From Terriglobia bacterium (GTDB lineage Bacteria > Acidobacteriota > Terriglobia > Bryobacterales > Bryobacteraceae), in assembly GCA_020073305.1 (NCBI GenBank), contig JAIQFK010000035.1:1-64000 (forward strand): a stretch of DNA of 64,000 nucleotides. The letters run 5' to 3'. The position numbers and the translations under genes are program-made. Shown piece by piece: positions 1-64,000 of the stretch. How positions within the stretch are numbered: the first letter of the stretch is position 1; each line of letters begins with the position of its first letter. The notes under the pieces were generated by a model that saw nothing but the letters and a program-made list of their open reading frames with translations, ran no database searches and had not been told where the DNA came from.

Positions 1-1212
1 CGGCAGGCGTATCAGGAGTATGGCTACACCGGGCTGTTCGATCAGCGGCGCGGGAAAAGGAGCATCCATCGCGTGCCGATGGAGACGGCGGAAAAGGTGC
101 TGGCGCTGTATCAAGAGCGGTACTTCGACCTGAGCGTGCGGCACTTTCACGAAAAGCTGAGAGACGAGCACAGCCTTCGACTGAGCTACAGCTGGGCGAA
201 GCAGGCGCTGCAAGGGGCCGGACTAGTAGCCCGGCGAAAGAGGCGAGGGCCGCACCGGAGAAGGCGGCCGCGGCGTCCCATGGCGGGCATGCTGCTGCAC
301 ATCGACGGCAGCAAGCATCGCTGGTTTCAGGATGACCGTTATTACGACCTGATCGTGATCCTGGATGATGCCACTAGCGAGATCTACTATGCGCAACTGG
401 TGGAGGAGGAATCCACGCGCACGGTGATGGCCGCCTTGCGGGAGGTGGTGGAGAAGCAGGGATTATTCTGCGCGCTGTACAGCGATCGCGGCAGCCATTT
501 CTTCCACACGCCTAAAGCTGGGGAGCGGGTGGACCATCACCGGCTGACGCAAGTGGGGAGGGCCATGCGCGAGCTGGGGATGCAGATGATTCCGGCCTAC
601 TCGCCGCAGGCGCGCGGGCGATGCGAGCGGACCTTTGGGACCTGGCAGAACCGGCTGCCGCAGGAGTTGCGTCTGGCAGGCATCGGCAGTTTGGCAGAGG
701 CGAACCGTTTTCTGCGGGAGTACTAGGCCGAGTTCAATCACCAGTTCGCGCAGCCGGCCGAGCTACGCGGAACCGCATTTCGGCGCTGTGGAAGGAAGGA
801 TCTGGACCTAGTGTTTTCGATCCAGACCGAGCGGGTGGTGGCGCAAGACAACACCGTGGCGATTGGGGACCGCTGGTGGCAGATCGAGAAGTGCCGCTGG
901 AGGCACAGTCTGGCGGGGCAGACGGTGGTGGTGCATGATCATCTGGACGGAACGGTGACGATTTGCTACGGCCCCCATCTGGTGGGCCGATTTGACGGGA
1001 ATGGTGCAGCGCTGCGCGCCGCAACCAGACAACAGCGCGGTGGAAAAGGCGGGAGCGTGGAAGACGGTGGAAACCAAAAGACGGTTCCCACCGTCTCCCT
1101 CACTCCCTTGGAAATCTCGCCAACGGCGCGAGATTCCCACTTTCCCACCGCGCCGGCCACGGGTTCGGCTTCAAAGACCAAACCCAAAACCAAGGCGGCT
1201 CACGCCGCCTAA
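1..1212 (+). pseudogene. ISNCY-type IS transposase, 5' end outside window, in-frame stop
   Basis: The frame is open from base 1 and continues to 1212 except for a TAG at 724-726. Before the stop are a helix-rich DNA-binding part and a DDE integrase core: an Asp in LLHIDGSKHRW (about 291-320), a second Asp in CALYSDRGSHF, and a Glu/Arg region in YSPQARGRCERTFGTW. After the stop the same frame resumes with AEFNHQFAQP and a C-terminal domain (DLDLVFSIQTERVVAQDNTV) typical of full-length ISNCY transposases. The stop falls where related proteins read straight through, so this copy is probably inactive unless the TAG is read through. The 5' part lies outside the window, so whether a full element exists cannot be seen. 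Confidence 0.85.
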
Positions 1213-1221
1213 AACAATCGA

Positions 1222-1254
1222 CCGGACATGTGTTGTGTTAATAAAACCCGGACA
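1222..1254 (+). repeat. CCGGACA direct repeats near the probable IS right end
   Basis: CCGGACA occurs at 1222-1228 and again at 1248-1254, 26 bp apart, just after the transposase stop. Short repeats of this kind often lie just inside the ends of IS elements. The exact terminus (somewhere around 1255-1280) and any target duplication cannot be fixed because the left end is not in the window. Confidence 0.4.
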
Positions 1255-1339
1255 ACTTGAAAAGCTAACGACAGAAGAGCCACAGACCCTCCGATAGCCA
1301 AGGTGCAGCGCACGACCAATCAAAGGTAAGCTGGCAGGG

Positions 1340-2431
1340 ATGCATGAGTGCCGAGGCTCTTTTCACGCTTTGCTCCTCTATGACGTTGCGGACGAGCTTG
1401 ATTTGCAGACTCTGCGCAGCCTGCTGGGAGCCACTCCGCCGGTTCGCAAGCCCGAATTCAAATTGCCTGCGCCTGTCTACGTGCGTTTTGAGCATCCGCC
1501 GGTGGTCGAGCCTTGCGAAAGCCTTTCGCTTTCCACCGGAGAGTCGTTCGAGGGCCGATTGAAGTACTTCGACTACGGCGTCGTCAGCCTCGAATTAGAA
1601 CTTCCCTTCGAGGCGGGGTGGCAAGAACTGGTTACGCTCTCGAACCGCTGGATTGAAGCGCCGGAGCTCGAACAGAAGGCAAATCAGATTGTGCGCCGGC
1701 GACTGGGCAAGCTCACAGAGGCCGTGAGCAAGGCCTATCCCGAGTGGCTGGACGAGGTCTACTACACCGTGCACGTGCGTGAGGTGACGGGAGCGAACGG
1801 GAAAGTCCTCCCGGCTGCTGAGCTGCTGGCGGAACATGGGACGGCCATCGCGCAAATCGTCCGCGGCGAGTTGAATCCTCTCTCCCCAGCGGAAGAACGA
1901 GAGTTGTTGGGTTCCAGCATGTCGTACTATCCGTCGGACTTGCTGGTCGTCGGCTGGATGGCCGGCTTCATCTACGACACAGCCGAAGGGGCAGCGGCTA
2001 CCGAGCAGCTTCTCGAATACGCCAACACGCAGTTGCTGGAATACAGGCGTTACGACGAGGTCTTCACGCGCGTGTTGAAACGCGCCTATGATTCGCTCGA
2101 GCGCGGCGGCGGATTCTTTTCGCGGTGGAAGTTGGCGGCGGAAGCCACGCGGCTGAATACCCTAAGGCTCGATATCACGGAACTTAGCGAACGCGCCGAC
2201 AACGCCATCAAGTTCCTGAGCGACATGTTCTACGCCCGGGCCTATCAATTGGCGGCAACCAAGATCGGGGTGAACGACTACCGGCACCTGGTGGATGAGA
2301 AGCTGCGTACGGCCGGCGAGCTCTACCAGTTCATGGTGGACGAATTTCGAGCTGCGCGCGGCTTCGTTCTGGAACTGATGATCGTAATTATTCTCGTGAT
2401 CGACCTGGTTTTTCTATTCAAGGGAAAGTGA
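1340..2431 (+). CDS. RMD1/YagE (DUF155) family membrane-anchored protein
   Basis: A 363-aa protein of the RMD1/DUF155 family. The family is known mainly from mitochondrial proteins of yeast; the bacterial role is not established. Seen here: an N-terminal alpha/beta part starting with ALLLYDVADELDL, a central SYYPSDLLVVGWMAGFIYDT segment (about residues 195-215) and a long helical stretch. A single hydrophobic segment lies at the very C-terminus (about 344-361) and ends FKGK, as in a tail-anchored protein. The ATG at 1340 has AAAGG about 12 bases upstream. It follows the IS remnant and converges with a small minus-strand ORF only 4 bp away. Assignment rests on overall pattern and the C-terminal anchor, so the family name is likely but not certain. 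Confidence 0.65.
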   Translation: MHECRGSFHALLLYDVADELDLQTLRSLLGATPPVRKPEFKLPAPVYVRFEHPPVVEPCESLSLSTGESFEGRLKYFDYGVVSLELELPFEAGWQELVTLSNRWIEAPELEQKANQIVRRRLGKLTEAVSKAYPEWLDEVYYTVHVREVTGANGKVLPAAELLAEHGTAIAQIVRGELNPLSPAEERELLGSSMSYYPSDLLVVGWMAGFIYDTAEGAAATEQLLEYANTQLLEYRRYDEVFTRVLKRAYDSLERGGGFFSRWKLAAEATRLNTLRLDITELSERADNAIKFLSDMFYARAYQLAATKIGVNDYRHLVDEKLRTAGELYQFMVDEFRAARGFVLELMIVIILVIDLVFLFKGK

Positions 2432-2435
2432 GAAG

Positions 2436-2756
2436 TCAAACAGCAGAACGGCGCACGGCGGTCCGCGTCCACAAATACGGCTCGGTCGAGGACGGAAGAT
2501 CAGCCAGCGCCTCCTGGACCTCACCCAGCATCGACTCAATCGCTTTATTCTCGATGGAAACGGCTCCTACCAATTGCGCCACGGCGCGAGCACGGACGGC
2601 TTCAGCTTTTGAGCGAGCGTCCCACGCGTGCTGGAGTTTCCCTTGGGAGTACGCGGTGGACGAGACCTTGGCAAACATCAGTGCCAGTTGAAGCTCGTGC
2701 TTAGCGAGCTCAAACTGGCGCAGTGCTTCGGGGGACGGTTCGCTCATACGCGTCAA
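2436..2756 (-). CDS. Small helical protein of unknown function
   Basis: A 106-aa ORF, mostly predicted helix (ALRQFELAKHELQLALMFAK; AWDARSKAEAVRARAVAQLV), with no signal or membrane segment. The start is probably TTG at 2756, which has AGGT a few bases upstream; an ATG at 2747 lacks a ribosome site. It ends 4 bp from the stop of the convergent DUF155 gene. I do not recognise the family. The regular amphipathic pattern and its fit to the gap between neighbours argue that it is real. Confidence 0.55.
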   Translation of the reverse strand: MTRMSEPSPEALRQFELAKHELQLALMFAKVSSTAYSQGKLQHAWDARSKAEAVRARAVAQLVGAVSIENKAIESMLGEVQEALADLPSSTEPYLWTRTAVRRSAV

Positions 2757-2838
2757 GTTTACCTAATTAGATCGAAGAAAGACAACAGCCGCGCATGCGC
2801 TGTCCAATCCGCTTGAATTCAGCGTGTTACACGTGTAA

Positions 2839-3321
2839 TCAATCGCCCGCCGATTTGGCCGTTAGAACCCACTTTAGGATTCCGTGCGGCTCCGATTCGC
2901 CGGTGTCGACCTCAACACTGACCAGCGCACCCTTCTTCAGATCGAGTTGCAATGCAGGGCATCCGAGCAGAAACGCCACGGCTTGACTGAGCAGCGGCTC
3001 GTGACCGGCGATCAACACTCGCTCGGCGCGCTGCGCGCGGATCTCTCCCCAGACTCGCTGCGGGGTGCTCATGGGGGCCAGCAGGTTGGTGGTGATCAGT
3101 TTCCGCTTGACGCCCAGCACGGCTCGAGCGATCTCGGCCGTTTGCACCGCTCGCTTCAAAGGGCTGGTGAGAATAGCGGAAGGGCGAACGCCAGCCACGC
3201 GCGCTCGCTCGAGCACGGTGCGCAGCTTCTGTTTCCCCTCCGGCGTCAAGGCGCGCGCCGCATCGGAGCCGCCGGGAGGCGCATCTTCAGCAATGCCATG
3301 CCGCAGAATGTAAACGCGCAA
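2839..3321 (-). CDS. sixA: SixA-type phosphohistidine phosphatase
   Basis: Histidine-phosphatase superfamily, about 160 aa, the usual SixA length. The catalytic RHG lies at residues 7-9, followed by ILTSPLKRAVQTAEI (about 50-64) and the second histidine in AGHEP (about 106-109). SixA removes phosphate from histidines of phosphotransfer proteins; some relatives act on other phosphoesters. The frame is open further upstream, but homologous sequence begins at a TTG (3319-3321) with GGAAGAAG just before it, 4 bp after the upstream kinase stop, so this start is preferred. It is the last gene of a three-gene minus-strand unit with two dTMP-kinase-like proteins, back to back with ppx. The cytoplasmic substrate is unknown. 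Confidence 0.85.
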   Translation of the reverse strand: MRVYILRHGIAEDAPPGGSDAARALTPEGKQKLRTVLERARVAGVRPSAILTSPLKRAVQTAEIARAVLGVKRKLITTNLLAPMSTPQRVWGEIRAQRAERVLIAGHEPLLSQAVAFLLGCPALQLDLKKGALVSVEVDTGESEPHGILKWVLTAKSAGD

Positions 3322-3325
3322 AGGA

Positions 3326-4102
3326 TTACTTCTTCCGCGGCCGCTTCGCGCTGTCCGACACCCGCGTGCGGTCCGCTCCGTTGATACGCGGTGTGTCGCG
3401 CAACCTTTTGATTTCCAGGTTCGAGATGTGCCGCTGCAGATCCTGGAAGATGAGGTCGGGCGGCCGGTCGGCGTCCACGGTGACGAAATCGTATGTCTTG
3501 GCCATTCCGTCGAGAGCACGGATTAGCCGCGTCTGGTACCGGACAAAGCTGTCGAACATGTTGTTGCCGAAGCGCATGTCCATGCCGCTCTCCCAATAGT
3601 CAAACGCGCCCCGGCCCAGCACGACACGCGACACCAGGTCCTTAACCTCGGCGCGCAGATAGTAGACGGCGTGCGGCACCAGGCCGAATCCCGTCACCTG
3701 GTCGATCCAACGGCGGTCCTCACCTCGGGCAATGGCGCGCGCAATGATCGAGAAAATGTAGCGGTCCGTCAGCACAACAAAGCCGGCACGGAGCGCGGGC
3801 ACGATCTCGTTCTCCAGCCGGTCCGCAAAATCAGTGGTGTAATACAACGTCATGGTGATGGGGCCGAGAGTGTTCCCATCTTTGGCCTGCTTGATGCCTT
3901 TGCCAGCCAGCGCGCCGCGCGCCATCCCGGTATCCAATACGGCGTGCCCCTCCTGCTCGAGCCATTGCCGGAGCCGGGCCACCTGAGTGGTACGGCCTAC
4001 GGCGTCAGGACCCTCGATGACAATCAGTTTGCCGTGCAATTCCTCGGGGTCCACGGCGGGGAGCGGCTCGCTATAGAACTGAAGGGGTTGTTTCTGCTGC
4101 AT
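3326..4102 (-). CDS. dTMP-kinase-like P-loop protein with altered Walker A
   Basis: About 258 aa with a thymidylate-kinase fold: KLIVIEG (about 25-31), P-loop GPDAVGRTTQ with Arg at about residue 37 where kinases have the nucleotide-binding Lys, TDFADRLENEIVPAL, and the DRY motif (about 113-115). A basic C-terminal tail (KRPRKK) extends past the fold. The TREPGGT signature of housekeeping Tmk is absent. ATG 4102 is preferred over an upstream frame start because AGGAGAG precedes it. It overlaps the upstream paralogue by 32 bp and precedes sixA by 4 bp, so the three are probably co-translated. Loss of the Walker Lys suggests weak or no kinase activity, or a regulatory partner for the neighbouring paralogue; this is inference. 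Confidence 0.75.
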   Translation of the reverse strand: MQQKQPLQFYSEPLPAVDPEELHGKLIVIEGPDAVGRTTQVARLRQWLEQEGHAVLDTGMARGALAGKGIKQAKDGNTLGPITMTLYYTTDFADRLENEIVPALRAGFVVLTDRYIFSIIARAIARGEDRRWIDQVTGFGLVPHAVYYLRAEVKDLVSRVVLGRGAFDYWESGMDMRFGNNMFDSFVRYQTRLIRALDGMAKTYDFVTVDADRPPDLIFQDLQRHISNLEIKRLRDTPRINGADRTRVSDSAKRPRKK

Positions 4103-4802
4103 GTGCCTCTCCTGGCGCAATTCGGAGCACGCCATTTTTCAGACTCTCACCCAGCTCGCGAACTACGATTTCCCGCATCTGCTGCTGCTGCTTTTCAATG
4201 GACAGCGTGGCGTCGATGATATGAAACCCGACTTCGTGCGCCATGGCTTCGTACTCATCGAGGATCCGGCCTTGGAAGATACGAAAGCTCTCTTCCACGT
4301 CACGGCTCAGTCCCAGGTCCATGCCGGCCTCATAATATTTGATCGCGTCGCGGCCCCCCAAGATGCGCCCGACGGCGACATCCAGCGGCACGCGAAAGTA
4401 GAAGCTCAGGTTCGGCCGGGTCGCAAACCGGTAGAGATTTCGCACCCACCGCCGGCTGACGCCGCGCGCCACATCGCGTGCGAACGCCGTGTATGCATAC
4501 CGGTCAGCGCAGACGATGGCGCCAGCTTTCATGAGCGGCACAATGTAGCGCTCCATGCGATCGGCGAAGTCTGTGGCGTGAATCAGGCTGAAAGTCGTGG
4601 GCGTGAACATCTCCTTCTTCTTGCCGCGGCGCGTGGTTTCCCGGACTAAAGGAGAAGAGTTCCATTCACTGAATGCGACCGCGAATCCCTGGGATCGGAG
4701 CCAGTGACTCAACAGTGACACCTGAGTGGACTTTCCTGAACCATCTATGCCTTCGACTACAATGAGTTTTCCTCGGAAGCGATTCGGTGCTAAGAGTGGC
4801 AT
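4071..4802 (-). CDS. dTMP-kinase-like nucleotide kinase
   Basis: A 243-aa protein with an intact P-loop EGIDGSGKSTQ (about 17-27), a Tmk-like ATDFADRMERYIVPLM helix and the DRY motif (about 100-102). The canonical dTMP-site loop TREPGGT is replaced by SEWNSSP, so the substrate may not be dTMP and I give no gene symbol. It is the first gene of the minus-strand unit ending in sixA and is divergent from ppx, with about 34 bp between starts. That position, among ppx, CHAD and DUF2252 genes, suggests a phosphate- or polyphosphate-related role more than DNA precursor synthesis, but a diverged Tmk cannot be excluded. Confidence 0.75.
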   Translation of the reverse strand: MPLLAPNRFRGKLIVVEGIDGSGKSTQVSLLSHWLRSQGFAVAFSEWNSSPLVRETTRRGKKKEMFTPTTFSLIHATDFADRMERYIVPLMKAGAIVCADRYAYTAFARDVARGVSRRWVRNLYRFATRPNLSFYFRVPLDVAVGRILGGRDAIKYYEAGMDLGLSRDVEESFRIFQGRILDEYEAMAHEVGFHIIDATLSIEKQQQQMREIVVRELGESLKNGVLRIAPGEAHAAETTPSVL

Positions 4803-4836
4803 ACGGGGGAGTGAGCGAAAATCATTATAGCCTTAT

Positions 4837-6369
4837 ATGCCTCGCTACGCTGCAATTGATATTGGGAGCAATTCTCTCCGCATGGAGGCGGCGGAAGTCA
4901 CGCCGGGAAGTCCGGCAAGGATTCTGGCCTCCGAACGGGAGGTTACCCGCTTGGGCGAGAGCGTATTCCGGACGGGAAAAGTGAGTCCTGAGGCGATCGG
5001 CCTGGTTTGCAAGGTCCTCGGCACGATGGCGCAGCAGTATCGAAAACTGGAGGTCATCGGCGTGCGGGCCGTCGCTACCAGTGCCGTACGCGACGCCAGT
5101 AACCAAGAAGAGTTCCTGGCCAAAGCTTCGGAAGCCATTGCGGCGCCGGTCGAGATCATTTCCGGCCAGGAGGAGTCGCGACTCATCCACTTGGGAGTGC
5201 AAAGCCGCTGGCCTCATAGCAAGCAGCGCCTGCTGATTATCGACGTAGGCGGCGGAAGCGCCGAGGTCATTTATAGCGATGGAGGCCGAATGAGAGAGGC
5301 GGTGTCGAAGCCACTGGGTGCGGTTCGCTTGACCGAGGTGTTTCTGAAGAGCGATCCTCCCATCGAGGCCGAACTCCACCGCATGCAGGATTACATCGAA
5401 GAAAAACTGGCTTCGGCCATGCGGCGGATCGGCCGGAGACAGTGGGATCGGGTGATTGCCACCTCGGGCACCGCCTCGGCCGTGGTGAGTGCTATCAACC
5501 GCGTGTCACAAGCCAAGGTGGATAAGACCGACCGGCTTCGCGCTTCGGCTGCCCAGATCCGGCAGTTGTACGAGGAACTCAGCGGTTACGGCCTGGAAGA
5601 GCGCCGCAAGATTACCGGGATCGGACCCAAACGAGCAGAAATCATCATCGCCGGGGTGGCCGTGCTCCACCGCTTCCTGCAGGACTTGCAACTGCCCTCG
5701 CTCTACTATTCGGCTGCGGGTTTGCGCGACGGGATCATCGCCGACCTCGCCGCCCGCGGTGTGGGGCGCGAGCTCTCCGAGTTGGATCGCGATCAGCGGC
5801 AGATGGTGGAAACCATGGCCCGGCGGTACGGCGTTGCGTTGCCCCACGCCCGCAAAGTGGCCAGCCTGGCGAACACACTGTTCACTTCTCTACAATCACT
5901 CCACGGCCTGGCGCCGCACATCGGCAAGCTGCTGGAGGCATCGGCGTACCTTCACGATGTTGGGCACTACGTCAGCGAGTCTCGGCATCATAAGCATTCG
6001 TACTATCTGGTGGCAAACTCCGACCTGCCAGGATTCACCGACCGCGAACGGGAGTTGATCGCCAATCTGTGCCGGTTCCACCGCAAGGCCATGCCGGTGA
6101 CCGACCACGTTGCGCTGGAAGCATTGAATAGCGAGGAGCGGCGAGCTCTGATCTTGCTGACTCCGCTGCTGCGCATCGCCGACAATCTGGATCGTAGCCA
6201 CGCCGAAAGAGTGGAAAGCCTGGAGTGCCTGGTTCGGGATGGGCAGGTGACATTGAAGCTCGGTTCGAAGAGTGATACCGACCTCGAGCAGTGGGCGGCC
6301 GAACGTTCCGCCGAAGCGTTTCGCGAAGTCTATGGCCGCGATCTGGTCCTGAGCAGGGTGAAGTCATGA
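4837..6369 (+). CDS. ppx: Exopolyphosphatase / guanosine pentaphosphate phosphatase with HD domain
   Basis: A 510-aa Ppx/GppA protein. The ASKHA core has the first phosphate loop YAAIDIGSNSLRM (about 4-16), a GVRAVATSAVRDA segment, GQEESRLIHLGV and the second loop IIDVGGGSAEV (about 139-149). A helical C-terminal part carries an HD-type domain with YLHDVGHY (about 370-377) and later His/Asp residues in HHKHSYYL and CRFHRK. Such proteins cleave terminal phosphate from polyphosphate or pppGpp in the cytoplasm. It heads a plus-strand unit with the CHAD and DUF2252 genes: its stop overlaps the next start as ATGA. The choice between Ppx and GppA activity cannot be made from sequence. Confidence 0.92.
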   Translation: MPRYAAIDIGSNSLRMEAAEVTPGSPARILASEREVTRLGESVFRTGKVSPEAIGLVCKVLGTMAQQYRKLEVIGVRAVATSAVRDASNQEEFLAKASEAIAAPVEIISGQEESRLIHLGVQSRWPHSKQRLLIIDVGGGSAEVIYSDGGRMREAVSKPLGAVRLTEVFLKSDPPIEAELHRMQDYIEEKLASAMRRIGRRQWDRVIATSGTASAVVSAINRVSQAKVDKTDRLRASAAQIRQLYEELSGYGLEERRKITGIGPKRAEIIIAGVAVLHRFLQDLQLPSLYYSAAGLRDGIIADLAARGVGRELSELDRDQRQMVETMARRYGVALPHARKVASLANTLFTSLQSLHGLAPHIGKLLEASAYLHDVGHYVSESRHHKHSYYLVANSDLPGFTDRERELIANLCRFHRKAMPVTDHVALEALNSEERRALILLTPLLRIADNLDRSHAERVESLECLVRDGQVTLKLGSKSDTDLEQWAAERSAEAFREVYGRDLVLSRVKS

Positions 6370-6767
6370 TGCAGCAGTACGCGCGCGAGCGAGCTTCCAC
6401 TCTGCTGCGAAGGCTGGCGTTTCGCATGAATCGCGCTGCCCGATTTCGGGATGCTGATTCCATCCACGATCTTCGCGTGGCTATCCGGCGTTTCGAACAG
6501 TGTCTCCAGATTTTTCATCAGTTTTTCCCGGGCCACACTAAAAAAATTCACCGGCGCTTGGGCAGAATCATGGAACTCTCGGGCGAAATCCGGAACCGCG
6601 ATATCGCGCTGGACTTGATGAAACAGGCGGGAGTGAAGGCGAATTCGGCGCTGCCGACGCAATTGCTTCGCGAACGAAAAGAGATCCAGGGCAAATTGAT
6701 GGCCTCCTTCGACCGATGGGGCGAGCGCGATCTGTCCCGCAAATGGGGTTCGAGGCTGGGGCTCTAA
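6366..6767 (+). CDS. CHAD domain protein, N-terminal half
   Basis: 133 aa forming the first half of a CHAD domain (conserved histidine alpha-helical domain). The signature SIHDLRVAIRRFEQCLQIF (about 32-50) has the conserved His and Arg residues, followed by helices with EIRNRDIALDLM. CHAD domains are known to bind polyphosphate. Its ATG overlaps the ppx stop. The frame ends at TAA 6765-6767 just after a run of four G (6758-6761), and the second half continues in the next frame. Adding one G to that run would join the two halves into one normal-length CHAD protein, so this is either a frameshifted gene, a sequence error, or a true split. Confidence 0.8.
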   Translation: MMQQYARERASTLLRRLAFRMNRAARFRDADSIHDLRVAIRRFEQCLQIFHQFFPGHTKKIHRRLGRIMELSGEIRNRDIALDLMKQAGVKANSALPTQLLRERKEIQGKLMASFDRWGERDLSRKWGSRLGL

Positions 6768-6769
6768 CC

Positions 6770-7231
6770 ATGGCAAAGCACGGCCGGCTCGTCTGGAACG
6801 GTTCCAAAAGCGCAGAGGAGAATGCCTCCCGGAAACTGCCGCAGCTGGCCCGCACATACTTTCGGGCGGGCCGCGCGCTCTTTGCGGCCGAATCCACCCC
6901 CGAGTCTTTGCACAAATTCCGGCTCAAGTCCAAACGATTTCGCTACACACTCGAACTGTTTCAGCCGTGTTACGGTCCGGGACTCGAAGAGCGCCTGAAG
7001 TTACTCCGCAACATTCAGGATCTTCTGGGTGAGATCAATGATTGCGTGACAACCCGGAAACTGGTGGCGCAAAACCAGCCCGCCGTCTCGAAATTCCTGG
7101 AGCGCCGCATGGCAGTCAAGAAACGGGCGCTGCGCAGTTACTGGTTCCAGACATTTGCGGCTGCGGGCCAGGAAAACTGGTGGGCGAACTACCTGGCACG
7201 TTTCGTCCGGAAACCAGGGCGGGCAACGTGA
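6770..7231 (+). CDS. CHAD domain protein, C-terminal half
   Basis: 153 aa with the second repeat of the CHAD domain: PESLHKFRLKSKRFRYTLEL carries the second His and basic cluster, followed by LLRNIQDLLGEINDCVTTRKL, the typical end of the fold. The ATG at 6770 lies 2 bp past the stop of the first half and has only a distant GAGG upstream, a weak site for independent initiation. That favours the view that 6366-7231 was one reading frame of roughly 288 residues. The stop overlaps the GTG of the DUF2252 gene (GTGA), so translation is coupled onward. Confidence 0.8.
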   Translation: MAKHGRLVWNGSKSAEENASRKLPQLARTYFRAGRALFAAESTPESLHKFRLKSKRFRYTLELFQPCYGPGLEERLKLLRNIQDLLGEINDCVTTRKLVAQNQPAVSKFLERRMAVKKRALRSYWFQTFAAAGQENWWANYLARFVRKPGRAT

Positions 7232-8340
7232 AGATCGCTAAAGCGACAGCGCAGTATGAAGAGTGGCTGAGGGAGCACATCCGCCTGATCGAGACCGACC
7301 TCGAACAGAAACACCGAGACATGGCTGCGGACCTGTTTTGCTTCCTCCGCGCAACGTTCTACCGCTGGATGCAACTCTGGCCGGAAGTGTGTTCGCAGCT
7401 CACTCGGGCGCCGGAGGTGCTAGCCGTGGGCGACCTGCACGTGGAGAATTTCGGCACCTGGCGGGACGTGGAAGGCAGATTGGTGTGGGGCATCAACGAC
7501 TTTGACGAGGCCTGCGAACTTCCCTACACTGTCGACCTTGTCCGGCTGGCGGCCAGTGCGCACCTGGCCATCAAGGGCGAACATCTGAGCCTCGGAACCA
7601 AGGACGCCTGCGACGCCATCCTGGACGGTTACGAGAGAGGGCTCTCCAGTGGGGGCGCCGCTTTCGTACTCGAGGAACACCATCCCTGGCTGCGCTCCAT
7701 GATGACAGGCGTATTGCGCAATCCGCAGCAGTTCTGGGCAAAGCTCGACGCTCTGCCCACTGAGAAGGGTTTCCCCGCGAGCGCACAAAAGGCGATTGAG
7801 AAAATGCTGCCGCAGCGCGGTTTGAGTTACCGTGTTGTGCACCGGGTAGCGGGACTCGGAAGTCTGGGTAGAGAGCGCTACGTGGCGATTGCAGAGTGCC
7901 CGGGGGGCAAGATTGCGCGCGAGGCCAAAGCCCTGGCTCCGTCAGCCTGTGTCTGGGCCGGCGGCGCCAGAACCCAGCGTCCGCGCTACCAGGAGATCCT
8001 GGATCACGCCGTCCGATCGGTGGACCCGTTCGTCCGCATGAAGGGAGGTTGGATCGTACGGCGCTTGGCGCCCGACTGCTCGCGTGTGGAACTGGCGTCG
8101 ATGCCTAAGGAGCGCGATGAAGCGCGCCTCCTGTACTCCATGGGGTTCGAGACCGCCAACGTACATCTTGGCGCCCGCCGAGCAGCGAAAGCCCTTCTAA
8201 GAGATCTCAAGAAGCGCCCCCATCTGTGGTTACATGAAGCCTCCGCCGAAATGGTCAAGGCCACCACCGAAGACTGGGAGCGTTGGCGCGCCCACTGGCG
8301 TTCCCCAAAAAAGAAGCCTGCGAATCGCTCCGCAGGCTGA
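7228..8340 (+). CDS. DUF2252 family, kinase-like-fold protein
   Basis: About 370 aa. DUF2252 proteins resemble aminoglycoside/choline-kinase-type phosphotransferases. The phosphotransferase-like signature is visible: GDLHVENFGTW (about 68-78), with His and Asn in the catalytic-loop position, then GINDFDEACELPYTVDLVRL (about 89-108), with Asp in the metal-binding position. The GTG start at 7228 overlaps the CHAD stop and the family sequence begins shortly after it; an upstream open frame over the CHAD gene was not used. The substrate is unknown. Coupling to ppx and CHAD suggests an activity on phosphate-rich molecules, which is inference. Confidence 0.8.
   Translation: MKIAKATAQYEEWLREHIRLIETDLEQKHRDMAADLFCFLRATFYRWMQLWPEVCSQLTRAPEVLAVGDLHVENFGTWRDVEGRLVWGINDFDEACELPYTVDLVRLAASAHLAIKGEHLSLGTKDACDAILDGYERGLSSGGAAFVLEEHHPWLRSMMTGVLRNPQQFWAKLDALPTEKGFPASAQKAIEKMLPQRGLSYRVVHRVAGLGSLGRERYVAIAECPGGKIAREAKALAPSACVWAGGARTQRPRYQEILDHAVRSVDPFVRMKGGWIVRRLAPDCSRVELASMPKERDEARLLYSMGFETANVHLGARRAAKALLRDLKKRPHLWLHEASAEMVKATTEDWERWRAHWRSPKKKPANRSAG
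8315..8338. terminator. Hairpin over the DUF2252 stop
   Basis: AGCCTGCG (8315-8322) pairs perfectly with CGCAGGCT (8331-8338) across an 8-base loop. There is no T-run after it on the plus strand, but there is one on the minus strand (TTCTTTTTT), so the motif would fit better as a minus-strand or weak bidirectional terminator. Confidence 0.4.
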
Positions 8341-8485
8341 ATGGCGGGCACAGTTGTGAGATATCGGCACGTTAGCAGACCGCTGGTTGCGGTACCATGA
8401 AGCCCCCATGAAGCTTTCATTGCGCTGGCCTGCGCCTACCGTGGCGAATACGGGTTTACACGTTTGCAGCCACCTCTTCACAAAC

Positions 8486-8518
8486 CTGTAATCTCCCTGT
8501 AACGATCCCAGCGATAAT
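8486..8518 (+). promoter_or_regulatory. Pho box and -10 of phoB
   Basis: CTGTAAT (8486-8492) and CTGTAAC (8497-8503) are repeated with an exact 11-bp period, matching the enterobacterial Pho-box design (CTGTCAT twice, period 11). GATAAT (8513-8518) lies 9 bp downstream, the position expected for a -10 in a PhoB-activated promoter lacking a -35. This implies autoregulation of phoBR. Confidence 0.75.
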
Positions 8519-8531
8519 ATTCGGGCTGCGT

Positions 8532-9254
8532 ATGAAGAAGATCATGCTCATTGAGGATGACCTGGACCTGTACGAGCTCTTGAAGTACAACCTGGAAAAG
8601 GCGGGCTTCGGCTTTGTTGGGTCCAAGACCGGAAAAGGGGCTATCGAGTTCTGTTCGAAAGAACGGCCTGATCTGCTCCTGCTCGATATTATGCTCCCTG
8701 ACTCCAGCGGTCTGGAAATCTGCACGCGCCTGCGAAACCATGCCGAGTTAGCGGCGACTCCTATCGTCTTCATCACCGCGCGCGGCACCGAGGCCGATCG
8801 CATCACGGGTTTGGAAATAGGGGCCAACGATTATGTGGTGAAGCCTTTCTCCATCCGGGAATTGATCACGCGCGTCAAAGTCCAGTTGCGTCCTGCCGCT
8901 GAAATGGGCGCCAGCTCTTTGCGGTCTGGTGCGCTGGAGTTGGATCGAAGCAAACGTCAGGTTCGCCACAACGGACAGCGAGTGCCGCTCACTGCGACGG
9001 AGTTCCGCTTGCTGGAATTCCTCATGAGCCGGCCCGGCATCGTGTTCAGCCGCGAGCAACTGCTGAATGCCATCTGGGGTAACAACCGCGCGATCATCGA
9101 CCGCAGCGTGGATGTCTATATCTTAAGGCTGCGGAAAAAGCTGGAAACGGCGCCGGCAAAGCCTCAATTGATCTGCTCCGTGCGGGGGTTCGGATACAGT
9201 TTCAATGCCGACCAGGCTTCGAACGAAATCGATCCAGTCGCTGCGCAGGCCTGA
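8532..9254 (+). CDS. phoB: PhoB-type response regulator
   Basis: 240 aa, OmpR/PhoB family. Receiver domain with acidic pair IEDD (about 7-10), phosphoacceptor Asp about 52 in LLLDIMLPD, and Lys about 104 in VVKPF. The C-terminal winged helix contains LTATEFRLLEFLMSRPG and the DVYILRLRKKLE recognition region. As a phosphorylated dimer it should bind Pho boxes and recruit RNA polymerase when phosphate is low. It lies directly upstream of phoR (112 bp) and pst, with a matching Pho box before itself, which makes PhoB a firm assignment. Confidence 0.92.
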   Translation: MKKIMLIEDDLDLYELLKYNLEKAGFGFVGSKTGKGAIEFCSKERPDLLLLDIMLPDSSGLEICTRLRNHAELAATPIVFITARGTEADRITGLEIGANDYVVKPFSIRELITRVKVQLRPAAEMGASSLRSGALELDRSKRQVRHNGQRVPLTATEFRLLEFLMSRPGIVFSREQLLNAIWGNNRAIIDRSVDVYILRLRKKLETAPAKPQLICSVRGFGYSFNADQASNEIDPVAAQA

Positions 9255-9366
9255 GACCACCCGACACAACAGCGGAATCTAGCGTTGTGCCTGACTTGGC
9301 AGGCGGGGTGGTAAAATGCCAGCGGGCTCGGCGCACCTCACGTCGGGCTGAGTTGCGGCTATATCC

Positions 9367-11145
9367 GTGAGATCCAAACGCCTTCCAGTCTTCCACAGTC
9401 CTCTGTTCCGCAAACTGCTCGTCAGCGCCTTCTTTCTGATTGCCGCCACGCTGTTGGGCCTGGACTTTCTTCTCACCAGCTACATCGCTAGCCGCGAAAC
9501 GCAATCTGTGCAACGCCAGTTAAGCTCCGAGGCGCGCATCCTGCGAGAAGAGGTCCCGGATGCGGTGCCTGAACGCCTCGAGGCATGGGCCAAGGATGTG
9601 TCGCGACGCGCAGAAGCGCGCGTTACCGTGATCGATCCAGGAGGCGCGGTGCTGGCCGATTCTGAGCACGATCCCGAGACCATGGAGAACCATGGCAACC
9701 GGCCTGAAATTCGTCAGGCGTACGCAGGCCAGGTCGGCGTCGCCATCCGGCATAGCGCAACCCTGGACCGCGACCTTTGCTATGTGGCCGTGAGTTTCCC
9801 TTACCGCGGCGCCGCGGGGTTCGTCCTTCGCATGGCAGTACCGCTTGAGGAATTGAACTCGGCGGTCGCCGGAGTGCGCTGGTGGTTGATGGGAGCGTCG
9901 TTGATCGCCCTTTGCGCAGCGATGGTGATTGCCTACTTCTTTTCGGAGCGGTTCGCGGGGCGCGTTAGCCAGTTACAGTCGTTCGCGGAACATCTGGTGG
10001 AAACCAGAGCGGCGCAGGACATCAAGCCCGGCACGGATGATGAACTCGGCGCGCTGGCTCGCTCGCTAAACCGCATGGCGGCACAGTTGCGCGACTCCCT
10101 CGAGCGTTTGAGCCTGGAGTCCGCCCGGCGGGAGGCAATCCTCTCCAGCATGGTCGAAGGCGTGCTCGCGGTCGACCAGGAGATGCGCATCATCTTTTGC
10201 AATGAGTCCTTCGCGCGCGTGATCGGCGTCTCCGGAGCCATTCGCGAGCGCACGCCGCTCCTGGAGGTGGTGCGCGACGCCGGCCTGCTCGACATGCTCT
10301 CGGAGGTGCTGATCGCAGATAAGCCGCGCAAGCAGCGGCTGGCTCTTTCGGCTGCGGAGGGCCGTTCGTTCGAGGTGCAGGCCGCTCCTCTGTCGGCATC
10401 CTCTCGCCGGGGCGCGATCGCCGTGTTGCACGACATCACGGACCTCGAGCGGCTGGAACGCGTACGGAAGGATTTTGTCGCCAATGTGTCTCATGAGCTG
10501 CGTACTCCTCTGACGGCCATTCGCGGCTATGCGGAGACGCTGCTCGAAGGCGCGCTGGAGGACCCCGCCAACAATCGGAAATTCCTCGAGATCATCAAGG
10601 CTCAGGCTGCCCGACTGAACAACATCGCGTCCGACCTCCTGGTGCTGTCGGAACTGGAGTCAGGCAAGTCCGCGGAGCAAGAACGCCTCTCGATTCCCAG
10701 CGTCCTCGAAAGCGCGCTGCACACCGTGGAATCCGAGGCGAGAGTAAGGGAGGTCCAGATTATTTGCAGCCCGGTGGAAGACGTGTACGTGGTGGGGTCC
10801 AAAATCCGGCTGGAACAGGCGCTCGTCAACCTGCTGGATAATGCCATCAAATTCAACCGGCCGTCCGGGCAAGTACGTGTCGAAGTCATGCGCGCAACCG
10901 ATGGCCAGGTACGGATCACCGTAGCCGACACTGGAATCGGAATTCCTTCCGATGATCTGTCGCGCATCTTCGAGAGGTTTTACCGGGTGGACAAAGCCCA
11001 TTCTAGAGCCGTGGGCGGAACGGGCCTGGGGCTTTCTATCGTCAAGCACGTCCTGGAACGCATGAACGGAAGAATCACGGTTGCCAGCGAGCTCGGCAGA
11101 GGTTCGGTCTTCAGCATCACGTTGCCATCATGCAACGCGAATTAA
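9367..11145 (+). CDS. phoR: PhoR-type phosphate sensor histidine kinase
   Basis: 592 aa. N-terminal membrane segment (about 15-38), an extracytoplasmic region of roughly 130 residues, a second membrane segment (about 178-198), HAMP, and a PAS domain starting around ILSSMVEGVLAVDQEMRIIF. Then HisKA with FVANVSHELRTPLTAIRGYAE (His about 376), and HATPase with LVNLLDNAIKFN, ADTGIGIP and GGTGLGLSIVKH. The start is GTG at 9367 with a weak ribosome site. The periplasmic loop is much larger than in E. coli PhoR and resembles the Gram-positive arrangement. It should autophosphorylate and pass phosphate to PhoB, restrained by PhoU and the Pst transporter. Confidence 0.9.
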   Translation: MRSKRLPVFHSPLFRKLLVSAFFLIAATLLGLDFLLTSYIASRETQSVQRQLSSEARILREEVPDAVPERLEAWAKDVSRRAEARVTVIDPGGAVLADSEHDPETMENHGNRPEIRQAYAGQVGVAIRHSATLDRDLCYVAVSFPYRGAAGFVLRMAVPLEELNSAVAGVRWWLMGASLIALCAAMVIAYFFSERFAGRVSQLQSFAEHLVETRAAQDIKPGTDDELGALARSLNRMAAQLRDSLERLSLESARREAILSSMVEGVLAVDQEMRIIFCNESFARVIGVSGAIRERTPLLEVVRDAGLLDMLSEVLIADKPRKQRLALSAAEGRSFEVQAAPLSASSRRGAIAVLHDITDLERLERVRKDFVANVSHELRTPLTAIRGYAETLLEGALEDPANNRKFLEIIKAQAARLNNIASDLLVLSELESGKSAEQERLSIPSVLESALHTVESEARVREVQIICSPVEDVYVVGSKIRLEQALVNLLDNAIKFNRPSGQVRVEVMRATDGQVRITVADTGIGIPSDDLSRIFERFYRVDKAHSRAVGGTGLGLSIVKHVLERMNGRITVASELGRGSVFSITLPSCNAN

Positions 11146-11150
11146 TCAAT

Positions 11151-11196
11151 TCGTAATAGTTGTTTCATCAAGCCATAACATTCTCGAAGCTATCCT
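11151..11196 (+). promoter_or_regulatory. Triple Pho-box-like repeat and -10 before the porin
   Basis: TCGTAAT (11151-11157), GTTTCAT (11162-11168) and CCATAAC (11173-11179) have an exact 11-bp period; each matches the phoB-promoter heptamer at about 5 of 7 positions. TATCCT (11191-11196) lies 11 bp after the last repeat, in the -10 position. Confidence 0.6.
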
Positions 11197-11285
11197 AGAC
11201 CGTTCAATCAGACAATATGCAGTTTGCGTCCGCTTGTTGCGGTTTCTCCACCGCTGCGAAAATCCACTTCAACAGGAATCAACTC

Positions 11286-12998
11286 ATGACTAGAAAACCG
11301 TATCTCTGTTTGACCCAGATTCTGTTTCTGATCGCCGGCGCCATTCCGGTGCTAGCAGCCGATAAACAGGGAGGCCAGCCGGCGGCCGACACGAGCCAGG
11401 AGGTCAATCAGCTCAAAATCCAGCTTGCAGATCAACAACGGCAAATTGAGGAACTACGAGCCGCGCTGCAGAAACTGATCGCAACCAGACAGGCTGCGGC
11501 GGAAGATGCCGCATTGACCACTCATCCGCAGGCCGGCACTCCGGGCGTTCCGCAGCTTGGGCAAGTCGCAAGCACTACCCCGATCGTGCCAGTTGCTCCA
11601 GCCGTCCAGCCGCTGGTATTCCCCATGCCCGCTGCCGCAGCGGCGCCCCAGCAGACCATGATGCCGGAGTCACCACTGCAAATCCACATCGGCTCTGCCA
11701 CGATTACACCCGTCGGCTTCATGGACTTCACGGCCGTTGCCCGGTCGACAAATCCCGGCAGCGGTATCGGCACCAACTTCGGCAGCGTTCCGTATAACAG
11801 TGCAGTCAATGGCAACGTCAGCGAATTTCGTCTGAGCGCCCAGAACTCGCGGCTCGGCATCCGTGTGGATGCCAACGTTAAGGGTGCGAGTGTGCTGGGT
11901 TACATGGAATCGGACTTCCTCGGATTCCTCCCTGGCAATGGCGCCGTTACCAGCAACAGCGACAGCCTGCGGCTGCGGCTGTATTGGGTGGACGTGCGAA
12001 AGGACAAGGTGGAGTTTTTTGGCGGCCAGTCCTGGAGCATGCTGACGCCCAACCGCAAAGGTCTTTCGGCGCTGCCCGGCGACCTGTTCTACTCCCAAGA
12101 TATCGACGTGAATTACCAGAACGGTTTGGTATGGAGCCGTAATCCGCAGTTCCGGTTCATCGTCCACCCCAGTGACAAGGTTGCTATGGGGGTGTCGCTG
12201 GAGAATCCCGAACAGTACATCGGCGGTTCGGGTGGAGGCGGCCTGATCACGTTGCCCGCTGCGTACTCCACGCCCTATGCCAGCCAGTTGAACAATGGCA
12301 ACACAACGCTTTCGGCGCCTAACGCACACCCGGACATCATCGCCAAACTCGCTCTTGATCCAAGTTCCCGGGCCCATCTCGAACTCGCCGGTGTGTTCCG
12401 CACATTCCGGGTTTACGATCCTCTCGTACATACGCATGACACCGCGAACGGGTTTGGCGGTTCCGCAAATGTCAATTTCGAGCTGGCCAAGGGGTTCCGC
12501 GTCTTGAGCAATAACTACTGGAGCGATGGCGGCGGCCGCTGGATCTTCGGCCTGGCTCCGGACCTGATTGTCCGGCCTGACGGAACTTTGTCCCCCATAC
12601 ACGCCGGTTCCACAGTGGATGGATTCGAATACTCGGTAAAGCGTACGCTGCTGTACGCATATTACGGCGGAACGTTTATCCGGCGAAACTACGCAGTGGA
12701 CGCCAGCGGCGCCAAGCCGGTGTTCGTCGGTTATGGTTATAGCGGTTCTCCCAACAGCCAGAACAGGTCGATTCACGAGCCGACAATCGGACTTACCCAG
12801 ACATTCTGGAGAGATCCCAAGTACGGCGCCTTGCAGTTGATGCTTCAGTATTCATACGTGCAGCGCGACCCCTGGTTCGTAGCCACGGGCGCGCCGAAAG
12901 ATGCTCACACCAGCATGGTGTTTCTCAACCTGCGCTACCTGTTGCCTGGCTCCGCACCCGCAGCCGCGCTTCCTCCGCTGCCTCTGAAGACGCCGTAA
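11286..12998 (+). CDS. DcaP-like outer-membrane porin, probable phosphate-regulated
   Basis: About 570 aa. The start is set at ATG 11286 because a signal peptide follows (MTRKPYLCLTQILFLIAGAI, cleavage after VLA). Next comes a short coiled coil (about 38-65, EVNQLKIQLADQQRQIEELR), as in trimeric DcaP/porin-O-type proteins. A Pro/Ala linker leads into a beta-barrel with alternating patterns (PVGFMDFTAVARS, SRLGIRVDANVKG, VEFFGGQSWSML), ending in paired strands of the type LMLQYSYVQRDPWF and VFLNLRYLL. It probably forms an outer-membrane channel. Its place between phoR and pstS and its own Pho-box array point to anion or phosphate uptake, analogous to PhoE/OprP by role but not by close sequence. 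Confidence 0.75.
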   Translation: MTRKPYLCLTQILFLIAGAIPVLAADKQGGQPAADTSQEVNQLKIQLADQQRQIEELRAALQKLIATRQAAAEDAALTTHPQAGTPGVPQLGQVASTTPIVPVAPAVQPLVFPMPAAAAAPQQTMMPESPLQIHIGSATITPVGFMDFTAVARSTNPGSGIGTNFGSVPYNSAVNGNVSEFRLSAQNSRLGIRVDANVKGASVLGYMESDFLGFLPGNGAVTSNSDSLRLRLYWVDVRKDKVEFFGGQSWSMLTPNRKGLSALPGDLFYSQDIDVNYQNGLVWSRNPQFRFIVHPSDKVAMGVSLENPEQYIGGSGGGGLITLPAAYSTPYASQLNNGNTTLSAPNAHPDIIAKLALDPSSRAHLELAGVFRTFRVYDPLVHTHDTANGFGGSANVNFELAKGFRVLSNNYWSDGGGRWIFGLAPDLIVRPDGTLSPIHAGSTVDGFEYSVKRTLLYAYYGGTFIRRNYAVDASGAKPVFVGYGYSGSPNSQNRSIHEPTIGLTQTFWRDPKYGALQLMLQYSYVQRDPWFVATGAPKDAHTSMVFLNLRYLLPGSAPAAALPPLPLKTP

Positions 12999-13019
12999 GC
13001 ACCTCGGAATGTGATCAAT

Positions 13020-13048
13020 TCTTAACGTAATCGTAACAAAGACGTAAA
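13020..13048 (+). promoter_or_regulatory. Triple Pho box before pstS
   Basis: TCTTAAC (13020-13026), TCGTAAC (13031-13037) and ACGTAAA (13042-13048) recur with an exact 11-bp period. The pstS ribosome site starts about 17 bp further on, so the -10 must lie close to or within the last repeat; I cannot assign it with confidence. Confidence 0.65.
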
Positions 13049-13076
13049 TCGCAAATCGCACAATGGAGGTAGAGAC

Positions 13077-14129
13077 ATGACCAAACGAAACTGCCTTGTT
13101 GCCGGAGTCGTTCTGGCTTTGAGTCTGGTGGCTTACGAATGGGCGCCAACATCCCCAATGGTAGTAAATGCCGCCGGCGCGCTCCTGATCAACGGCGCCG
13201 GCGCGACATTTCCGTATCCCATTTACGCCAAGTGGTTTGATGAGTACCACAAGAGCCACCCGGACATCCAGATCAATTATCAGTCGATCGGATCGGGTGG
13301 CGGCATCCGCCAACTTCTGGCTGGGACGGTGGACTTCGGCGCTTCTGATGGCCCGATGACGGATGAACAGCTCGGCCAAGCCAAAGTCAAGATCCTGCAT
13401 TTTCCAACGGTACTGGGAGCGGACGTTCCGACTTACAATCTCCCTGGCATCTCGCAGGAACTGAAGTTCACCCCCGAAGCCCTAGCCGGAATCTTTCTTG
13501 GAACCGTGAAAAAGTGGAATGCCAGCGAGCTGGTGAGCGCCAATCCTGGTGTGAAACTGCCGGACAACGACATCGTGGTTGTGCACCGGTCCGACGGCAG
13601 CGGAACCACATATGTGTGGACCGACTATCTTTCCAAAATCAGCGAGGCATGGAAGACCAAGGTGGGCAAGGCAACGGCGGTGAGCTGGCCTGTAGGTCTC
13701 GGGGGCAAGGGCAATGAGGGTGTGGCTGGGTTGGTGCAACAAACGCCGTATTCACTTGGGTACATCGAGTTGATCTATGCCGTGCAGAACAAGATGGCTT
13801 ACGGCCAGGTGAGGAATTCCTCCGGCGCTTTTGTGAAGGCGAGCGTGGCGAGCGTTACCGCGGCTGCTGCGGATGCCGCGAAGACCATGCCTGACGATTT
13901 TCGGGTGTCGATTACAAATCCACCCGGCAAGAGCGCATACCCCATCTCCAGTTTCACCTGGCTGCTGATACCCAGCACCATTAGTGACTCGGACAAGCGC
14001 ACGGCGATCACCGGCGTTCTAAAGTGGATGCTCACGGACGGACAGAAGATGACCGAGGCGCTTTCGTATGCGCCGCTTCCTCCCGAAGTAGTCAAGAAGG
14101 AAACCCAGGCCATCGCCCAGATTCATTAG
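13077..14129 (+). CDS. pstS: Phosphate-binding protein PstS
   Basis: 350 aa with an N-terminal signal segment (about 1-32). The mature part has PstS motifs: INGAGATFPYPIYAKWFDEY (about 39-58), YQSIGSGGGIRQL with the phosphate-binding Ser/Gly loop, DFGASDGPMT, and HRSDGSGTTYVWTDYL. It captures phosphate in the periplasm for the PstCAB transporter. GGAGGT lies 6 bp before the ATG, the strongest ribosome site in the operon, as expected for the most abundant component. It opens the pstSCAB-phoU unit; pstC follows after 1 bp. Confidence 0.96.
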   Translation: MTKRNCLVAGVVLALSLVAYEWAPTSPMVVNAAGALLINGAGATFPYPIYAKWFDEYHKSHPDIQINYQSIGSGGGIRQLLAGTVDFGASDGPMTDEQLGQAKVKILHFPTVLGADVPTYNLPGISQELKFTPEALAGIFLGTVKKWNASELVSANPGVKLPDNDIVVVHRSDGSGTTYVWTDYLSKISEAWKTKVGKATAVSWPVGLGGKGNEGVAGLVQQTPYSLGYIELIYAVQNKMAYGQVRNSSGAFVKASVASVTAAAADAAKTMPDDFRVSITNPPGKSAYPISSFTWLLIPSTISDSDKRTAITGVLKWMLTDGQKMTEALSYAPLPPEVVKKETQAIAQIH

Positions 14130-14130
14130 T

Positions 14131-15114
14131 ATGGCGGAGACGGTGGCGCTCTTGGAACCCCAGACCGAGGAAGACTTTAGACCAGCGTTCCTGGACCGCC
14201 TGAGAAATGGAGATGAGGTCGCCCATCTCGTCACGCTGATCTTTGCGGCGGCCATCCTTGTGATCGCAGCGCTGCTGGTGACCGAGCTTTTCGGCAGTTC
14301 GGCGGAGGCCCGCCACAAGTTTGGCTGGCATTTCTTTTTCACCAGCAAGTGGGACCCGGTAGCCGGCCAGTTCGGCGCTTTGCCTTTCATCTATGGCACC
14401 GTGGTGACGTCGGCCGTGGCCTTGCTGATCTCGGTGCCGCTGGGCGTGGGCGCCGCGATCTTTCTTTCGGAGCTCGCTCCGCCTCGTATTTCTGATAGCC
14501 TCACCTTCATCATCGAGCTGCTGGCCGCTGTGCCCAGCGTGATTTATGGGGTGCTGGCGATGTTCGCGCTGGTTCCTCTTCTTCGCGACCCGATCCAACC
14601 ATTCCTGAACCGCACACTGGGCTTCCTTCCAATCTTCCAGGGGCCGTCATACGGTGTCGGCTTTCTGGCCGCCGGAGTGATCCTGGCCATCATGGTCGTG
14701 CCGTTCGTCATCTCCATCTCGCGCGAGTCGCTTCTGGCCGTACCCAATGAGCAGCGTGAGGCAGCATTGGCCGTGGGAGCTACGCGCTGGGAGTCCACCT
14801 GGCAGGTAGTGGTTCCCTATGCGCGCCTGGGAATCATCGGGTCAGTCTTCCTGGCATTGGCGCGGGCTTTGGGCGAAACCATGGCTGTGACCATGGTCAT
14901 CGGCAACACACCCCAGATTGTGAAATCGCTTTTCGCTACCGGCTATACGATCCCTGCCGTAATCGCGAATGAATTTACGGAAGCAACCGAGGACCTTCAC
15001 CTTAGCGCGCTGGTCGAGCTGGGGCTTGTGCTTTTCCTGCTGACCATCATCATCAACGGATTCGCGCGCTTGATGGTCTTGGCTACAACGCGGAGGGGGA
15101 CCACGCATCCATGA
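14131..15114 (+). CDS. pstC: Phosphate ABC transporter permease PstC
   Basis: 327 aa with about six membrane segments. The permease loop for the ATPase is visible: ALAVGATRWESTWQVVVPYA (about 210-229), and ALARALGETMAVTMVIGN follows. The N-terminal segment is preceded by an acidic cytoplasmic stretch. It starts 1 bp after pstS and overlaps pstA by 4 bp (ATGA). Confidence 0.95.
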   Translation: MAETVALLEPQTEEDFRPAFLDRLRNGDEVAHLVTLIFAAAILVIAALLVTELFGSSAEARHKFGWHFFFTSKWDPVAGQFGALPFIYGTVVTSAVALLISVPLGVGAAIFLSELAPPRISDSLTFIIELLAAVPSVIYGVLAMFALVPLLRDPIQPFLNRTLGFLPIFQGPSYGVGFLAAGVILAIMVVPFVISISRESLLAVPNEQREAALAVGATRWESTWQVVVPYARLGIIGSVFLALARALGETMAVTMVIGNTPQIVKSLFATGYTIPAVIANEFTEATEDLHLSALVELGLVLFLLTIIINGFARLMVLATTRRGTTHP

Positions 15115-15953
15115 CTCCGCATCGGTGGAGAAATTTCGTCAACGGGCTCATGTTCGGTCTTACGGCTGCTTGCGCGTTGGCCACCGTGTGCTTCCTCTTC
15201 TGGATCCTGGGCTTTCTTATCTGGAATGGCGGAAGATCGCTGAATCTGGCCTTCTTTACCCATCTTCCCAAGCCGCCAGGCGAAACCGGTGGCGGCATGG
15301 CGAATGCCATAATAGGCAGCGCTCAGATTGTGCTCATCGCTTCGTTGATCGGCCTTCCCATTGGCTTCTTAGGCGGCATCTACCTGGCTGAATTTGGAAG
15401 CGGTGCATTTCCATTTTTTGTTCGCTATACCGCAGATCTGTTGAACGGCGTACCGTCCATCGTCATGGGTCTGTTTGCTTACGCGATCGTTGTGCGGCCC
15501 ATGCACCACTTTTCCGCATTTGCCGGCAGTGTAGCGCTGAGCGTGATTCTGATTCCAACCACCATCCGCACCACCGAGCAGTTTCTTCGTGCCGTACCGC
15601 AAACCCTGCGCGAAGGTGCGCTGGCGCTGGGCGCGAACAAATGGAGGGCCATCGCCACGGTCGTAGTGCCCGCCGCCGTGCGGGGAGTGGCTACGGGCAT
15701 GATTCTCGGAATCGCTCGCATCGCTGGCGAGTCCGCGCCGCTTTTATTTACCAGTCTTGGCAACGACTACTGGAGCACCAGCTTGAGCCAGCCGACTTCG
15801 GCCTTGCCGCTGATGATATATAAGTACGCCATCTCGCCCTACGCCGACTGGCACCGCCAGGCTTGGGCCGCCGGACTGGTTTTGCTCGCGCTGATGCTTC
15901 TGCTGAACGTCGGTGCGCGGCTGGTGCTGTCGCCTGGAGCTCCCCGGAACTAA
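15111..15953 (+). CDS. pstA: Phosphate ABC transporter permease PstA
   Basis: 280 aa, about six membrane segments. The EAA-type loop [21 protein letters not shown] (about 164-184) is followed by [19 protein letters not shown], typical of PstA. It pairs with PstC to form the inner-membrane channel. It overlaps pstC by 4 bp and is 7 bp upstream of pstB. Confidence 0.95.
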
Positions 15954-15960
15954 GACTAGG

Positions 15961-16785
15961 ATGATGGGCACACTACAACACTCCACCGCCGCCGGGCCGC
16001 CAGCACCGAATCCAGGCGCGACCGCGCCAGGACGTGTCGAACCAAAGCTCAAGATTTCGCGCCTCAACTTTTTTTACGGAGCCTTTCAGGCTTTGCATCA
16101 CGTTGAGTTGGAGATCGCGGCCAATCGCATCACTGCGCTGATCGGCCCTTCCGGGTGCGGAAAGTCCACATTCCTGCGGGTCTTGAATCGAATGCATGAG
16201 ACCGTGCGCGGCGCTCGCGTGTCGGGCGAGGTTCTGCTCGACAACGAGGATGCCTTAGCTATGGACGTGTCCCGCTTGCGCCGCCGCGTGGGAATGGTGT
16301 TTCAGAAGCCTAACCCGTTTCCGAAGTCGATCTTCGACAACGTGGCCTACGGATTGCGCGTAAACGGCTTGAAAGGCAGCGCCCACTTGAAAGAGGCGGT
16401 GGAGCACAGTCTGCGCAGAGCAGCGCTTTGGGACGAGGTCAAGGATAAGCTCCACAAATCCGCTTACGACTTATCCGGAGGGCAGCAGCAGAGGCTCTGT
16501 ATCGCGCGGGGATTAGCCGTCGATCCCGAAGTACTATTGTTGGACGAGCCTAGTTCAGCTCTGGACCCGATCGCTACGGCCAAAATCGAAGAGTTGGTCT
16601 TTCATTTGAAGGAGAACTGCACGATTGTCATTGTCACGCACAATATGCAGCAGGCGGCCCGCATCGCAGACGATACGGGATTCTTTCTTTTGGGCAAACT
16701 GATTGAATTCGACAAGACCGAAACCATCTTTAAGAATCCTGCCAAGAAAGAAACCGAAGATTACATCACGGGCCGCTTTGGATAG
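15961..16785 (+). CDS. pstB: Phosphate ABC transporter ATPase PstB
   Basis: About 274 aa. Walker [10 protein letters not shown] (about 61-69), signature [16 protein letters not shown], Walker [13 protein letters not shown] and the switch His in IVTHNM. An N-terminal extension of about 30 residues rich in Pro and Ala precedes the usual start of PstB. The first of two adjacent ATGs (15961, 15964) was chosen because the frame upstream overlaps pstA. PstB drives phosphate import and also acts in PhoR signalling through PhoU. Confidence 0.95.
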
Positions 16786-16796
16786 CTGAGGAAACG

Positions 16797-17459
16797 TTGC
16801 GTCACTTTATCGAAGAACTGGAAGAATTGCAGGGGCGGCTGCTCGAAATGGGCAGCCTCGTCGAATCAGCCATCCACCACAGCGTGCTCGCGCTGGTGGA
16901 ACGAAGCGAAGAAATGGCTCGCCAGGTGCTCCGGAACGAAGACCGGATCAATCACCTGGAGGTGGAAATTGACGAGTTGGCCGTTCGTCTTCTGGCTCTG
17001 CAACAGCCCATGGCCAAGGACCTGCGGTTGCTGACGGCCGCGATCAAGATCAACACGGATCTGGAGCGCATGGGCGACCTGGCCGTCAACATCGTGGAAC
17101 GGTCCATCGCCCTGATGCACCGGCCCCCCGTCAAGCCGTTCATCGATATACCGCAGATGGCGCACACCGTGGAATCCATGGTCCGCAAGAGCCTGGACGC
17201 CTTTGTCAAGCGCGAGCCGGAGTTGGCCCGCAGCGTGCTGCTTTCCGATGACGAGGTCGATCGTCTTCGTGACTCGATTCACAATGAGCTTGTGTCTTTC
17301 ATGCAAAAGGACCCTGCCGTCATCCCGCAGGCACTGGATCTGATCCTGGTCGCACGGCACCTGGAGCGGATTGCCGATCACGCGACGAATATCGCCGAAG
17401 ACACCCTTTTCCTGGTAAAAGGAGTGGACGTCCGGCATCACCTGGAACCCAACATCTAA
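16797..17459 (+). CDS. phoU: Phosphate signalling protein PhoU
   Basis: 220 aa, the normal length, with two homologous three-helix repeats. Each carries a PhoU metal-binding-type helix: KINTDLERMGDLAVNIVERS (about 83-102) and LVARHLERIADHATNIAEDT (about 182-201). It starts at TTG 16797 after CTGAGGAAA. PhoU links the Pst transporter to PhoR and represses the regulon under phosphate excess. It is the last gene of the pst unit and is followed by a GC-rich hairpin. Confidence 0.95.
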   Translation: MRHFIEELEELQGRLLEMGSLVESAIHHSVLALVERSEEMARQVLRNEDRINHLEVEIDELAVRLLALQQPMAKDLRLLTAAIKINTDLERMGDLAVNIVERSIALMHRPPVKPFIDIPQMAHTVESMVRKSLDAFVKREPELARSVLLSDDEVDRLRDSIHNELVSFMQKDPAVIPQALDLILVARHLERIADHATNIAEDTLFLVKGVDVRHHLEPNI

Positions 17460-17462
17460 GCA

Positions 17463-17498
17463 GGGCGCGGACCCGATTCGGCCTGCCCGGCCGCGCCC
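17463..17498 (+). terminator. GC-rich hairpin after phoU
   Basis: GGGCGCGG (17463-17470) pairs with CCGCGCCC (17491-17498) across 20 bases. There is no T-run directly after it, but a T8 run occurs near 17553. It probably marks the end of the pst-phoU transcript. Confidence 0.45.
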
Positions 17499-17565
17499 GC
17501 ACAGGTAGCCGCATTCCTGGGGTCCCAGAACTGTACCGTCCTGTTTCAAACATTTTTTTTCAAGA

Positions 17566-17611
17566 ATGTCTTCAACACGTAATCAAACCGCAACATGGAT
17601 TCCGCTATGAC
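17566..17611 (+). promoter_or_regulatory. Candidate Pho-box promoter of the PHP-PAP2 pair
   Basis: ATGTCTT (17566-17572), ACGTAAT (17577-17583) and CCGCAAC (17588-17594) repeat every 11 bp. TATGAC (17606-17611) follows 11 bp later as a -10 candidate. Transcription would begin about at the ATG at 17618, giving a leaderless mRNA, which fits the lack of a usable ribosome site there. The match is weaker than at phoB and pstS. Confidence 0.5.
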
Positions 17612-17617
17612 AGGGGT

Positions 17618-18484
17618 ATGCGATGCGATTTGCACGTCCATACCCTTCATTCCGGTATGTGCACAGTACCCTTGCTCCGACGGATTTGCCGGGAGAGCTA
17701 CAGCGATCCTCGCACCGTCTACCAGACTTTGAAACACCGCGGCATGGATCTGGTCACCGTCACCGACCACGATTCCATCGATGCCGGGGAATGCCTGCGG
17801 CGGTACCCCGACTTCTTCTTGAGCGAAGAGGTCAGCGCCACCTCGCCGAGTGGAACGGAGATGCACATCGGCGTGTACGACATTCAGGAGCGTCACCACA
17901 TCGAAGTCCAGCGCCGGCGCGAGGATCTGCTTTCGCTGATCGCTTATCTCGACGAACAGCAGATCTTCTTCACCATCAATCACGTGTATTCGAGCCTGAC
18001 GGGCCGCCGCACCGAATCCGACTTCGAGCTGTTCTCCCGGCACTTTCCGGGGGTTGAAGCCCTGAACGGACAAATACCGGCGCTCTGCAACCGGCGGGCT
18101 GCAGACCTCGCGCTACGCCAGAGGAAAGCCGTTGTGGGCGGGAGCGACGCCCACACCACAGCCGCGTTGGGCCACACGTACACGCAGGTGCCGGGGGCAC
18201 GCACAAAGAGTGAGTTTATGGAACGTTTGCGGCGTGGGCAGGCGTCGCTTCATGGCGAATCGGGCAGCTACTGGAAACTCACACGAGCGGTTTTGAAGCT
18301 TGGCTCTGAGATGATGCGTGAGAGACCGTGGACCTTATCGTTATTGCCGCTGGCGTTCGCCGTTCCTCTAATCACCCTGGCGAATGCATTCCGGGAGTTC
18401 GCGTTCGTTCACCGATGGGCCCGCGGCGGGACATGCGCGCCGCGGCAGCCGGCGGTCCTCGGCTATGAGGAGGCTGGTCTGTGA
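17618..18484 (+). CDS. PHP-domain phosphoesterase with C-terminal membrane segment
   Basis: 288 aa. PHP metal ligands are visible: CDLHVHTLHSG (about 3-13), VTVTDHDSIDAGE (about 46-58), the NHVYS region (about 118-122) and VGGSDAHT (about 172-179). This set is typical of metal-dependent phosphoesterases such as nucleoside-bisphosphate phosphatases. A hydrophobic stretch near 228-246 may anchor it to the membrane. An in-frame stop at 17608-17610 rules out an earlier start. It overlaps the PAP2 gene by 4 bp. The pair probably frees phosphate from organic esters or lipids; the Pho-box-like repeats upstream support this, but the substrate is unknown. Confidence 0.8.
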   Translation: MRCDLHVHTLHSGMCTVPLLRRICRESYSDPRTVYQTLKHRGMDLVTVTDHDSIDAGECLRRYPDFFLSEEVSATSPSGTEMHIGVYDIQERHHIEVQRRREDLLSLIAYLDEQQIFFTINHVYSSLTGRRTESDFELFSRHFPGVEALNGQIPALCNRRAADLALRQRKAVVGGSDAHTTAALGHTYTQVPGARTKSEFMERLRRGQASLHGESGSYWKLTRAVLKLGSEMMRERPWTLSLLPLAFAVPLITLANAFREFAFVHRWARGGTCAPRQPAVLGYEEAGL

Positions 18485-19014
18485 CACTCTCGCGATCGAG
18501 CCTCTCAGCCCCGGATTACTTTCTGATGCATCACCTCAACCGGTGGCGGCCCCCGCGATGGATTCGCGCCTGGATGCTGGCGGCCTCCCGGGCGGGCGAC
18601 GGCTGGTTGTGGTGGTGCTGCGGGATCGCGGTCCTGGCCTCGCACGATCCCGCCCGCCAGCAGGCAATCGGTGCTGCCGCTATGGCGGTGCTGGCCGGAA
18701 TCTGCACCTTTAAGATTCTCAAGCGAGCCGTAGGGCGAAGGCGGCCGTGCGCGCTGGAGCCGCATGCTTGGGCCAACCTCTTGCCTCCCGATCAGTTCTC
18801 GTTTCCCTCCGGACACTCCATCACCGCGTTCGCGGTTGCCGTCTCACTGGGGACCTTCTATCCCGCTGCTTTTCCGGTGCTGTTGTTTTGCGCCTCCAGC
18901 GTCGCCGTCTCACGCGTCTTGCTGGGGATGCATTTCATGAGCGATGTGCTGGCGGGTTCGGGCCTCGGAGCAGCGTTAGGGTTTGCAGCCGTTCTGCTAT
19001 TCAGAGCGTTCTGA
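18481..19014 (+). CDS. PAP2-family membrane phosphatase
   Basis: 177 aa, membrane protein with about five hydrophobic segments. All three PAP2 motifs are present: KRAVGRRRP (about 81-89, K-x6-RP), PSGH (about 106-109) and SRVLLGMHFMSD (about 141-152, SR-x5-H-x3-D). Family members hydrolyse lipid phosphates such as phosphatidate or undecaprenyl pyrophosphate on the outer face of the inner membrane. It starts with GTG overlapping the PHP stop (GTGA) and converges with the hybrid kinase 9 bp away. Confidence 0.88.
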   Translation: MTLSRSSLSAPDYFLMHHLNRWRPPRWIRAWMLAASRAGDGWLWWCCGIAVLASHDPARQQAIGAAAMAVLAGICTFKILKRAVGRRRPCALEPHAWANLLPPDQFSFPSGHSITAFAVAVSLGTFYPAAFPVLLFCASSVAVSRVLLGMHFMSDVLAGSGLGAALGFAAVLLFRAF

Positions 19015-19023
19015 CGGGAGCAA

Positions 19024-21654
19024 TTAGTGTCGAGTTTCCACCGCCCGCGAGCTTAATGAGACGTCGATGGCGTGAAACAGTTCCTTGGGACGCAACGGTT
19101 TCACTACGTATTCATCCATACCGCACTGCGAGTATCGCCGCTCGTAGCCATTGGACGTGTGACCTGTGATCGCGACGATGGGAATGCGTCCGCCGGTCTT
19201 TTGTTCCCGGCTTCGAATCTCCACCGCGCACTGCAGACCATCCATGAGCGGCATCTGAATGTCCATCAGCACTACGTCAAATTCGTCACGAGCCAGAAGT
19301 GACAGCACCTCGCGGCCGTTCATTACGGCGGTCACACGGTGGCCCTTGCTTTCTAGCAGCTTGGCGGTGATCTTCTGACTGATGGGGTTGTCTTCGGCCA
19401 GCAAGATGCGTAACGCCCGCGGATCTGCGCTCACGGGCTGCCGTGTTCTCGCCGGATTGGCCACCCTCGGCTGCTCCGGCATATACGCACCCACGGGAAA
19501 CTCAGCGGTAAAGTGAAACACACTGCCCTTGGCGGGTACGCTCTCTGCCCAGATGCGTCCGCCCATCAGGGCGATCAGGCGCGACGAGATGGTCAAGCCG
19601 AGGCCGGTGCCGCCGTACTTTCGCGTATTGGAACCATCCGCCTGTCGGAAGGCTTCAAAGATCAAATCCATCTTGTCCGCTGGAATGCCGACGCCCGAGT
19701 CAGAGACCGAAAACTCTAACGCAACGTACTGATCGCGGCGGTCCCGAGCCCGGACTTTGACTTCGATTGAACCGGCCTCGGTAAACTTGACCGCATTGCT
19801 CAACAGATTGAGAAGCACTTGGCGAAGCCGCGTCGTATCGCCCACGAGTCCGTCCGGAACGTCCGCCATGATGTCCGAGCGAACGGCCACGCCCTTCTGC
19901 TCGGCATTCGGAAGAGTTGTCGCCACTGCCTCGGTCACACATCGGCGTAACGAGAATCCGACCGGACGCAAGGCCAGGTATCCCGCTTCGATATTGGACA
20001 GATCCAGCACATCATTGAGCAGGGCGAGCAGGGACTCCGCGGATTCTCTGGCAACGCTTAGGTGCTCGCGCTGCTCCGGTGTGAGTTCCGACTCCAGAAC
20101 CAGGTCGGTCATGCCCAGAATTCCGTTCATGGGTGTGCGGATCTCGTGACTCATATTCGCCAGGAACTCGCTTTTGAGTTGCGTCGCTTCATTGGCGGCG
20201 GCGAGGGCCACCGCCAGATCGCGGTTCTTTCCTTCCAGCAGAGCGGTTTGCGCCCGTACCTGGCGGCGGAGCAGCAGAACCCAGCCGATGGCCGCCAGTG
20301 CGACCAGTGCCACCAGGCTCAGGGACCACAGCATGCGCGTGAACGTCCACACTGGAGCGCGGTGCAGCACCACAATATCTTCGGGCGAGCGGATCAGCAG
20401 GTGAAAGGACTGTGGCTCATTGTCTCCTCCACCGGTCTTGATCATGCAGATGCCGGCAACTCTCAACTCACTGCCTTCTGTCAGTGAAGCAACCCGGGGA
20501 TCCTGAGCCAGTTCCTCGATCTGTGCATGGAAGATGTGGTTGCCGGACTTCAACGCAAACAACTCGCCCTTTGCGGTTGAGGTGCGCGTCTGCACCTTGC
20601 CTTCGATCTCCACCAGCCCGGCATCCAGATCGCCCTTGAGTAACTGCTCAGCGGTCGCGCGAACCGGCTTCGGTGCCGGTTCTGAACCCACTCGCTGGAA
20701 AATCGCGTCCTGCAGAACCGGTGCGTACTCACCTAGGGCGGGAAAGCCCAGCACTTCGACCACGTCTCCCGGCGTCACGGCAAGCATCTGCGGCGAATAG
20801 ACCATCAAGTGCTGGTGGCCATCACGAATGAACAGCGTATGCCCCAATTGCTGGAAGGTCACCACCCCCCCTACCTTTATCCGCTGATCCGAGGTTGCAT
20901 TGGGTGTAAAGCGAAGAAGGCTGTCGGCACGCTGTAACGGAATCTGGACCATCCCCGTTTGGGCGGTATCTTCCACCTGGACGTCTTTGAAGTCCTGGAC
21001 ATAAGTCAGTAAACCGGTCAGTTGCCGCTTGTGGTTAAAGGTGGCGCCGCAGGCGCCCCGAAAACGCAGCCGTGATCCGACCAGTCCCTCAACGGCCGCG
21101 GGCGGGAACTTCAGAATCCTGACCTGTATCCGGCGGCCCCCCATGAAAACGCCCAGGACCAGGAGCTTGTTATCAATGGCTGCGCCATGAACGACGCCCT
21201 CGCCCTCCACCCATTGACTGTCCTGGCCGCCTGAGGAAATCTGCTCAATTGACACTTTGCGCGGAACCGGCAATACGCCCGGCCCCAGTATCCGGATCCG
21301 CGGTTTGACAAGCTCAGGAGCAAAGTCGCCCGAAGCGGTGACCGCGGTCAATTCGATTGCCTGCCCTTGCTCCAAGCCTGCCGGTTTGTCGGCAGAACCC
21401 TTGAGCTCCACGTAGATCCCCGCCGTCGCGTCCTGGACAAACAGATCGGTCTGCGCGGCGTCATAGTAGGTCACCACCGCTCGCAACCGGACGGGCAGTC
21501 CGCGATCGGCCTCTTGCGGAGAAAGAGCACGGATCTCGCTGGCGCGCTCCAACACTCTGGATTGGCCCAGCGCATCCGGAACCAGGTTGAAAGCCAGAGT
21601 GGCCAGGAATGCGTTTGCCGCGAATGTTTTCCTGAGCGAGGACGTGAGCCGCAT
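19024..21654 (-). CDS. Hybrid sensor histidine kinase with periplasmic OB-like region
   Basis: About 876 aa. Signal or anchor segment (about 5-30), a long periplasmic part of roughly 400 residues with two similar OB-fold-like stretches (one around [18 protein letters not shown], one around [16 protein letters not shown]), and a membrane segment near 440-460. Then HisKA with [20 protein letters not shown] (His about 503), HATPase ([29 protein letters not shown]) and a receiver with Asp about 798 in [12 protein letters not shown] 21654 is preferred to an upstream TTG because the signal segment begins there. No output partner is adjacent; the next gene upstream is a second hybrid kinase. Confidence 0.88.
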
Positions 21655-21707
21655 GTCTCTTAACGACAACAGTTCTTGAACTCGATACCCAACTGCTTAG
21701 AACGCGA

Positions 21708-24344
21708 CTATCCGGCCGAAACCGGAAAGGGCGGTTCGGCTGACTTTTCTCTTAAACGGAATGCAGGATACATTTCGTCGAGCTCGTTGACCACAGACTG
21801 GTACGTATCCATGAGCTGGGACAGTAACTGAGCGCAGCCCTCGGTGGAGCTCTTCGGCATCGCCGCTTCCAGATGGGAACATACCTCGACGAGCTGCACC
21901 GCGCCCAGGTTGGCACTGGAATCCAATAGTGAACGGATTACGCGCAGGGCGCTTTTGGCATCCGAATGACGCACCGCGTCCTCCAGTATCTGAAGGGTTC
22001 GCGAGGTGTCAGCCAGGAAATCGTGGATCAGTTCTTCCATGGCCCCTGGGCCAATTTCGCTCTCCAGCTCGCGCAACCGCACCCCCAGTTCCGTATCGCC
22101 TGCGAGCCTCACGGCCGTCTCCGACGGCACGGTCATCCGTTCTTCTGCAGTTTTCTTTAGGTTTCGTTGTAGAACCTGCTGCAGCTCCTCCGATCGAACG
22201 GGCTTGGTAACGTAATCATCCATGCCCGCCGCCAGGCATTTCTCGCGATCGCCGGTCATGGCGCTTGCGGTCATCGCAATGATGATCGTGTGCTCGTCCG
22301 CACCTTCCAGCCGGCGGATCTCGCCGGTGGCCGCGTAACCGTCCATTTCAGGCATTTGACAGTCCATCAGCACCGCGTCGTAGAGGCCCCGCTGAAACTT
22401 CTCCACGGCTTCTGCTCCGTTGAAAACCGTGTCCACGTAATACCCCAGCTTTTCCAGAATGCGCTGGGATACTTTTTGGTTCACGGCGTTGTCTTCGGCG
22501 AGCAGCAGCCGTCCGCGCACCGCCTGGGTCTCCGGGGCTCTCGCCGCAGGCGCCAGCGCTGGAGCGTGCCGCAGTGCTTTGGTCAGACAGTCGCGTAGTT
22601 GATCCAGCCGCGCCGGTTTGAGAATGCACGCGGCAAATCCCGTCTCCTGGAGATTCTCCACCGGGACGCGCTGTACATGCGAACTCAGCAGGATCATGAC
22701 CAAGTCGTTCAAGCCCTGATGCGATCGCACGGCGCGAGCCAGCATGACCCCGTCCATGTCCGGCATGTCGTGATCGACTATGGCCGCGTGATAGGCCTGG
22801 CCCTGTTCGAGCGCCGAGATCAGCACCGTCAATGCTGCGGGACCGTTGGCAACGCACTTGACGTTCATCCCCAGCTTGCTCAGCTGCGACTCCAAAATCC
22901 TACGGTTGGTGGAATTATCGTCCACCACCAGGATTCGCACCTGCCGGAGATCGAGCGAGTGTTCTTCGGTGCCCCGGCTGCAGATCCCGACCGGCAGAGT
23001 GAACCAGAATGTCGAGCCGCGGTTCACCAAGCTCTCGAAACCGATTTGCCCGCTCATCAGTTCCACCAGGCGCCTGCAAATCGTGAGCCCCAGCCCGGTG
23101 CCTCCGTGCTGGCGCGCGATCGAAGCATCGGCCTGGCTGAATGGTTGAAACAGGCGTTGCTGCGCTTCACGCGGAATACCCGGCCCAGTGTCGGTCACCG
23201 AAAACCGCAGCGTCGTAGACTTGCGGTCTTGCGCCGAACACTCGACGCGCACCAAAATCTCTCCCTTGCGCGTAAACTTGACGGCATTGCCCAGCAGATT
23301 CAACAGGATCTGGCGCAGCCGTCCAGGGTCACCGGCTACGCGCGTTGGCACTTCCGGCCCGATCAAGCACCCGAGTTCCAGGCCCTTACGCTGCGCTTGC
23401 TCGGCTAGCAGCGCGGTCGTCTCCTCCACCACCGTGCGCAAGTCGAAGTCGACCACCTCGATGCTGAGTTTGCCGGCTTCAATCTTGGAGAAGTCTAAGA
23501 TGTCGTTGATCACCGTCAGAAGTGCGTCGCCGGACTGGCGAATGGTGTTGACGAAATCGCGCTGCTCGGCCGTCAGCTCCGTCCCCAGCAGCAGATCCGT
23601 CATCCCGACGACACCGTTCATCGGCGTGCGGATTTCGTGGCTCATGGCGGCAAGAAACTCGCTCTTGGCGCGCGAAGCCTGTTCCGCCTCTTTCTTGGTT
23701 CTCTCCACTTCCTCCATGGCATGCGCCAGCTCGACTGCCTTCCCATTGAGCATGTCCCGGGTCGTTACGCTGGTGAGAAACCAGAACGATTGTTGCCGGA
23801 CCTGCAGCAGTAAGCAGGCCAGGTACAAGCCCATAATCGCGGAGATGGCGTATCCGGTCGATCCGCCCTCAACGACGCCCCACACGGTGATCGGGGCCAG
23901 CAGGAGGGTGAGATAGAAGCGCGCCGTGTTCAGATCCGGCGAGAGAGCCACGGCTTCGCCGCTCGCGATCACTGCGGTAATCGTCAGAACCAGCAGGAAT
24001 GCTGCCCCGCCCCCGTAAAGGGACGCCGTGGTGCAACAGAAGACCGTCCAAACCAGAGCGCAGCCATACGTGCCGATCAGGAACGAGGAACGGCGCCAAT
24101 CGGCGCGGTCGTCACGTTGCCGCGCCAGGACCGTCCCGAACAACATCCGCGCCGTGGCGCATAACAACATCAGGAAGCCGAATGCGAGGAAGACTCTGGG
24201 AAAGTCCCGCAAGTACGAGGTTGCGGATACCAGGACGACCAGTAAGATGAGGTAGGCTACACCGCCCGGGACAGAGCGGCGCGCCAGTTCGCGGCTGGCT
24301 TCAGTGCCAACTTGAGATTCCACCATGGTTTCTTGTTCGGGCAT
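21708..24344 (-). CDS. Hybrid histidine kinase with two receivers and an Hpt-like tail lacking His
   Basis: 878 aa. About six membrane segments (30-195), a coiled-coil linker, HisKA with [20 protein letters not shown] (His about 236) and HATPase ([30 protein letters not shown]). Receiver 1 has Asp about 524 in [12 protein letters not shown] and receiver 2 has Asp about 661 in [13 protein letters not shown] helical tail resembles an Hpt domain: the usual HxLKGSSANLGA reads [12 protein letters not shown], with Arg about 804 in place of the phosphorylated His. The layout is BarA-like but the phosphorelay end appears disabled. It is 53 bp upstream of the other hybrid kinase on the same strand. 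Confidence 0.88.
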
Positions 24345-24766
24345 TGGAAATGGATGGGGCCCCGTTATCTCTTCGGCGCTACCAGAAGTACCGAGAACAG
24401 CTCGGCGGTGAGTTGAAGCGCACCAAAGTCAATGTTAGCCCTCATTGCTAACCTCATTTTCCGGCGTGCGGCGCGCCGCTGGCAATGATGCATTTGGTTA
24501 GCAGCCAGCCCTCGCGGTGGCGCGAGGCCCATTCGTCCAAACTGGAGTTGCAGCCGGGATAGTCGCCTCCCTCACTAACGTCAACTGCTCTTAGTCAATG
24601 CGGCGTTCCACCGAGAACCTGCCGGAAAAATTCTTCCGAAAAAATCGGAAATACACCTGAGGAGGAGGCGATAAGGGTCTTGAACGCGGTACCTTGGGCA
24701 TCTGAGAAAACACGGAGAACCCAGGCCCGAAGCTTTCGGGATGTATCGCCACTAGGATCTTTCTCT
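24345..24766. other. Intergenic region between hybrid kinase and flagellin
   Basis: 422 bp without a convincing gene. It holds two perfect small hairpins: GTTAGC/GCTAAC (24434-24439 with 24447-24452) and CTCGCG/CGCGAG (24511-24516 with 24521-24526). GTTAGC occurs again at 24497-24502. The flagellin promoter candidate lies at 24648-24674, and a long leader of about 85 bases would precede the flagellin ATG. Confidence 0.6.
24648..24674 (+). promoter_or_regulatory. Candidate sigma-28 promoter of flagellin
   Basis: GAAA (24648-24651), 15 bp, then GGCGATAA (24667-24674), 7 of 8 matches to the FliA -10 consensus GCCGATAA. Spacing equals that of the better flgM promoter at 57786. The -35 is weak. 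Confidence 0.5.
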
Positions 24767-26290
24767 ATGTCGATTTCAATCCAAACCAACGTAACCTCGT
24801 TGATGGCCCAGGAGAACTTGAGCACCAACCAGGTTTTTGAAAGCCAGACGATCCAACGCCTGACCTCCGGTTTCCGTATCAACTCCTCTGGAGACGACGC
24901 CGCCGGATTGGCCGTCGCCAACCAGTACCGCGCCGACATTGCTGAGCTGACGCAAGGTGTCCAGAACGCGAGCAACGGCCTCACCCAGTTGCAAATTGTC
25001 GATGGCGGTGTCAATAACATTTCGCACATGCTGGACCGCATGAAGACTCTGGCCGCCGAATCCGCTTCCGGAACCTTCACTGGCGACCGCAGCACGCTAA
25101 ACACTGAGTACCAGAAACTCATTGGGGAAATCACGCGGCAGGCGAGCAACATCAACCTGAACTTAGGTGGCACCTTCAATGCCAATCTGAGTGTGTACAT
25201 CGGCGGCGGCCGCACCAGCAATCAGGCCGGTTCCACGCAGGTCACCGTGGATCTGAGCGGGACAGCAAGCGCCGTGGATGCGGCTTCGCTCGGGCTGGGC
25301 AGCACTTCCGTCATTGGCGGCGGTACAGACTTCACCAACAACCTCGTCGCTAACCTGAATGACTCGAACGCGCTGTTCAACAAGACGGCAGGAGTCGGGA
25401 GCACGGACTTCACGATTCAGTACGCGGACGCGTCGGGCGCAATCCAGACCAAATCCGTGTCTGTGGCCGCGAGTGCCGGCGGCGAGACCGGCGCCCAATT
25501 CGTGAGCGATCTCAACTCGGCAATCACGGGTGCCGGCATATCCGGTATCGCCGCGCAAATCGGCGCCAATGGCAAACTGCAATTCACTGGCGGCAGCGTC
25601 CTCCAGGTTTCGGTTGTGGATACTAACCTGACTGGGGGCACCGAACCGGTGACAACCGCGACTTCGCTCCTCAACGGCGGCAACTATCAGACTGTTCCGG
25701 GCGCGTGGGTCACCTTCGGAGCTGGCGAAACGCAGACGTTGACCGTCTCGGCGGGCGGCACCAATTATGCCATAAACCTTACTAACGCGAACGGGGACAC
25801 CATCGGCCATACCCTTACCGCGGTCAATACGGCATTGGCGAACAGCGGCGTTTTCGCTGTGCAGACCGATGCGACGCACATCGCACTGGAGAGCGCGAAG
25901 ACATTCACTTTGGCTACCGCCGACTCCTCCGGCGCGGGCAGTCTGTTCAACACAGCCGCTGGCGCCCAGGCTGTCAGCGCTCCGACCACTTCGGCAACCT
26001 CTACTGGCAACGCACTGAACGCCATCACCGCGATTAATGCCGCGGTCGGGGCGCTCGGCCTGGTTCAAGGTAAAGTTGGTACCGGTGAAAACAGCTTGAA
26101 TTATGCCATCCAACTTGCCCAGTCGCAGATCGCCAGCTTCTCCGGAGCTCAGTCGTCCATCCGCGACGCCGATGTGGCTGCCGAGGCCGCGAACTTGAGT
26201 AAGTCGCAAGTTTTGGCGCAGGCCTCTGTGGCAGCTCTCGTGCAGGCGAATGCCATGCCCCAGGCGGTCCTGGCTCTCCTGAAGGGCTAA
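24767..26290 (+). CDS. fliC: Flagellin
   Basis: About 507 aa. Conserved N-terminal D0/D1: SIQTNVTSLMAQENLSTNQ and RLTSGFRINSSGDDAAGLAVANQYRADI (about 33-60). Conserved C-terminal D1/D0: ALNAITAINAAVGALGLVQG through SQVLAQASVAALVQANAMPQ. A Thr/Ser/Gly/Ala-rich variable middle (about 160-410) holds repeated beta-type segments and forms the exposed filament surface. ATG 24767 is chosen over an in-frame start 87 bases upstream, since flagellins begin this way and AGGA is correctly placed. It is exported by the flagellar type III system, with FliS as chaperone. A strong hairpin follows. Confidence 0.95.
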   Translation: MSISIQTNVTSLMAQENLSTNQVFESQTIQRLTSGFRINSSGDDAAGLAVANQYRADIAELTQGVQNASNGLTQLQIVDGGVNNISHMLDRMKTLAAESASGTFTGDRSTLNTEYQKLIGEITRQASNINLNLGGTFNANLSVYIGGGRTSNQAGSTQVTVDLSGTASAVDAASLGLGSTSVIGGGTDFTNNLVANLNDSNALFNKTAGVGSTDFTIQYADASGAIQTKSVSVAASAGGETGAQFVSDLNSAITGAGISGIAAQIGANGKLQFTGGSVLQVSVVDTNLTGGTEPVTTATSLLNGGNYQTVPGAWVTFGAGETQTLTVSAGGTNYAINLTNANGDTIGHTLTAVNTALANSGVFAVQTDATHIALESAKTFTLATADSSGAGSLFNTAAGAQAVSAPTTSATSTGNALNAITAINAAVGALGLVQGKVGTGENSLNYAIQLAQSQIASFSGAQSSIRDADVAAEAANLSKSQVLAQASVAALVQANAMPQAVLALLKG

Positions 26291-26310
26291 TCGTCCGACC
26301 TGGCAGTACG

Positions 26311-26343
26311 GTAGGCTGGGCCGTAGCGCGCGGCTCAGCCTGC
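26311..26343 (+). terminator. Terminator between flagellin and fliD
   Basis: AGGCTGGGCCG (26313-26323) pairs with CGGCTCAGCCT (26331-26341) with one G-T pair and can be extended by two pairs; TTGTTGTT follows. It would terminate most flagellin transcripts before fliD. Confidence 0.7.
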
Positions 26344-26367
26344 CTTGTTGTTAACTGGAGGTAACAA

Positions 26368-27783
26368 ATGGGTAGTTCGATCGGCGGGTTCAACGGGTCC
26401 CCTACGCTTGTCCCAAGTCTTAGCAGTGACATCGCCAGCCCTGTATCCACCGGTTTGAGCAACTACTCGGCCAGCCTCCAAAACGCCCTCAACCGCTCGT
26501 TGGGCCTGGCTTCGCTCCCTTTGCAGTTGCTCCAGACTCAGCAGTCGCAGCTCACCAGCCAGTCCTCCGCCCTGAATGCTCTAGACACTCAGTTCTCAGT
26601 GCTGCAGTCGACCATCTCGAATCTGAGTTCCGCCAGTCAGAGCCTGGTTTCTTCCTCCGTATCGGACAATACCGTGCTCAACGCCAGCGTCGGCGCGAGC
26701 GCATCGCCGGGCACGTATACGGTCAAGGTGACCGATCCCGGCTCATTTTCGAATTCTATCAGCGCCGACGGCCTCCTCACGGTGACCGACCCGGCCACTC
26801 AGAACATCAGCGCCGCTTCGAACTTTACGCTCACTGTCAATGGTGTGCAGACACCCATTTCGGCAGCGAACAACCTGAACGCGCTTGCCGACGCCATCAA
26901 TGCCAATGCCGGCGCGGGCGTGCGGGCCACCATCGTCAATATGGGCCCGCCCACGGCGCCCGACTACCGGCTCTCGCTGCAAAGCACTACACTCGGCAAC
27001 GTGTCCATCGATCTCGTCGAAAAGGGTGGCTCCTCCAGCCTGCTGAATTCCCCTCCACTGACCACGGGAGCACTGGCGCAGTACCAGGTGAATGGCGCGC
27101 CGGCCACGCCCATTTCGAGCAACTCACGCACCGTGACCGTGGCTCCGGGCGTGACCGTGAATCTGCTGAAAGCCGGCACGAGCACGGTGACCGTGTTTCA
27201 GAGCGCTTCGTCCGTGGTTAATGCGCTGACGGCCTTTGTCTCTGCGTTCAATGGCAGTGTGGATGAACTAAGTAAGAGCTACGGCCAAAACGCAGGTCCG
27301 CTCAACGGCCAAAGCATCGTTTTCGACTTAGAACAGTCGTTGCACAGCTTGGCCAATTATTCAGGCGGGACCGGCAGCGTCACCTCGCTCAACGACCTGG
27401 GGCTCAGTTTCGACACGACGGGCCATCTGAGCTTCGATGCCACCGCGCTGGCCGGCGCCAGTGGCGCCACGATGAGCGATCTCGTATCTTTTCTGGGGAG
27501 CCCCAGTAGCGGCGGCTTTCTGCAGACCGCGACCAATCTGATGACCGGCATCGAGGATCCCACGACGGGGAGCCTGAAGACGGCGATCCAATCGACCTCC
27601 GACCAGATCACAAACGAAAATCAACGAATCTCCGATCAGCAAGACCGGATCAGCCAGCTGCAAACTTCCCTGCAAGCCAAGATGGCCGCCGCGGATGCGG
27701 CGATTGCCCAGATCGAGCAGCAGCTTTCCTACTTCACGGGCTTGTTCCAGTCCATGTATATGCCGAGAACATCGCAATTCTGA
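26368..27783 (+). CDS. fliD: Flagellar filament cap protein FliD
   Basis: 471 aa. N-terminal FliD domain with heptad-like LASLPLQLLQTQQSQLTSQS (about 48-67), a central beta-rich part with GTYTVKVTDPGSF and NFTLTVNGVQTPIS, and a C-terminal coiled coil (about 410-460, NQRISDQQDRISQLQTSLQ). It forms the cap under which flagellin is added. GGAGG lies 7 bases before the ATG. It is the first gene of a long plus-strand set running through fliJ. Confidence 0.92.
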   Translation: MGSSIGGFNGSPTLVPSLSSDIASPVSTGLSNYSASLQNALNRSLGLASLPLQLLQTQQSQLTSQSSALNALDTQFSVLQSTISNLSSASQSLVSSSVSDNTVLNASVGASASPGTYTVKVTDPGSFSNSISADGLLTVTDPATQNISAASNFTLTVNGVQTPISAANNLNALADAINANAGAGVRATIVNMGPPTAPDYRLSLQSTTLGNVSIDLVEKGGSSSLLNSPPLTTGALAQYQVNGAPATPISSNSRTVTVAPGVTVNLLKAGTSTVTVFQSASSVVNALTAFVSAFNGSVDELSKSYGQNAGPLNGQSIVFDLEQSLHSLANYSGGTGSVTSLNDLGLSFDTTGHLSFDATALAGASGATMSDLVSFLGSPSSGGFLQTATNLMTGIEDPTTGSLKTAIQSTSDQITNENQRISDQQDRISQLQTSLQAKMAAADAAIAQIEQQLSYFTGLFQSMYMPRTSQF

Positions 27784-27800
27784 GGACTCGAGGCGCCGCA

Positions 27801-28109
27801 ATGAGCAGCGATACTTTGCATCTCGAGGCCGCACGGCTCAGACAAGCCGTCGCATCGGAAACTTTCGACGATATCCAGACGCCTCTGGCCGATTACCGGC
27901 GGCACGTGGAAGAGGTTCTGGCCGCCTTGCCGCCGGATGCGCCCCCACCGGCCGAGCTGGTGCAGCAGGTCGATGAGCTTCTGCAATGGGCGCTTCAGGT
28001 GGCGCGGTCCGCTCGCGCGCGGACCCGCGACGATCTGGAGCAAGTCTCCGCGGCTCTCGGCTATTACCACCGTGCGTCTCTGGTCCAGACATGGAAGCTG
28101 GATGGCTGA
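27801..28109 (+). CDS. Small helical protein after fliD, possible export chaperone
   Basis: 102 aa, almost all predicted helix (LEAARLRQAVASETFDDIQ; AELVQQVDELLQWALQVARS), no signal or membrane segment. I do not recognise a family. In many bacteria the genes after fliD encode small helical chaperones (FliS, FliT). FliS is elsewhere in this window (58252), so a FliT-like role for this protein is possible by position and size but not shown by sequence. It is 17 bp from fliD, and the next gene, flgB, is 117 bp on. Confidence 0.6.
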   Translation: MSSDTLHLEAARLRQAVASETFDDIQTPLADYRRHVEEVLAALPPDAPPPAELVQQVDELLQWALQVARSARARTRDDLEQVSAALGYYHRASLVQTWKLDG

Positions 28110-28226
28110 CACGCTGACGCCGTCAAACCACTGACTTCGTCGAATCCGTAACACTCCCGTTCGTTAACCCGCTGCTGCCTCCAAGGCATTTCCCGGGTGG
28201 CAGGCCATTTGCATCAACAAGAGTCC

Positions 28227-28565
28227 ATGCTGGATCCCCTGGCAGGCAAACTCGAACATTACATGGATCTGCTGAGCGCGCGCCAGAAGCTCGTCGCGTC
28301 CAACATTGCGAATGCAGACACCCCGGGGTACAAGACCCGTGACATCGATTTCCAGACCGAGTTTCTGAACGCTGCCGCCGGCTTTGCTCCCCACGTCGTC
28401 GAGGCGAGCGGCCTGGCGGTTCGAAACGATGGCAACAACGTTAGCATCGACCGGGAAGCGCGGCTGCTTGCGGAAAACGATCTGCGGTTTAACATTGCCA
28501 GCAACCTGCTGCGCGACCAGATCCGCTCCGTTAAAGCCGCCATCGAGGAAGGAAAGAACGGATGA
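28227..28565 (+). CDS. flgB: Flagellar proximal rod protein FlgB
   Basis: About 112 aa. The rod signature LVASNIANADTPGYKTRDID (about 22-41) is clear, and the C-terminal helix (LRDQIRSVKAAIEEG) is typical. A GTG at 28197 would add ten residues unlike the family, so ATG 28227 is chosen. It overlaps flgC by 4 bp (ATGA) and begins the flgB-flgC-fliE-fliF unit. Confidence 0.92.
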   Translation: MLDPLAGKLEHYMDLLSARQKLVASNIANADTPGYKTRDIDFQTEFLNAAAGFAPHVVEASGLAVRNDGNNVSIDREARLLAENDLRFNIASNLLRDQIRSVKAAIEEGKNG

Positions 28566-28996
28566 GCCTGTTTTCGCTGCTGTCAGTTAGTGCTTCCGGC
28601 ATGTCGGCGCAGCGCACTCGCGCTGAACTGCTGGTGGAGAATCTGGCCAACGCGGAGACCACCCGAACTCCCGAGGGCGGACCCTATCGCCGCAAAGATG
28701 CGGTTTTCAGCGCCCAGCCGGCCGAGTCGCCGTTTGCTTCGGTGTTCGAGTCGCAGCTTGGGCGTCCGGAAGGCGTGGGGGTCTCTGAAGTTGTGGTGGA
28801 CGACCGCGAGCCCGAGCGCCGCTATCTGCCCGGTCACCCCGACGCAGACAAAGATGGTTATGTCGCCTTCCCGCGCATCAATCCGGCCGAAGACATGGTC
28901 GATCTGATGGGCGCGACTCGCGGCTATCAGGCGAACGTCGCCGCCATTTCCGCGGTGAAAGACATGATTCAGCGATCCATCGATCTGCTCCGTTAA
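28562..28996 (+). CDS. flgC: Flagellar proximal rod protein FlgC
   Basis: 144 aa. N-terminal rod helix LSVSASGMSAQRTRAELLVENLANAETT with a SGM-Q pattern, and the C-terminal FlgC motif AEDMVDLMGATRGYQANVAAI (about 113-133). Periplasmic rod subunit exported through the flagellar apparatus. Confidence 0.94.
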   Translation: MSLFSLLSVSASGMSAQRTRAELLVENLANAETTRTPEGGPYRRKDAVFSAQPAESPFASVFESQLGRPEGVGVSEVVVDDREPERRYLPGHPDADKDGYVAFPRINPAEDMVDLMGATRGYQANVAAISAVKDMIQRSIDLLR

Positions 28997-29009
28997 CGGT
29001 GATAACCCT

Positions 29010-29318
29010 ATGTCCATTCCCATTTCTCCCATTGCGGCTCCGGCATCTGTTCAGAGTATCGCGCGCACCATCCAGCTTCCTGGCGGCCAGAGTGCCCCTG
29101 GCGAGTTCCGGGGCGTGCTCGAAGGCGCCATCAACTCCGTCGAGCAGAAAGGCAATCTAGCCGCTCAGTCCGTGGAGCGCTTTCTCTCCGGCGAAGGCGA
29201 AGAGCTTCATACCGCCATGATGGCTACCCAACGTGCCGACCTGGCCTTCGAGTTGGGCTTGCAGGTTCGTAACAAAGTCGTCCAGGCCTATCAGCAGATC
29301 ATGCAGATGCAGATGTAG
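29010..29318 (+). CDS. fliE: MS ring-rod junction protein FliE
   Basis: 102 aa, the expected length. The C-terminal half is conserved: GEELHTAMMATQRADLAFELGLQVRNKVVQAYQQIMQMQM. It links the FliF ring to the rod. Position between flgC and fliF agrees. Confidence 0.93.
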   Translation: MSIPISPIAAPASVQSIARTIQLPGGQSAPGEFRGVLEGAINSVEQKGNLAAQSVERFLSGEGEELHTAMMATQRADLAFELGLQVRNKVVQAYQQIMQMQM

Positions 29319-29336
29319 CTGCGCCCGGTATCCGCA

Positions 29337-31004
29337 ATGGACCAGTTCAAGAAACTCTATACAAATCTCACGATGTCCCAGCGCGCGACCATCGTGCTGG
29401 CAGCGATCGCCGTAGGCGCCGGATTGTTCTCATTTGCCCGCTGGAGACGAGAGAGTGATTTCCGCCCGCTGTACACCACCCTAGCCTCTGAAGACGCAGG
29501 GGCCGTCGTCCAGAAACTCAAAGAAAGCGGGGTAGAGTACCGGCTGGCTGAAAACGGCTCGACCGTTCTCGTGCCCTCGGCCAAAGTGTCCGAGATGCGT
29601 CTCGAGATGGCGTCCGCGGGCCTTCCCAAGAGCGGCCGGATCGGATTTGAGTTGTTCGATAAGACCAATTTCGGAGCCACTGAGTTCGTCGAACACATCA
29701 ATTACCGGCGAGCACTCGAGGGCGAGTTGGAACGTACGGTCATGTCGCTCGCCGAGATCGAGCAGGCGCGGGTTCATGTCACGTTCCCAAAGGAGTCTGT
29801 GTATCTGGAAGCGCGGCAGCCCGCCAAGGCGAGCGTCGTGGTGCGCCTCAGGCCCGGCGCTCAACTGGTTCCGCAAAACGTGACGGCCATCGAGCACCTG
29901 GTGGCTAGCGCCGTGGAGGGTCTCGGACCCGAATCCGTTTCCGTGCTGGACGTGCAAGGCCATCTCCTCAGCCGTCCGCGGGCCCAGCCATCCGCCGACG
30001 GCACCGAATCCGGCGACCGGCTCCTCGAAATTCGGCAGAGCGTCGAGCGAGACCTGGTCGCCAAGATCAGCTCCACCCTCGAGCCACTGCTGGGTGCGGA
30101 CAAGTTCCGCGTGGGCGCTTCGGTAGAGTGCGACTTTACCAGCGGCGAGCAAAGCGACGAGATTTTCGACCCGAACCGCTCCGTAATGGTCAGCTCACAG
30201 AAATCGGAAGATACCAGCAGCACGGGCGGAGCCGCGGGAATTCCGGGCACGGCCTCCAACTTGCCCCGCCCCCCTACCAAACCAGCCACCGCTCTTGCCG
30301 GCACTTCGCGCCGCACCGAGAGCATCGCCTATCAATCCAGCCGCACCGTGCGCCACACGAAGATGCCGGAGGGCACAGTGAAGAAGATGTCCCTGGCCGT
30401 GTTGCTGGACCAGAATGTGCGCTGGGAGGGGCAGGGGAACAAATTACATCGCGTCATCGAGCAGCCCTCGGCCGAGAAGCTGAAATCCATACGCGATCTG
30501 GTAGCAGCGGCCACCGGCTTTTCAACCGAGCGGGGAGACCAGCTCATCGTCGAGAGCCTTCCTTTTGAATCCACCCTGAACCTCGAACCTCCGTCGGCCA
30601 CGGCGCTTCCGAAACCGGCCGCCAACGCCGTCAATCTGCCCCCGTGGCTCGCGCGCTATCTCGACAATCGCTGGATTCTCATCGGCGTAACACTCGCGGC
30701 GGGTTTTGTCCTGTCTCTGGTCCGGCGCCTGATCGGTAGAATGTTTGGCCGCAAAAACGAGCCCAGGGCCGAGACGCAGCCGGCCTTGCCCTCAGCGCAG
30801 GAAATGTTGGAGACCCAGATCGAAGAGCAGCGCCGCGCCCAGGCTGAGCTGGATGCAAAGGTGCAAGCGCAACTGAATGCCGGGACGCTCAGCGAGTCTG
30901 CGTATAGAACCGAGGCGTTGCTGAAGCGCTTCCGTGAGAACATCAGCAAGGATCCCGCGCTGGCTGCCCACGTTGTGCGTAGCTGGCTCAATGAAACCAG
31001 CTAA
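29337..31004 (+). CDS. fliF: Flagellar MS-ring protein FliF
   Basis: 555 aa with membrane segments near 20-36 and 450-470. The ring-building motifs lie between them: FRPLYTTLASEDAGAVVQKL, GFELFDKTNFGATEFVEHIN, and AEIEQARVHVTFPKESVY. The cytoplasmic C-terminus (about 525-555) ends DPALAAHVVRSWLNETS, the type of helix that binds FliG. However, the next gene is fliH, not fliG. It is a scaffold for the C-ring and the export gate in the inner membrane. Confidence 0.95.
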   Translation: MDQFKKLYTNLTMSQRATIVLAAIAVGAGLFSFARWRRESDFRPLYTTLASEDAGAVVQKLKESGVEYRLAENGSTVLVPSAKVSEMRLEMASAGLPKSGRIGFELFDKTNFGATEFVEHINYRRALEGELERTVMSLAEIEQARVHVTFPKESVYLEARQPAKASVVVRLRPGAQLVPQNVTAIEHLVASAVEGLGPESVSVLDVQGHLLSRPRAQPSADGTESGDRLLEIRQSVERDLVAKISSTLEPLLGADKFRVGASVECDFTSGEQSDEIFDPNRSVMVSSQKSEDTSSTGGAAGIPGTASNLPRPPTKPATALAGTSRRTESIAYQSSRTVRHTKMPEGTVKKMSLAVLLDQNVRWEGQGNKLHRVIEQPSAEKLKSIRDLVAAATGFSTERGDQLIVESLPFESTLNLEPPSATALPKPAANAVNLPPWLARYLDNRWILIGVTLAAGFVLSLVRRLIGRMFGRKNEPRAETQPALPSAQEMLETQIEEQRRAQAELDAKVQAQLNAGTLSESAYRTEALLKRFRENISKDPALAAHVVRSWLNETS

Positions 31005-31062
31005 ATGAGGGCGCGATTGCAGTCAGATGCGGTGTGGGGCGTCAGCCGAGGCTGCGAGAGCT

Positions 31063-31749
31063 ATGGCGTCTAGGTTAGTCATCGGAACCCCGGCCGATCG
31101 GTCTCGACCGTTCGCCTGGCGCTCGGTGTCGCTGACGGGCGAGACCGTGGACCGCAGGCGAACCACAATCGAACCCGGGGCCACGGGGCTCAAACCGGCC
31201 CTGCAGATGGAAGGCATTCATCCGCTCGACAGGCGGATTGCCGAGATCGAAGCGGTGATGGTGGAGCGGGAGCGCGCGGCTCGTGAAACCGGTTTCCGCG
31301 AGGGCGAAGCTGCCGGCAAATCGCAGGCCGAACAAGAAGTTCGCATCGCCGTCAATCGGCTGGCGCAAAGCATCGCCGAATTGGACCAATACCGCTCTCT
31401 GTTACAGCGCCAGGCGGAAGCGGAGGCCGTGCGGCTCTCGATCGCCATCGCCCGCCGGGTTCTGAGGCGGGAACTCAGCGTGGATCCCGCCGCCATTGAA
31501 GGCCTGCTTCGCGCTGCCCTCCAGAAACTGCAGTCGCAGGAGCGCTGCCGCGTGCGCATGCATCCCAGTCAGGCGTCCGTGCTCCGTTCCGAAGTCGACC
31601 GGATGGGTATGGCCGCAAAAGTAGAGGTCATCGAGGATCCGGCGCAAGAGCCCGGCGCGACGGTCTTCGAAATGTCGCGCGGCAACCTGGATGCCTCCAT
31701 AGATACTCACTTAAGAGAGATCGAGCGAGGTCTGGTTGACCGCCTCTAA
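31063..31749 (+). CDS. fliH: Flagellar assembly protein FliH
   Basis: About 228 aa. Seen: a variable N-terminus, a charged helix with the FREGEAAGKSQAEQEV glycine-type repeat common in FliH, a coiled coil, and the C-terminal domain with SIAIARRVLRRELSVDPAAI and VRMHPSQASVL. FliH regulates the FliI ATPase. The frame is open from ATG 31027; ATG 31063 with GAGAG just upstream gives a more natural N-terminus, but neither is certain. It lies directly upstream of fliI (4 bp). The usual intervening gene fliG is missing between fliF and fliH. Confidence 0.85.
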   Translation: MASRLVIGTPADRSRPFAWRSVSLTGETVDRRRTTIEPGATGLKPALQMEGIHPLDRRIAEIEAVMVERERAARETGFREGEAAGKSQAEQEVRIAVNRLAQSIAELDQYRSLLQRQAEAEAVRLSIAIARRVLRRELSVDPAAIEGLLRAALQKLQSQERCRVRMHPSQASVLRSEVDRMGMAAKVEVIEDPAQEPGATVFEMSRGNLDASIDTHLREIERGLVDRL

Positions 31750-31753
31750 CGAA

Positions 31754-33079
31754 ATGACCCAACCCGGCATCAATCTTGAGCCTTATCTGGCGCGTCTCGA
31801 GCAGCTCGATCCATTCGTTTGGTCCGGCCAGGTCATTGAGCTCGTCGGGTTGCTCATCGAATCCCGGGGGCCCGCCGCGGCCATTGGGGACTTCTGCGAG
31901 ATCCTCACGTCAAGCGGGCGGACCATTCGTACCCAGGTGATCGGCTTTCGCAACGGGAATGTTCTCTCCATGGCGCTCGAAGAGATTGACGGCCTGAAGC
32001 TTGGAGACGCTATTATCGCCCGCGCCGATCAGGCCCGCGTGGGAGTAGGCCCGGCGCTGTTGGGCCGCGTGCTCGATGGCTTCGGCCGGCCGATCGATTC
32101 CGGCGGCGAGCCGGACGTTGCGGATTTCTACGATTTGTACCACCTTCCTCCGAATCCTCTCCAACGGGAACACATCACCGAGCCGCTCGTCACCGGTATT
32201 CGCGCCATCGACGGCATGCTGCCCTGCGGCCGGGGCCAGAGAATCGGCATCTTCGGTGGCAGCGGCGTGGGCAAGAGCACGCTGCTCGGCGCCATGTCGC
32301 GGCAGAGTTCGGCGGACGTCAGCGTGATCGCACTGATCGGAGAGCGCAATCGCGAGGTGCGCGCTTTTCTGGAGCACGAGTTGGGGCCGGAGGGCATGCG
32401 CAAATCGGTGGTCGTCGTAGCCACCTCGGACAGTCCGGCGCCCATTCGAGTGCGCGCCTGTTTCCTGGCTCTGGCTGTCGCCGAGTATTTTCGCGATCAG
32501 GGCGCAAGCGTCCTCATGGTCATGGATTCGGTCACTCGCTTCGCTATGGCGCAGCGCGAGATCGGTCTTTCTGCGGGAGAACCACCCAGCCAAAAAGGCT
32601 ATCCTCCTTCGGTGTTCAGCCTGCTTCCGAAAGTCTTCGAGCGCGCTGGCAACTTCCGCAAGGGCTCGATCACGGGATTTTTCACCGTGCTGGTGGAAGG
32701 CGACGACTTTAACGAGCCGATCTGCGATGCGGTCCGTTCCATGCTCGATGGCCACATCATCCTCTCGCGCGCACTAGGCGCTTCCGGCCACTACCCCGCC
32801 ATAGACGTTTTGCACTCCGTGAGCCGCCTGACGACCCAGTTGGCATCGGCCGAGCAGCTCGAATCCCTCCGCAAGCTGCGCGAAGCCATGTCCAGCTACC
32901 AGCAGGCCGAAGACCTCATTCAGCTCGGCGCCTATGTCTCAGGAACGAACGTAAAGCTCGATGCCGTGATTCGCACTCGTCCGGAGCTGCTACGCTTCCT
33001 GCAACAGAACTCGCGCGACGAATCGAAATGGGACGACACTCTGTCCGAACTAAACAGACTGGCTTCCGCGTTGCCGTAG
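31754..33079 (+). CDS. fliI: Flagellum-specific ATPase FliI
   Basis: About 441 aa, F1-beta-like. Walker A GGSGVGKST (about 167-175), Walker B region ASVLMVMDSVTRFAMAQREI, and the type III ATPase signature SQKGYPPSVFSLLPKVFERAG. An upstream TTG (31736) overlaps fliH; ATG 31754 is used. It energises unfolding and export of flagellar subunits at the cytoplasmic face, with FliH and FliJ, which flank it. Confidence 0.95.
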   Translation: MTQPGINLEPYLARLEQLDPFVWSGQVIELVGLLIESRGPAAAIGDFCEILTSSGRTIRTQVIGFRNGNVLSMALEEIDGLKLGDAIIARADQARVGVGPALLGRVLDGFGRPIDSGGEPDVADFYDLYHLPPNPLQREHITEPLVTGIRAIDGMLPCGRGQRIGIFGGSGVGKSTLLGAMSRQSSADVSVIALIGERNREVRAFLEHELGPEGMRKSVVVVATSDSPAPIRVRACFLALAVAEYFRDQGASVLMVMDSVTRFAMAQREIGLSAGEPPSQKGYPPSVFSLLPKVFERAGNFRKGSITGFFTVLVEGDDFNEPICDAVRSMLDGHIILSRALGASGHYPAIDVLHSVSRLTTQLASAEQLESLRKLREAMSSYQQAEDLIQLGAYVSGTNVKLDAVIRTRPELLRFLQQNSRDESKWDDTLSELNRLASALP

Positions 33080-33101
33080 TACCCGGGCCTCGGCTCCCCT
33101 C

Positions 33102-33557
33102 ATGACCACATTCATATTCAGGCTGGAAAGAGTGTTGCGCTGGCGGCAAGCGAAGCTCGAAATCGAACAGTTCACTCTGAGCCGGCTCGCCGCGGAGTGC
33201 GCGCGCTGGGAGCGGGTGCTGGCGGAGCTTGAGACTTCGCGGGCGCACGCCGACAGCTTCCTGCTCTCGTCCCAGAGCGTCAACGGCAGCGATCTGGAGG
33301 CCATGGTCAGATATAAGGAACTTGTGGCCAGGCAGAAGCAGGTGGCGCTCAACCGGCGCCGGGAATGTGAACGGAAGCTGGAACAGCAGCGATCACGCTT
33401 GCTTCAGGCGCGCCGCGAATTCCGCCTGCTGGAAAAGCTTCGCCAGATGCGCAAGGCCGAGTGGGAAGCCACGGTAGACCGCGAGTTCGAGGCCCTGGCC
33501 GCTGAATCGTACCTGGCCCTGTGGAACGCTCGCCCTCGTACCGATCCAGCGCCTTAG
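33102..33557 (+). CDS. fliJ: Flagellar export protein FliJ
   Basis: 151 aa, nearly all coiled coil from FRLERVLRWRQAKLEIEQFT (about 4-23) onward, the usual FliJ opening, with long heptad runs (CERKLEQQRSRLLQARREFR). It is the central stalk of the FliI ring. Position after fliI is conserved in many species. Its end overlaps the convergent motB stop by 4 bp. Confidence 0.85.
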   Translation: MTTFIFRLERVLRWRQAKLEIEQFTLSRLAAECARWERVLAELETSRAHADSFLLSSQSVNGSDLEAMVRYKELVARQKQVALNRRRECERKLEQQRSRLLQARREFRLLEKLRQMRKAEWEATVDREFEALAAESYLALWNARPRTDPAP

Positions 33558-34411
33558 CCCCGCTTCGGCTCCCCGGCTTTCGGACCTGCATTCGGCGATG
33601 CCGTTTTTGGGCCTGAATCCGGCACTGCCGTCGAACGGTTGAGGATCACGATGTCCACCCGGCGATTGTGTGCCCGGCCCTCCTCGGTGTCGTTGGACGC
33701 CACCGGAACGGTATCCGCATAGCCGGCGACGGCAAACCGCGCGGCCGAGACTTCGAACCGGGTAGTGAGCAGCTCCAGCATGGCGATGCTGCGAGACGCC
33801 GAAAGCTCCCAGTTGTTGCGGAAGCGCCCTGTATGGATGGGCACCGAATCGGTATGCCCCTCCAGTCGCACCGGGTTCGGCAGACTCTGCAGCACCACGG
33901 CCATTTTTCCAATACTCGACACGCTTGCTGCCCTGATGGTGTCATCGCCCGAAGCAAAAAAAGCCGCCTCGCGCAAGCTGATGATGAGCCCGCGAGACTC
34001 TAGCCGCATCTGAATTTTGCCGCTCTTGAGTTCCTCTTCGAGCTCGCGCGTCAGATATTGCATGGACGGCAGCAGCTCAGCGTTGGGAGCCGTCGTCTCC
34101 GGCTTGGAATCCGGCTCCTTGTCTCCCTTTTCCTCCTTCTTGCGGGCGCCGCCCGGCCCTCTCATCTGCGCATTGCCCTGGCCTTTTTCATCCACGGTGC
34201 CGCCCAGAACCTCCCTGACCGCTGAGGGTATGCCTCCGTTTTCGAGTGCTTCCTTAACCGACTCGGACACCTGCTTGGCCTTGGATTTATCGGTCTGTGA
34301 AGAGGCGAACATCACCACGAAAAACGCAAACAGCAGCGTGATGAAGTCCGCGTAGGAGACCAGCCAGCGTTCGTGGTTCTCGTGGGCGGGTTGCTTCTTA
34401 GCGCGGGCCAT
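33554..34411 (-). CDS. motB: Stator protein MotB
   Basis: 285 aa. N-terminal segment ERWLVSYADFITLLFAFFVVMFA (about 14-36) contains the proton-binding Asp in the YADF motif. A basic and Gly-rich linker (about 70-105) leads to an OmpA-type peptidoglycan-binding domain with VRLEGHTDSVPIHTGRFRNNWELSASRSIAML (about 196-227). A Pro/Gly/Lys tail ends the protein. It anchors the stator to peptidoglycan and is 10 bp downstream of motA. Confidence 0.93.
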   Translation of the reverse strand: MARAKKQPAHENHERWLVSYADFITLLFAFFVVMFASSQTDKSKAKQVSESVKEALENGGIPSAVREVLGGTVDEKGQGNAQMRGPGGARKKEEKGDKEPDSKPETTAPNAELLPSMQYLTRELEEELKSGKIQMRLESRGLIISLREAAFFASGDDTIRAASVSSIGKMAVVLQSLPNPVRLEGHTDSVPIHTGRFRNNWELSASRSIAMLELLTTRFEVSAARFAVAGYADTVPVASNDTEEGRAHNRRVDIVILNRSTAVPDSGPKTASPNAGPKAGEPKRG

Positions 34412-34421
34412 AGGTTATCGG

Positions 34422-35351
34422 CTAGCCTTGCGCGGCCGCCGGTGCTCCCGCCGCGGGCGCCTGCGGCTGTGGCGCGGCCTTGGCGCCGGCTTTGCCGGCC
34501 TTAGCCCCCTTAGCGGTCTTCGTGGCATGCTCCTTGGCTAAGTACGCTTCGAGCTTGCATTGGATCAGCTTGGGGTTCAGCCCTTCCACGATGCTCGCCA
34601 CACCCTCCAGCATCAGCTCACGGTTCTGAATCACTCGCTGCATGCGAGCTTTGATTTTGTTGCCCGCCGGCAGAAAGAATATGTTGGCCGTTCCCACGCC
34701 ATAAACCGTAGCCACAAAAGCCACGGCAATTCCGTGCCCGACCTCTTCGATATTCGACAGGTTCTTCATCACCTGAATCAGCCCCAGCACCGCGCCGATG
34801 ATGCCGATGGTGGGAGCGTATCCCCCCGCGGACTCAAATACCTTGGCCTCAGCCTCCGCATGATGCTCCTCCAGCGTGATTTGCAGCTCCATAATCTGGC
34901 GGATCACTTGCAGGTCGGTTCCGTCTACCGCCAGGTTCAGAGCTTTGCGCAGGAACGGATCCTGAATGCCATTGGCCTCGTGCTCCAGCGATACGATGCC
35001 GCTCTTACGCGCCTTGGTGGCGTAGCCAATGATCTCCTCGATGATGGCTTCCGGGTTCTCGCTGCGCTCAAAGAAAAGCAGACTCATCTTCTTCACCGCG
35101 CCCATCAGAGTGTGCAGCGGCGTCGTCACCATCACCGCGCCGATCGTGCCGCTCAGAACGATCATGGCCGCCGTGACTTGGGCGACGTCCTTGGCCTTGC
35201 CTCCCTCCATGATGAGGCCGCCCATAATTCCGCCCACCGCCAGGACCAGCCCCGCGATCGTCGCCAAGTCTGGTTTGCTGCCGCCGCTCTTCTTCTTTTT
35301 TGCCGCGTCCTTCTGGGGCGCGTCCTTTTTTGCCGCTTCCCCGTCAGCCAT
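34422..35351 (-). CDS. motA: Stator protein MotA
   Basis: 309 aa with four membrane segments. The N-terminal 30 residues are Lys-rich (AAKKKKSGGSK) and the C-terminal 35 Ala/Pro/Lys-rich, both unusual additions to the core. Core motifs: the cytoplasmic loop with ARKSGIVSLEHEANGIQDPFLRKAL, and the last pair of helices with GGYAPTIGIIGAVLGLIQVM and GHGIAVAFVATVYGVGTAN. Overlaps flbD by 8 bp, so flbD-motA-motB are probably cotranscribed. Confidence 0.93.
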   Translation of the reverse strand: MADGEAAKKDAPQKDAAKKKKSGGSKPDLATIAGLVLAVGGIMGGLIMEGGKAKDVAQVTAAMIVLSGTIGAVMVTTPLHTLMGAVKKMSLLFFERSENPEAIIEEIIGYATKARKSGIVSLEHEANGIQDPFLRKALNLAVDGTDLQVIRQIMELQITLEEHHAEAEAKVFESAGGYAPTIGIIGAVLGLIQVMKNLSNIEEVGHGIAVAFVATVYGVGTANIFFLPAGNKIKARMQRVIQNRELMLEGVASIVEGLNPKLIQCKLEAYLAKEHATKTAKGAKAGKAGAKAAPQPQAPAAGAPAAAQG

Positions 35352-35595
35352 GATCCTCGCCTGAGTCCTCCGGCCCTTTCGGGTCTGGCCGTTGGAACGG
35401 GCACTCGTAGGCGCCGGCCACGATGGCTCTCCGGTAGCGGATCGTGCGCTCCACCACCTCCTCGGCCGACTCCAACACCACGATCTTCTGCCCGGTCGTC
35501 AACGTCACAACCGTATCCGGGGTCGCCTCCACGTGCTCGATGAGATCCGAGTTCAGGACCAGAGGGACGTGATTCAAGCGTGTGAGCTGGATCAT
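35344..35595 (-). CDS. flbD: FlbD family flagellar protein
   Basis: 83 aa. The FlbD family pattern is clear: MIQLTRLNHVPLVLNSDLI, VEATPDTVVTLTTGQKIVVL and EEVVERTIRYRRAIV. FlbD-type proteins of this small kind are usually encoded just before motA; function is not defined. A short acidic tail (GPEDSGEDHG) follows the domain. Confidence 0.9.
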   Translation of the reverse strand: MIQLTRLNHVPLVLNSDLIEHVEATPDTVVTLTTGQKIVVLESAEEVVERTIRYRRAIVAGAYECPFQRPDPKGPEDSGEDHG

Positions 35596-35615
35596 CTCGA
35601 GAGCCGTTCAATTTC

Positions 35616-35641
35616 TTATCGGGCATTTCCCCTATATTTTC
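35616..35641 (-). promoter_or_regulatory. Candidate sigma-28 promoter of flbD-motA-motB
   Basis: On the minus strand GAAA (35641-35638), 14 bp, then CCCGATAA (35623-35616), 7 of 8 matches to GCCGATAA. It sits 21 bp before the flbD ATG. Confidence 0.45.
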
Positions 35642-35685
35642 CAAGAATTTACCGTAATATTTGCCTCTGACCACCCGAAAAGTTC

Positions 35686-35711
35686 GAAAAAGCCGGATCC
35701 CGGGCCGATAA
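35686..35711 (+). promoter_or_regulatory. Candidate sigma-28 promoter of the 35725 gene
   Basis: GAAA (35686-35689), 14 bp, then an exact GCCGATAA (35704-35711). The expected start site is about 7 bases before the ATG at 35725, so the leader would be almost absent. It is divergent from the flbD promoter candidate, 45 bp away. Confidence 0.5.
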
Positions 35712-35724
35712 GGACAGCAGAAGT

Positions 35725-36051
35725 ATGCACACGCAGCTCAACGGCTCGGCAGAACGCGCGCGCTCGATCCTAGACGCCTGGAAACGAAGGGATCTGAAAG
35801 GCCTGCGGGCTGAACTAGACCTTGCACACGACCATTGCGCCCATGTGCCCGGCCATAGCTTCGAGGAGCAGGAACGGCTGGACCTGCTGGACGGGATCGC
35901 GCAGCAACTGCAGCAAGGTCTTCCTTTTCTACCACTTACATCAGACCCGGGCGGCCGTCCTGAGGTTTGCTATCGCTTGCTCATACATCTGGCGCTGAGC
36001 GGTGATCGCCCCGCCATTCGATCCAAGAAACTCGCGGTCTTTCCCTGTTAA
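35725..36051 (+). CDS. Small protein of unknown function, possibly sigma-28 controlled
   Basis: 108 aa, soluble, helical N-terminal half (SAERARSILDAWKRRDLKGLRAELDLAHDH) with several His and Cys residues later. No family recognised. It is the only plus-strand gene between the flbD and flgL units, converges on flgL with 13 bp between stops, and has an exact sigma-28 -10 element immediately upstream. This makes a flagellar or motility role likely, though the short leader is unusual. No shadow gene on the other strand explains the frame. Confidence 0.55.
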   Translation: MHTQLNGSAERARSILDAWKRRDLKGLRAELDLAHDHCAHVPGHSFEEQERLDLLDGIAQQLQQGLPFLPLTSDPGGRPEVCYRLLIHLALSGDRPAIRSKKLAVFPC

Positions 36052-36064
36052 CCGTTAGGAACGG

Positions 36065-36985
36065 TCAGGCGAGGAAGCTGAACAGGCTGGTGCGCGGCAT
36101 TTGCGCTTCGGCGCTCATCGCGGCATTCAATTGCGTGTTGCTCTGCGAAAGCTGGATGGCCGCCTGCGTAATGTCGGCATCCTGTACCTGGCTGAGTTGG
36201 GTCTGCAACTGCACCTGGTAGTCGTTGGAGTAGGTTTGCGCATCCTGAATTCTGGTTTGCACCGAACCGTAAAAGCTGAGCTGTGAGTTGAGATAATCGC
36301 TCGCCGTGTGCAGCGAGGCGATCGATGTGGTGACTCCCGCCTGGTCATTGTTCTGAAGGGCCACCACCAGGCTGTTGAGAGAGGCAAATACATTGTCCGG
36401 GGCCAGCGAATCGTCGGGATTACGGTGATCGAATATGTCTTGCGCTGTCTTGGCGACCGTGAAGGAAACGCCCGTCGCATCCACAACCTGGCGCGTCGCC
36501 GTGGGCGTGATCAGCCGGTCTACGCCGTTCGGAGCCGCGAGATCCAGTTGGTAGGATGCCAGCGCGGCTTGATCGCCGCTGAATACGTGCCGGCCTTGCA
36601 CCTGGGTTTGGCTCAATCCCACCATCTGTTGCAGAAGGTCGGTGACTTGCTGGGCCAGGGCTTGCCGGGTGGCAGCGCTCTGCGTAGTGTTATCGCCCTG
36701 CGACGCCAGCGATACCGCCCTGTCCATGAGTTGTGTCGCGGTCTCCAGCGCCTTCTCGGCCGGATCGGTCTCGCTCTTGATCACACTAAGATTGCTGGTC
36801 ACCTGGGTGTTGCGGTCCAGATCCGCCCGGATCCGCATCAGAGCCTCCAGTTGTTCGGGCGAATCCGAGGGTTTGGAAATCTTCAGCCCCGATGAAACCT
36901 GGCTCTCCGCAGTGTTGATCTCCGACTGCACGTTCGCAATGTCGGCCAGAAATATTTGGGCGGACGGACTAACCGTTGGGAGCAT
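36065..36985 (-). CDS. flgL: Hook-filament junction protein FlgL
   Basis: 306 aa. N-terminal flagellin-like helix NTAESQVSSGLKISKPSDSPEQLEALMRIR (about 22-51) and C-terminal helix DADITQAAIQLSQSNTQLNAAMSAEAQ. It connects FlgK to the filament. It is the last gene of the minus-strand unit that starts with a FliA-type sigma factor, 18 bp from flgK. Confidence 0.92.
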   Translation of the reverse strand: MLPTVSPSAQIFLADIANVQSEINTAESQVSSGLKISKPSDSPEQLEALMRIRADLDRNTQVTSNLSVIKSETDPAEKALETATQLMDRAVSLASQGDNTTQSAATRQALAQQVTDLLQQMVGLSQTQVQGRHVFSGDQAALASYQLDLAAPNGVDRLITPTATRQVVDATGVSFTVAKTAQDIFDHRNPDDSLAPDNVFASLNSLVVALQNNDQAGVTTSIASLHTASDYLNSQLSFYGSVQTRIQDAQTYSNDYQVQLQTQLSQVQDADITQAAIQLSQSNTQLNAAMSAEAQMPRTSLFSFLA

Positions 36986-37003
36986 GGCTTTGATTCACCT
37001 TCC

Positions 37004-38443
37004 TCACTGCAGCATATTGATGGTCGCCTGGGTCAATTCATCCAGGACCGTGACCATTTTCGAACTGGCCTGATAGGCGGCCTGAAACTGCACCAACTGC
37101 GCCGCCTCGTCGTTGAGAGATACGCCGGAAGCTTGGCTGCGCAGATTGCGCGCCTGTGCGAGCGTCTGCTGTTGGACACTCAGTTGATTATTGGCGTCTT
37201 GCGACTGGCGGCCAATGCCGGCCGCCATGTTGCCGTAGAATTCGGCGTAGCTGAAACCGTTGATCTCGTCCGCGGGACTCTGCGGGGAGGCCAGCGCGGC
37301 CAACTGCAGGGCCGTACCGTTCGAGACATAGGGTGGACCGGGATTGATCGCCGCCAGTTGAGCGGGCGTGATGGTGTTGCTTACAGCCAGCGTTCGCGCC
37401 ACGCTGGTCGGGCTGCCTGCGGTGTACGTAAACAACGGAACTCCCGGTACCGGCGGCGGGCCATCCGAGATATTGCCCGACGTCAGAATCTGATTGATCC
37501 GGTCCGCCACGTTCTGCGCCATCAGGTTGAGGTCGCCCTGCTGGTACGCATTGCCGCCCAGCGAAGGCAGAACGTTGTTGTACATGTTGAGCTGTCCCGC
37601 GAGTTGCCCCTGCGATACGTGGGCGGTGACATCGTTTCCTTGCGTGTCGATCAGCCTGGCGGGCGCCGCACCGCCCGCAACCGTAGGTGGAGCGCTGGCT
37701 GGCGTGGTGAAGCTGACGCTGAGGCTGAATTGATGCGTGCCGATCACTAGAGGCGTCTGCCCACCTAACATCACCGTCACCGTGCCATCGGCCTGCGTGG
37801 TCGCGGTAATGTCCGCGTATTCTGACAACTGCTCCAGTGTCGAATGAATCCGCGCGTCCAGCCCGGCATCACTGCCCTGACCCTGAATCACCTGCTGGTT
37901 GTCCGCTTGAAGCTGACTCGCCAGGCTGTTGATCTGCGCCACGGTTTGCTGGATCTGCTGGCCGGTATCACTCGAAGCCTTCGCCAGGTTTTGTGCCGCC
38001 TGCTGGAAAGTCTGCACCACCTGCTGCGCGCTGTCGATCACAGACTGCCGCGCGGCGCCATCGCCCGGCGTCACGCTCCAGTTGGAGAAGTTCTGAAAGA
38101 GTTGATTCAGCGCGCCGGGAATACCGGAATCGCTGCTAATGTTGAAGTTGAGCTCCAGGTTTGACAGGCTCTGGCTCGTTTGCTCCAGGGTTCCCAATGT
38201 GGAGAACTGCTGGCGCACATTTTGTTCCGCAAACTCGTCTCGTGCACTTTGCATTTCGCCCGTCGTGACTCCGCCCGGCAGAGTCCCGGTGGAATTCATG
38301 GGCAGCGATTCCAGTGGCATGCTCTGCCGGGCGTAGCCCGGCGTCGAGACATTACTGACATTGCTTTGAATGGTGTCAAGCACGCGCTGGAATGCGTCCA
38401 GTGCGCCGGCGGAAGAATTCAAAGCAGAGAAGATTCCCGACAT
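37004..38443 (-). CDS. flgK: Hook-associated protein 1 FlgK
   Basis: 479 aa. N-terminal rod/hook motif FSALNSSAGALDAFQRVLDTIQSNVSNVSTPGYARQ and the C-terminal FlgK motif VSLNDEAAQLVQFQAAYQASSKMVTVLDELTQATINM. The region between is beta-rich. It is the junction protein on the hook tip. It follows flgN with 3 bp. Confidence 0.94.
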   Translation of the reverse strand: MSGIFSALNSSAGALDAFQRVLDTIQSNVSNVSTPGYARQSMPLESLPMNSTGTLPGGVTTGEMQSARDEFAEQNVRQQFSTLGTLEQTSQSLSNLELNFNISSDSGIPGALNQLFQNFSNWSVTPGDGAARQSVIDSAQQVVQTFQQAAQNLAKASSDTGQQIQQTVAQINSLASQLQADNQQVIQGQGSDAGLDARIHSTLEQLSEYADITATTQADGTVTVMLGGQTPLVIGTHQFSLSVSFTTPASAPPTVAGGAAPARLIDTQGNDVTAHVSQGQLAGQLNMYNNVLPSLGGNAYQQGDLNLMAQNVADRINQILTSGNISDGPPPVPGVPLFTYTAGSPTSVARTLAVSNTITPAQLAAINPGPPYVSNGTALQLAALASPQSPADEINGFSYAEFYGNMAAGIGRQSQDANNQLSVQQQTLAQARNLRSQASGVSLNDEAAQLVQFQAAYQASSKMVTVLDELTQATINMLQ

Positions 38444-38446
38444 CGT

Positions 38447-38869
38447 TCAAACCTCCAGCAGCACGCGGGGACTGGCTTCCGATGGCGCCGGGTTCCCGTC
38501 CGCGGTGTACCCCGAAGCCATGGAGGAAGCCAGCCGCATCCACCCGGTGTAGAAAGCCGCGGCGCCGTCGAGCAGAATCTGCACTCCGGCGATCTCCGTT
38601 CGTAAAGCGCCGAGCGGCGCGGCCAACGCCTTATCCCGCCACTGGGCTCCCCTCGGCAACGACCTCTGTAGCTTTTCGATCTCCCTCACCGCTTCCTCGA
38701 GCAGGCTCCGGCATGCATCCAGACTCTCGACCGTCGGAGCCGTCAACCGCATGCGCGCTTCACGGACCATGGCGTGCAACTCGAGCACGCGGGCAGCCGG
38801 GCCGGATTCAGACGAGCTTCCACGAGCCGCCGGCCTGCCTTCAGCCGGAATGCGGTTATCGCGCGCCAT
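38447..38869 (-). CDS. flgN: FlgN-like export chaperone
   Basis: About 140 aa, mostly helix (LLEEAVREIEKLQRSL; LGALRTEIAGVQILLDGAAAFYTGWM). FlgN chaperones FlgK and FlgL, and the gene sits directly before flgK with 3 bp and after a flgM-like gene, the classical flgM-flgN-flgK-flgL order. Sequence alone is weak, so the name rests mainly on size, helicity and order. ATG 38869 has GAGAGGAAAG before it and is preferred; it overlaps the flgM-like gene by 14 bp. Confidence 0.7.
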   Translation of the reverse strand: MARDNRIPAEGRPAARGSSSESGPAARVLELHAMVREARMRLTAPTVESLDACRSLLEEAVREIEKLQRSLPRGAQWRDKALAAPLGALRTEIAGVQILLDGAAAFYTGWMRLASSMASGYTADGNPAPSEASPRVLLEV

Positions 38870-39170
38870 CTTTCCTCTCGAGTGCATCCTGGACAATGGC
38901 GCGGCTGGTCGCGAGGGAGTTCACGGTGTAGTTTCCGGAGCGATAATCCGCGGCGAGCTTCTGGACATGCTGCGCCCGCTGCGCCGAACCGGCTCCGAGC
39001 GCCTGCGCGACGTTGCCGGCTGTGCCGGATATCTCTACGCGATCGCCGCCTTGCGACTCCGAGATCTGCGCTCCCGAAGCCGGGCCTGTGCGGTCGGCGC
39101 CTTGTGATTCTGGCGTTCGGCCGGTTTGCACCCCTGCCGCGCCGTTCAAATTTCGATCGTCAACCCTCAT
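38856..39170 (-). CDS. FlgM-like anti-sigma factor (copy 1)
   Basis: About 104 aa. The N-terminus is polar and low complexity, as in unfolded FlgM. The C-terminal half has the FlgM pattern DRVEISGTAGNVAQAL followed by HVQKLAADYRSGNYTVNSLA, the sigma-binding helices. GGAGAA lies before ATG 39170. It follows a FliA-type sigma factor gene by 31 bp, so a cognate pair is likely. A second FlgM is at 57835. Secretion of FlgM through the completed hook normally releases FliA. Confidence 0.75.
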   Translation of the reverse strand: MRVDDRNLNGAAGVQTGRTPESQGADRTGPASGAQISESQGGDRVEISGTAGNVAQALGAGSAQRAQHVQKLAADYRSGNYTVNSLATSRAIVQDALERKDGAR

Positions 39171-39201
39171 CACTTCTCCACGCGCCGCCGCGCTTCCTCC
39201 C

Positions 39202-40005
39202 TCATACGTCCCCCGGCGACGAGATGCCGGAATCTTTCAACATCCGGCTCATGGCCTGAAGAGCGCTGCGGTGCATCTGCGATACGCGGCTCTCCTTCAC
39301 GCCCATCTCGTTGCCAATCTCTTTCAAAGTCATGTGCCGGCCATAGCGTTGCCGGACCACCTGCTGGTAACGCGCCGGCAGCCGGTCAATCAGGCGATCG
39401 AGCACCTCGCGCAACTGATTTTGCGAGCAAATATGATCCGGATCGGTCTCCGGCCCGTTGGCCGGATCCGGCAATTCCCCATCCTGCCGCTCCGTCGAGA
39501 CTGGAACCGTCATGCGGCTCATCACCACATCGTTGCTGCGCATCTCGCTCGCCGAAATCATGAGCCGCTCGCACAGTTCTTCTTCGGTTGGCTCGCGATC
39601 GAAGGCCGCTGTCAATTCCCTCCGCGCCGCGCTCACCTGTTTCTGCCAGCGGCGTAATCTTCGTGGCGCCACATCAGACCGGCGGAGGCTGTCCAGCATT
39701 TCGCCTTCAATGCGGTACCGCGCATAGATCGGGAAGGGCACCGCAGTCGCGGGATCGTAACCTCGCCCTGCGCTCACCAGACCCAGAACGCCCGATTGCG
39801 CCAGATCGTGCAGTTCCACGCGGGTCTTCGGCGGCAGCGCGCCGTACACGCGCCGCGCAATGGAATCGACCAGAGGCAGACACCCGAGGATCATCTCGTG
39901 CGTGGCCTGCACCTCTGGGTGCGCCGCAACGGGTGGCGCAGGCGCAGAGATCGGCGGCATGACCAGGCCTGTCTCCACTGCGTCCACTCTGAGATGAGTC
40001 TCCAA
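39202..40005 (-). CDS. FliA-type sigma factor (copy 1)
   Basis: 267 aa, group 3 sigma-70 family. Region 2 is visible in VELHDLAQSGVLGLVSAGRGYDPATAVPF and ARYRIEGEMLDSLRRSDVAP, region 3 in REPTEEELCERLMIS, and region 4 in RYGRHMTLKEIGNEMGVKESRVSQMHRSAL. The region-4 recognition helix is FliA-typical (ESRVSQMH). An N-terminal extension of about 30 residues is Pro/Ala-rich. The start is TTG at 40005 with GAGGA correctly placed. It begins the unit flgM-flgN-flgK-flgL. The other FliA-like factor is at 42176. Confidence 0.88.
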   Translation of the reverse strand: METHLRVDAVETGLVMPPISAPAPPVAAHPEVQATHEMILGCLPLVDSIARRVYGALPPKTRVELHDLAQSGVLGLVSAGRGYDPATAVPFPIYARYRIEGEMLDSLRRSDVAPRRLRRWQKQVSAARRELTAAFDREPTEEELCERLMISASEMRSNDVVMSRMTVPVSTERQDGELPDPANGPETDPDHICSQNQLREVLDRLIDRLPARYQQVVRQRYGRHMTLKEIGNEMGVKESRVSQMHRSALQAMSRMLKDSGISSPGDV

Positions 40006-40218
40006 GTTTTTCCTCGTCGTGATTTCGGACTCGCGCCGTGACGCGCTCCGGATGAGAGCCCGGCAGTGTCAGGTTAGCCAAACAATAGGCCGGGAGCAAT
40101 ATTGCAAAGAGTGCACCCTTCTCGATTAACCGCTGTTTGTAGGCGAACGGCGTATTTACCGTAAAACGCGCGGATTTTACTCGAATTGCTGGACGCCAGA
40201 GTCGATAGTAAAGGCTGC

Positions 40219-41625
40219 ATGAGGCAACCTCCGCGACTTCTGTGGATCCGGTCAGCCATTCCGGGACCCGATTATCTAGGTGTCGTGGATCATCTCACCG
40301 CCTTCATTCTTCAAGTGGTCAAGAATCCCGCCGAGGCGCTCGACCGGCAGCGCGCCGAAATCGCTGACGTGATTTTTGTCGAATTTCCACTCGCCGGATG
40401 GGAACCTGCCGGACTCCTCGAAGCAATTCAGGAAATCAATCCACGCGTGCCGGTTTTGATCCGTGATCCGCAAGGAACCGTGGCGGATGCCGTCCGTTTA
40501 CTCAAGCTGGGTGCCTGTCACTTCATGAGCGGCCCGCTGGATGACAGCGAACTGATTGAACACCTGGAAATGGCCGCCGAGGACTGCCGCCTGCGGCAGG
40601 TGGCAGCCGGCAGAATGGCCGCGGCCACGCCCTGGAAACAGCTCCTCGTGGGCGAGAGTCGCCCCATGCGGGATGTCGAGCAGATCATCCAACTCGCCGG
40701 ACCGAAGCGATCGACCGTGCTGATTTCCGGTGAGACCGGCACGGGCAAAGAGGTAGTGGCCCGCGCCCTCCACCTGGCAAGCCCGAGAGCGCATTTGCCC
40801 ATGGTGGCCGTCAACTGCAACGCGTTGCCGGAGAACCTCCTCGAAGCCGAATTGTTTGGACACGTGAAAGGCGCTTTCACCGGCGCTCTGCAACAGCGCG
40901 TCGGTCGATTCGAACAGGCGCACAATAGCACGCTGTTTCTCGACGAGATCGGCGATATGCCCCTCGAACTGCAGGCCAAGCTTCTGCGTGTTCTGCAGGA
41001 ACGAGAGTTGCAGCGCATCGGCAGCTCGGAAACGATCAAGATCGACGTGCGTATCATCGCCGCCACCAATGTCGATCTGCGTGAAAGAATCGCTCAAGGC
41101 GCTTTTCGCGAAGACCTGTTCTACCGCCTCAATGTGGTCCCCGTCGAAATGCCCCCGCTGCGCCAGCGCGCTGCCGACATACCGCTCCTGGTGCATCATT
41201 TCCTTGAGAACGTCTGCTCGGCGGAAGGCGCCCCCGTAAAGAGCATCTCTCGCGAAACCATCGACCGTTTGTTGCTCTATCCGTGGCCCGGCAATATTCG
41301 GCAGCTCCAGAATGCCGTGGAGATGGCTGTCGTGCTCAGCGGTGACCGCATGGATCTTTGCCCGGCAGACTTTCCCCTGCCCGCTGCCAAGGCTCGCAAA
41401 TCGTTCGCCGTCGAGCCGGTGCACGCTGTTGTGCCCGAAAGCGGACTTGATTTCGATCTGGCCATGGCGGACTTCCAGCGCTCTCTTATCGAACAGGCGA
41501 TCCACAGGAGCGGCGGAAATAAAACGCTCGCCGCGGATTTGCTGCGCATGAAACGGACCACCCTGCTGGCCAAGCTCCGTACCCTCGAAACTCGCGGCAA
41601 CGTGATCTCGATCAAATCAGCATGA
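40219..41625 (+). CDS. Sigma-54-dependent flagellar activator with degenerate receiver
   Basis: About 468 aa. The N-terminal receiver-like domain (about 1-120) lacks the acidic pair and the phosphoacceptor Asp (FVEFPLAGW at that place), as in FleQ/FlrA-type regulators. The AAA+ domain has Walker A GETGTGKE (about 171-178), the sigma-54 contact loop GAFTGA (about 218-223), Walker B STLFLDEIGD and the arginine-finger region REDLFYRLNVV. A C-terminal Fis-type HTH ends the protein (GGNKTLAADLLRMKRTTLLAKL). ATG 40219 has AAAGG upstream. It is likely to act at sigma-54 promoters of early flagellar operons; it stands alone between two FliA-type sigma genes. Confidence 0.88.
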   Translation: MRQPPRLLWIRSAIPGPDYLGVVDHLTAFILQVVKNPAEALDRQRAEIADVIFVEFPLAGWEPAGLLEAIQEINPRVPVLIRDPQGTVADAVRLLKLGACHFMSGPLDDSELIEHLEMAAEDCRLRQVAAGRMAAATPWKQLLVGESRPMRDVEQIIQLAGPKRSTVLISGETGTGKEVVARALHLASPRAHLPMVAVNCNALPENLLEAELFGHVKGAFTGALQQRVGRFEQAHNSTLFLDEIGDMPLELQAKLLRVLQERELQRIGSSETIKIDVRIIAATNVDLRERIAQGAFREDLFYRLNVVPVEMPPLRQRAADIPLLVHHFLENVCSAEGAPVKSISRETIDRLLLYPWPGNIRQLQNAVEMAVVLSGDRMDLCPADFPLPAAKARKSFAVEPVHAVVPESGLDFDLAMADFQRSLIEQAIHRSGGNKTLAADLLRMKRTTLLAKLRTLETRGNVISIKSA

Positions 41626-41743
41626 TTCACCGGCCACTGCCGGAACCTCCGCTCCATCCTTGCTTAGAGCGCCAACCGTTCCTGTGTAACGGCACGTCAC
41701 TCCGCTCTTCGATTTAGTGATAACCGGAGCCGCGGCGCCTGCG

Positions 41744-42157
41744 CTACTTCCGAGCCAGGGCCGGCATCGCGCCTTTTTCGACGTGCTCCAGCGCCAGGTC
41801 ATGCACTTTGATCAGCAGATCCACTTCGTTGCGCGGAATCGCCAGCGCCCCGGCGATGGTCTCCGGGCGTTCGCCCCGGCGCCGCATCCGCAAGATTTGA
41901 CCGCGCTTGGTAAGGTTCAGCGGCTGTGCGGGGATGGCAGGCCGCTCCATCTCGGCCAGTTGCAGCCGCAGCCGCTCAGCAGCTTCGGTGATCTGAGCCA
42001 CCCGGCCTTCCAGTTCTTCGCGCTGCTGCCGGCCGATCCGCGCTAGAGTTCGCATTTTCATGTGCAGCACAAAAACATAAAGCAGGCAGCTCCCGGCCAG
42101 CGCCAGGACTCCGCACAGCTCCAGTGGATGAATCATCATTTGCCAGTCTGGGATCAT
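41744..42157 (-). CDS. Membrane-anchored coiled-coil protein, DUF2802-like
   Basis: About 137 aa. One membrane segment (about 11-32, LCGVLALAGSCLLYVFVLHM), a coiled coil (about 45-70), and a C-terminal helix-turn-helix-like part KRGQILRMRRRGERPETIAG followed by EVDLLIKVHDLAL. This layout is that of the DUF2802-type proteins found next to fliA in other flagellar clusters. ATG 42157 has AAGGAG before it and is preferred over TTG 42175. It is the last gene of the fliO-to-fliA minus-strand set. Confidence 0.7.
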   Translation of the reverse strand: MIPDWQMMIHPLELCGVLALAGSCLLYVFVLHMKMRTLARIGRQQREELEGRVAQITEAAERLRLQLAEMERPAIPAQPLNLTKRGQILRMRRRGERPETIAGALAIPRNEVDLLIKVHDLALEHVEKGAMPALARK

Positions 42158-42175
42158 GCCTTGCTCCTTATTCAA

Positions 42176-42913
42176 CTATCTCCTGCTCGACCAGTGCCGC
42201 TCCATGTACGTGCGCAGCCGCAGAATACCCTGCGACTTCAATTGGGCGATGCGCGACAAATGCATCTGAGTGATCTCCGCAATCTCGCGCAGCGTCGCCT
42301 CTTCGTGGTAATACAGGCTCAGCACCGTCCGCTCCATCTTGGGCATCTGTTCAATGCCCTGGGCCAGCACCCGCTCCAACTCCGCCCGTTCCAGCGTCTT
42401 GGAGGGCAGGTCGTCGTCCGTGTCCGGAATGTAGTCGAGCAGATCGCCTTCCTGGTCTTCGGAAGCGAACTCAAAGCTGCCGATCGTCAGCGCGCGCACT
42501 TCGTAAAGCCATTGCCGGTACTCTTCAATACTCAGTTTGAGTTCGCCGGCGATTTCCTCTTCCGCCGGGGCGCGTCCCAGGCGTTGCTCGAGCGCCGCGA
42601 TGGCCCCTTCGATCCGCTTGGCTTGCCGGCGCTTGTTCTTGGGAGCCCAGTCCATCTCCCGCAAGCCGTCGAGAATTGCACCCCGAATCTTATGCTCTGC
42701 ATATGTCTTGAGCTGCACGTTTTGGGATGGATCGAACTTATCCACCGCGGCGATCAGACCCACCACGCCATTCGAAATCAGGTCGTCGAGGCTCACGCTC
42801 TCCGGCAAGCGCTCATGGATGCGGCGCGCAATCAGGCGCACCTGGGGCAGGTGCTCCAAGATGAGCCGCTCTCGATCTGCGCCGGTGCTCTCTTCAGCCT
42901 GATACGTGTACAT
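42176..42913 (-). CDS. fliA: FliA-type sigma factor (copy 2)
   Basis: About 245 aa. Region 2 in SVSLDDLISNGVVGLIAAVDKFDP and HKIRGAILDGLREMDWAPKNKR, the last part typical of FliA. Region 3 in GRAPAEEEIAGELKLS. Region 4 reads YYHEEATLREIAEITQMHLSRIAQLKSQGIL and is less like FliA than that of the other copy. ATG 42913 with AGG at about 7 bases is preferred over TTG 42928. It directly follows flhF, the usual place of fliA (though flhG, usually between, is absent). Two FliA paralogues in one cluster suggests divided promoter specificity. Confidence 0.87.
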   Translation of the reverse strand: MYTYQAEESTGADRERLILEHLPQVRLIARRIHERLPESVSLDDLISNGVVGLIAAVDKFDPSQNVQLKTYAEHKIRGAILDGLREMDWAPKNKRRQAKRIEGAIAALEQRLGRAPAEEEIAGELKLSIEEYRQWLYEVRALTIGSFEFASEDQEGDLLDYIPDTDDDLPSKTLERAELERVLAQGIEQMPKMERTVLSLYYHEEATLREIAEITQMHLSRIAQLKSQGILRLRTYMERHWSSRR

Positions 42914-42930
42914 ATGCGCCTGGTGCAACT

Positions 42931-44127
42931 CTATGCGGCCGAAACGGCGCGCACTGCCGGACGTTCAAATACCAGCTCGAGCAGGCGGCCGGCGGTTGCC
43001 GGCTCGAGGTCTTCGGGGATTTGCTGGCCGCACGTCAAGAACGAAACCGGTTTTCCCGTCCTTACGGACTCACTGATCATGGCGCCTGCCGAGGAAGTCT
43101 CATCCAGGCGGGTAAAGATCAGCTTCGCCGGCGAGAAGATCTCGAACCGGTCGAGCACGCGGCCCAGGTCCGCGCTCCGCATCCAGGCAGGCGCTACCAC
43201 GTGAACTTCAATGCCTGGCTGGTTGGAGAAAAACCGCGCCCACTCCGCGGCTTCGTCCATGTCCACTGCGCCATAACCCGGCGTGTCCACCAGGATCAGT
43301 CCTTTCTCGCGATGCGCTTCAATGCTCTGTTGAAGGCCGAGCGGGGTGTCGACTGCGTCGAAGGTGGCGCCGATAATGGCCGCATAAGTTCGCAGTTGTT
43401 CGGCGCCGGAGACCCGGCGGGTGTCCGCTGATATCAGATGCACGCGGCGGGCGGACGCAAGCCCGTTGCTTACCGCCAGCTTCACCAGCGTGGTGGTCTT
43501 CCCACATCCCGGTGGCCCCACCAGCGCCACCACGCGCGCCTTCTCCGGCGGCGTTTCTAGAGTTGCGTCCACAGAAACGAGATATTCCAGCTCCGTTCGA
43601 ACGGCGCGCTCAATTGAACTCGCTTCGAACGGCGCTTTCCGGCGTGACCACGAGGCCGGATCCGCATCCAGGCGGGCATGCGCCTGTTTCACAATTTCCT
43701 GCGCCAATTCGGCCGAGAAGTCATACTCGATCAGACGCAAGTAGATCTCGGCGAATTCCGGCGCTGGCACGGCCAGGGACGAAGCGTGAGCCCTCAGACT
43801 GGTAAGAGCCCTACCCATTTCTTCCACTTGTTTTCGCAGGCCCGACAGCTCAAGCGTCACCGGATTTGAAGAGGCCGATTCCGCTCGCGGCGGCGCGGGA
43901 GGCTGGGATTCTTTGTTGTCAGCCTCCTCCGGAAGCAAGGCGAACACCACCTCGTATTCACCAAGCCCCCGCGCTTCCGGCGGAGCCTTACGGCTGTTGA
44001 CCAGCAGCGCCTCAGGACCCATTTCGTGGCGCGCTTGCTCTATCGCTTCCTCAACTGTCGGCGCGAAAAATGACTTCATCTTCATGCCCGGCTGCTCCTG
44101 TTGTTCTTTTCCAGCGTTGCTATTCAT
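42931..44127 (-). CDS. flhF: SRP-like GTPase FlhF
   Basis: About 398 aa. N-terminal MKMKSFFAPTVEEAIEQARHEMG, typical of FlhF, and a central NG domain with P-loop GPPGCGKTTTLVKLA, DTRRVSGAEQLRTYA, the G3 motif DTPGYG and the FTRLDE motif. FlhF places and numbers flagella at the pole. ATG 44127 overlaps the flhA stop (ATGA); a start 15 codons later at MKMKSFF is also possible. The usual partner FlhG/FleN is not next to it. Confidence 0.92.
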   Translation of the reverse strand: MNSNAGKEQQEQPGMKMKSFFAPTVEEAIEQARHEMGPEALLVNSRKAPPEARGLGEYEVVFALLPEEADNKESQPPAPPRAESASSNPVTLELSGLRKQVEEMGRALTSLRAHASSLAVPAPEFAEIYLRLIEYDFSAELAQEIVKQAHARLDADPASWSRRKAPFEASSIERAVRTELEYLVSVDATLETPPEKARVVALVGPPGCGKTTTLVKLAVSNGLASARRVHLISADTRRVSGAEQLRTYAAIIGATFDAVDTPLGLQQSIEAHREKGLILVDTPGYGAVDMDEAAEWARFFSNQPGIEVHVVAPAWMRSADLGRVLDRFEIFSPAKLIFTRLDETSSAGAMISESVRTGKPVSFLTCGQQIPEDLEPATAGRLLELVFERPAVRAVSAA

Positions 44128-46202
44128 TGAATGAGACCTTGTGAGATCACTTTGACTTCCGGCGGCACCTCGTTGTGCGACAGGCACACAACATTCGCGT
44201 GCGACGTCTCTACCATCTGCCGCAGGAAGTACCGCGCGCCGCTCGACGTGACCGCCACCACCGGCGTTTCCGGAGACCCGACCTTCTGCTCGATCCGGCT
44301 CAGAATGTCGCGTATCGCCTGGGGTGACATCGCCAGGTGGCTATTCTGTTCTCCGTGCTGGACTCCCGACTCGATCGCCTGCTCAAGCGACGGCTCGACA
44401 ATGTAAGCGGGTAAGTCGCCGGATGCATTCAGATACGGCTTCACCACCGTCCGCCGGATCGCCTGCCGGACGTACTCGGTCAGCAGAATCGGATTGCGCG
44501 TCGAAGCCCCCGCATCGCTCAACGCTTCCAGAATGGAAACCCCGTCGCGGATGGAGACGCGCTCCCTCAGTAGGTTCTGCAACACTCGCTGCACTGTGGC
44601 CAGCGGCAGCAGCTTCGGCGTGAGTTCCTCCACCACCTTGGGATTGTCGGCGGCGATGCGGTCCAGCAGCTTCTTGGCTTCCTGGCGCGAGAACAGCTCG
44701 TGCGAGTGTCTGCGGATCAGCTCCGCCAGGTGCGTGCCCAGCACGCTCACCGCATCCACCACCGTGTAATTTGCCCTGCGGGCCCGCTCTGCCTGATCCG
44801 ACGGAATCCACCACGCCGGCATCCCGAATGCCGGTTCGCGCGTGGCTTGTCCCGAAACGGGAGCCGCGGTTTTACCCGCCGGAATCGCCAGATCGCAACC
44901 TTGCGGAGCCTCGTAGCGCGCAATTTGCACGCCTTTCAGAGAAATCGCGTATTCGCGCGGGCGCAGTGAAAGGTTGTCGGTGACGCGCACCGGCGGAAAG
45001 ATGAAGCCTAGCTCGCCCGCTAACTGGCGCCGGATGCCCGAGATTCTCCGCAGCAGTTGTGAATTGGCTCCGCCTTCCACCAGCTTCACCAGGCCCAACC
45101 CTACCTCAACCGCCAGCGGTTCCACCCGCAGCGTCGCTTCCAGATTTTCACGTGCCGGCACCGCCTTGGTTTCAGCCCCTTTCTTGGCCGCGAGGCCGCG
45201 CTTCCGCATTTGCCATGCCGACGTGCCAATCCCGGCTCCCATCAGCAGGAACGGAATGGTGGGCAGTCCCGGGAAAGCCGACATCGCCAGCAGCACCCCG
45301 CTCGCGAGCAGGAGCGGTTGCGGATTGCCAAACATCTGCTTGCGGAAATCCGCGCCCAGGCGGGCGTCCGAACTGGCCCGCGTCACAATCAAGCCGCCCG
45401 AAATAGAGATCATCAGCGCTGGAATCACAGTGACCAGGCCGTCGCCGATGGTCAGCACGGTGTAGGTCTCGATGGCGTGGCGGAGGTCCATGCCGTGCTG
45501 CAGGACCCCAATCAGAAAGCCTGCAATGATATTGATGCCCGTGATCAGAATGCTGGCGATGGCGTCGCGCTGCGTAAATCGCGATGCGCCGTCCATCGCG
45601 CCGTAGAATTCCGCTTCATTAGCTAATTGCTTGCGCCGTTGCCGCGCTTCCGATTCGTCGATCAGACCCGCATTCAAGTCGGAGTCGATGGACATCTGCT
45701 TGCCCGGCAATGCGTCCAAGGTGAATCGCGCCGTGACTTCGGAAATGCGCACTGCGCCGTGGTTGATCACAACGTACTGAATTGCGATCAGCACCAGGAA
45801 GATCACCGCGCCAATGATGTAGTTTCCGCCGACGACAAAGTTTCCGAACGCCTGAATCACTTCTCCCGCAGCCGAGGTCCCCGTGTTGCCGTTCAGCAGA
45901 ATCAGGCGCGCCGAAGAAATGTTCAGCGCCAGGCGAAACAAGGTCAGCAGCAGCAGTGTCGTCGGAAACACGCTGAATTCCACCGGCCGCGTGATGTACA
46001 TCGCCACCATCATCACGATCACCGACAACATGATGTCGGTGACGATCAGCACGTCCAGCACGAAACCCGGAAGCGGTGTGATCAGCGCCAGAACGATCGC
46101 CAGAACGGCAACCGGCACACCGAGGTCGCATGCGGCCGTGAGATCGAACCCTCCGAACCCCTTCCACGCTGCCGGTGCCGTGATCGCTTTCGTCTGCGCC
46201 AA
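44124..46202 (-). CDS. flhA: Flagellar export gate protein FlhA
   Basis: 692 aa, the usual length. Eight membrane segments in the first 330 residues with the FlhA signature loop RISEVTARFTLDALPGKQMSIDSDL (about 150-174), then a cytoplasmic domain binding chaperone-substrate complexes. It forms the nonameric gate ring. It overlaps flhF and is 12 bp from flhB. Confidence 0.96.
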   Translation of the reverse strand: MAQTKAITAPAAWKGFGGFDLTAACDLGVPVAVLAIVLALITPLPGFVLDVLIVTDIMLSVIVMMVAMYITRPVEFSVFPTTLLLLTLFRLALNISSARLILLNGNTGTSAAGEVIQAFGNFVVGGNYIIGAVIFLVLIAIQYVVINHGAVRISEVTARFTLDALPGKQMSIDSDLNAGLIDESEARQRRKQLANEAEFYGAMDGASRFTQRDAIASILITGINIIAGFLIGVLQHGMDLRHAIETYTVLTIGDGLVTVIPALMISISGGLIVTRASSDARLGADFRKQMFGNPQPLLLASGVLLAMSAFPGLPTIPFLLMGAGIGTSAWQMRKRGLAAKKGAETKAVPARENLEATLRVEPLAVEVGLGLVKLVEGGANSQLLRRISGIRRQLAGELGFIFPPVRVTDNLSLRPREYAISLKGVQIARYEAPQGCDLAIPAGKTAAPVSGQATREPAFGMPAWWIPSDQAERARRANYTVVDAVSVLGTHLAELIRRHSHELFSRQEAKKLLDRIAADNPKVVEELTPKLLPLATVQRVLQNLLRERVSIRDGVSILEALSDAGASTRNPILLTEYVRQAIRRTVVKPYLNASGDLPAYIVEPSLEQAIESGVQHGEQNSHLAMSPQAIRDILSRIEQKVGSPETPVVAVTSSGARYFLRQMVETSHANVVCLSHNEVPPEVKVISQGLIQ

Positions 46203-46214
46203 TTTCCCTCCCCA

Positions 46215-47279
46215 CTACGCCGGTAAACGCCCGTTCATCAGGCGGTAAATGTACGCCAGGATTTCCGCCACCGCGCGATAGAGATGCGCGGGGATTTCCT
46301 GTCCAACCTCGGCTGATTTGTAGAGCGCCTGTGCCAGCGGCGGATTCTCGATGAGCGGAACCTGATGCTCGACCGCGCGTTGCCGGATGCGTAACGCCAG
46401 GTAGTTCTTCCCCTTCGCCACCACTTGCGGCGCCGACGTCCAGCCCAGCTCGTAGCGGATCGCCACGGCGAAATGCGTCGGGTTCACGATGACCGCCGTG
46501 GCCTTTGGAACCTGCTTCATCATGTTGCGCCGGATGCGATCGCGCATCAGCCGCCGCACCCGCATTTTCATTTGCGGGTTGCCTTCGGTTTCTTTGAATT
46601 CCTCTTTAATGTCCTGACGGCTCATGCGCAGATCTTGCGCGTACCTCCGCCGCTGCCGGACCAGGTCAATCGAGCCGAACAGCATAAACAATCCCGCTCC
46701 CCGCCAGAGCAGCGTGGTCAGCGAAACACCTACCTGCTTCGCTCCCATTTCCACGCCTTCGAGCGGCAGGACGAAGTTCTCCGCGAAGTGATCCCGAGAT
46801 ATGGCGTACACCGCGAGGCCGAACACGGGCAACATCACCATCGCTTGAATCAGTGCGGGAACATTCTGCCGCGGCAACTCGCGAAGGCGGGCGAGCGGGC
46901 TCAGCCGTTTGAAATCGGGGCTGATCTTTTTTAAGGTCAACCCGAACCGGGTCACTGCCAGTTGCGCCGCCAGTGTAATCACCAGCAACGCGCCCGCCGC
47001 CGACACCAGTGGAAGACCCGCGCGGAAAAGCAGATCTCCCGATATGTGTACGAGGTCGGTAATTTGCAGATTCGGCGCGAAAGCGCGCGCGATCAGAAAA
47101 CGCACGGTCTTGCGCGTCTGGTCCAGCCAGACCCCTCCCCACGTCGTCACGATCGCGGTGAATCCCAGGAACTGAATGGCCGCTACGAACTGCTTGGCCA
47201 CCGGGAACTGCCCTTCGCGCCGCGCTCGCTCCAGCCGCCGCGCGGTGGCCTGTTCTGTCTTTTGGCTTCGGTCGCTCAT
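46215..47279 (-). CDS. flhB: Flagellar export switch protein FlhB
   Basis: 354 aa. Four membrane segments and the autocleavage site NPTH (N about 266) in VIVNPTHFAVAIRYE, which sets substrate specificity. The N-terminal EKTEQATARRLERAR-like opening (SQKTEQATARRLERARREGQ) is diagnostic. Confidence 0.96.
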   Translation of the reverse strand: MSDRSQKTEQATARRLERARREGQFPVAKQFVAAIQFLGFTAIVTTWGGVWLDQTRKTVRFLIARAFAPNLQITDLVHISGDLLFRAGLPLVSAAGALLVITLAAQLAVTRFGLTLKKISPDFKRLSPLARLRELPRQNVPALIQAMVMLPVFGLAVYAISRDHFAENFVLPLEGVEMGAKQVGVSLTTLLWRGAGLFMLFGSIDLVRQRRRYAQDLRMSRQDIKEEFKETEGNPQMKMRVRRLMRDRIRRNMMKQVPKATAVIVNPTHFAVAIRYELGWTSAPQVVAKGKNYLALRIRQRAVEHQVPLIENPPLAQALYKSAEVGQEIPAHLYRAVAEILAYIYRLMNGRLPA

Positions 47280-47295
47280 CCCTGTTCCTGCATCA

Positions 47296-48069
47296 TCAGA
47301 ACCCCGCCGCCGTTGCCACTCGTGCGAACACCTGCTCCGCGTAGCCGCGATAGACGCGGGGGAACAGGACCGCCATCATGGCGAGCAGCGCGATCGTGGC
47401 CATCATCTTGACCGGAAACGCCAAAATCAGAAGCTGTATTTGTTGATTCAGCCGGCCCAGCAGCGCCATGGCGACGTCCACCAGCAGCAGCAGCGCCAAC
47501 ACCGGCATGGCCAGCCGCAAGCCCACGGAAAAGATGCCTGAACCCAAACGCAGAATCTTCTCCGCGCCCGCCGGAGTCATGACAAACGATCCCGCGGGAA
47601 ACGCGTCCAGGCTGCGCGCGAAAGCCCGGATGACCTCACGGTGCAGGCCCAGCGCAAAGAACAGCAAACCGGCGACCAACTGCGCAAAGACCACCAGAAT
47701 TCCGGAATCCGCCTGCGTCGCCGGATCGATCGTGGATGCGTAAGCGTACCCGGCCTGCAAGCCAATGATCTGGCCCGCCATGAGAAACGCCTCATTCAAC
47801 ACCGCGACCGCTACCCCGATCGTCAATCCCAGGGCCAGTTCCGCCATCATCGCAACGACGAGCGCGCCGATGAACGGCTCCGTCAGGTTGACGACTGGCC
47901 AGCGCGGAAACAGCGCCAGCGTCAAGCTCAGCGAGAGCACCACGCGCACCAGACCCGGGTTCGCGTTAATGCCGGGGATCGGCACAAAAATGAATGCGCC
48001 GCTCACCCGCGCCAACACCAGCACGAAGCCGAGGGCTGCCGGAAGTGCGATGGTCAGTTGAGCGGGCAC
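47296..48069 (-). CDS. fliR: Flagellar export protein FliR
   Basis: 257 aa, about six membrane segments. FLVLARVSGAFIFVPIPGI-like N-terminus (FVLVLARVSGAFIFVPIPGI) and the mid-protein AEAxLLAGQIIG-type loop (LNEAFLMAGQIIGLQAGYAYAS) identify FliR. Part of the FliPQR core of the export gate. Separated from fliQ by 3 bp. Confidence 0.95.
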   Translation of the reverse strand: MPAQLTIALPAALGFVLVLARVSGAFIFVPIPGINANPGLVRVVLSLSLTLALFPRWPVVNLTEPFIGALVVAMMAELALGLTIGVAVAVLNEAFLMAGQIIGLQAGYAYASTIDPATQADSGILVVFAQLVAGLLFFALGLHREVIRAFARSLDAFPAGSFVMTPAGAEKILRLGSGIFSVGLRLAMPVLALLLLVDVAMALLGRLNQQIQLLILAFPVKMMATIALLAMMAVLFPRVYRGYAEQVFARVATAAGF

Positions 48070-48072
48070 GGT

Positions 48073-48342
48073 TTACCTTGCGTACCTTCCCAGATCGCCC
48101 AGAATGAGGATCGTGTAGGTCGTCATTTTCTTGAGCATCCAGGGCATCAGCAGAACCGTTCCGAACAGGAACGCAATCAGCCGCGGCATGGTGCTGAATC
48201 CGGTGTCCTGAATGGACGTGACGATTTGAATCAAGCTGACCAAGATGCCCGCTGCAAAACCGATCAGCAGCAGCGGCGCACCAACCCAGAAGGTCAGCAG
48301 CAAGGTCTGGCGAATCGTTTCAACCACAAACTCAGGAGTCAT
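48073..48342 (-). CDS. fliQ: Flagellar export protein FliQ
   Basis: 89 aa with two membrane segments; VVETIRQTLLLTFWVGAPLL and the motif LVSLIQIVTSIQDTGFSTMP are typical of FliQ. Lies between fliP and fliR in the conserved order. Confidence 0.95.
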   Translation of the reverse strand: MTPEFVVETIRQTLLLTFWVGAPLLLIGFAAGILVSLIQIVTSIQDTGFSTMPRLIAFLFGTVLLMPWMLKKMTTYTILILGDLGRYAR

Positions 48343-48348
48343 GCGTTC

Positions 48349-49116
48349 TCACGTGTAGAAACTTTTCATCAGCGAGCCCAGCACCAGGTTCCACCCGTCC
48401 ACCAGCACGAAAAGCAGGACCTTGAATGGCGCCGAGATCATCACCGGCGGTAACTGCACCATGCCGATGGACAGCGTAACCGACGCCACCAGCAGGTCGA
48501 TCACTAGAAACGGCAGAAACAACACCGCCCCGATTTGAAACCCGGCCTTCAGCTCCGACACGATGTACGCCGGGATGAGGACCTTGAGATCCAGGTCGCT
48601 GGGATTTCGCGGTGACGGAGAATGTGTCACCTCCAGAAACAGGGCGACGTCTTTCTCGCGCGCGAATCGCGTCAGAAAAATCTTCAGCGGCTTGGAGCCT
48701 TCGTCAAAGGCCTGCTGATAGCTGAGCTGATTCTTCTCCATCGGCTCCCACCCTTTGTGGTACATCTCCGACGCCACGGGATTCATGATCAGGATGGTCA
48801 GGAACATCGACATGCCGATGAGCACCTGGTTGGAGGGGGTCGATTGCGTTCCGAGGGCCTGGCGCAGGAAGTGCAGCACCACCGTGATGCGCAGAAAAGG
48901 CGTGATCGACATCACCACCGCTGGCAGCAGCGTCAGCAGCGTCATCAGAATCACAATCTGCATGGGAACGCTCAGGGAGGGCCCCGGGCCTCCGCTGCCG
49001 CTGCTGATGCCGAATAGCGACCCTGCCGCGGCCGGCGGCGCCGCGTGTGCCAGCCCCGTCATGACAAGGAGCAATCCGCATCGCTCCGCCTTATTAAGAA
49101 CGTGGCTGAGGCTCAT
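48349..49116 (-). CDS. fliP: Flagellar export protein FliP
   Basis: About 255 aa. Signal peptide (about 1-26, LLLVMTGLAHA), then MTLLTLLPAVVMSITPFLRI and VLHFLRQALGTQSTPSNQVL, diagnostic for FliP, with the C-terminal membrane pair after FLPFLVIDLLVASVTLSIGM. ATG 49116 overlaps the fliO stop; the upstream frame is not used. Cleavage of the signal peptide is known in the family. Confidence 0.95.
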   Translation of the reverse strand: MSLSHVLNKAERCGLLLVMTGLAHAAPPAAAGSLFGISSGSGGPGPSLSVPMQIVILMTLLTLLPAVVMSITPFLRITVVLHFLRQALGTQSTPSNQVLIGMSMFLTILIMNPVASEMYHKGWEPMEKNQLSYQQAFDEGSKPLKIFLTRFAREKDVALFLEVTHSPSPRNPSDLDLKVLIPAYIVSELKAGFQIGAVLFLPFLVIDLLVASVTLSIGMVQLPPVMISAPFKVLLFVLVDGWNLVLGSLMKSFYT

Positions 49117-49409
49117 CGCGCGGCTCCATCGCTGATGACGTCCGCTTCTACCGATGGGCTCCACGCCAGGCGTTCGATCATCGTACAGCCGGAGGGCGAC
49201 AGCCCCAGCAGAATCGCGTGGTCCGCGACTCGAATCAGGTGCACCGAATGTTGTGGCGCCAGCGGAAGCCGCGCAATCGCCTCCAGGTGTTTGGCCGATT
49301 TGCGGCGCGCTGGCCCCCGATAGTGCGCGAAGCCGCGGCTCCGCAGCAGCCACAGTGTGGCTGCCAGCAGCCCAAGAACCAGAAACACAGCCAAAACTTG
49401 CTGGACCAT
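49113..49409 (-). CDS. fliO: Flagellar assembly protein FliO
   Basis: 98 aa, one N-terminal membrane segment (about 4-24) and a cytoplasmic part with LEAIARLPLAPQHSVHLIRV and DHAILLGLSPSG, the FliO pattern. It helps FliP assemble. Begins the fliO-P-Q-R-flhB-A-F-fliA unit; flgE lies 36 bp upstream on the same strand. Confidence 0.88.
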   Translation of the reverse strand: MVQQVLAVFLVLGLLAATLWLLRSRGFAHYRGPARRKSAKHLEAIARLPLAPQHSVHLIRVADHAILLGLSPSGCTMIERLAWSPSVEADVISDGAAR

Positions 49410-49445
49410 TTATGTCCTCGGATCGGCGTCGGCGCCGAGCGGCAT

Positions 49446-50720
49446 CTATTGCTTGAGATTGATGGTGTCCTGCGTGAGCGTGTCGGTCGTGGTGATGACC
49501 TTGGCGTTCGCCTCGTAAGACCGCTGCATCACGATCAGGCGCGTAAACTCAGTCGCGATATCTACAGTCGAAGACTCGAGCGACCCGCCCAGCACCTGCC
49601 CGCGGCCTCCGGTTTGCGGAGTGCCGATCGCCGGTGGTGCCGTGCCCGGTCCGATCTGGAAATTGTTCTGCCCCTCGGAAACCAGCGTGTCCGGGTTGCT
49701 GATGGAAGCCAGCGCAATCTGCGCAATCGTGTTCTGCTGGCCGTTAGAATACTGCGCAATGATCTCGCCCCCATTGGTCATCGTCACGTGCACCAGTTCA
49801 GCGGCCACTAGGCCGTCCTGGTGGTTCGAGGCCGTGGCGCTCGGCTGCGCGTACTGCGTGATGTCCGGCTGCCCCAGCGCACTGTATAGCGACCAATTGA
49901 TTGCTAAATCCGCGGCGCCGTCCTTGAGACCCGCAATGGTGACGGGAACCAGTCCGTTGGTCGCGGGCGGTGGCGGGGCCGGCGTGATCAGTTTTCCGGT
50001 AGCGTCAAACGTGAGCGAGCCGGCTGCACTCGCAACCGGGAATGGAGTTCCCGCGGTGCCCGCAGTTACGTCTTCGCCCGGAAGGGTCACGTTGTAGCTC
50101 CATGTGTTGGCGGCCGTCTTCGAGAAGTTCACGGTGAGCACATGTGTGGTGCCCAGCGAATCCACCACCTGAACGGCCGTCGAGAAGTTGGCTTGCGGCG
50201 TAGCCAGTGTCGCCGACGCGTCCAGGTTCATGTTTATGGACATGTTGGTGGTCGCCGTGGGCTGGCGCAACGCCCCCGATGGGATCACGATGTTGGCGAT
50301 CGCGCCGTTCGTATTCAGGACGCCATTGTTGGCTACCCAACCTTGTACGCTCTGACCGGCCTGGGTCACCAGGTTGCCGTTAGCATCCACTTCAAAATTG
50401 CCGGCGCGAGTATAGTTGACCAGGCCCGAAGGATCGCGCACGATGAAGAAACCGTCCCCCTGAATGGCGGCATCGAACGCGCCGTTGGTCGTTTGAATGG
50501 CGCCTTGCGTGAAATTCTGGACCGCGGTCGCTTGTGCCCCCAGCCCCGCGGCAGTCTGGCTCGTTCCCAAGCCCAAGGATTGCGCTACGATGTCGGCGAA
50601 ATTCACCGTGCTCGCTTTGAAACCCGTGGTGTTCAGATTCGCCAGATTGTTGCCCACTACATCCACGCCCAGCTCGGCTGCAGTAAGACCGGTTAAAGCC
50701 GTAGTAAATGAATTAAACAT
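49446..50720 (-). CDS. flgE: Flagellar hook protein FlgE
   Basis: 424 aa. N-terminal MFNSFTTALTGLTAAELGVD with NNLANLNTTGFKAS, the FlaG/hook domain GDGFFIVRDPSGLVNYTRAGNFEVD, and the C-terminal EFTRLIVMQRSYEANAKVI. It forms the hook, whose length is set by FliK. Order on the strand: fliK, flgD, flgE. Confidence 0.95.
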   Translation of the reverse strand: MFNSFTTALTGLTAAELGVDVVGNNLANLNTTGFKASTVNFADIVAQSLGLGTSQTAAGLGAQATAVQNFTQGAIQTTNGAFDAAIQGDGFFIVRDPSGLVNYTRAGNFEVDANGNLVTQAGQSVQGWVANNGVLNTNGAIANIVIPSGALRQPTATTNMSINMNLDASATLATPQANFSTAVQVVDSLGTTHVLTVNFSKTAANTWSYNVTLPGEDVTAGTAGTPFPVASAAGSLTFDATGKLITPAPPPPATNGLVPVTIAGLKDGAADLAINWSLYSALGQPDITQYAQPSATASNHQDGLVAAELVHVTMTNGGEIIAQYSNGQQNTIAQIALASISNPDTLVSEGQNNFQIGPGTAPPAIGTPQTGGRGQVLGGSLESSTVDIATEFTRLIVMQRSYEANAKVITTTDTLTQDTINLKQ

Positions 50721-50750
50721 TGCATTCTCCTTTTGTCTTGGTGCCTCTCT

Positions 50751-51068
50751 TTACGGTTTGGCCGGCGCTCCACTTGCCGGATTACCGGGCGTCTGCCCAA
50801 CTTGGGTCAGATCCACATGAAGCTGCTGCAATTTCGTGTTGGCGTTAATCATCTGCTCCAGTTGGCTGAACTGCGCTAGTTGAGCGACGAATTGCGTTCC
50901 GTCAACGGGATTCGTCGGATCCTGATGCTTGAGCTGCGTTACCAGAAGCTGGAGAAACGTTTGCTCGTCAGCCCCTGGCAGATTCGTCGTTGGGGTGCTT
51001 GCAGGCGCCGGCGACGGTGCCGGGTTGGGATTTTGATTCGACGTTATCGGATTGCTGATGGTGGCCAT
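50751..51068 (-). CDS. flgD: Hook cap protein FlgD, short form
   Basis: 105 aa. The conserved N-terminal FlgD segment is present: [38 protein letters not shown] (about 36-73). The C-terminal FnIII/tudor-like domains of the usual 220-residue protein are missing; the frame ends in a Pro/Ala tail. It starts within the end of fliK (25-bp overlap). Confidence 0.92.
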
Positions 51069-52813
51069 ACGCTGTTACTCCTTTGAAGACTAGATTCCAG
51101 TTCGCCCATCCACTTCGGCCTCTGGGACTCTGACTCGGGGTCCTGTGAATTCTCCTGCTGCCCACTCCCCTTGCCGCCGTTGTTCTGCTGCTGGGAGGAT
51201 CCGCGGCGCGATGGCGAATCCTGGCTGCGGTCGCCCGCATCATTTCCGCCCGGCTGCCATGCCTCCGCTCGATAACCGCCGTGCTCCAGACGGCCGACCA
51301 GATCGGACAGGCCTTCCCGCAAGCCGTGCGTCAGCCCGGCGTCCGGAGTGCGCACCGTAACGTGCAACTCACCCGCTCTCTCGCTCAGACGGACTTGTAC
51401 GCTTTGGTCCTTGCTTGATAGGTTGAGGGAAATATCGCGAACGATTTCGCCGGCGCGCTCCGCCGGCTCGTTTTGCGCTTCCAGAAACTGTGGGGCCCGG
51501 TCATCCCGTGCGGACTTCGTATTCGTTGTGCTTCGCCCGCCCGCCACGTTGCCGCTCGGAGGCCCCGCCACAGCAACTCCGGAAGAAGGATTCTGCGTCC
51601 CCGCCCCAGGGTTCGATCCCTCACGCCCGGTCGCCGCTATTCGAGCTGCGATCGTACCGGAAGTCGCCTGTGTATTTGAGGCCCGGCCTGCCGTCGGTTG
51701 CGGAGTGACGGGCGCGCTTGCTTGGGGTTGCGCTGTCATCTGCGCATCCGGGTTCGGCGCTGTTGCCGGTTGCGAAGCCGGCGAGAGTGTGAGCGTTGCC
51801 TGCGTTTTCTGAAGTGCGCCGGTAGTAGGCTGCGCCTGTGTCTCACCGGCCCCTGCGCTCGCATTGGGCTCTCGGTCGCTTGGCGCGTCACCCGAGCTGC
51901 CGTCTGAGGCTTGGCCTTCGAACCCTGAAGCCGCAACGGCCACGGCCTCCACTTCGGACGCCTGTGGCGGTTGTGGCTCCGCTACCCGTTGCGCCGTGCG
52001 TGCCGCGGATGCGCTGGGATCGCCCGCCGGACCTGCATGGCTCTGTGTCTTGGCGGAGTCGCCATCCAACCCTGCAAACCGCGAAGCGGCAATCGCCGCC
52101 TGCCCTTCGTTCGGCGTGATCCACTTGGGATCTGGCGTTCGCGCGGAAATTTGAGCCGCGAATGCTAATTCATTCGGCTCTCCCGCATTCCGCTCCGCCT
52201 CGATGGCGCCGTCGCTTCCGCCGGCTGCCTTGCTGATTTCCGATCGCGCATCGCGTGTGTCCTGCGCTTGCTGCGGCGCGTCCGGCGCGGCGCTGTCAAC
52301 CGGCCGGTTTGCGCCTGCGTTCGGGGCGTCCGCCGTCTTCTCCTCGCCAGCGACCTGACCGAACGGATTCGCCACCGTGCTCGTGGGAACCGTGTAACCC
52401 GAACCAGGAAGCTGCGCGAGTTCCTGGCTGGAAGCCGGCTGAGGCTGACTGCCTTTCGGCAGAACGTCCCCCAAGATGTCCAGGAATTGCGCCCGTTCAG
52501 TGTCTGGGTTCGTCGTGGCTGGCTGTAAACGGTTCGCCGCCGGATCCGCCAACGGATTCGCCTTGCGTGCTTCTCTTCTCGCCGCCCGGCTACTGAGCCG
52601 GCCCGCCAACCGATCTTGCGGTGCAACTCGCGGAGCGTCGCTCTGGTTTGCGTCGGGATTCGCCTGGCCCGCAGCGCCCGATCCTCCCTGCGCCGGTGCC
52701 GGTTGTTGACTGCGGCCGCCGCCCGACAGAATTCGACTTGCAACCGGGCCCGGGTGGTTCGACGGGTCCGCGTGCAAACCGGCAGGCGCGCTAACGGAGT
52801 TAGAGACGAGCAC
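51044..52813 (-). CDS. fliK: Hook-length control protein FliK
   Basis: 589 aa. Long low-complexity region rich in Ala, Pro, Gln and Thr (about 1-430), then the conserved C-terminal domain with [20 protein letters not shown] and [25 protein letters not shown]. It measures hook length and switches export to filament subunits through FlhB. The start (GTG at 52813) has only a weak ribosome site. The divergent region to flgF holds two candidate regulatory sites. Confidence 0.85.
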
Positions 52814-52897
52814 GCCCCAGAGGGTGCAGGTGAAGGCCCAGGCAAAGGCCTTAGATTCTCAGGGGTTTATACGTAGAAGGGACGTCAAAATCATGAC

Positions 52898-52918
52898 TTT
52901 TGCCGGTTTCTGGCAAAA
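52898..52918. promoter_or_regulatory. TTTTGCC/GGCAAAA inverted repeat between fliK and flgF
   Basis: TTTTGCC (52898-52904) and GGCAAAA (52912-52918) form a perfect 7-bp inverted repeat around a 7-base spacer, in the middle of the divergent promoter region. It could be a protein-binding palindrome or a small hairpin. Confidence 0.45.
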
Positions 52919-52951
52919 TCTTGACGCCTGGCCAGATCTCTCCTGATCTGC

Positions 52952-52979
52952 TTATCGGCGGAAGGTCGCTGATTCTCTA
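52952..52979 (-). promoter_or_regulatory. Candidate sigma-28 promoter of fliK-flgD-flgE
   Basis: On the minus strand TAGA (52979-52976), 16 bp, then an exact GCCGATAA (52959-52952). It would transcribe towards fliK, about 139 bp away. Control of hook genes by a FliA-type factor would be unusual. Confidence 0.45.
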
Positions 52980-53043
52980 GGGCCTTTTTTCACCCCCACC
53001 CTTCGGCCTCCCACTTGCTCCTCGCAGCACCCGGATATTTTCG

Positions 53044-53787
53044 ATGGATCCTCTTACCATTGCCGCCGCCAGCGGCTTGCGGGCCCGCACCGAAACCCTC
53101 GACCTGCTGGCTAACAACCTGGCCAATGCCGCTACCAGCGGCTATAAATCAGATCACGAATTCTACAACCTCTACGTTTCGCCCGAAGTCCAGGACTTCG
53201 CAGGCCCCGGCGCCCCCACCACCGTCCCCGTCATCGAGAAGAACTGGACGGATTTCTCCCAGGGTACCCTGCTCCGCACCGACAACAAGCTCGATCTCGC
53301 GCTTGATGGCAAAGGCTTCTTCACCGCCAAAGGCCCGTCGGGTCCGCTCTACACGCGCAACGGCAGCTTTCGGCTCTCGGCCAAAGGCCAGCTCACCACC
53401 TCCGAAGGCTATCCACTGCTCACCGAGGACAACAAGACCATTCAGTCCCAGTCCGAAAGTCCGCTCGAGGTTTCGCCGGACGGCGAGGTGCAACAGGATG
53501 GACAAACTCTCGGTAAACTGCGGCTCGTTGATTTCTCCAAGGCTACGCCGGTCGCCAAGTTCGGGAACACTTATTTCCAGATGACCGACCCGCTCGCGAA
53601 ACCGGCTCCGGCCGCAAACGTCGCCGTCGAGCAGGGAAGAATCGAAAGCTCGAATGTCTCGCCCGCCGAGTCCGCCGTTCGCCTGGTCAACGTCATGCGC
53701 CAGTTCGAAATGTTGCAGCGCGCCATCACGCTCAACGCGCAGATGAACCGGAGCGCGGTCGAAGAAGTCGCAAAGGTGACCTCGTAA
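53044..53787 (+). CDS. flgF: Flagellar rod protein FlgF
   Basis: 247 aa. N-terminal rod motif RARTETLDLLANNLANAATSGYKS, the hook-basal domain GKGFFTAKGPSGPLYTRNGSF, and C-terminal AVRLVNVMRQFEMLQRAI. Start ATG 53044. It begins the plus-strand flgF-G-A-H-I-J-M set; flgG follows after 46 bp. Confidence 0.92.
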   Translation: MDPLTIAAASGLRARTETLDLLANNLANAATSGYKSDHEFYNLYVSPEVQDFAGPGAPTTVPVIEKNWTDFSQGTLLRTDNKLDLALDGKGFFTAKGPSGPLYTRNGSFRLSAKGQLTTSEGYPLLTEDNKTIQSQSESPLEVSPDGEVQQDGQTLGKLRLVDFSKATPVAKFGNTYFQMTDPLAKPAPAANVAVEQGRIESSNVSPAESAVRLVNVMRQFEMLQRAITLNAQMNRSAVEEVAKVTS

Positions 53788-53833
53788 ATGACAACCATAG
53801 GCCGCCACACGAACAGATATCTAAGGAGGAACC

Positions 53834-54625
53834 ATGATTCGCGCACTATATAGCGCTGCCACCGGTATGACGGCGCAACAAACCAACGTCGACAACATCG
53901 CTAATAATTTGGCCAACGCCAATACCGCCGGTTACAAAATGCGCCGCGCCCAATTTCAAGACCTGCTCTATCAAAGCTTGGTGCAGCCCGGCACGGCCTC
54001 GGGACAGCAGACCATCGTCCCGGCCGGTTTGCAGCTCGGCATGGGCACGCGCACGTCCTCCAACGAAATTATTTTCAGCCAGGGCAATTTCTCGCAAACC
54101 AACAACCCGCTCGATCTGGTGATTCAGGGCAGCGGCTTCTTTCAAGTGCTCCGCCCCACCGGCGAAATCGCCTACACCCGCGATGGATCCTTCCAGGTCG
54201 ATAAGAACGGGAACCTGGTAACGGGCTCCGGCGACCCGGTCCAGCCGCAAATCACCATTCCACCGAACGCTCAGGCGATCCACATTGCCACCGACGGAAC
54301 GGTCAGTTACACGCTCCCGGGCCAGACCGCGGCCCAGCTTGCCGGCCAAATGCAGCTCGCCAATTTCCAGAACCCCGCGGGCCTCAACAGCATCGGCCAG
54401 AACCTCTATATACCGACCGACGCCTCGGGCGACGCCATCGTCGCCGCCCCCGGTGGACAGGAAGGCATCGGCACTCTGCTTCAGGGCTACACCGAGCAGT
54501 CCAACGTCAGCGTGGTGGACGAATTCATCAACCTGATCACGGCCCAGCGCGCTTACGAAGCGAATTCCAAAGTGGTCAAGGCCGCCGACGAAATGTATCA
54601 GCAGGTCAACAACCTGACGCAATGA
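53834..54625 (+). CDS. flgG: Flagellar distal rod protein FlgG
   Basis: 263 aa. MIRALYSAATGMTAQQTNVDNIANNLANANTAGYK-type start, the domain GSGFFQVLRPTGEIAYTRDGSF, and C-terminal EFINLITAQRAYEANSKVV, all canonical. AAGGAGG lies 7 bases upstream of the ATG. Overlaps flgA by 4 bp (ATGA). Confidence 0.96.
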   Translation: MIRALYSAATGMTAQQTNVDNIANNLANANTAGYKMRRAQFQDLLYQSLVQPGTASGQQTIVPAGLQLGMGTRTSSNEIIFSQGNFSQTNNPLDLVIQGSGFFQVLRPTGEIAYTRDGSFQVDKNGNLVTGSGDPVQPQITIPPNAQAIHIATDGTVSYTLPGQTAAQLAGQMQLANFQNPAGLNSIGQNLYIPTDASGDAIVAAPGGQEGIGTLLQGYTEQSNVSVVDEFINLITAQRAYEANSKVVKAADEMYQQVNNLTQ

Positions 54626-55578
54626 CGCTCCCGGCCCATCTCTTGATGGTGCTGTCGCTCGCGGCCGCCGGTACTCTGGCCGCCGCCGAACCGCCGGTTT
54701 CCTCATGCCTGAATGTCGAGGGCGACGCCATCCTGGCCCGCGATCTCGCACAGGCGCTACCCGTGTTTTCTGCCCTGCCGCCGGACACCAGGATCGGTTA
54801 CGCACCTATCCCCGGTGTCCGGCGGTTTTTTTATGCGTCCGAGCTGCGCCGCCTGTCTGCGCGCTACCACATCGCCTTTTCCAACGCGGGCGGCATCTGC
54901 TTCGAACGCACCATGGAGACTCTCCAGCCCGAACGCGTCGCCCAGGCCATGCGCCAGGCTCTCGGCCAGCCCGGCGCCCACATCGAGATTAAAGAGTTGA
55001 GCCAGTATCCGGTGCCGCACGGCGAGGTCCGCTTCGATCGTTCAACCTTGCCGGCGGCACCCTCCTTGGTGAACATAGCGCCCCAGTTGTGGAGAGGCTT
55101 CGTGAAATACGGCGGCGATCATCGCTTTGCCATCTGGGCTCGGGCCACCATCCTCGTCCGCGCCGCCAGGGTTGTGGCCACGGAGGACTTGCCGGCCGGC
55201 CACCCCATCCAAGCTCACCAGGTACGAATCGAGGAGTTTGACGCTCCTCCCTCCAACCAGCCGCCTCCTCCGTCACTGGAGCAGGTGGTGGGCAAGTGGC
55301 CGCGAAAGCCGATCGTAGCTTCGGCCGCGCTGACCGCTCTTCAAGTCGAAGAACCGAAAGACATCGAGCGGGGCGCGCTGGTCGCTGTCGACGTGCGCTG
55401 TGGAGGCGCACATCTCGCACTGCCAGGCCGCGCACTCGCCGATGGCCGCAAGGGCGACACGATCCCCATACGAAACACCGTGAACGGTAAAACCTTCTCC
55501 GCCCGCGTCCAGGACAAAGACCACGTCGTGCTTACCGCCACTCTCCCTTCCATCCTGGCAAAGGACCAGAATCAATGA
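54622..55578 (+). CDS. flgA: P-ring assembly chaperone FlgA
   Basis: 318 aa. Signal peptide (about 1-22), then SAF-domain-like motifs: VVATEDLPAGHPIQAHQVRI and the C-terminal DTIPIRNTVNGKTFSARVQD characteristic of FlgA. A large N-terminal half (about 25-170) is less conserved. Periplasmic chaperone of FlgI, encoded two genes on. Overlaps flgH by 4 bp. Confidence 0.9.
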   Translation: MTLPAHLLMVLSLAAAGTLAAAEPPVSSCLNVEGDAILARDLAQALPVFSALPPDTRIGYAPIPGVRRFFYASELRRLSARYHIAFSNAGGICFERTMETLQPERVAQAMRQALGQPGAHIEIKELSQYPVPHGEVRFDRSTLPAAPSLVNIAPQLWRGFVKYGGDHRFAIWARATILVRAARVVATEDLPAGHPIQAHQVRIEEFDAPPSNQPPPPSLEQVVGKWPRKPIVASAALTALQVEEPKDIERGALVAVDVRCGGAHLALPGRALADGRKGDTIPIRNTVNGKTFSARVQDKDHVVLTATLPSILAKDQNQ

Positions 55579-56303
55579 CATTCATCCGAAAGTTCCCGCA
55601 CCTGTTTGCGCTCCTTGCGCTGGGCTTGAGTGTTCTTCCCTCAGTTGCCGGCGTCAAGCCGGGCAAGAAAGAGAAACTGCCGGAACCCTCCGCGCTCGAT
55701 CGCTATATCCAAGAGGCCTTGCGCAACTCCCCCTCATCGGGCGCGCCGCTGTCCTCTCCCGGATCCATCTGGAATACCACTTCCCGGCTTACCGACCTGG
55801 CTGCCGACGTCCGCGCCGCACAGAAAGACGACCTTGTCACCGTCCTGGTGGCGGAGCACGCTTCCGCCGTGGCCTCCGGCATTACCAAGACCCAGCGCCA
55901 GTCCTCTGCCGCCAACTCCATCACCCAGCTCGCCGGCGTGACACGCGCCGCCGGCCCGTGGGCCAACCTGGCCAATCTGTCCGGCAACACGCAGCTCAAT
56001 GGCCAGGGCCAGACCACGCGTCAAACCGACCTGACTACGACCTTGTCCGCCCGCGTCACTCACGTGCTGCCCAACGGATATCTGGTCGTCGAGGGCGCCA
56101 AGGATATTCAAGTGAATGCTGAGCGGCAGACCGTTACCGTGCGCGGCATCATCCGCACCGCCGACCTTTCAACCGGAAATGTCGTATCCTCCTCCAACCT
56201 CGCCGACCTCGAGGTCCGCATCAACGGCAAAGGCGTGGTCAACGATGCCGTGCGCCGGCCGAACTTTCTCTATCGTTTGTTGCTCGGGCTGATGCCCTTC
56301 TAA
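55575..56303 (+). CDS. flgH: Flagellar L-ring protein FlgH
   Basis: 242 aa. Signal segment (about 1-24); no lipobox Cys is seen at the expected place, so it may lack the usual lipid anchor. Typical motifs: DLVTVLVAEHASAVASG, and TTLSARVTHVLPNGYLVVEGAKDIQVN followed by VRGIIRTADL. Outer-membrane bushing ring. Its presence implies a Gram-negative, diderm envelope. Confidence 0.93.
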   Translation: MTFIRKFPHLFALLALGLSVLPSVAGVKPGKKEKLPEPSALDRYIQEALRNSPSSGAPLSSPGSIWNTTSRLTDLAADVRAAQKDDLVTVLVAEHASAVASGITKTQRQSSAANSITQLAGVTRAAGPWANLANLSGNTQLNGQGQTTRQTDLTTTLSARVTHVLPNGYLVVEGAKDIQVNAERQTVTVRGIIRTADLSTGNVVSSSNLADLEVRINGKGVVNDAVRRPNFLYRLLLGLMPF

Positions 56304-56313
56304 ATCCAAACGC

Positions 56314-57423
56314 ATGACGAAACTGATTGCATCCGCCATACTGCTCCTGGCCTTATTCAGCGCCTCTCCCGCTCCTGCGGCAACTCGTTTGAAGGAGCTC
56401 GTGTCTCTCGAAGGCATGCGCGACAACCAGCTCATCGGATACGGCCTGGTCGTCGGACTCAACGGCACGGGCGACCGCAAACAAACCATCTTCTCCGCAC
56501 AGAGTCTGACGAACATGCTCCAGCGCATGGGCGTCTCCATCAATCCCAACCTGATCACGGTGAAAAATACCGCGGCGGTGATGGTCACCGCCACGCTGCC
56601 TCCTTTTGCTCAGCCCGGCACCCACATAGATGTGATCGCGGCCGCTATCGGCGACGCCCAGAACCTGCAGGGCGGCCTTCTCGTGCTCACCAGTCTCCGC
56701 GGCGCCGACGGTCAGGTCTACGCCGTGGCGCAAGGGCCGGTGGTGACGGGCGGCTTTGTCGCCGGGCGCGGCGCCAACAGTCAGACCGTGAATCATCCCA
56801 CGGTAGGACGCACGCCTGGCGGAGCCATCGTCGAACGCCCGGCGCCTTCGGTCAACCCCGGCGGCCAGATCCACCTGCAATTGCGCGACGCCGACTTCAC
56901 CACTTCGTTCCGCATCGCCCAGGCCGTCAATCAAAAGTTCGCTCCGAGCGGCCCACCCGTGGCGCACGCCGAGAATTCCGCCCTGGTCACCGTCGCGATT
57001 CCCCCGGACTTCGCCTCGCGCTCCATCGAATTTCTCTCGGAACTGGAAAAAGTGCCCGTCGATGCCGACCGGCCCGCCCGCGTGGTCGTCAATGAACGCA
57101 CCGGCACCATCGTCATGGGAGGCGACGTGCATATCTCGCCGGTCGCCATCATGCACGGCAACCTGACCGTCCAGATCCAGACGACCTTCGCCGTTTCCCA
57201 ACCCGCGCCGCTCTCGCGCACCGGAACCACCGAAGTCGTCCCACAAACCGACGTCACCGGGAAAGAAGACAAGGCACGCAACGTGATTTTGAAACAGGGA
57301 GCTACCATCGAGGAACTGGTCCGTGCGCTCTCTGCCATCGGCTCCACCCCGCGAGACATCATCGCCATCCTGCAGAACCTGCGCGCCGCGGGTGCGCTCG
57401 AAGCCGAATTGGAAGTGCTCTGA
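56314..57423 (+). CDS. flgI: Flagellar P-ring protein FlgI
   Basis: 369 aa. Signal peptide (about 1-24); RLKELVSLEGMRDNQLIGYG and LVVGLNGTGDRKQTIFSAQS; a MLQRMGV stretch; and the C-terminal VLKQGATIEELVRALSAIG-like motif (VILKQGATIEELVRALSAIG). Peptidoglycan ring of the basal body. Confidence 0.96.
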   Translation: MTKLIASAILLLALFSASPAPAATRLKELVSLEGMRDNQLIGYGLVVGLNGTGDRKQTIFSAQSLTNMLQRMGVSINPNLITVKNTAAVMVTATLPPFAQPGTHIDVIAAAIGDAQNLQGGLLVLTSLRGADGQVYAVAQGPVVTGGFVAGRGANSQTVNHPTVGRTPGGAIVERPAPSVNPGGQIHLQLRDADFTTSFRIAQAVNQKFAPSGPPVAHAENSALVTVAIPPDFASRSIEFLSELEKVPVDADRPARVVVNERTGTIVMGGDVHISPVAIMHGNLTVQIQTTFAVSQPAPLSRTGTTEVVPQTDVTGKEDKARNVILKQGATIEELVRALSAIGSTPRDIIAILQNLRAAGALEAELEVL

Positions 57424-57424
57424 T

Positions 57425-57754
57425 ATGCCCTCCATCAGCCCTTTACTGCCCCCCGCCCCGCCCACGCCCCAAACCAGCGCCGGTCCGGCCCACCCCTCCA
57501 AGGACGATCCCGCCAAGATCGAGCACGCCGCCAAAGGCTTCGAGTCTCTGCTGATCGGCCAAATCCTCAAATCCTCGCACGAGTCGGGCTCGGCCTGGAC
57601 GGGGTCCGACGACGACGATCCGTCCGGCGATACAGCCACCGAAATGGCCGAAGAACAGTTCGCCCAGGCTCTGGCCTCGCGTGGCGGCCTGGGGTTGGCT
57701 AAACTGATAACGCAAGGCTTGGTCACCGAGTCCAAAACAAGAGAAGGCAGTTAA
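57425..57754 (+). CDS. flgJ: Rod-binding protein, FlgJ N-terminal type
   Basis: About 109 aa with the rod-binding helix motif AAKGFESLLIGQILKSSHES (about 34-53) and the following TEMAEEQFAQALASRGGLGLAKLI. The C-terminal muramidase domain of gamma-proteobacterial FlgJ is absent. It is 1 bp after flgI. A separate lytic transglycosylase at 59130 could supply the wall-opening activity. Confidence 0.88.
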   Translation: MPSISPLLPPAPPTPQTSAGPAHPSKDDPAKIEHAAKGFESLLIGQILKSSHESGSAWTGSDDDDPSGDTATEMAEEQFAQALASRGGLGLAKLITQGLVTESKTREGS

Positions 57755-57785
57755 CGTTATCTACTTCGTAATCGTGGATTCGCAC

Positions 57786-57812
57786 TAGAATTTGTTCTCT
57801 TGGGGCCGATAA
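57786..57812 (+). promoter_or_regulatory. Sigma-28 promoter of flgM
   Basis: TAGAATTT (57786-57793, 6 of 8 to TAAAGTTT), exactly 11 bp, then an exact GCCGATAA (57805-57812). This is the enterobacterial FliA design; a ribosome site AGAAGG (57819-57824) and the ATG (57835) follow at suitable distances. Confidence 0.75.
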
Positions 57813-57834
57813 GTGTAAGAGAAGGTCCTACATT

Positions 57835-58089
57835 ATGCGGATAGAGCCAACAGACAAGAGCTTCCGAGTTGGGCCCGCCTCCCCCGCTCAGCCGGACACC
57901 GTTCCGGCCTCCCCGGCGCGCTCCGGCTCCGATCACGTCGAACTTTCTGCCCTTTCCCAGGCTGCCGGCGGTCTTAGCCCGCAACGGCTCGACGAGATCC
58001 AGGCCCAGGTCACCTCCGGCAACTACCAGGCCAGTGCCGCCGCCGTCAGCCACAGCATCGTAGACTTCTACCTGATCCCCGTAAAGTAG
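57835..58089 (+). CDS. flgM: Anti-sigma-28 factor FlgM (copy 2)
   Basis: 84 aa. N-terminal polar half and C-terminal FlgM pattern: SDHVELSALSQAAGG, RLDEIQAQVTSGNYQASAAAV and SHSIVDFY. It binds FliA until export through the hook. It has its own sigma-28 promoter, giving a feedback loop. It ends the flgF-flgM set; a hairpin-bearing repeat region separates it from convergent fliS. Confidence 0.87.
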   Translation: MRIEPTDKSFRVGPASPAQPDTVPASPARSGSDHVELSALSQAAGGLSPQRLDEIQAQVTSGNYQASAAAVSHSIVDFYLIPVK

Positions 58090-58115
58090 TTGCCGAAACC
58101 GAGCCGCGACCAAAG

Positions 58116-58277
58116 GAAGCGGTCTGCTTCCGCGTTCCACCAGACCCCTAACGCTTCCACCAGAATGCGCTTCGTCTGAATTCGCCTGCCCTCGAAAATC
58201 CTGATGTGCCGGAACGGAGAAGCGGTTGCTCAACCGCCTTCCACCAGCTCCTTACGCTTCCACCAGAATGGGCTCGT
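58116..58277. repeat. Imperfect duplication of the fliS 3' end, with hairpins
   Basis: The stretch around 58136-58175 (TTCCACCAGACCCCTAACGC then TTCCACCAGAATGCG) is repeated with few changes at 58239-58276, where it includes the last codons of fliS. Each copy is preceded by a hairpin: GGAAGC/GCTTCC (58116-58132) and GCGGTTG/CAACCGC (58222-58237). It probably serves as a two-way terminator between flgM and fliS. Confidence 0.55.
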
Positions 58278-58662
58278 TGGAATCCGCTTGCCCGGCGTTC
58301 GGATTCGCTCGGTACCACGCTTCGGTCATGGTCTCGAGCAACCCCATCACCTCCGCCAGCGGCGCATCCGACTGTTCGAAGTTGGCTGCCAGCAGGCGGC
58401 GCTGCATGTAGTCGTACAGCCCCGCAAGCTTTCCCGCCAGCTCTGGTGCCGCCTCGTGATTGAGCGATATCGCCAGCTCGTGCAGAATGCTCAGCGCTTT
58501 GTTGATGGCGTTCGCGCGCTCCTGAATCTCGCCGGCCGCCAGGTGCGCGCGGGCGTCCCTCACCGAGTCCAGCACCGCCCGGTACAGCGTGCGGATCAGC
58601 TCGATGGGCTCAGCCGTTAGGATACTGGCTTCCAGATGGGCGGCGTATGGATTGCTGGGCAT
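58252..58662 (-). CDS. fliS: Flagellin export chaperone FliS
   Basis: 136 aa. MPSNPYAAHLEASILTAEPI, then EPIELIRTLYRAVLDSVRDA and INKALSILHELAISLNHEAA, all typical of FliS four-helix bundles. It binds the C-terminus of flagellin and prevents early assembly. Located with flaG, away from fliD. Confidence 0.92.
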   Translation of the reverse strand: MPSNPYAAHLEASILTAEPIELIRTLYRAVLDSVRDARAHLAAGEIQERANAINKALSILHELAISLNHEAAPELAGKLAGLYDYMQRRLLAANFEQSDAPLAEVMGLLETMTEAWYRANPNAGQADSNEPILVEA

Positions 58663-58721
58663 CTTTCGCTCCTACCCTCCATATCGGCCCGCACCAGGGT
58701 TTTTGCCGCCGCCCGCGCTGC

Positions 58722-59003
58722 CTATCCGGGGTGCCGCAGCTCTTCCGCCAGACGCAATACGTACTCCGGCGGTATCTGCTCCACCACTTCCTTCGTGTTC
58801 TTGTTGACGATCCGGATCACCGGCAGCTTCGTGTTGCGGTCCAGCATGAAGCTGAGTTCGTTGCTGTCGCCAAAGCTCGAGGCCGCGTTGAGCGCCTTGA
58901 CGGCTTGCACAATATCGCGATTCTCTGCCACTTGCTCCGGCGCGACTGGCGCAGGAGTGGCTGCGGGGATGGGCCCCACTCCGTTCACTCCCGTGATGTC
59001 CAT
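58722..59003 (-). CDS. flaG: FlaG family flagellar protein
   Basis: 93 aa. Disordered N-terminus, then ELSFMLDRNTKLPVIRIVNKNTKEVVEQIPPEYVLRL, the FlaG signature. Thought to affect filament length in other bacteria. Upstream of fliS by 59 bp on the same strand. Confidence 0.9.
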   Translation of the reverse strand: MDITGVNGVGPIPAATPAPVAPEQVAENRDIVQAVKALNAASSFGDSNELSFMLDRNTKLPVIRIVNKNTKEVVEQIPPEYVLRLAEELRHPG

Positions 59004-59129
59004 AACAACGTCCTCTCTCCGAGGGCACCGGTAGGGCCCCCTTATGAGAACTCTTCGGCCGAAATAAGGTGGTTTTTAACCTTTTTTTCCTAAAGTTTTT
59101 TCCACTCCGGTCGATCTTCCTTATATAGA

Positions 59130-59915
59130 ATGGCCAAACTCCCCGCCGCATGGCTGATCGTTAGCATCCTGATCGCCCCTTTCGTTAACCCCCTAACTGC
59201 CGCCGAGACCAAAGCCTCAGATCCCGCCGCCGCGCCGAAAACATCCGTGGAGAAGGCCGCTCAGAAGCAGCGTGACGCGACCCTGGCCGCCATGCAGGCC
59301 TCCATCGATAAGCAGCGCGCCTCGGTCGCCAAGGGCCTCGCGGCCTCCGTCGGGAAACAGCCGGGCCCCATGACCTCTGCCCCGACCGATTCCTTTTTCA
59401 ATCTCCCCCCCTTTCCCCCGCTACCCCAACCCGTCCCACAGGAGCCCGCCGTAGCCCAAGCGGCCCTCCCCGATATCGTCTGCGATCCCGTACCCGAAAC
59501 CGACATCGCGCCTATCCTTCTCGATGCCGCCCAGCGCGAGGGGCTCGAGCCCCGCCTGCTGTCCGCCGTCATCCAGCAGGAGTCCGCGTTCCGTCCCTGC
59601 GCCGTCTCGCAAAAAGGCGCCCAGGGCCTCATGCAACTCATGCCCGACACCTCCACGCAGTTCGGCGTGAAAGATCCCTTCGATCCCAAACAGAACATCG
59701 ACGCCGGCGCCAAGTATCTGAAGGAACTCATTGCGCACTACAGCGGCAACCTGTCTCTGGCCCTCGGCGCCTACAACGCCGGCCCCGCCAAGGTCGACGA
59801 GATCGGTGGCATCCCGCCCATCCCCGAAACCACCACCTACGTCAAAGAGATCCTCGAAAGACTTGCCGCCCCCACCCGGCCCGCACCGTCGCCAAACGCC
59901 GATTCAACGCGCTGA
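59130..59915 (+). CDS. Lytic transglycosylase, SLT type
   Basis: 261 aa. Signal peptide (about 1-25), a low-complexity Ala/Pro region (about 30-110), then the SLT domain: LLSAVIQQESAFRPCAVSQK with the catalytic Glu (about 151), GAQGLMQLMPDT, and LALGAYNAGPAKVDEIGGIP. It cleaves peptidoglycan in the periplasm. Its place next to the flagellar genes, and the lack of a muramidase domain on FlgJ, suggest a role in rod passage. Confidence 0.9.
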   Translation: MAKLPAAWLIVSILIAPFVNPLTAAETKASDPAAAPKTSVEKAAQKQRDATLAAMQASIDKQRASVAKGLAASVGKQPGPMTSAPTDSFFNLPPFPPLPQPVPQEPAVAQAALPDIVCDPVPETDIAPILLDAAQREGLEPRLLSAVIQQESAFRPCAVSQKGAQGLMQLMPDTSTQFGVKDPFDPKQNIDAGAKYLKELIAHYSGNLSLALGAYNAGPAKVDEIGGIPPIPETTTYVKEILERLAAPTRPAPSPNADSTR

Positions 59916-59992
59916 CATTCCGCGGCGCGCGGACAGCGCTGCACCACCCTTCACTCTCTTGACACCACCCCGCCCTCGCGCCATCCTGAGAC

Positions 59993-60628
59993 GTGCGTCT
60001 CTCCGCCAAACTACTCGCTCTCCTTCTCGGAACTGCGTTCCTTGCGTCCCCTCAAGACGCTGCCCTGGGCCCGTTCGAATCTCACTCCGACGTCGGTGAA
60101 ACCCCGAAAAAAGGTTCTGTCGAATACAGCGCGGCCACCGGCGAATACCGCATCATCGGAGGTGGCGCCAACATGTGGGAGTCCACGGATGCCTTTCACT
60201 TGGTATGGAAGCGGCTCTCCGGCGACGTCACCCTCACCGCCGATGTCCGTTTCATCGGCGCGGGTGCGGTAGAGCACCGCAAAGCAGCGCTCATCGTCCG
60301 CCAGAGTCTCGAACCCGACGCCGTTTACGCCGATGTCGCGCGCCACGGCGATGGTTTGACCTCTCTCCAGTACCGCCTCACCGCTCATGCCATCACTGAG
60401 GAAGTCCGGTCGCCTGTAAACGGCCCCGTCCGCATTCGCCTCGAGCGGCACGGCGATCAGTTCACGATGTCCGTCGGCAATCCCGGCGAAGACCTCAAAT
60501 CGAGCGGCCCTGTTACCGTGGTTCTCCACGATCCCGTCTACGCCGGCCTCGCCGTCTGTTCGCACGATGCGAATATTCTCGAAACCGCGGTTTTCTCCAA
60601 CGTCAAAATCGAGACGCCCTCCCAATAG
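59993..60628 (+). CDS. Secreted single-domain protein related to the N-domain of TolB-like proteins
   Basis: 211 aa. Short signal peptide (about 1-21), then one beta-sandwich-like domain: EYSAATGEYRIIGGGANMWE, FHLVWKRLSGDVTLTADVRF, HRKAALIVRQSLEPDAVYAD. The same domain is often the front part of acidobacterial beta-propeller (TolB/WD40-like) proteins; here it stands alone. Probably binds a carbohydrate or other ligand; no catalytic residues are apparent. Start GTG at 59993. Confidence 0.7.
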   Translation: MRLSAKLLALLLGTAFLASPQDAALGPFESHSDVGETPKKGSVEYSAATGEYRIIGGGANMWESTDAFHLVWKRLSGDVTLTADVRFIGAGAVEHRKAALIVRQSLEPDAVYADVARHGDGLTSLQYRLTAHAITEEVRSPVNGPVRIRLERHGDQFTMSVGNPGEDLKSSGPVTVVLHDPVYAGLAVCSHDANILETAVFSNVKIETPSQ

Positions 60629-60737
60629 AATCGCAGCCGATTTACCCCCGCCTCCGTTTGTGATATCACCACCCGTAGGAGCGAGCCATCGCCCGCCCGC
60701 CGGATAAGCGTCTCGCCACTGTCGGAGCCACGCTCTC

Positions 60738-61595
60738 ATGCCCCGCATCCACCCATCCAGATACGCCGGGGAATGGTACCCCGAAGATCGGCCGGAATTG
60801 GAGCATCTGCTCCGCGAGGCATTCAGCCGGTCCGAGCGCCGCACCGGCCCGGTTCAATGCCAGGGAGATTTCGCGTTCATCGTACCCCACGCGGCCCCTC
60901 AATATTCGGGAACGGTTGCCGCCGCCGCTTACCGTCGCATCGCGCAGTTGAAGCCGGCATCGATTGTGGTGCTGGGTTTTTCCCACTCCCCGGCCCACGC
61001 AGGTATTCTCATCCCCGAAGCCGATGCCTATCGCACACCCCTGGGCGACATCGCCATCGCCGGCGAAGAGCGCGACCAGTTGCTTCGCGAGGAACCCTTC
61101 GCGGTCGGCGATCCGGCCGATCATTCCGTCGAGATCCAGCTACCCTTCCTGCAGTTTGCCGTTCCCGCGGCATCCGTGCTGCCTCTGTACATCGGCCGCT
61201 TATCTCGAAATGAGACCACTGAAGCCGCCCGCAAGCTGGACCGCCTTCTTCCGCCGCACGCCGTGCTGGTTGCCAGCACGGATTTCACTCACTATGGCCT
61301 GGAATTCGGCTACCTTCCGTTCCCTCTTGACGAGCGCACTCCCCAGCGCCTCCACTCGCTCGACCATCGCCTGATTGAAAGCATTGGCACTCTCGATTCG
61401 AATAGTTTCTTTGTACTATTGCGCGAAACCCAGTCAACCCTGTGCGGCGTCATGGCCGTTCACTTGCTCATTGAATGGGTGCACAGAAATGCTCCGACCG
61501 TTCAGCAGAGAGTGCTGGACTACCAAACCTCCGGTGAAATCACCGGCGATTATGGGCATTCGGTAAGCTACGCGGCGCTCGCGTTTTCGAGGTGA
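60738..61595 (+). CDS. amrB: MEMO family protein (AmmeMemoRadiSam system B)
   Basis: 285 aa. MEMO-type pattern: FIVPHAAPQYSGTVAAAAYR (about 47-66), IVVLGFSHSPAHAG, DHSVEIQLPFLQF, VASTDFTHYG. These contain the conserved His and Cys/Asp residues. The family is usually associated with AMMECR1 and a radical SAM enzyme; neither is in this window. Function not established. Next gene overlaps at the stop. Confidence 0.85.
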   Translation: MPRIHPSRYAGEWYPEDRPELEHLLREAFSRSERRTGPVQCQGDFAFIVPHAAPQYSGTVAAAAYRRIAQLKPASIVVLGFSHSPAHAGILIPEADAYRTPLGDIAIAGEERDQLLREEPFAVGDPADHSVEIQLPFLQFAVPAASVLPLYIGRLSRNETTEAARKLDRLLPPHAVLVASTDFTHYGLEFGYLPFPLDERTPQRLHSLDHRLIESIGTLDSNSFFVLLRETQSTLCGVMAVHLLIEWVHRNAPTVQQRVLDYQTSGEITGDYGHSVSYAALAFSR

Positions 61596-61597
61596 CT

Positions 61598-62008
61598 ATG
61601 TCGTTGGGGCCACTGGCGTTGTTGAGTCTTACGGCTTTCGCAGCCGGACTCGCCACCGTCACCGACAAAGCCGTCAAAGTGGACGCCGACCCGCGCTATG
61701 ACGTCGCCACCGTCATCAACGTTGAGGCTACCGTGATGGACACACGAGTGGCGCCGCGAACCAGTCCGATGAGCGGCCTTCACCTCACTGTGAAAATCGA
61801 ATCGGAGACGATCGACGTCTATCTGGGTCCGGTTGATTTCCTGAAGGAGTTCGACATCACTCTCGCCAAAGGCGACAAGATCGAGCTCATCGGCTCCAAA
61901 GTCAAATTCGACGGTGCGCGCATCGTGTTGGCGCGCCAGGTGCGCAGAGACGAAACGACCCTCTACCTGCGCGACGCCAAGGGCAAGCCGCACTGGATCG
62001 CGCAGTAA
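61598..62008 (+). CDS. Small secreted protein of unknown function
   Basis: About 136 aa. Signal segment (about 1-20), then a beta-rich domain with VNVEATVMDTRVAPRTSPMS, IDVYLGPVDFLKEFDI and GDKIELIGSKVKFDG, an OB-like pattern. Family not recognised. ATG 61598 with AGGTG upstream is preferred over GTG 61592, which overlaps the MEMO stop. Confidence 0.6.
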   Translation: MSLGPLALLSLTAFAAGLATVTDKAVKVDADPRYDVATVINVEATVMDTRVAPRTSPMSGLHLTVKIESETIDVYLGPVDFLKEFDITLAKGDKIELIGSKVKFDGARIVLARQVRRDETTLYLRDAKGKPHWIAQ

Positions 62009-62056
62009 TCCAGCGGTGTGCCTCTTCTTATGCGTCGCACAAAAGGAGTAACTGAT

Positions 62057-62521
62057 ATGACCGCAATGAATCAGATCCAGGATTTCCTGGGCCAGAAACG
62101 CTTCGCCATGGTGGGCGTTTCGCGTGCCCCGCAAGATTTCTCACGCGCTGTGTTTCGCGAGTTTCGCCAAAGGGGTTACGACGCCGTCCCCGTGAATCCC
62201 GAAGCTCGAGAAATCGACGGCGAGCCGTGTTTCGCTCACCTTGAGGAAGTTCAACCGCCGGTCGACAGCGTCCTGCTGATGACTTCCCCGTCCATAACGG
62301 ACGAAGTGGTCCAGGAGTGCGCCGCGGCCGGCGTCAAGCGCGTCTGGATGCATCGCGGCGCAGGCCGCGGAGCCGTGAGCGCCAGTGCGGTTGAGTTTTG
62401 CAAATCGAAAGGCATCTCGGTGATTCCCGGCGAGTGCCCCCTCATGTTTCTCCCCGGAGGCTCGTGGTTCCATCGCTTCCACGGACTGGTCAGAAAGATC
62501 ACGCGCGCCTACCCGCGTTGA
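62057..62521 (+). CDS. CoA-binding domain protein (YccU/CoA_binding_2 type)
   Basis: About 154 aa. Rossmann-like CoA-binding domain with FAMVGVSRAPQDFSRAVFRE, YDAVPVNPEAREIDGEPCF and VWMHRGAGRG, close to YccU-type proteins. ATG 62057 has AAAGGAG before it. Ends 12 bp before an inverted repeat. Confidence 0.82.
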   Translation: MTAMNQIQDFLGQKRFAMVGVSRAPQDFSRAVFREFRQRGYDAVPVNPEAREIDGEPCFAHLEEVQPPVDSVLLMTSPSITDEVVQECAAAGVKRVWMHRGAGRGAVSASAVEFCKSKGISVIPGECPLMFLPGGSWFHRFHGLVRKITRAYPR

Positions 62522-62533
62522 GTTGTTCAGCTG

Positions 62534-62630
62534 AAAAATGGGGACTGGCTTCGCTGTCCCAAGCCGGTCAACTGCTCGGTAGCCCGTACACTCCGGCGGC
62601 GCGTGGACAGCGAAGCCTGTCCCCATTTTT
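62534..62630. repeat. 26-bp inverted repeat with 45-base loop
   Basis: 62534-62559 (starts AAAAATGGGGACTGGCTTCG) and 62605-62630 (ends CCTGTCCCCATTTTT) are reverse complements over 26 positions with one mismatch. A T-rich stretch follows. It looks like a dispersed palindromic repeat or MITE-like unit used as a two-way terminator between the CoA-binding gene and the convergent usp gene. Confidence 0.7.
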
Positions 62631-62645
62631 TAATTTTTCCGTTCG

Positions 62646-63518
62646 TTACACGCTCACGACCGGGCACGGGGACTGCCGGATGATCGAATACGCATTCGTC
62701 CGCAATCGCCCGAACATGCCCGCCGCTTCACTGCGGCCGATCACTGCCAGGTCGGATTGGAAACGCTGGGCCGCGCAGTTGACCACTTCAGCCGGATTCC
62801 CCGACTCGGTTACAATCGTCGCCTTCGTGTGCGCCCCGGCCAGCACGTCGTCCAGCTTCTCCCGAATGCGCTCCTCGAGCGCAACCCGCCACTCTGGATC
62901 GAACATTTCTTCCGAGTGCGTCTCCCCGAGCGACATGGCGTGTACCACCACCAGTTCGCCCTGGAATTCCTGCGCCATTTGATCGGCCCAACGGACCACT
63001 TTCTCGCTCTGCGGCCCCAGATCCACCGCGCACAGAATCTTCCGCGGCGCCGTGGTCTTGAGAATCGGCCCTTCTTCCAGGTGCACGCCGGTCAGTACTG
63101 GGCAGTCGGCATCGTGCAACACTTTCGCTGTCACCGATCCCAGAAGGAAGCGGCGAAACGGACCGTAGCCATGGGTGGGGATCACAATCAAATCCACGCC
63201 CGCGCCGTGCGCGTGCTCCACGATCATCTGCGCCGGATCGCCTTCCAGCACGATTCTCGTTACCTTCATTCCGGCCAGTTCATTAGCAAGAAACTCGTCC
63301 AGTTCCTTCCGGGCTTCCGGAAGTCTCTCGGCGAACGCGTCGGTCATCACCACGCCGCCGAACTCAAACCCGCCCATCGCATACGGAATCGGAGGCAGCC
63401 CATGCACCAGAATCAGTTCCGCATGGAAATGGCACGCCAGGTTTCGCGCATAGTGCACCGCGGCGACGGAGCGCTCGGAGAAATCCACGGGCACAAGAAT
63501 CTTGGAAACGGGTAGCAT
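62646..63518 (-). CDS. Tandem universal stress protein
   Basis: About 290 aa with two Usp domains. Domain 1 begins SKILVPVDFSERSVAAVHYA and ends DLIVIPTHGYGPFRRFLLGS, with the ATP-binding G-x2-G-x9-G(S/T) pattern. Domain 2 begins RKILCAVDLGPQSEKVVRWA and ends DLAVIGRSEAAGMFGRLRTN, where the ATP loop is degenerate. ATG 63518 has AAAGGAG upstream. Stress-related role by family; target unknown. Confidence 0.88.
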   Translation of the reverse strand: MLPVSKILVPVDFSERSVAAVHYARNLACHFHAELILVHGLPPIPYAMGGFEFGGVVMTDAFAERLPEARKELDEFLANELAGMKVTRIVLEGDPAQMIVEHAHGAGVDLIVIPTHGYGPFRRFLLGSVTAKVLHDADCPVLTGVHLEEGPILKTTAPRKILCAVDLGPQSEKVVRWADQMAQEFQGELVVVHAMSLGETHSEEMFDPEWRVALEERIREKLDDVLAGAHTKATIVTESGNPAEVVNCAAQRFQSDLAVIGRSEAAGMFGRLRTNAYSIIRQSPCPVVSV

Positions 63519-63640
63519 AGAAACTCCTTTCCCTTCAAGCTGCACAGGTCACACCAAATCGGTGGGGCCTTTATTTGACGCAGGTTACAGGGCTATTCGC
63601 TATGAGGATTGGGGCAAATTGCGCAGCGGGCAGCGGATGA

Positions 63641-64000
63641 TTACGCGTTCATCGCTCCAGCGGCTTCGTCCTCGGCATGAGCCTTCGACCATTCCTCATG
63701 CCAGTGGCGGCAGGCCGAGCCGATGCATCGCAGCGCTTCGCCCGTGTTAAACGGCTGTACCAGGACATCGAAGCCTCCCAGGTTCAGCACCTCCGCCCAA
63801 AGCCTTTCATCTGCCAGCCTCGACGTAACGATCAGCTTTGGTGGAAACTCCTTACGCGCCAAATAGTTCTGCAGCGTCTTCCAGGTTCCGTCCGGCAGGG
63901 CGCTTTCCACGATCACCACCGGAGCCATTTCCACTTCGAGCGACCGCATGGCTTCCGCGCAAGTCCGCGCCGTATCCACTGCCCACCCCTCGGGCCGCAG
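63641..64000 (-). CDS. Receiver-like protein, 5' end outside window
   Basis: The frame is open from 64000 to the stop at 63641, so the beginning is missing. The visible part has a receiver fold: AEAMRSLEVEMAPVVIVESALPDG, PPKLIVTSRLADERLWAEVL, NLGGFDVLVQPFNTGEALRC. At the place of the phosphoacceptor Asp there is Glu (VVIVES), and the conserved Lys position reads Gln (VQPF). It therefore looks like a pseudo-receiver or a constitutively active mimic, unless further domains outside the window change this. Confidence 0.65.
   Translation of the reverse strand: MRPEGWAVDTARTCAEAMRSLEVEMAPVVIVESALPDGTWKTLQNYLARKEFPPKLIVTSRLADERLWAEVLNLGGFDVLVQPFNTGEALRCIGSACRHWHEEWSKAHAEDEAAGAMNA

Follow-up and report, generated by a model that had tools for sequence, protein, structure and literature searches.

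Tandem thymidylate kinase-like proteins encoded with Ppx, CHAD and SixA as candidate subunits of a bacterial PPK3-type polyphosphate kinase

Two thymidylate kinase (Tmk)-like proteins, TKa and TKb, are encoded in tandem at positions 2839-8340 of the window, by which we mean the whole 64,000-nucleotide stretch of Terriglobia bacterium DNA that was analysed. Judged from their sequences, TKa and TKb probably make up a two-subunit bacterial polyphosphate kinase of the PPK3 type rather than being thymidylate kinases. Searches with Pfam and NCBIfam profiles recovered every gene that the first-pass annotation had named in this locus, at the positions it had given, as well as the adjoining phoBR-pst genes that it had mentioned, which are phoBR and pstSCAB-phoU and lie downstream of DUF2252, from 8532 to about 17459. 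The polyphosphate and phosphate setting that it had assigned to these genes stands. The features are as follows.

2839-3321, minus strand: SixA-like histidine phosphatase with an RHG motif (Pfam His_Phos_1, 1.9e-11; NCBIfam sixA, 70.5 bits)
3326-4135, minus strand: TKb, Tmk-like, Walker A Lys replaced by Arg (GPDAVGRTT) (Pfam Thymidylate_kin, 1.4e-17; 2plr, 107.6 bits)
4071-4802, minus strand: TKa, Tmk-like, with intact Walker A (GIDGSGKST), EWNSS loop and RGKKK basic stretch (Pfam Thymidylate_kin, 1.2e-20; 2plr, 195.1 bits)
4837-6369, plus strand: Ppx/GppA exopolyphosphatase with HD-type domain III (Pfam Ppx-GppA, 3.3e-63; Ppx-GppA_III, 1.6e-33; HD, 3.6e-8)
6366-6767, plus strand: N-terminal half of CHAD, a separate ORF (Pfam CHAD positions 16-131; ATGA overlap with ppx)
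6770-7231, plus strand: C-terminal half of CHAD, a separate ORF (Pfam CHAD positions 139-227; ATG 2 bases past the upstream stop)
7228-8340, plus strand: DUF2252 protein (Pfam DUF2252, 4.3e-26; GTGA overlap with the C-terminal CHAD half)
8532-9254, plus strand: PhoB-type response regulator
9367-11145, plus strand: PhoR-type histidine kinase (HAMP, PAS, HisKA, HATPase)
13077 to about 17459, plus strand: pstS, pstC, pstA, pstB and phoU (PBP_like_2, BPD_transp_1 twice, ABC_tran, PhoU; starts of pstC, pstA, pstB and phoU approximate)

The sixA score of the window protein lies slightly below the NCBIfam cut-off of 74.5 bits, and the gene likely starts at a TTG 4 bases past the TKb stop. An alternative ATG for TKb is present near 4102. 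No Rfam feature in the window reached its gathering score.

The best PDB match of both kinases was Sulfolobus tokodaii ST1543 (PDB 2plr, 4nzy, 4rzx, 5h70). The 2plr scores of 195.1 bits for TKa and 107.6 bits for TKb were followed by runners-up at 55.1 and 48.2 bits, and the ST1543 chains were top-ranked in a fold comparison too. In a tree that took in 96 of 184 sequences, TKa, TKb and ST1543 were separated from five canonical Tmk by a branch with support of 100/99; the position of ST1543 inside the TKa/TKb clade is unsure, given its long branch and odd composition. ST1543 resembles TKa in its EWNSS loop, AKKK stretch, ARD motif and intact P-loop, and differs from TKa and TKb in its long branch and in having been deposited as a probable thymidylate kinase. 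TKa and TKb thus share ancestry with ST1543, away from canonical Tmk. Thymidylate_kin was their sole Pfam match; PPK2 (PF03976) has a P-loop kinase fold akin to that of thymidylate kinase, but matched neither protein at E up to 0.01. Against the dTMP kinase equivalog TIGR00041 (cut-off 83.25 bits), TKa scored 82.1 bits and TKb 63.4 bits, both below the cut-off, and some relatives of each exceeded it, up to 94.8 bits.

The EP/PGGT loop and YQ segments of canonical Tmk serve in thymidylate recognition. TKa and TKb share the fold, P-loop and DR motif of canonical dTMP kinases, but both of these segments are replaced, and the alignment bore out the earlier observation that a TREPGGT-type loop is missing from the two proteins. 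Where canonical Tmk have the EP loop, WNSS is present in ST1543 and in all 87 TKa that cover the segment, and RD (as ARD in 83/89) is found in TKa at the canonical YQ position. The thymidylate-site segments of TKb are likewise replaced, by sequences other than those of TKa. A further feature, beyond what the first-pass annotation had described, is that the Walker A Lys of TKb (3326-4135) is replaced by Arg. The same Arg occurs in 89/89 TKb, and the Lys is kept in 87/87 TKa covering the position (the partial TKa L047 and L056 end short of Walker A). This substitution, kept from Acidobacteriota to Thermoplasmata archaea, calls for a mechanism. Structure models had a mean pLDDT of 81.8 for TKa and 67.8 (mediocre) for TKb; since segment 51-65 of the TKa model falls below 50, acceptor-site geometry is not argued from the models.

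We infer a mechanism that takes in a heteromer, polyphosphate as substrate, a direction of transfer and roles for TKb, CHAD and SixA. TKa would bind ATP or ADP via its intact P-loop, with the WNSS loop, the basic GKKK-like stretch and the RD motif standing in for the thymidylate-recognition segments, and would reversibly transfer phosphoryl groups between ATP and the polyphosphate chain. TKb may be a low-activity or inactive partner, probably completing a polyphosphate channel or regulating chain length. The CHAD halves would bind the polymer, Ppx would hydrolyse polyphosphate, and phoBR-pst-phoU would link the set to phosphate supply. The unknown phosphate acceptor that had been postulated would not be needed, with polyphosphate itself the simplest acceptor or donor.

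The tandem TKa-TKb pair was found in Acidobacteriota, Myxococcota, one Planctomycetota MAG and Thermoplasmata archaea. Of 88 loci, 87 have TKb immediately after TKa; with L033 and L095 being one and the same DNA, the count is 86 of 87 distinct loci. At L054, TKa is present without TKb in the remaining 371 bases of the contig. Among 347 genomes, 47 gave matches: 37 with TKa and TKb (the only TKa genomes, TKb of G128 being cut by a contig end), nine with a divergent kinase and one, G237 (locus L113), with TKb and no detected TKa. The weakest homology match, L057, was rejected as a link, being merely the P-loop of an unrelated protein. The L057 genome does contain a true TKa-TKb pair elsewhere. 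A separate, better-scoring Tmk was present in all 22 TKa genomes checked, and the window genome also carries a separate canonical Tmk; the two kinases are not its sole Tmk, whereas the first-pass annotation had said that a sole Tmk with normal dTMP activity would count against its reading. Judged by sequence, neither this outcome nor the other that it had named as refuting, a neighbourhood that is not conserved, has come about.

At least one of Ppx, CHAD and SixA was found near 40 of 53 pair loci compared to 0 of 21 canonical tmk loci (Fisher p = 6e-10), so that the linkage of the pair to these genes exceeds chance. The pair loci were drawn by TKa alone and comprise 37 from 36 Acidobacteriota genomes (G092 twice), 12 from the Thermoplasmata phylum and 4 from the phylum of G347; the window, G347 itself and one of the two pairs of G388 were left out. 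The controls were 21 of 22 canonical Tmk loci, three of them shorter than 10.1 kb, with that of G021 excluded since 7 kb separate it from the pair of that genome. By gene, CHAD was linked in 34/53, Ppx in 33/53 and pst/phoU in 15/53. Thirteen of the 53 loci had neither Ppx, CHAD nor SixA, several of these being truncated by contig ends. Genome-wide, Ppx had no match in 5 of the 37 TKa genomes and a match at E = 1.4e-4 only in a sixth, and CHAD was lacking in 3/37. The neighbourhood search that had been proposed as a check shows recurrence in several bacterial phyla and in archaea. DUF2252, listed with the set in the first-pass annotation, lies outside the core and is confined to close relatives: it was near the pair in 8/53 genome-contig loci (the L034 match being weak, at 29 bits) and in 0/28 of the remaining loci that are flanked by 5 kb or more on each side.

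PPK1 is anti-correlated with the pair. In Acidobacteriota, PPK1 was found in 6/37 TKa genomes compared to 194/310 others (p = 7e-8), and in 6/27 compared to 99/162 when counted by genus (p = 2.5e-4), collapsing to genera being the one way in which kinship was handled. PPK2 was not depleted, occurring in 31/37 TKa genomes and 177/310 others with ten matches weaker than 1e-20 excluded (31/37 and 187/310 with them included), which argues that the PPK1 shortfall does not come from missing data. In the Thermoplasmata phylum the difference, 0/12 compared to 16/104, was not significant (p = 0.21). The window genome encodes PPK1 and PPK2 besides the pair, and PPK1 was present in 7 of 14 genomes examined at locus level, all carrying TKa (drawn from 14 of 54 loci; the genome of L057 carries the pair too, and L033 is the DNA of the G289 locus), so that replacement is a tendency and not a rule. 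In three two-contig genomes, G096, G123 and G165, Ppx and CHAD were found with no PPK1 or PPK2 match, so that of the synthase kinds looked for (PPK1, PPK2 and the pair) the pair is left as the candidate.

These data bear on a different reading, that of a nucleotide kinase and not a polymerase. On this reading the pair would use ATP or, as some PPK2 do, polyphosphate to phosphorylate an altered acceptor, either a different NMP or a small phosphorylated metabolite. The fold and P-loop of nucleotide kinases, acceptor-site segments that are altered and not lost, the frequent presence of PPK2 and the coexistence of the pair with PPK1 in some genomes would all fit such an enzyme. The negative association with PPK1 and the genomes with Ppx and CHAD that lack a PPK1 or PPK2 match are better explained by polyphosphate synthesis, and we regard a changed-acceptor kinase as unlikely. 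Less probable still is a regulatory or sensor complex that binds polyphosphate or nucleotides and signals to the Pho system without being a main producer. The altered P-loop throughout TKb and the pst/phoU genes near some pairs are consistent with signalling, but TKa invariably retains its Walker A Lys where covered, and the linkage to pst/phoU is looser than that to Ppx or CHAD. That chance put two ordinary, redundant dTMP kinases at this locus is very improbable, for while TIGR00041 nearly or actually calls them, their genomes have a separate Tmk, the thymidylate-site segments are replaced and the neighbourhood is recurrent.

The polyphosphate kinase reading has precedents in archaea. Crenarchaeal PPK3, reportedly a Tmk-family protein related to ST1543, may be of the same family as TKa and TKb. 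Hofmann et al. (2026, J Biol Chem 302:111283; preprint 10.1101/2024.08.28.610084) reportedly described it, from Sulfolobus, as a polyphosphate kinase family in its own right, and the nearest solved relative of TKa is a Sulfolobus protein. The Fig. 2 legend of PMC10892726 shows SixA, PPX, dTMP kinase and CHAD clustered in biomining archaea, archaea of the kind that would carry PPK3. These are the same four gene types as in the window; the kinase is labelled a dTMP kinase, and neither a second kinase nor DUF2252 is named in the legend. The window pair differs from the crenarchaeal enzyme in being bacterial, in lying beside phoBR-pst and in sharing its genome with PPK1 and PPK2. The earlier statement that no described system has exactly this set thus gives way, as the core has been published in these two sources and the gene set is partly known already. 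For Francisella PPK2, the structural comparison in PMC4748334 gives 2PLR as the next Dali match after the PPK2s. Among the literature matches listed, none on activity names ST1543 and none joins PPK3 to Acidobacteriota.

A broader proposal, which on the sequence evidence we put at an even chance, is that a Tmk-fold polyphosphate kinase of two subunits, one catalytic and the other obligate and bearing the Lys-to-Arg P-loop, is active in Thermoplasmata archaea and several bacterial phyla, has spread as one unit and has replaced PPK1 repeatedly. If so, bacteria counted as being without a polyphosphate synthase would need re-reading, and so would annotations of a second dTMP kinase; a set of dTMP kinase annotations would be wrong, and PPK1-less genomes with Ppx and CHAD would gain a candidate synthase. 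The archaeal PPK3 idea would also become testable in bacteria.

The first-pass annotation had listed CHAD as one member of the set. The domain is indeed present at 6366-7231, complete over profile positions 16-131 and 139-227 of 228, but it is encoded by two ORFs, one for each half. Separate halves were seen by eye in twelve relatives, whose junctions carry ATG, GTG or TTG and vary in frame offset. The fission is therefore common to relatives, which ruled out a sequencing frameshift or pseudogene in the window. The inherited split offers a ready test of domain assembly on polyphosphate. An automatic tally of 52 loci with a CHAD match gave 33 fused, 14 split and 5 undecided, where L033 and L095, both fused, are identical DNA and the split L051 and L106 were counted automatically only.

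TKa, a Tmk-like protein with an intact Walker A motif, TKb, its partner with a Walker A Lys to Arg change, and SixA form a tightly packed leftward set in the window, and a rightward set starting with Ppx-HD begins 34 bases away:

2839-3321, leftward (-): SixA, packed tightly with TKa and TKb
3326-4135, leftward (-): TKb, packed tightly with TKa and SixA
4071-4802, leftward (-): TKa, first of the TKa-TKb-SixA set
4837-6369, rightward (+): Ppx-HD
6366-6767 and 6770-7231, rightward (+): CHAD, two ORFs
7228-8340, rightward (+): DUF2252

Downstream of DUF2252 lie, in order, phoB, phoR, a 593-aa protein and pstSCAB-phoU. The 593-aa protein (11217-12998, between phoR and pstS) is porin-like by eye and has no Pfam match at 1e-5. 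At 1340-2431 is a 363-aa protein with a hydrophobic stretch at its C-terminus and neither a Pfam nor an NCBIfam match; among the compared loci, only the genome's own copy matched it at the search threshold used. An ORF at the window edge (73-726) appears integrase/transposase-like by eye from its translation alone.

To place TKa and TKb, we searched both against all solved structures. The top match was the Sulfolobus tokodaii Tmk-like protein ST1543 (2plr) for TKa (195.1 bits, compared to 55.1 for the next, a true Tmk) and for TKb (107.6 compared to 48.2). Eight ST1543 chains also ranked first in fold searches from the predicted TKa and TKb models. We then aligned 89 TKa, 89 TKb, ST1543 and five canonical Tmk sequences, with one locus counted twice (L033 and L095). 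The EPGGT/EPT loop of the canonical rows is replaced by EWNSS or AWNSS in all 87 TKa covering the loop (EWNSS in ST1543), and the YQ after DRY/DRF by RD in 89/89 TKa (ARD in 83) and in ST1543. We take both segments to be thymidylate-binding in true Tmk. After the WNSS loop comes a basic stretch, which reads RGKKK in 61/87 TKa and KKK in ST1543; L080-L084, the five divergent copies from Thermoplasmata, retain only its GK. All 87 TKa covering the Walker A site keep its lysine, and 89/89 TKb (77 bacterial, 12 archaeal) have arginine there. In a maximum-likelihood tree of 96 sequences, TKa, TKb and ST1543 were separated from canonical Tmk with support of 100/99. TKb formed one side of a 99/95 branch, and bacterial and archaeal sequences were intermixed within both TKb and TKa. 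These sequences suggest that the TKa/TKb divergence predates the spread of the pair, and that TKa and TKb were transferred between domains, probably as a unit.

The TKa scan returned 54 loci, all true relatives except L057, which was rejected. TKb immediately follows TKa in 87 of the 88 TKa-bearing loci; in the lone exception, L054, the remaining 371 bases of the contig hold no TKb. In two MAGs, labelled Acidimicrobiia (L020) and Burkholderiales (L054), TKa shares 84% and 64% identity with the window's copy, which may reflect mislabelled bins or transfer. In genome draws independent of neighbourhood, TKa and TKb occurred in 37/347 Acidobacteriota genomes, in 12/116 from G357's phylum (G357 is labelled a Thermoplasmata archaeon) and in 5/198 from G347's phylum (labelled Myxococcota on the 96-sequence tree; G347 is itself a source locus).

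The first-pass annotation had grouped the two kinases with SixA, Ppx-HD, CHAD and DUF2252 in a polyphosphate-type locus. Within up to about 8 kb on each side of 53 pair loci from these draws, we found Ppx in 33, CHAD in 34, SixA in 21 and at least one of the three in 40, compared to 0/21 canonical tmk loci (p = 6e-10). The pair-locus counts are lower bounds because contig ends truncate many loci. Genes of pst/phoU were nearby in 15/53, and DUF2252 was confined to close relatives (8/53 genome_contigs loci, one of them weak). Thirteen of the 53 loci had none of Ppx, CHAD and SixA nearby; among these, G096, G123 and G165 encode Ppx and CHAD elsewhere, and G074, G028 and G294 gave zero CHAD matches and zero strong Ppx matches genome-wide.

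Besides the pair, the window's genome (6.98 Mb in 51 contigs) encodes a canonical Tmk on contig C25 (166 bits compared to 74.5 and 65 for the pair), PPK1 on C2 and three PPK2 matches; it has no CHAD match beyond the two inside the window. Across 347 Acidobacteriota genomes, PPK1 was found in 6/37 with TKa compared to 194/310 others (p = 7e-8), and, by hand-tallied genus, in 6/27 with TKa compared to 99/162 (p = 2.5e-4). PPK2, counting strong matches only, showed the opposite trend (31/37 compared to 177/310), so genome incompleteness is not the cause of the PPK1 deficit. In genera g2 and g44 listed genomes have the pair or PPK1, and none has both. However, the window's genome carries both, PPK1 is present in 7 of a subset of 14 TKa genomes from the TKa-scan loci, and the Thermoplasmata phylum difference (0/12 pair genomes compared to 16/104 others) was not significant (p = 0.21). 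We read this as a tendency of the pair to substitute for PPK1.

The polyphosphate kinase of Hofmann et al. reportedly belongs to the Tmk family and may have a partner. PMC13318637 and PMC11677633 credit these authors with a distinct Sulfolobus polyphosphate kinase family, called 'archaeal family 3 polyphosphate kinase' in the title of their preprint. PMC10892726 describes SixA, PPX, dTMP kinase and CHAD as clustered in biomining archaea, and in PMC4748334 2PLR heads the structural matches of a PPK2 once other PPK2s are set aside. Literature searches for this set, covering few subscription papers, turned up no account of the bacterial pair. Judged from the anatomy of the locus, a putative TKa-TKb heteromer would shuttle phosphoryl groups from ATP to polyphosphate or back; Ppx would be the degrading arm, CHAD is the candidate polymer-binding part, and phoBR-pst-phoU may control phosphate supply. 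Context, the archaeal parallel and avoidance of PPK1 point to polyphosphate as the likely acceptor.

The two CHAD ORFs of the window lie in different frames and break at the middle of the domain. The break was identical in twelve relatives inspected, with start codons overlapping the upstream stop or sitting a few bases away. CHAD was fused in 33, split in 14 and undecided in 5 of 52 loci. We interpret the split as an inherited gene fission, with probable translational coupling of the halves. The half-genes (6366-7231) are common to a group of Acidobacteriota relatives.

A divergent Tmk-like kinase was seen at ten loci (L114-L123; G062, G107, G131, G167, G213, G269, G285, G301, G325 and G116), with GSGK/GAGK plus W-x-SS in the seven read. 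Another Tmk-like protein follows it in 9/10; in the six copies read, this protein retains neither the P-loop nor the DRY motif. Ppx, CHAD or SixA was near the divergent kinase in 0/10 loci. PPK1 is present in 8/10 single-match Acidobacteriota genomes (nine from this set plus G237). L115 adjoins CotH-kinase and Porin_O_P genes, and L122 adjoins Porin_O_P.
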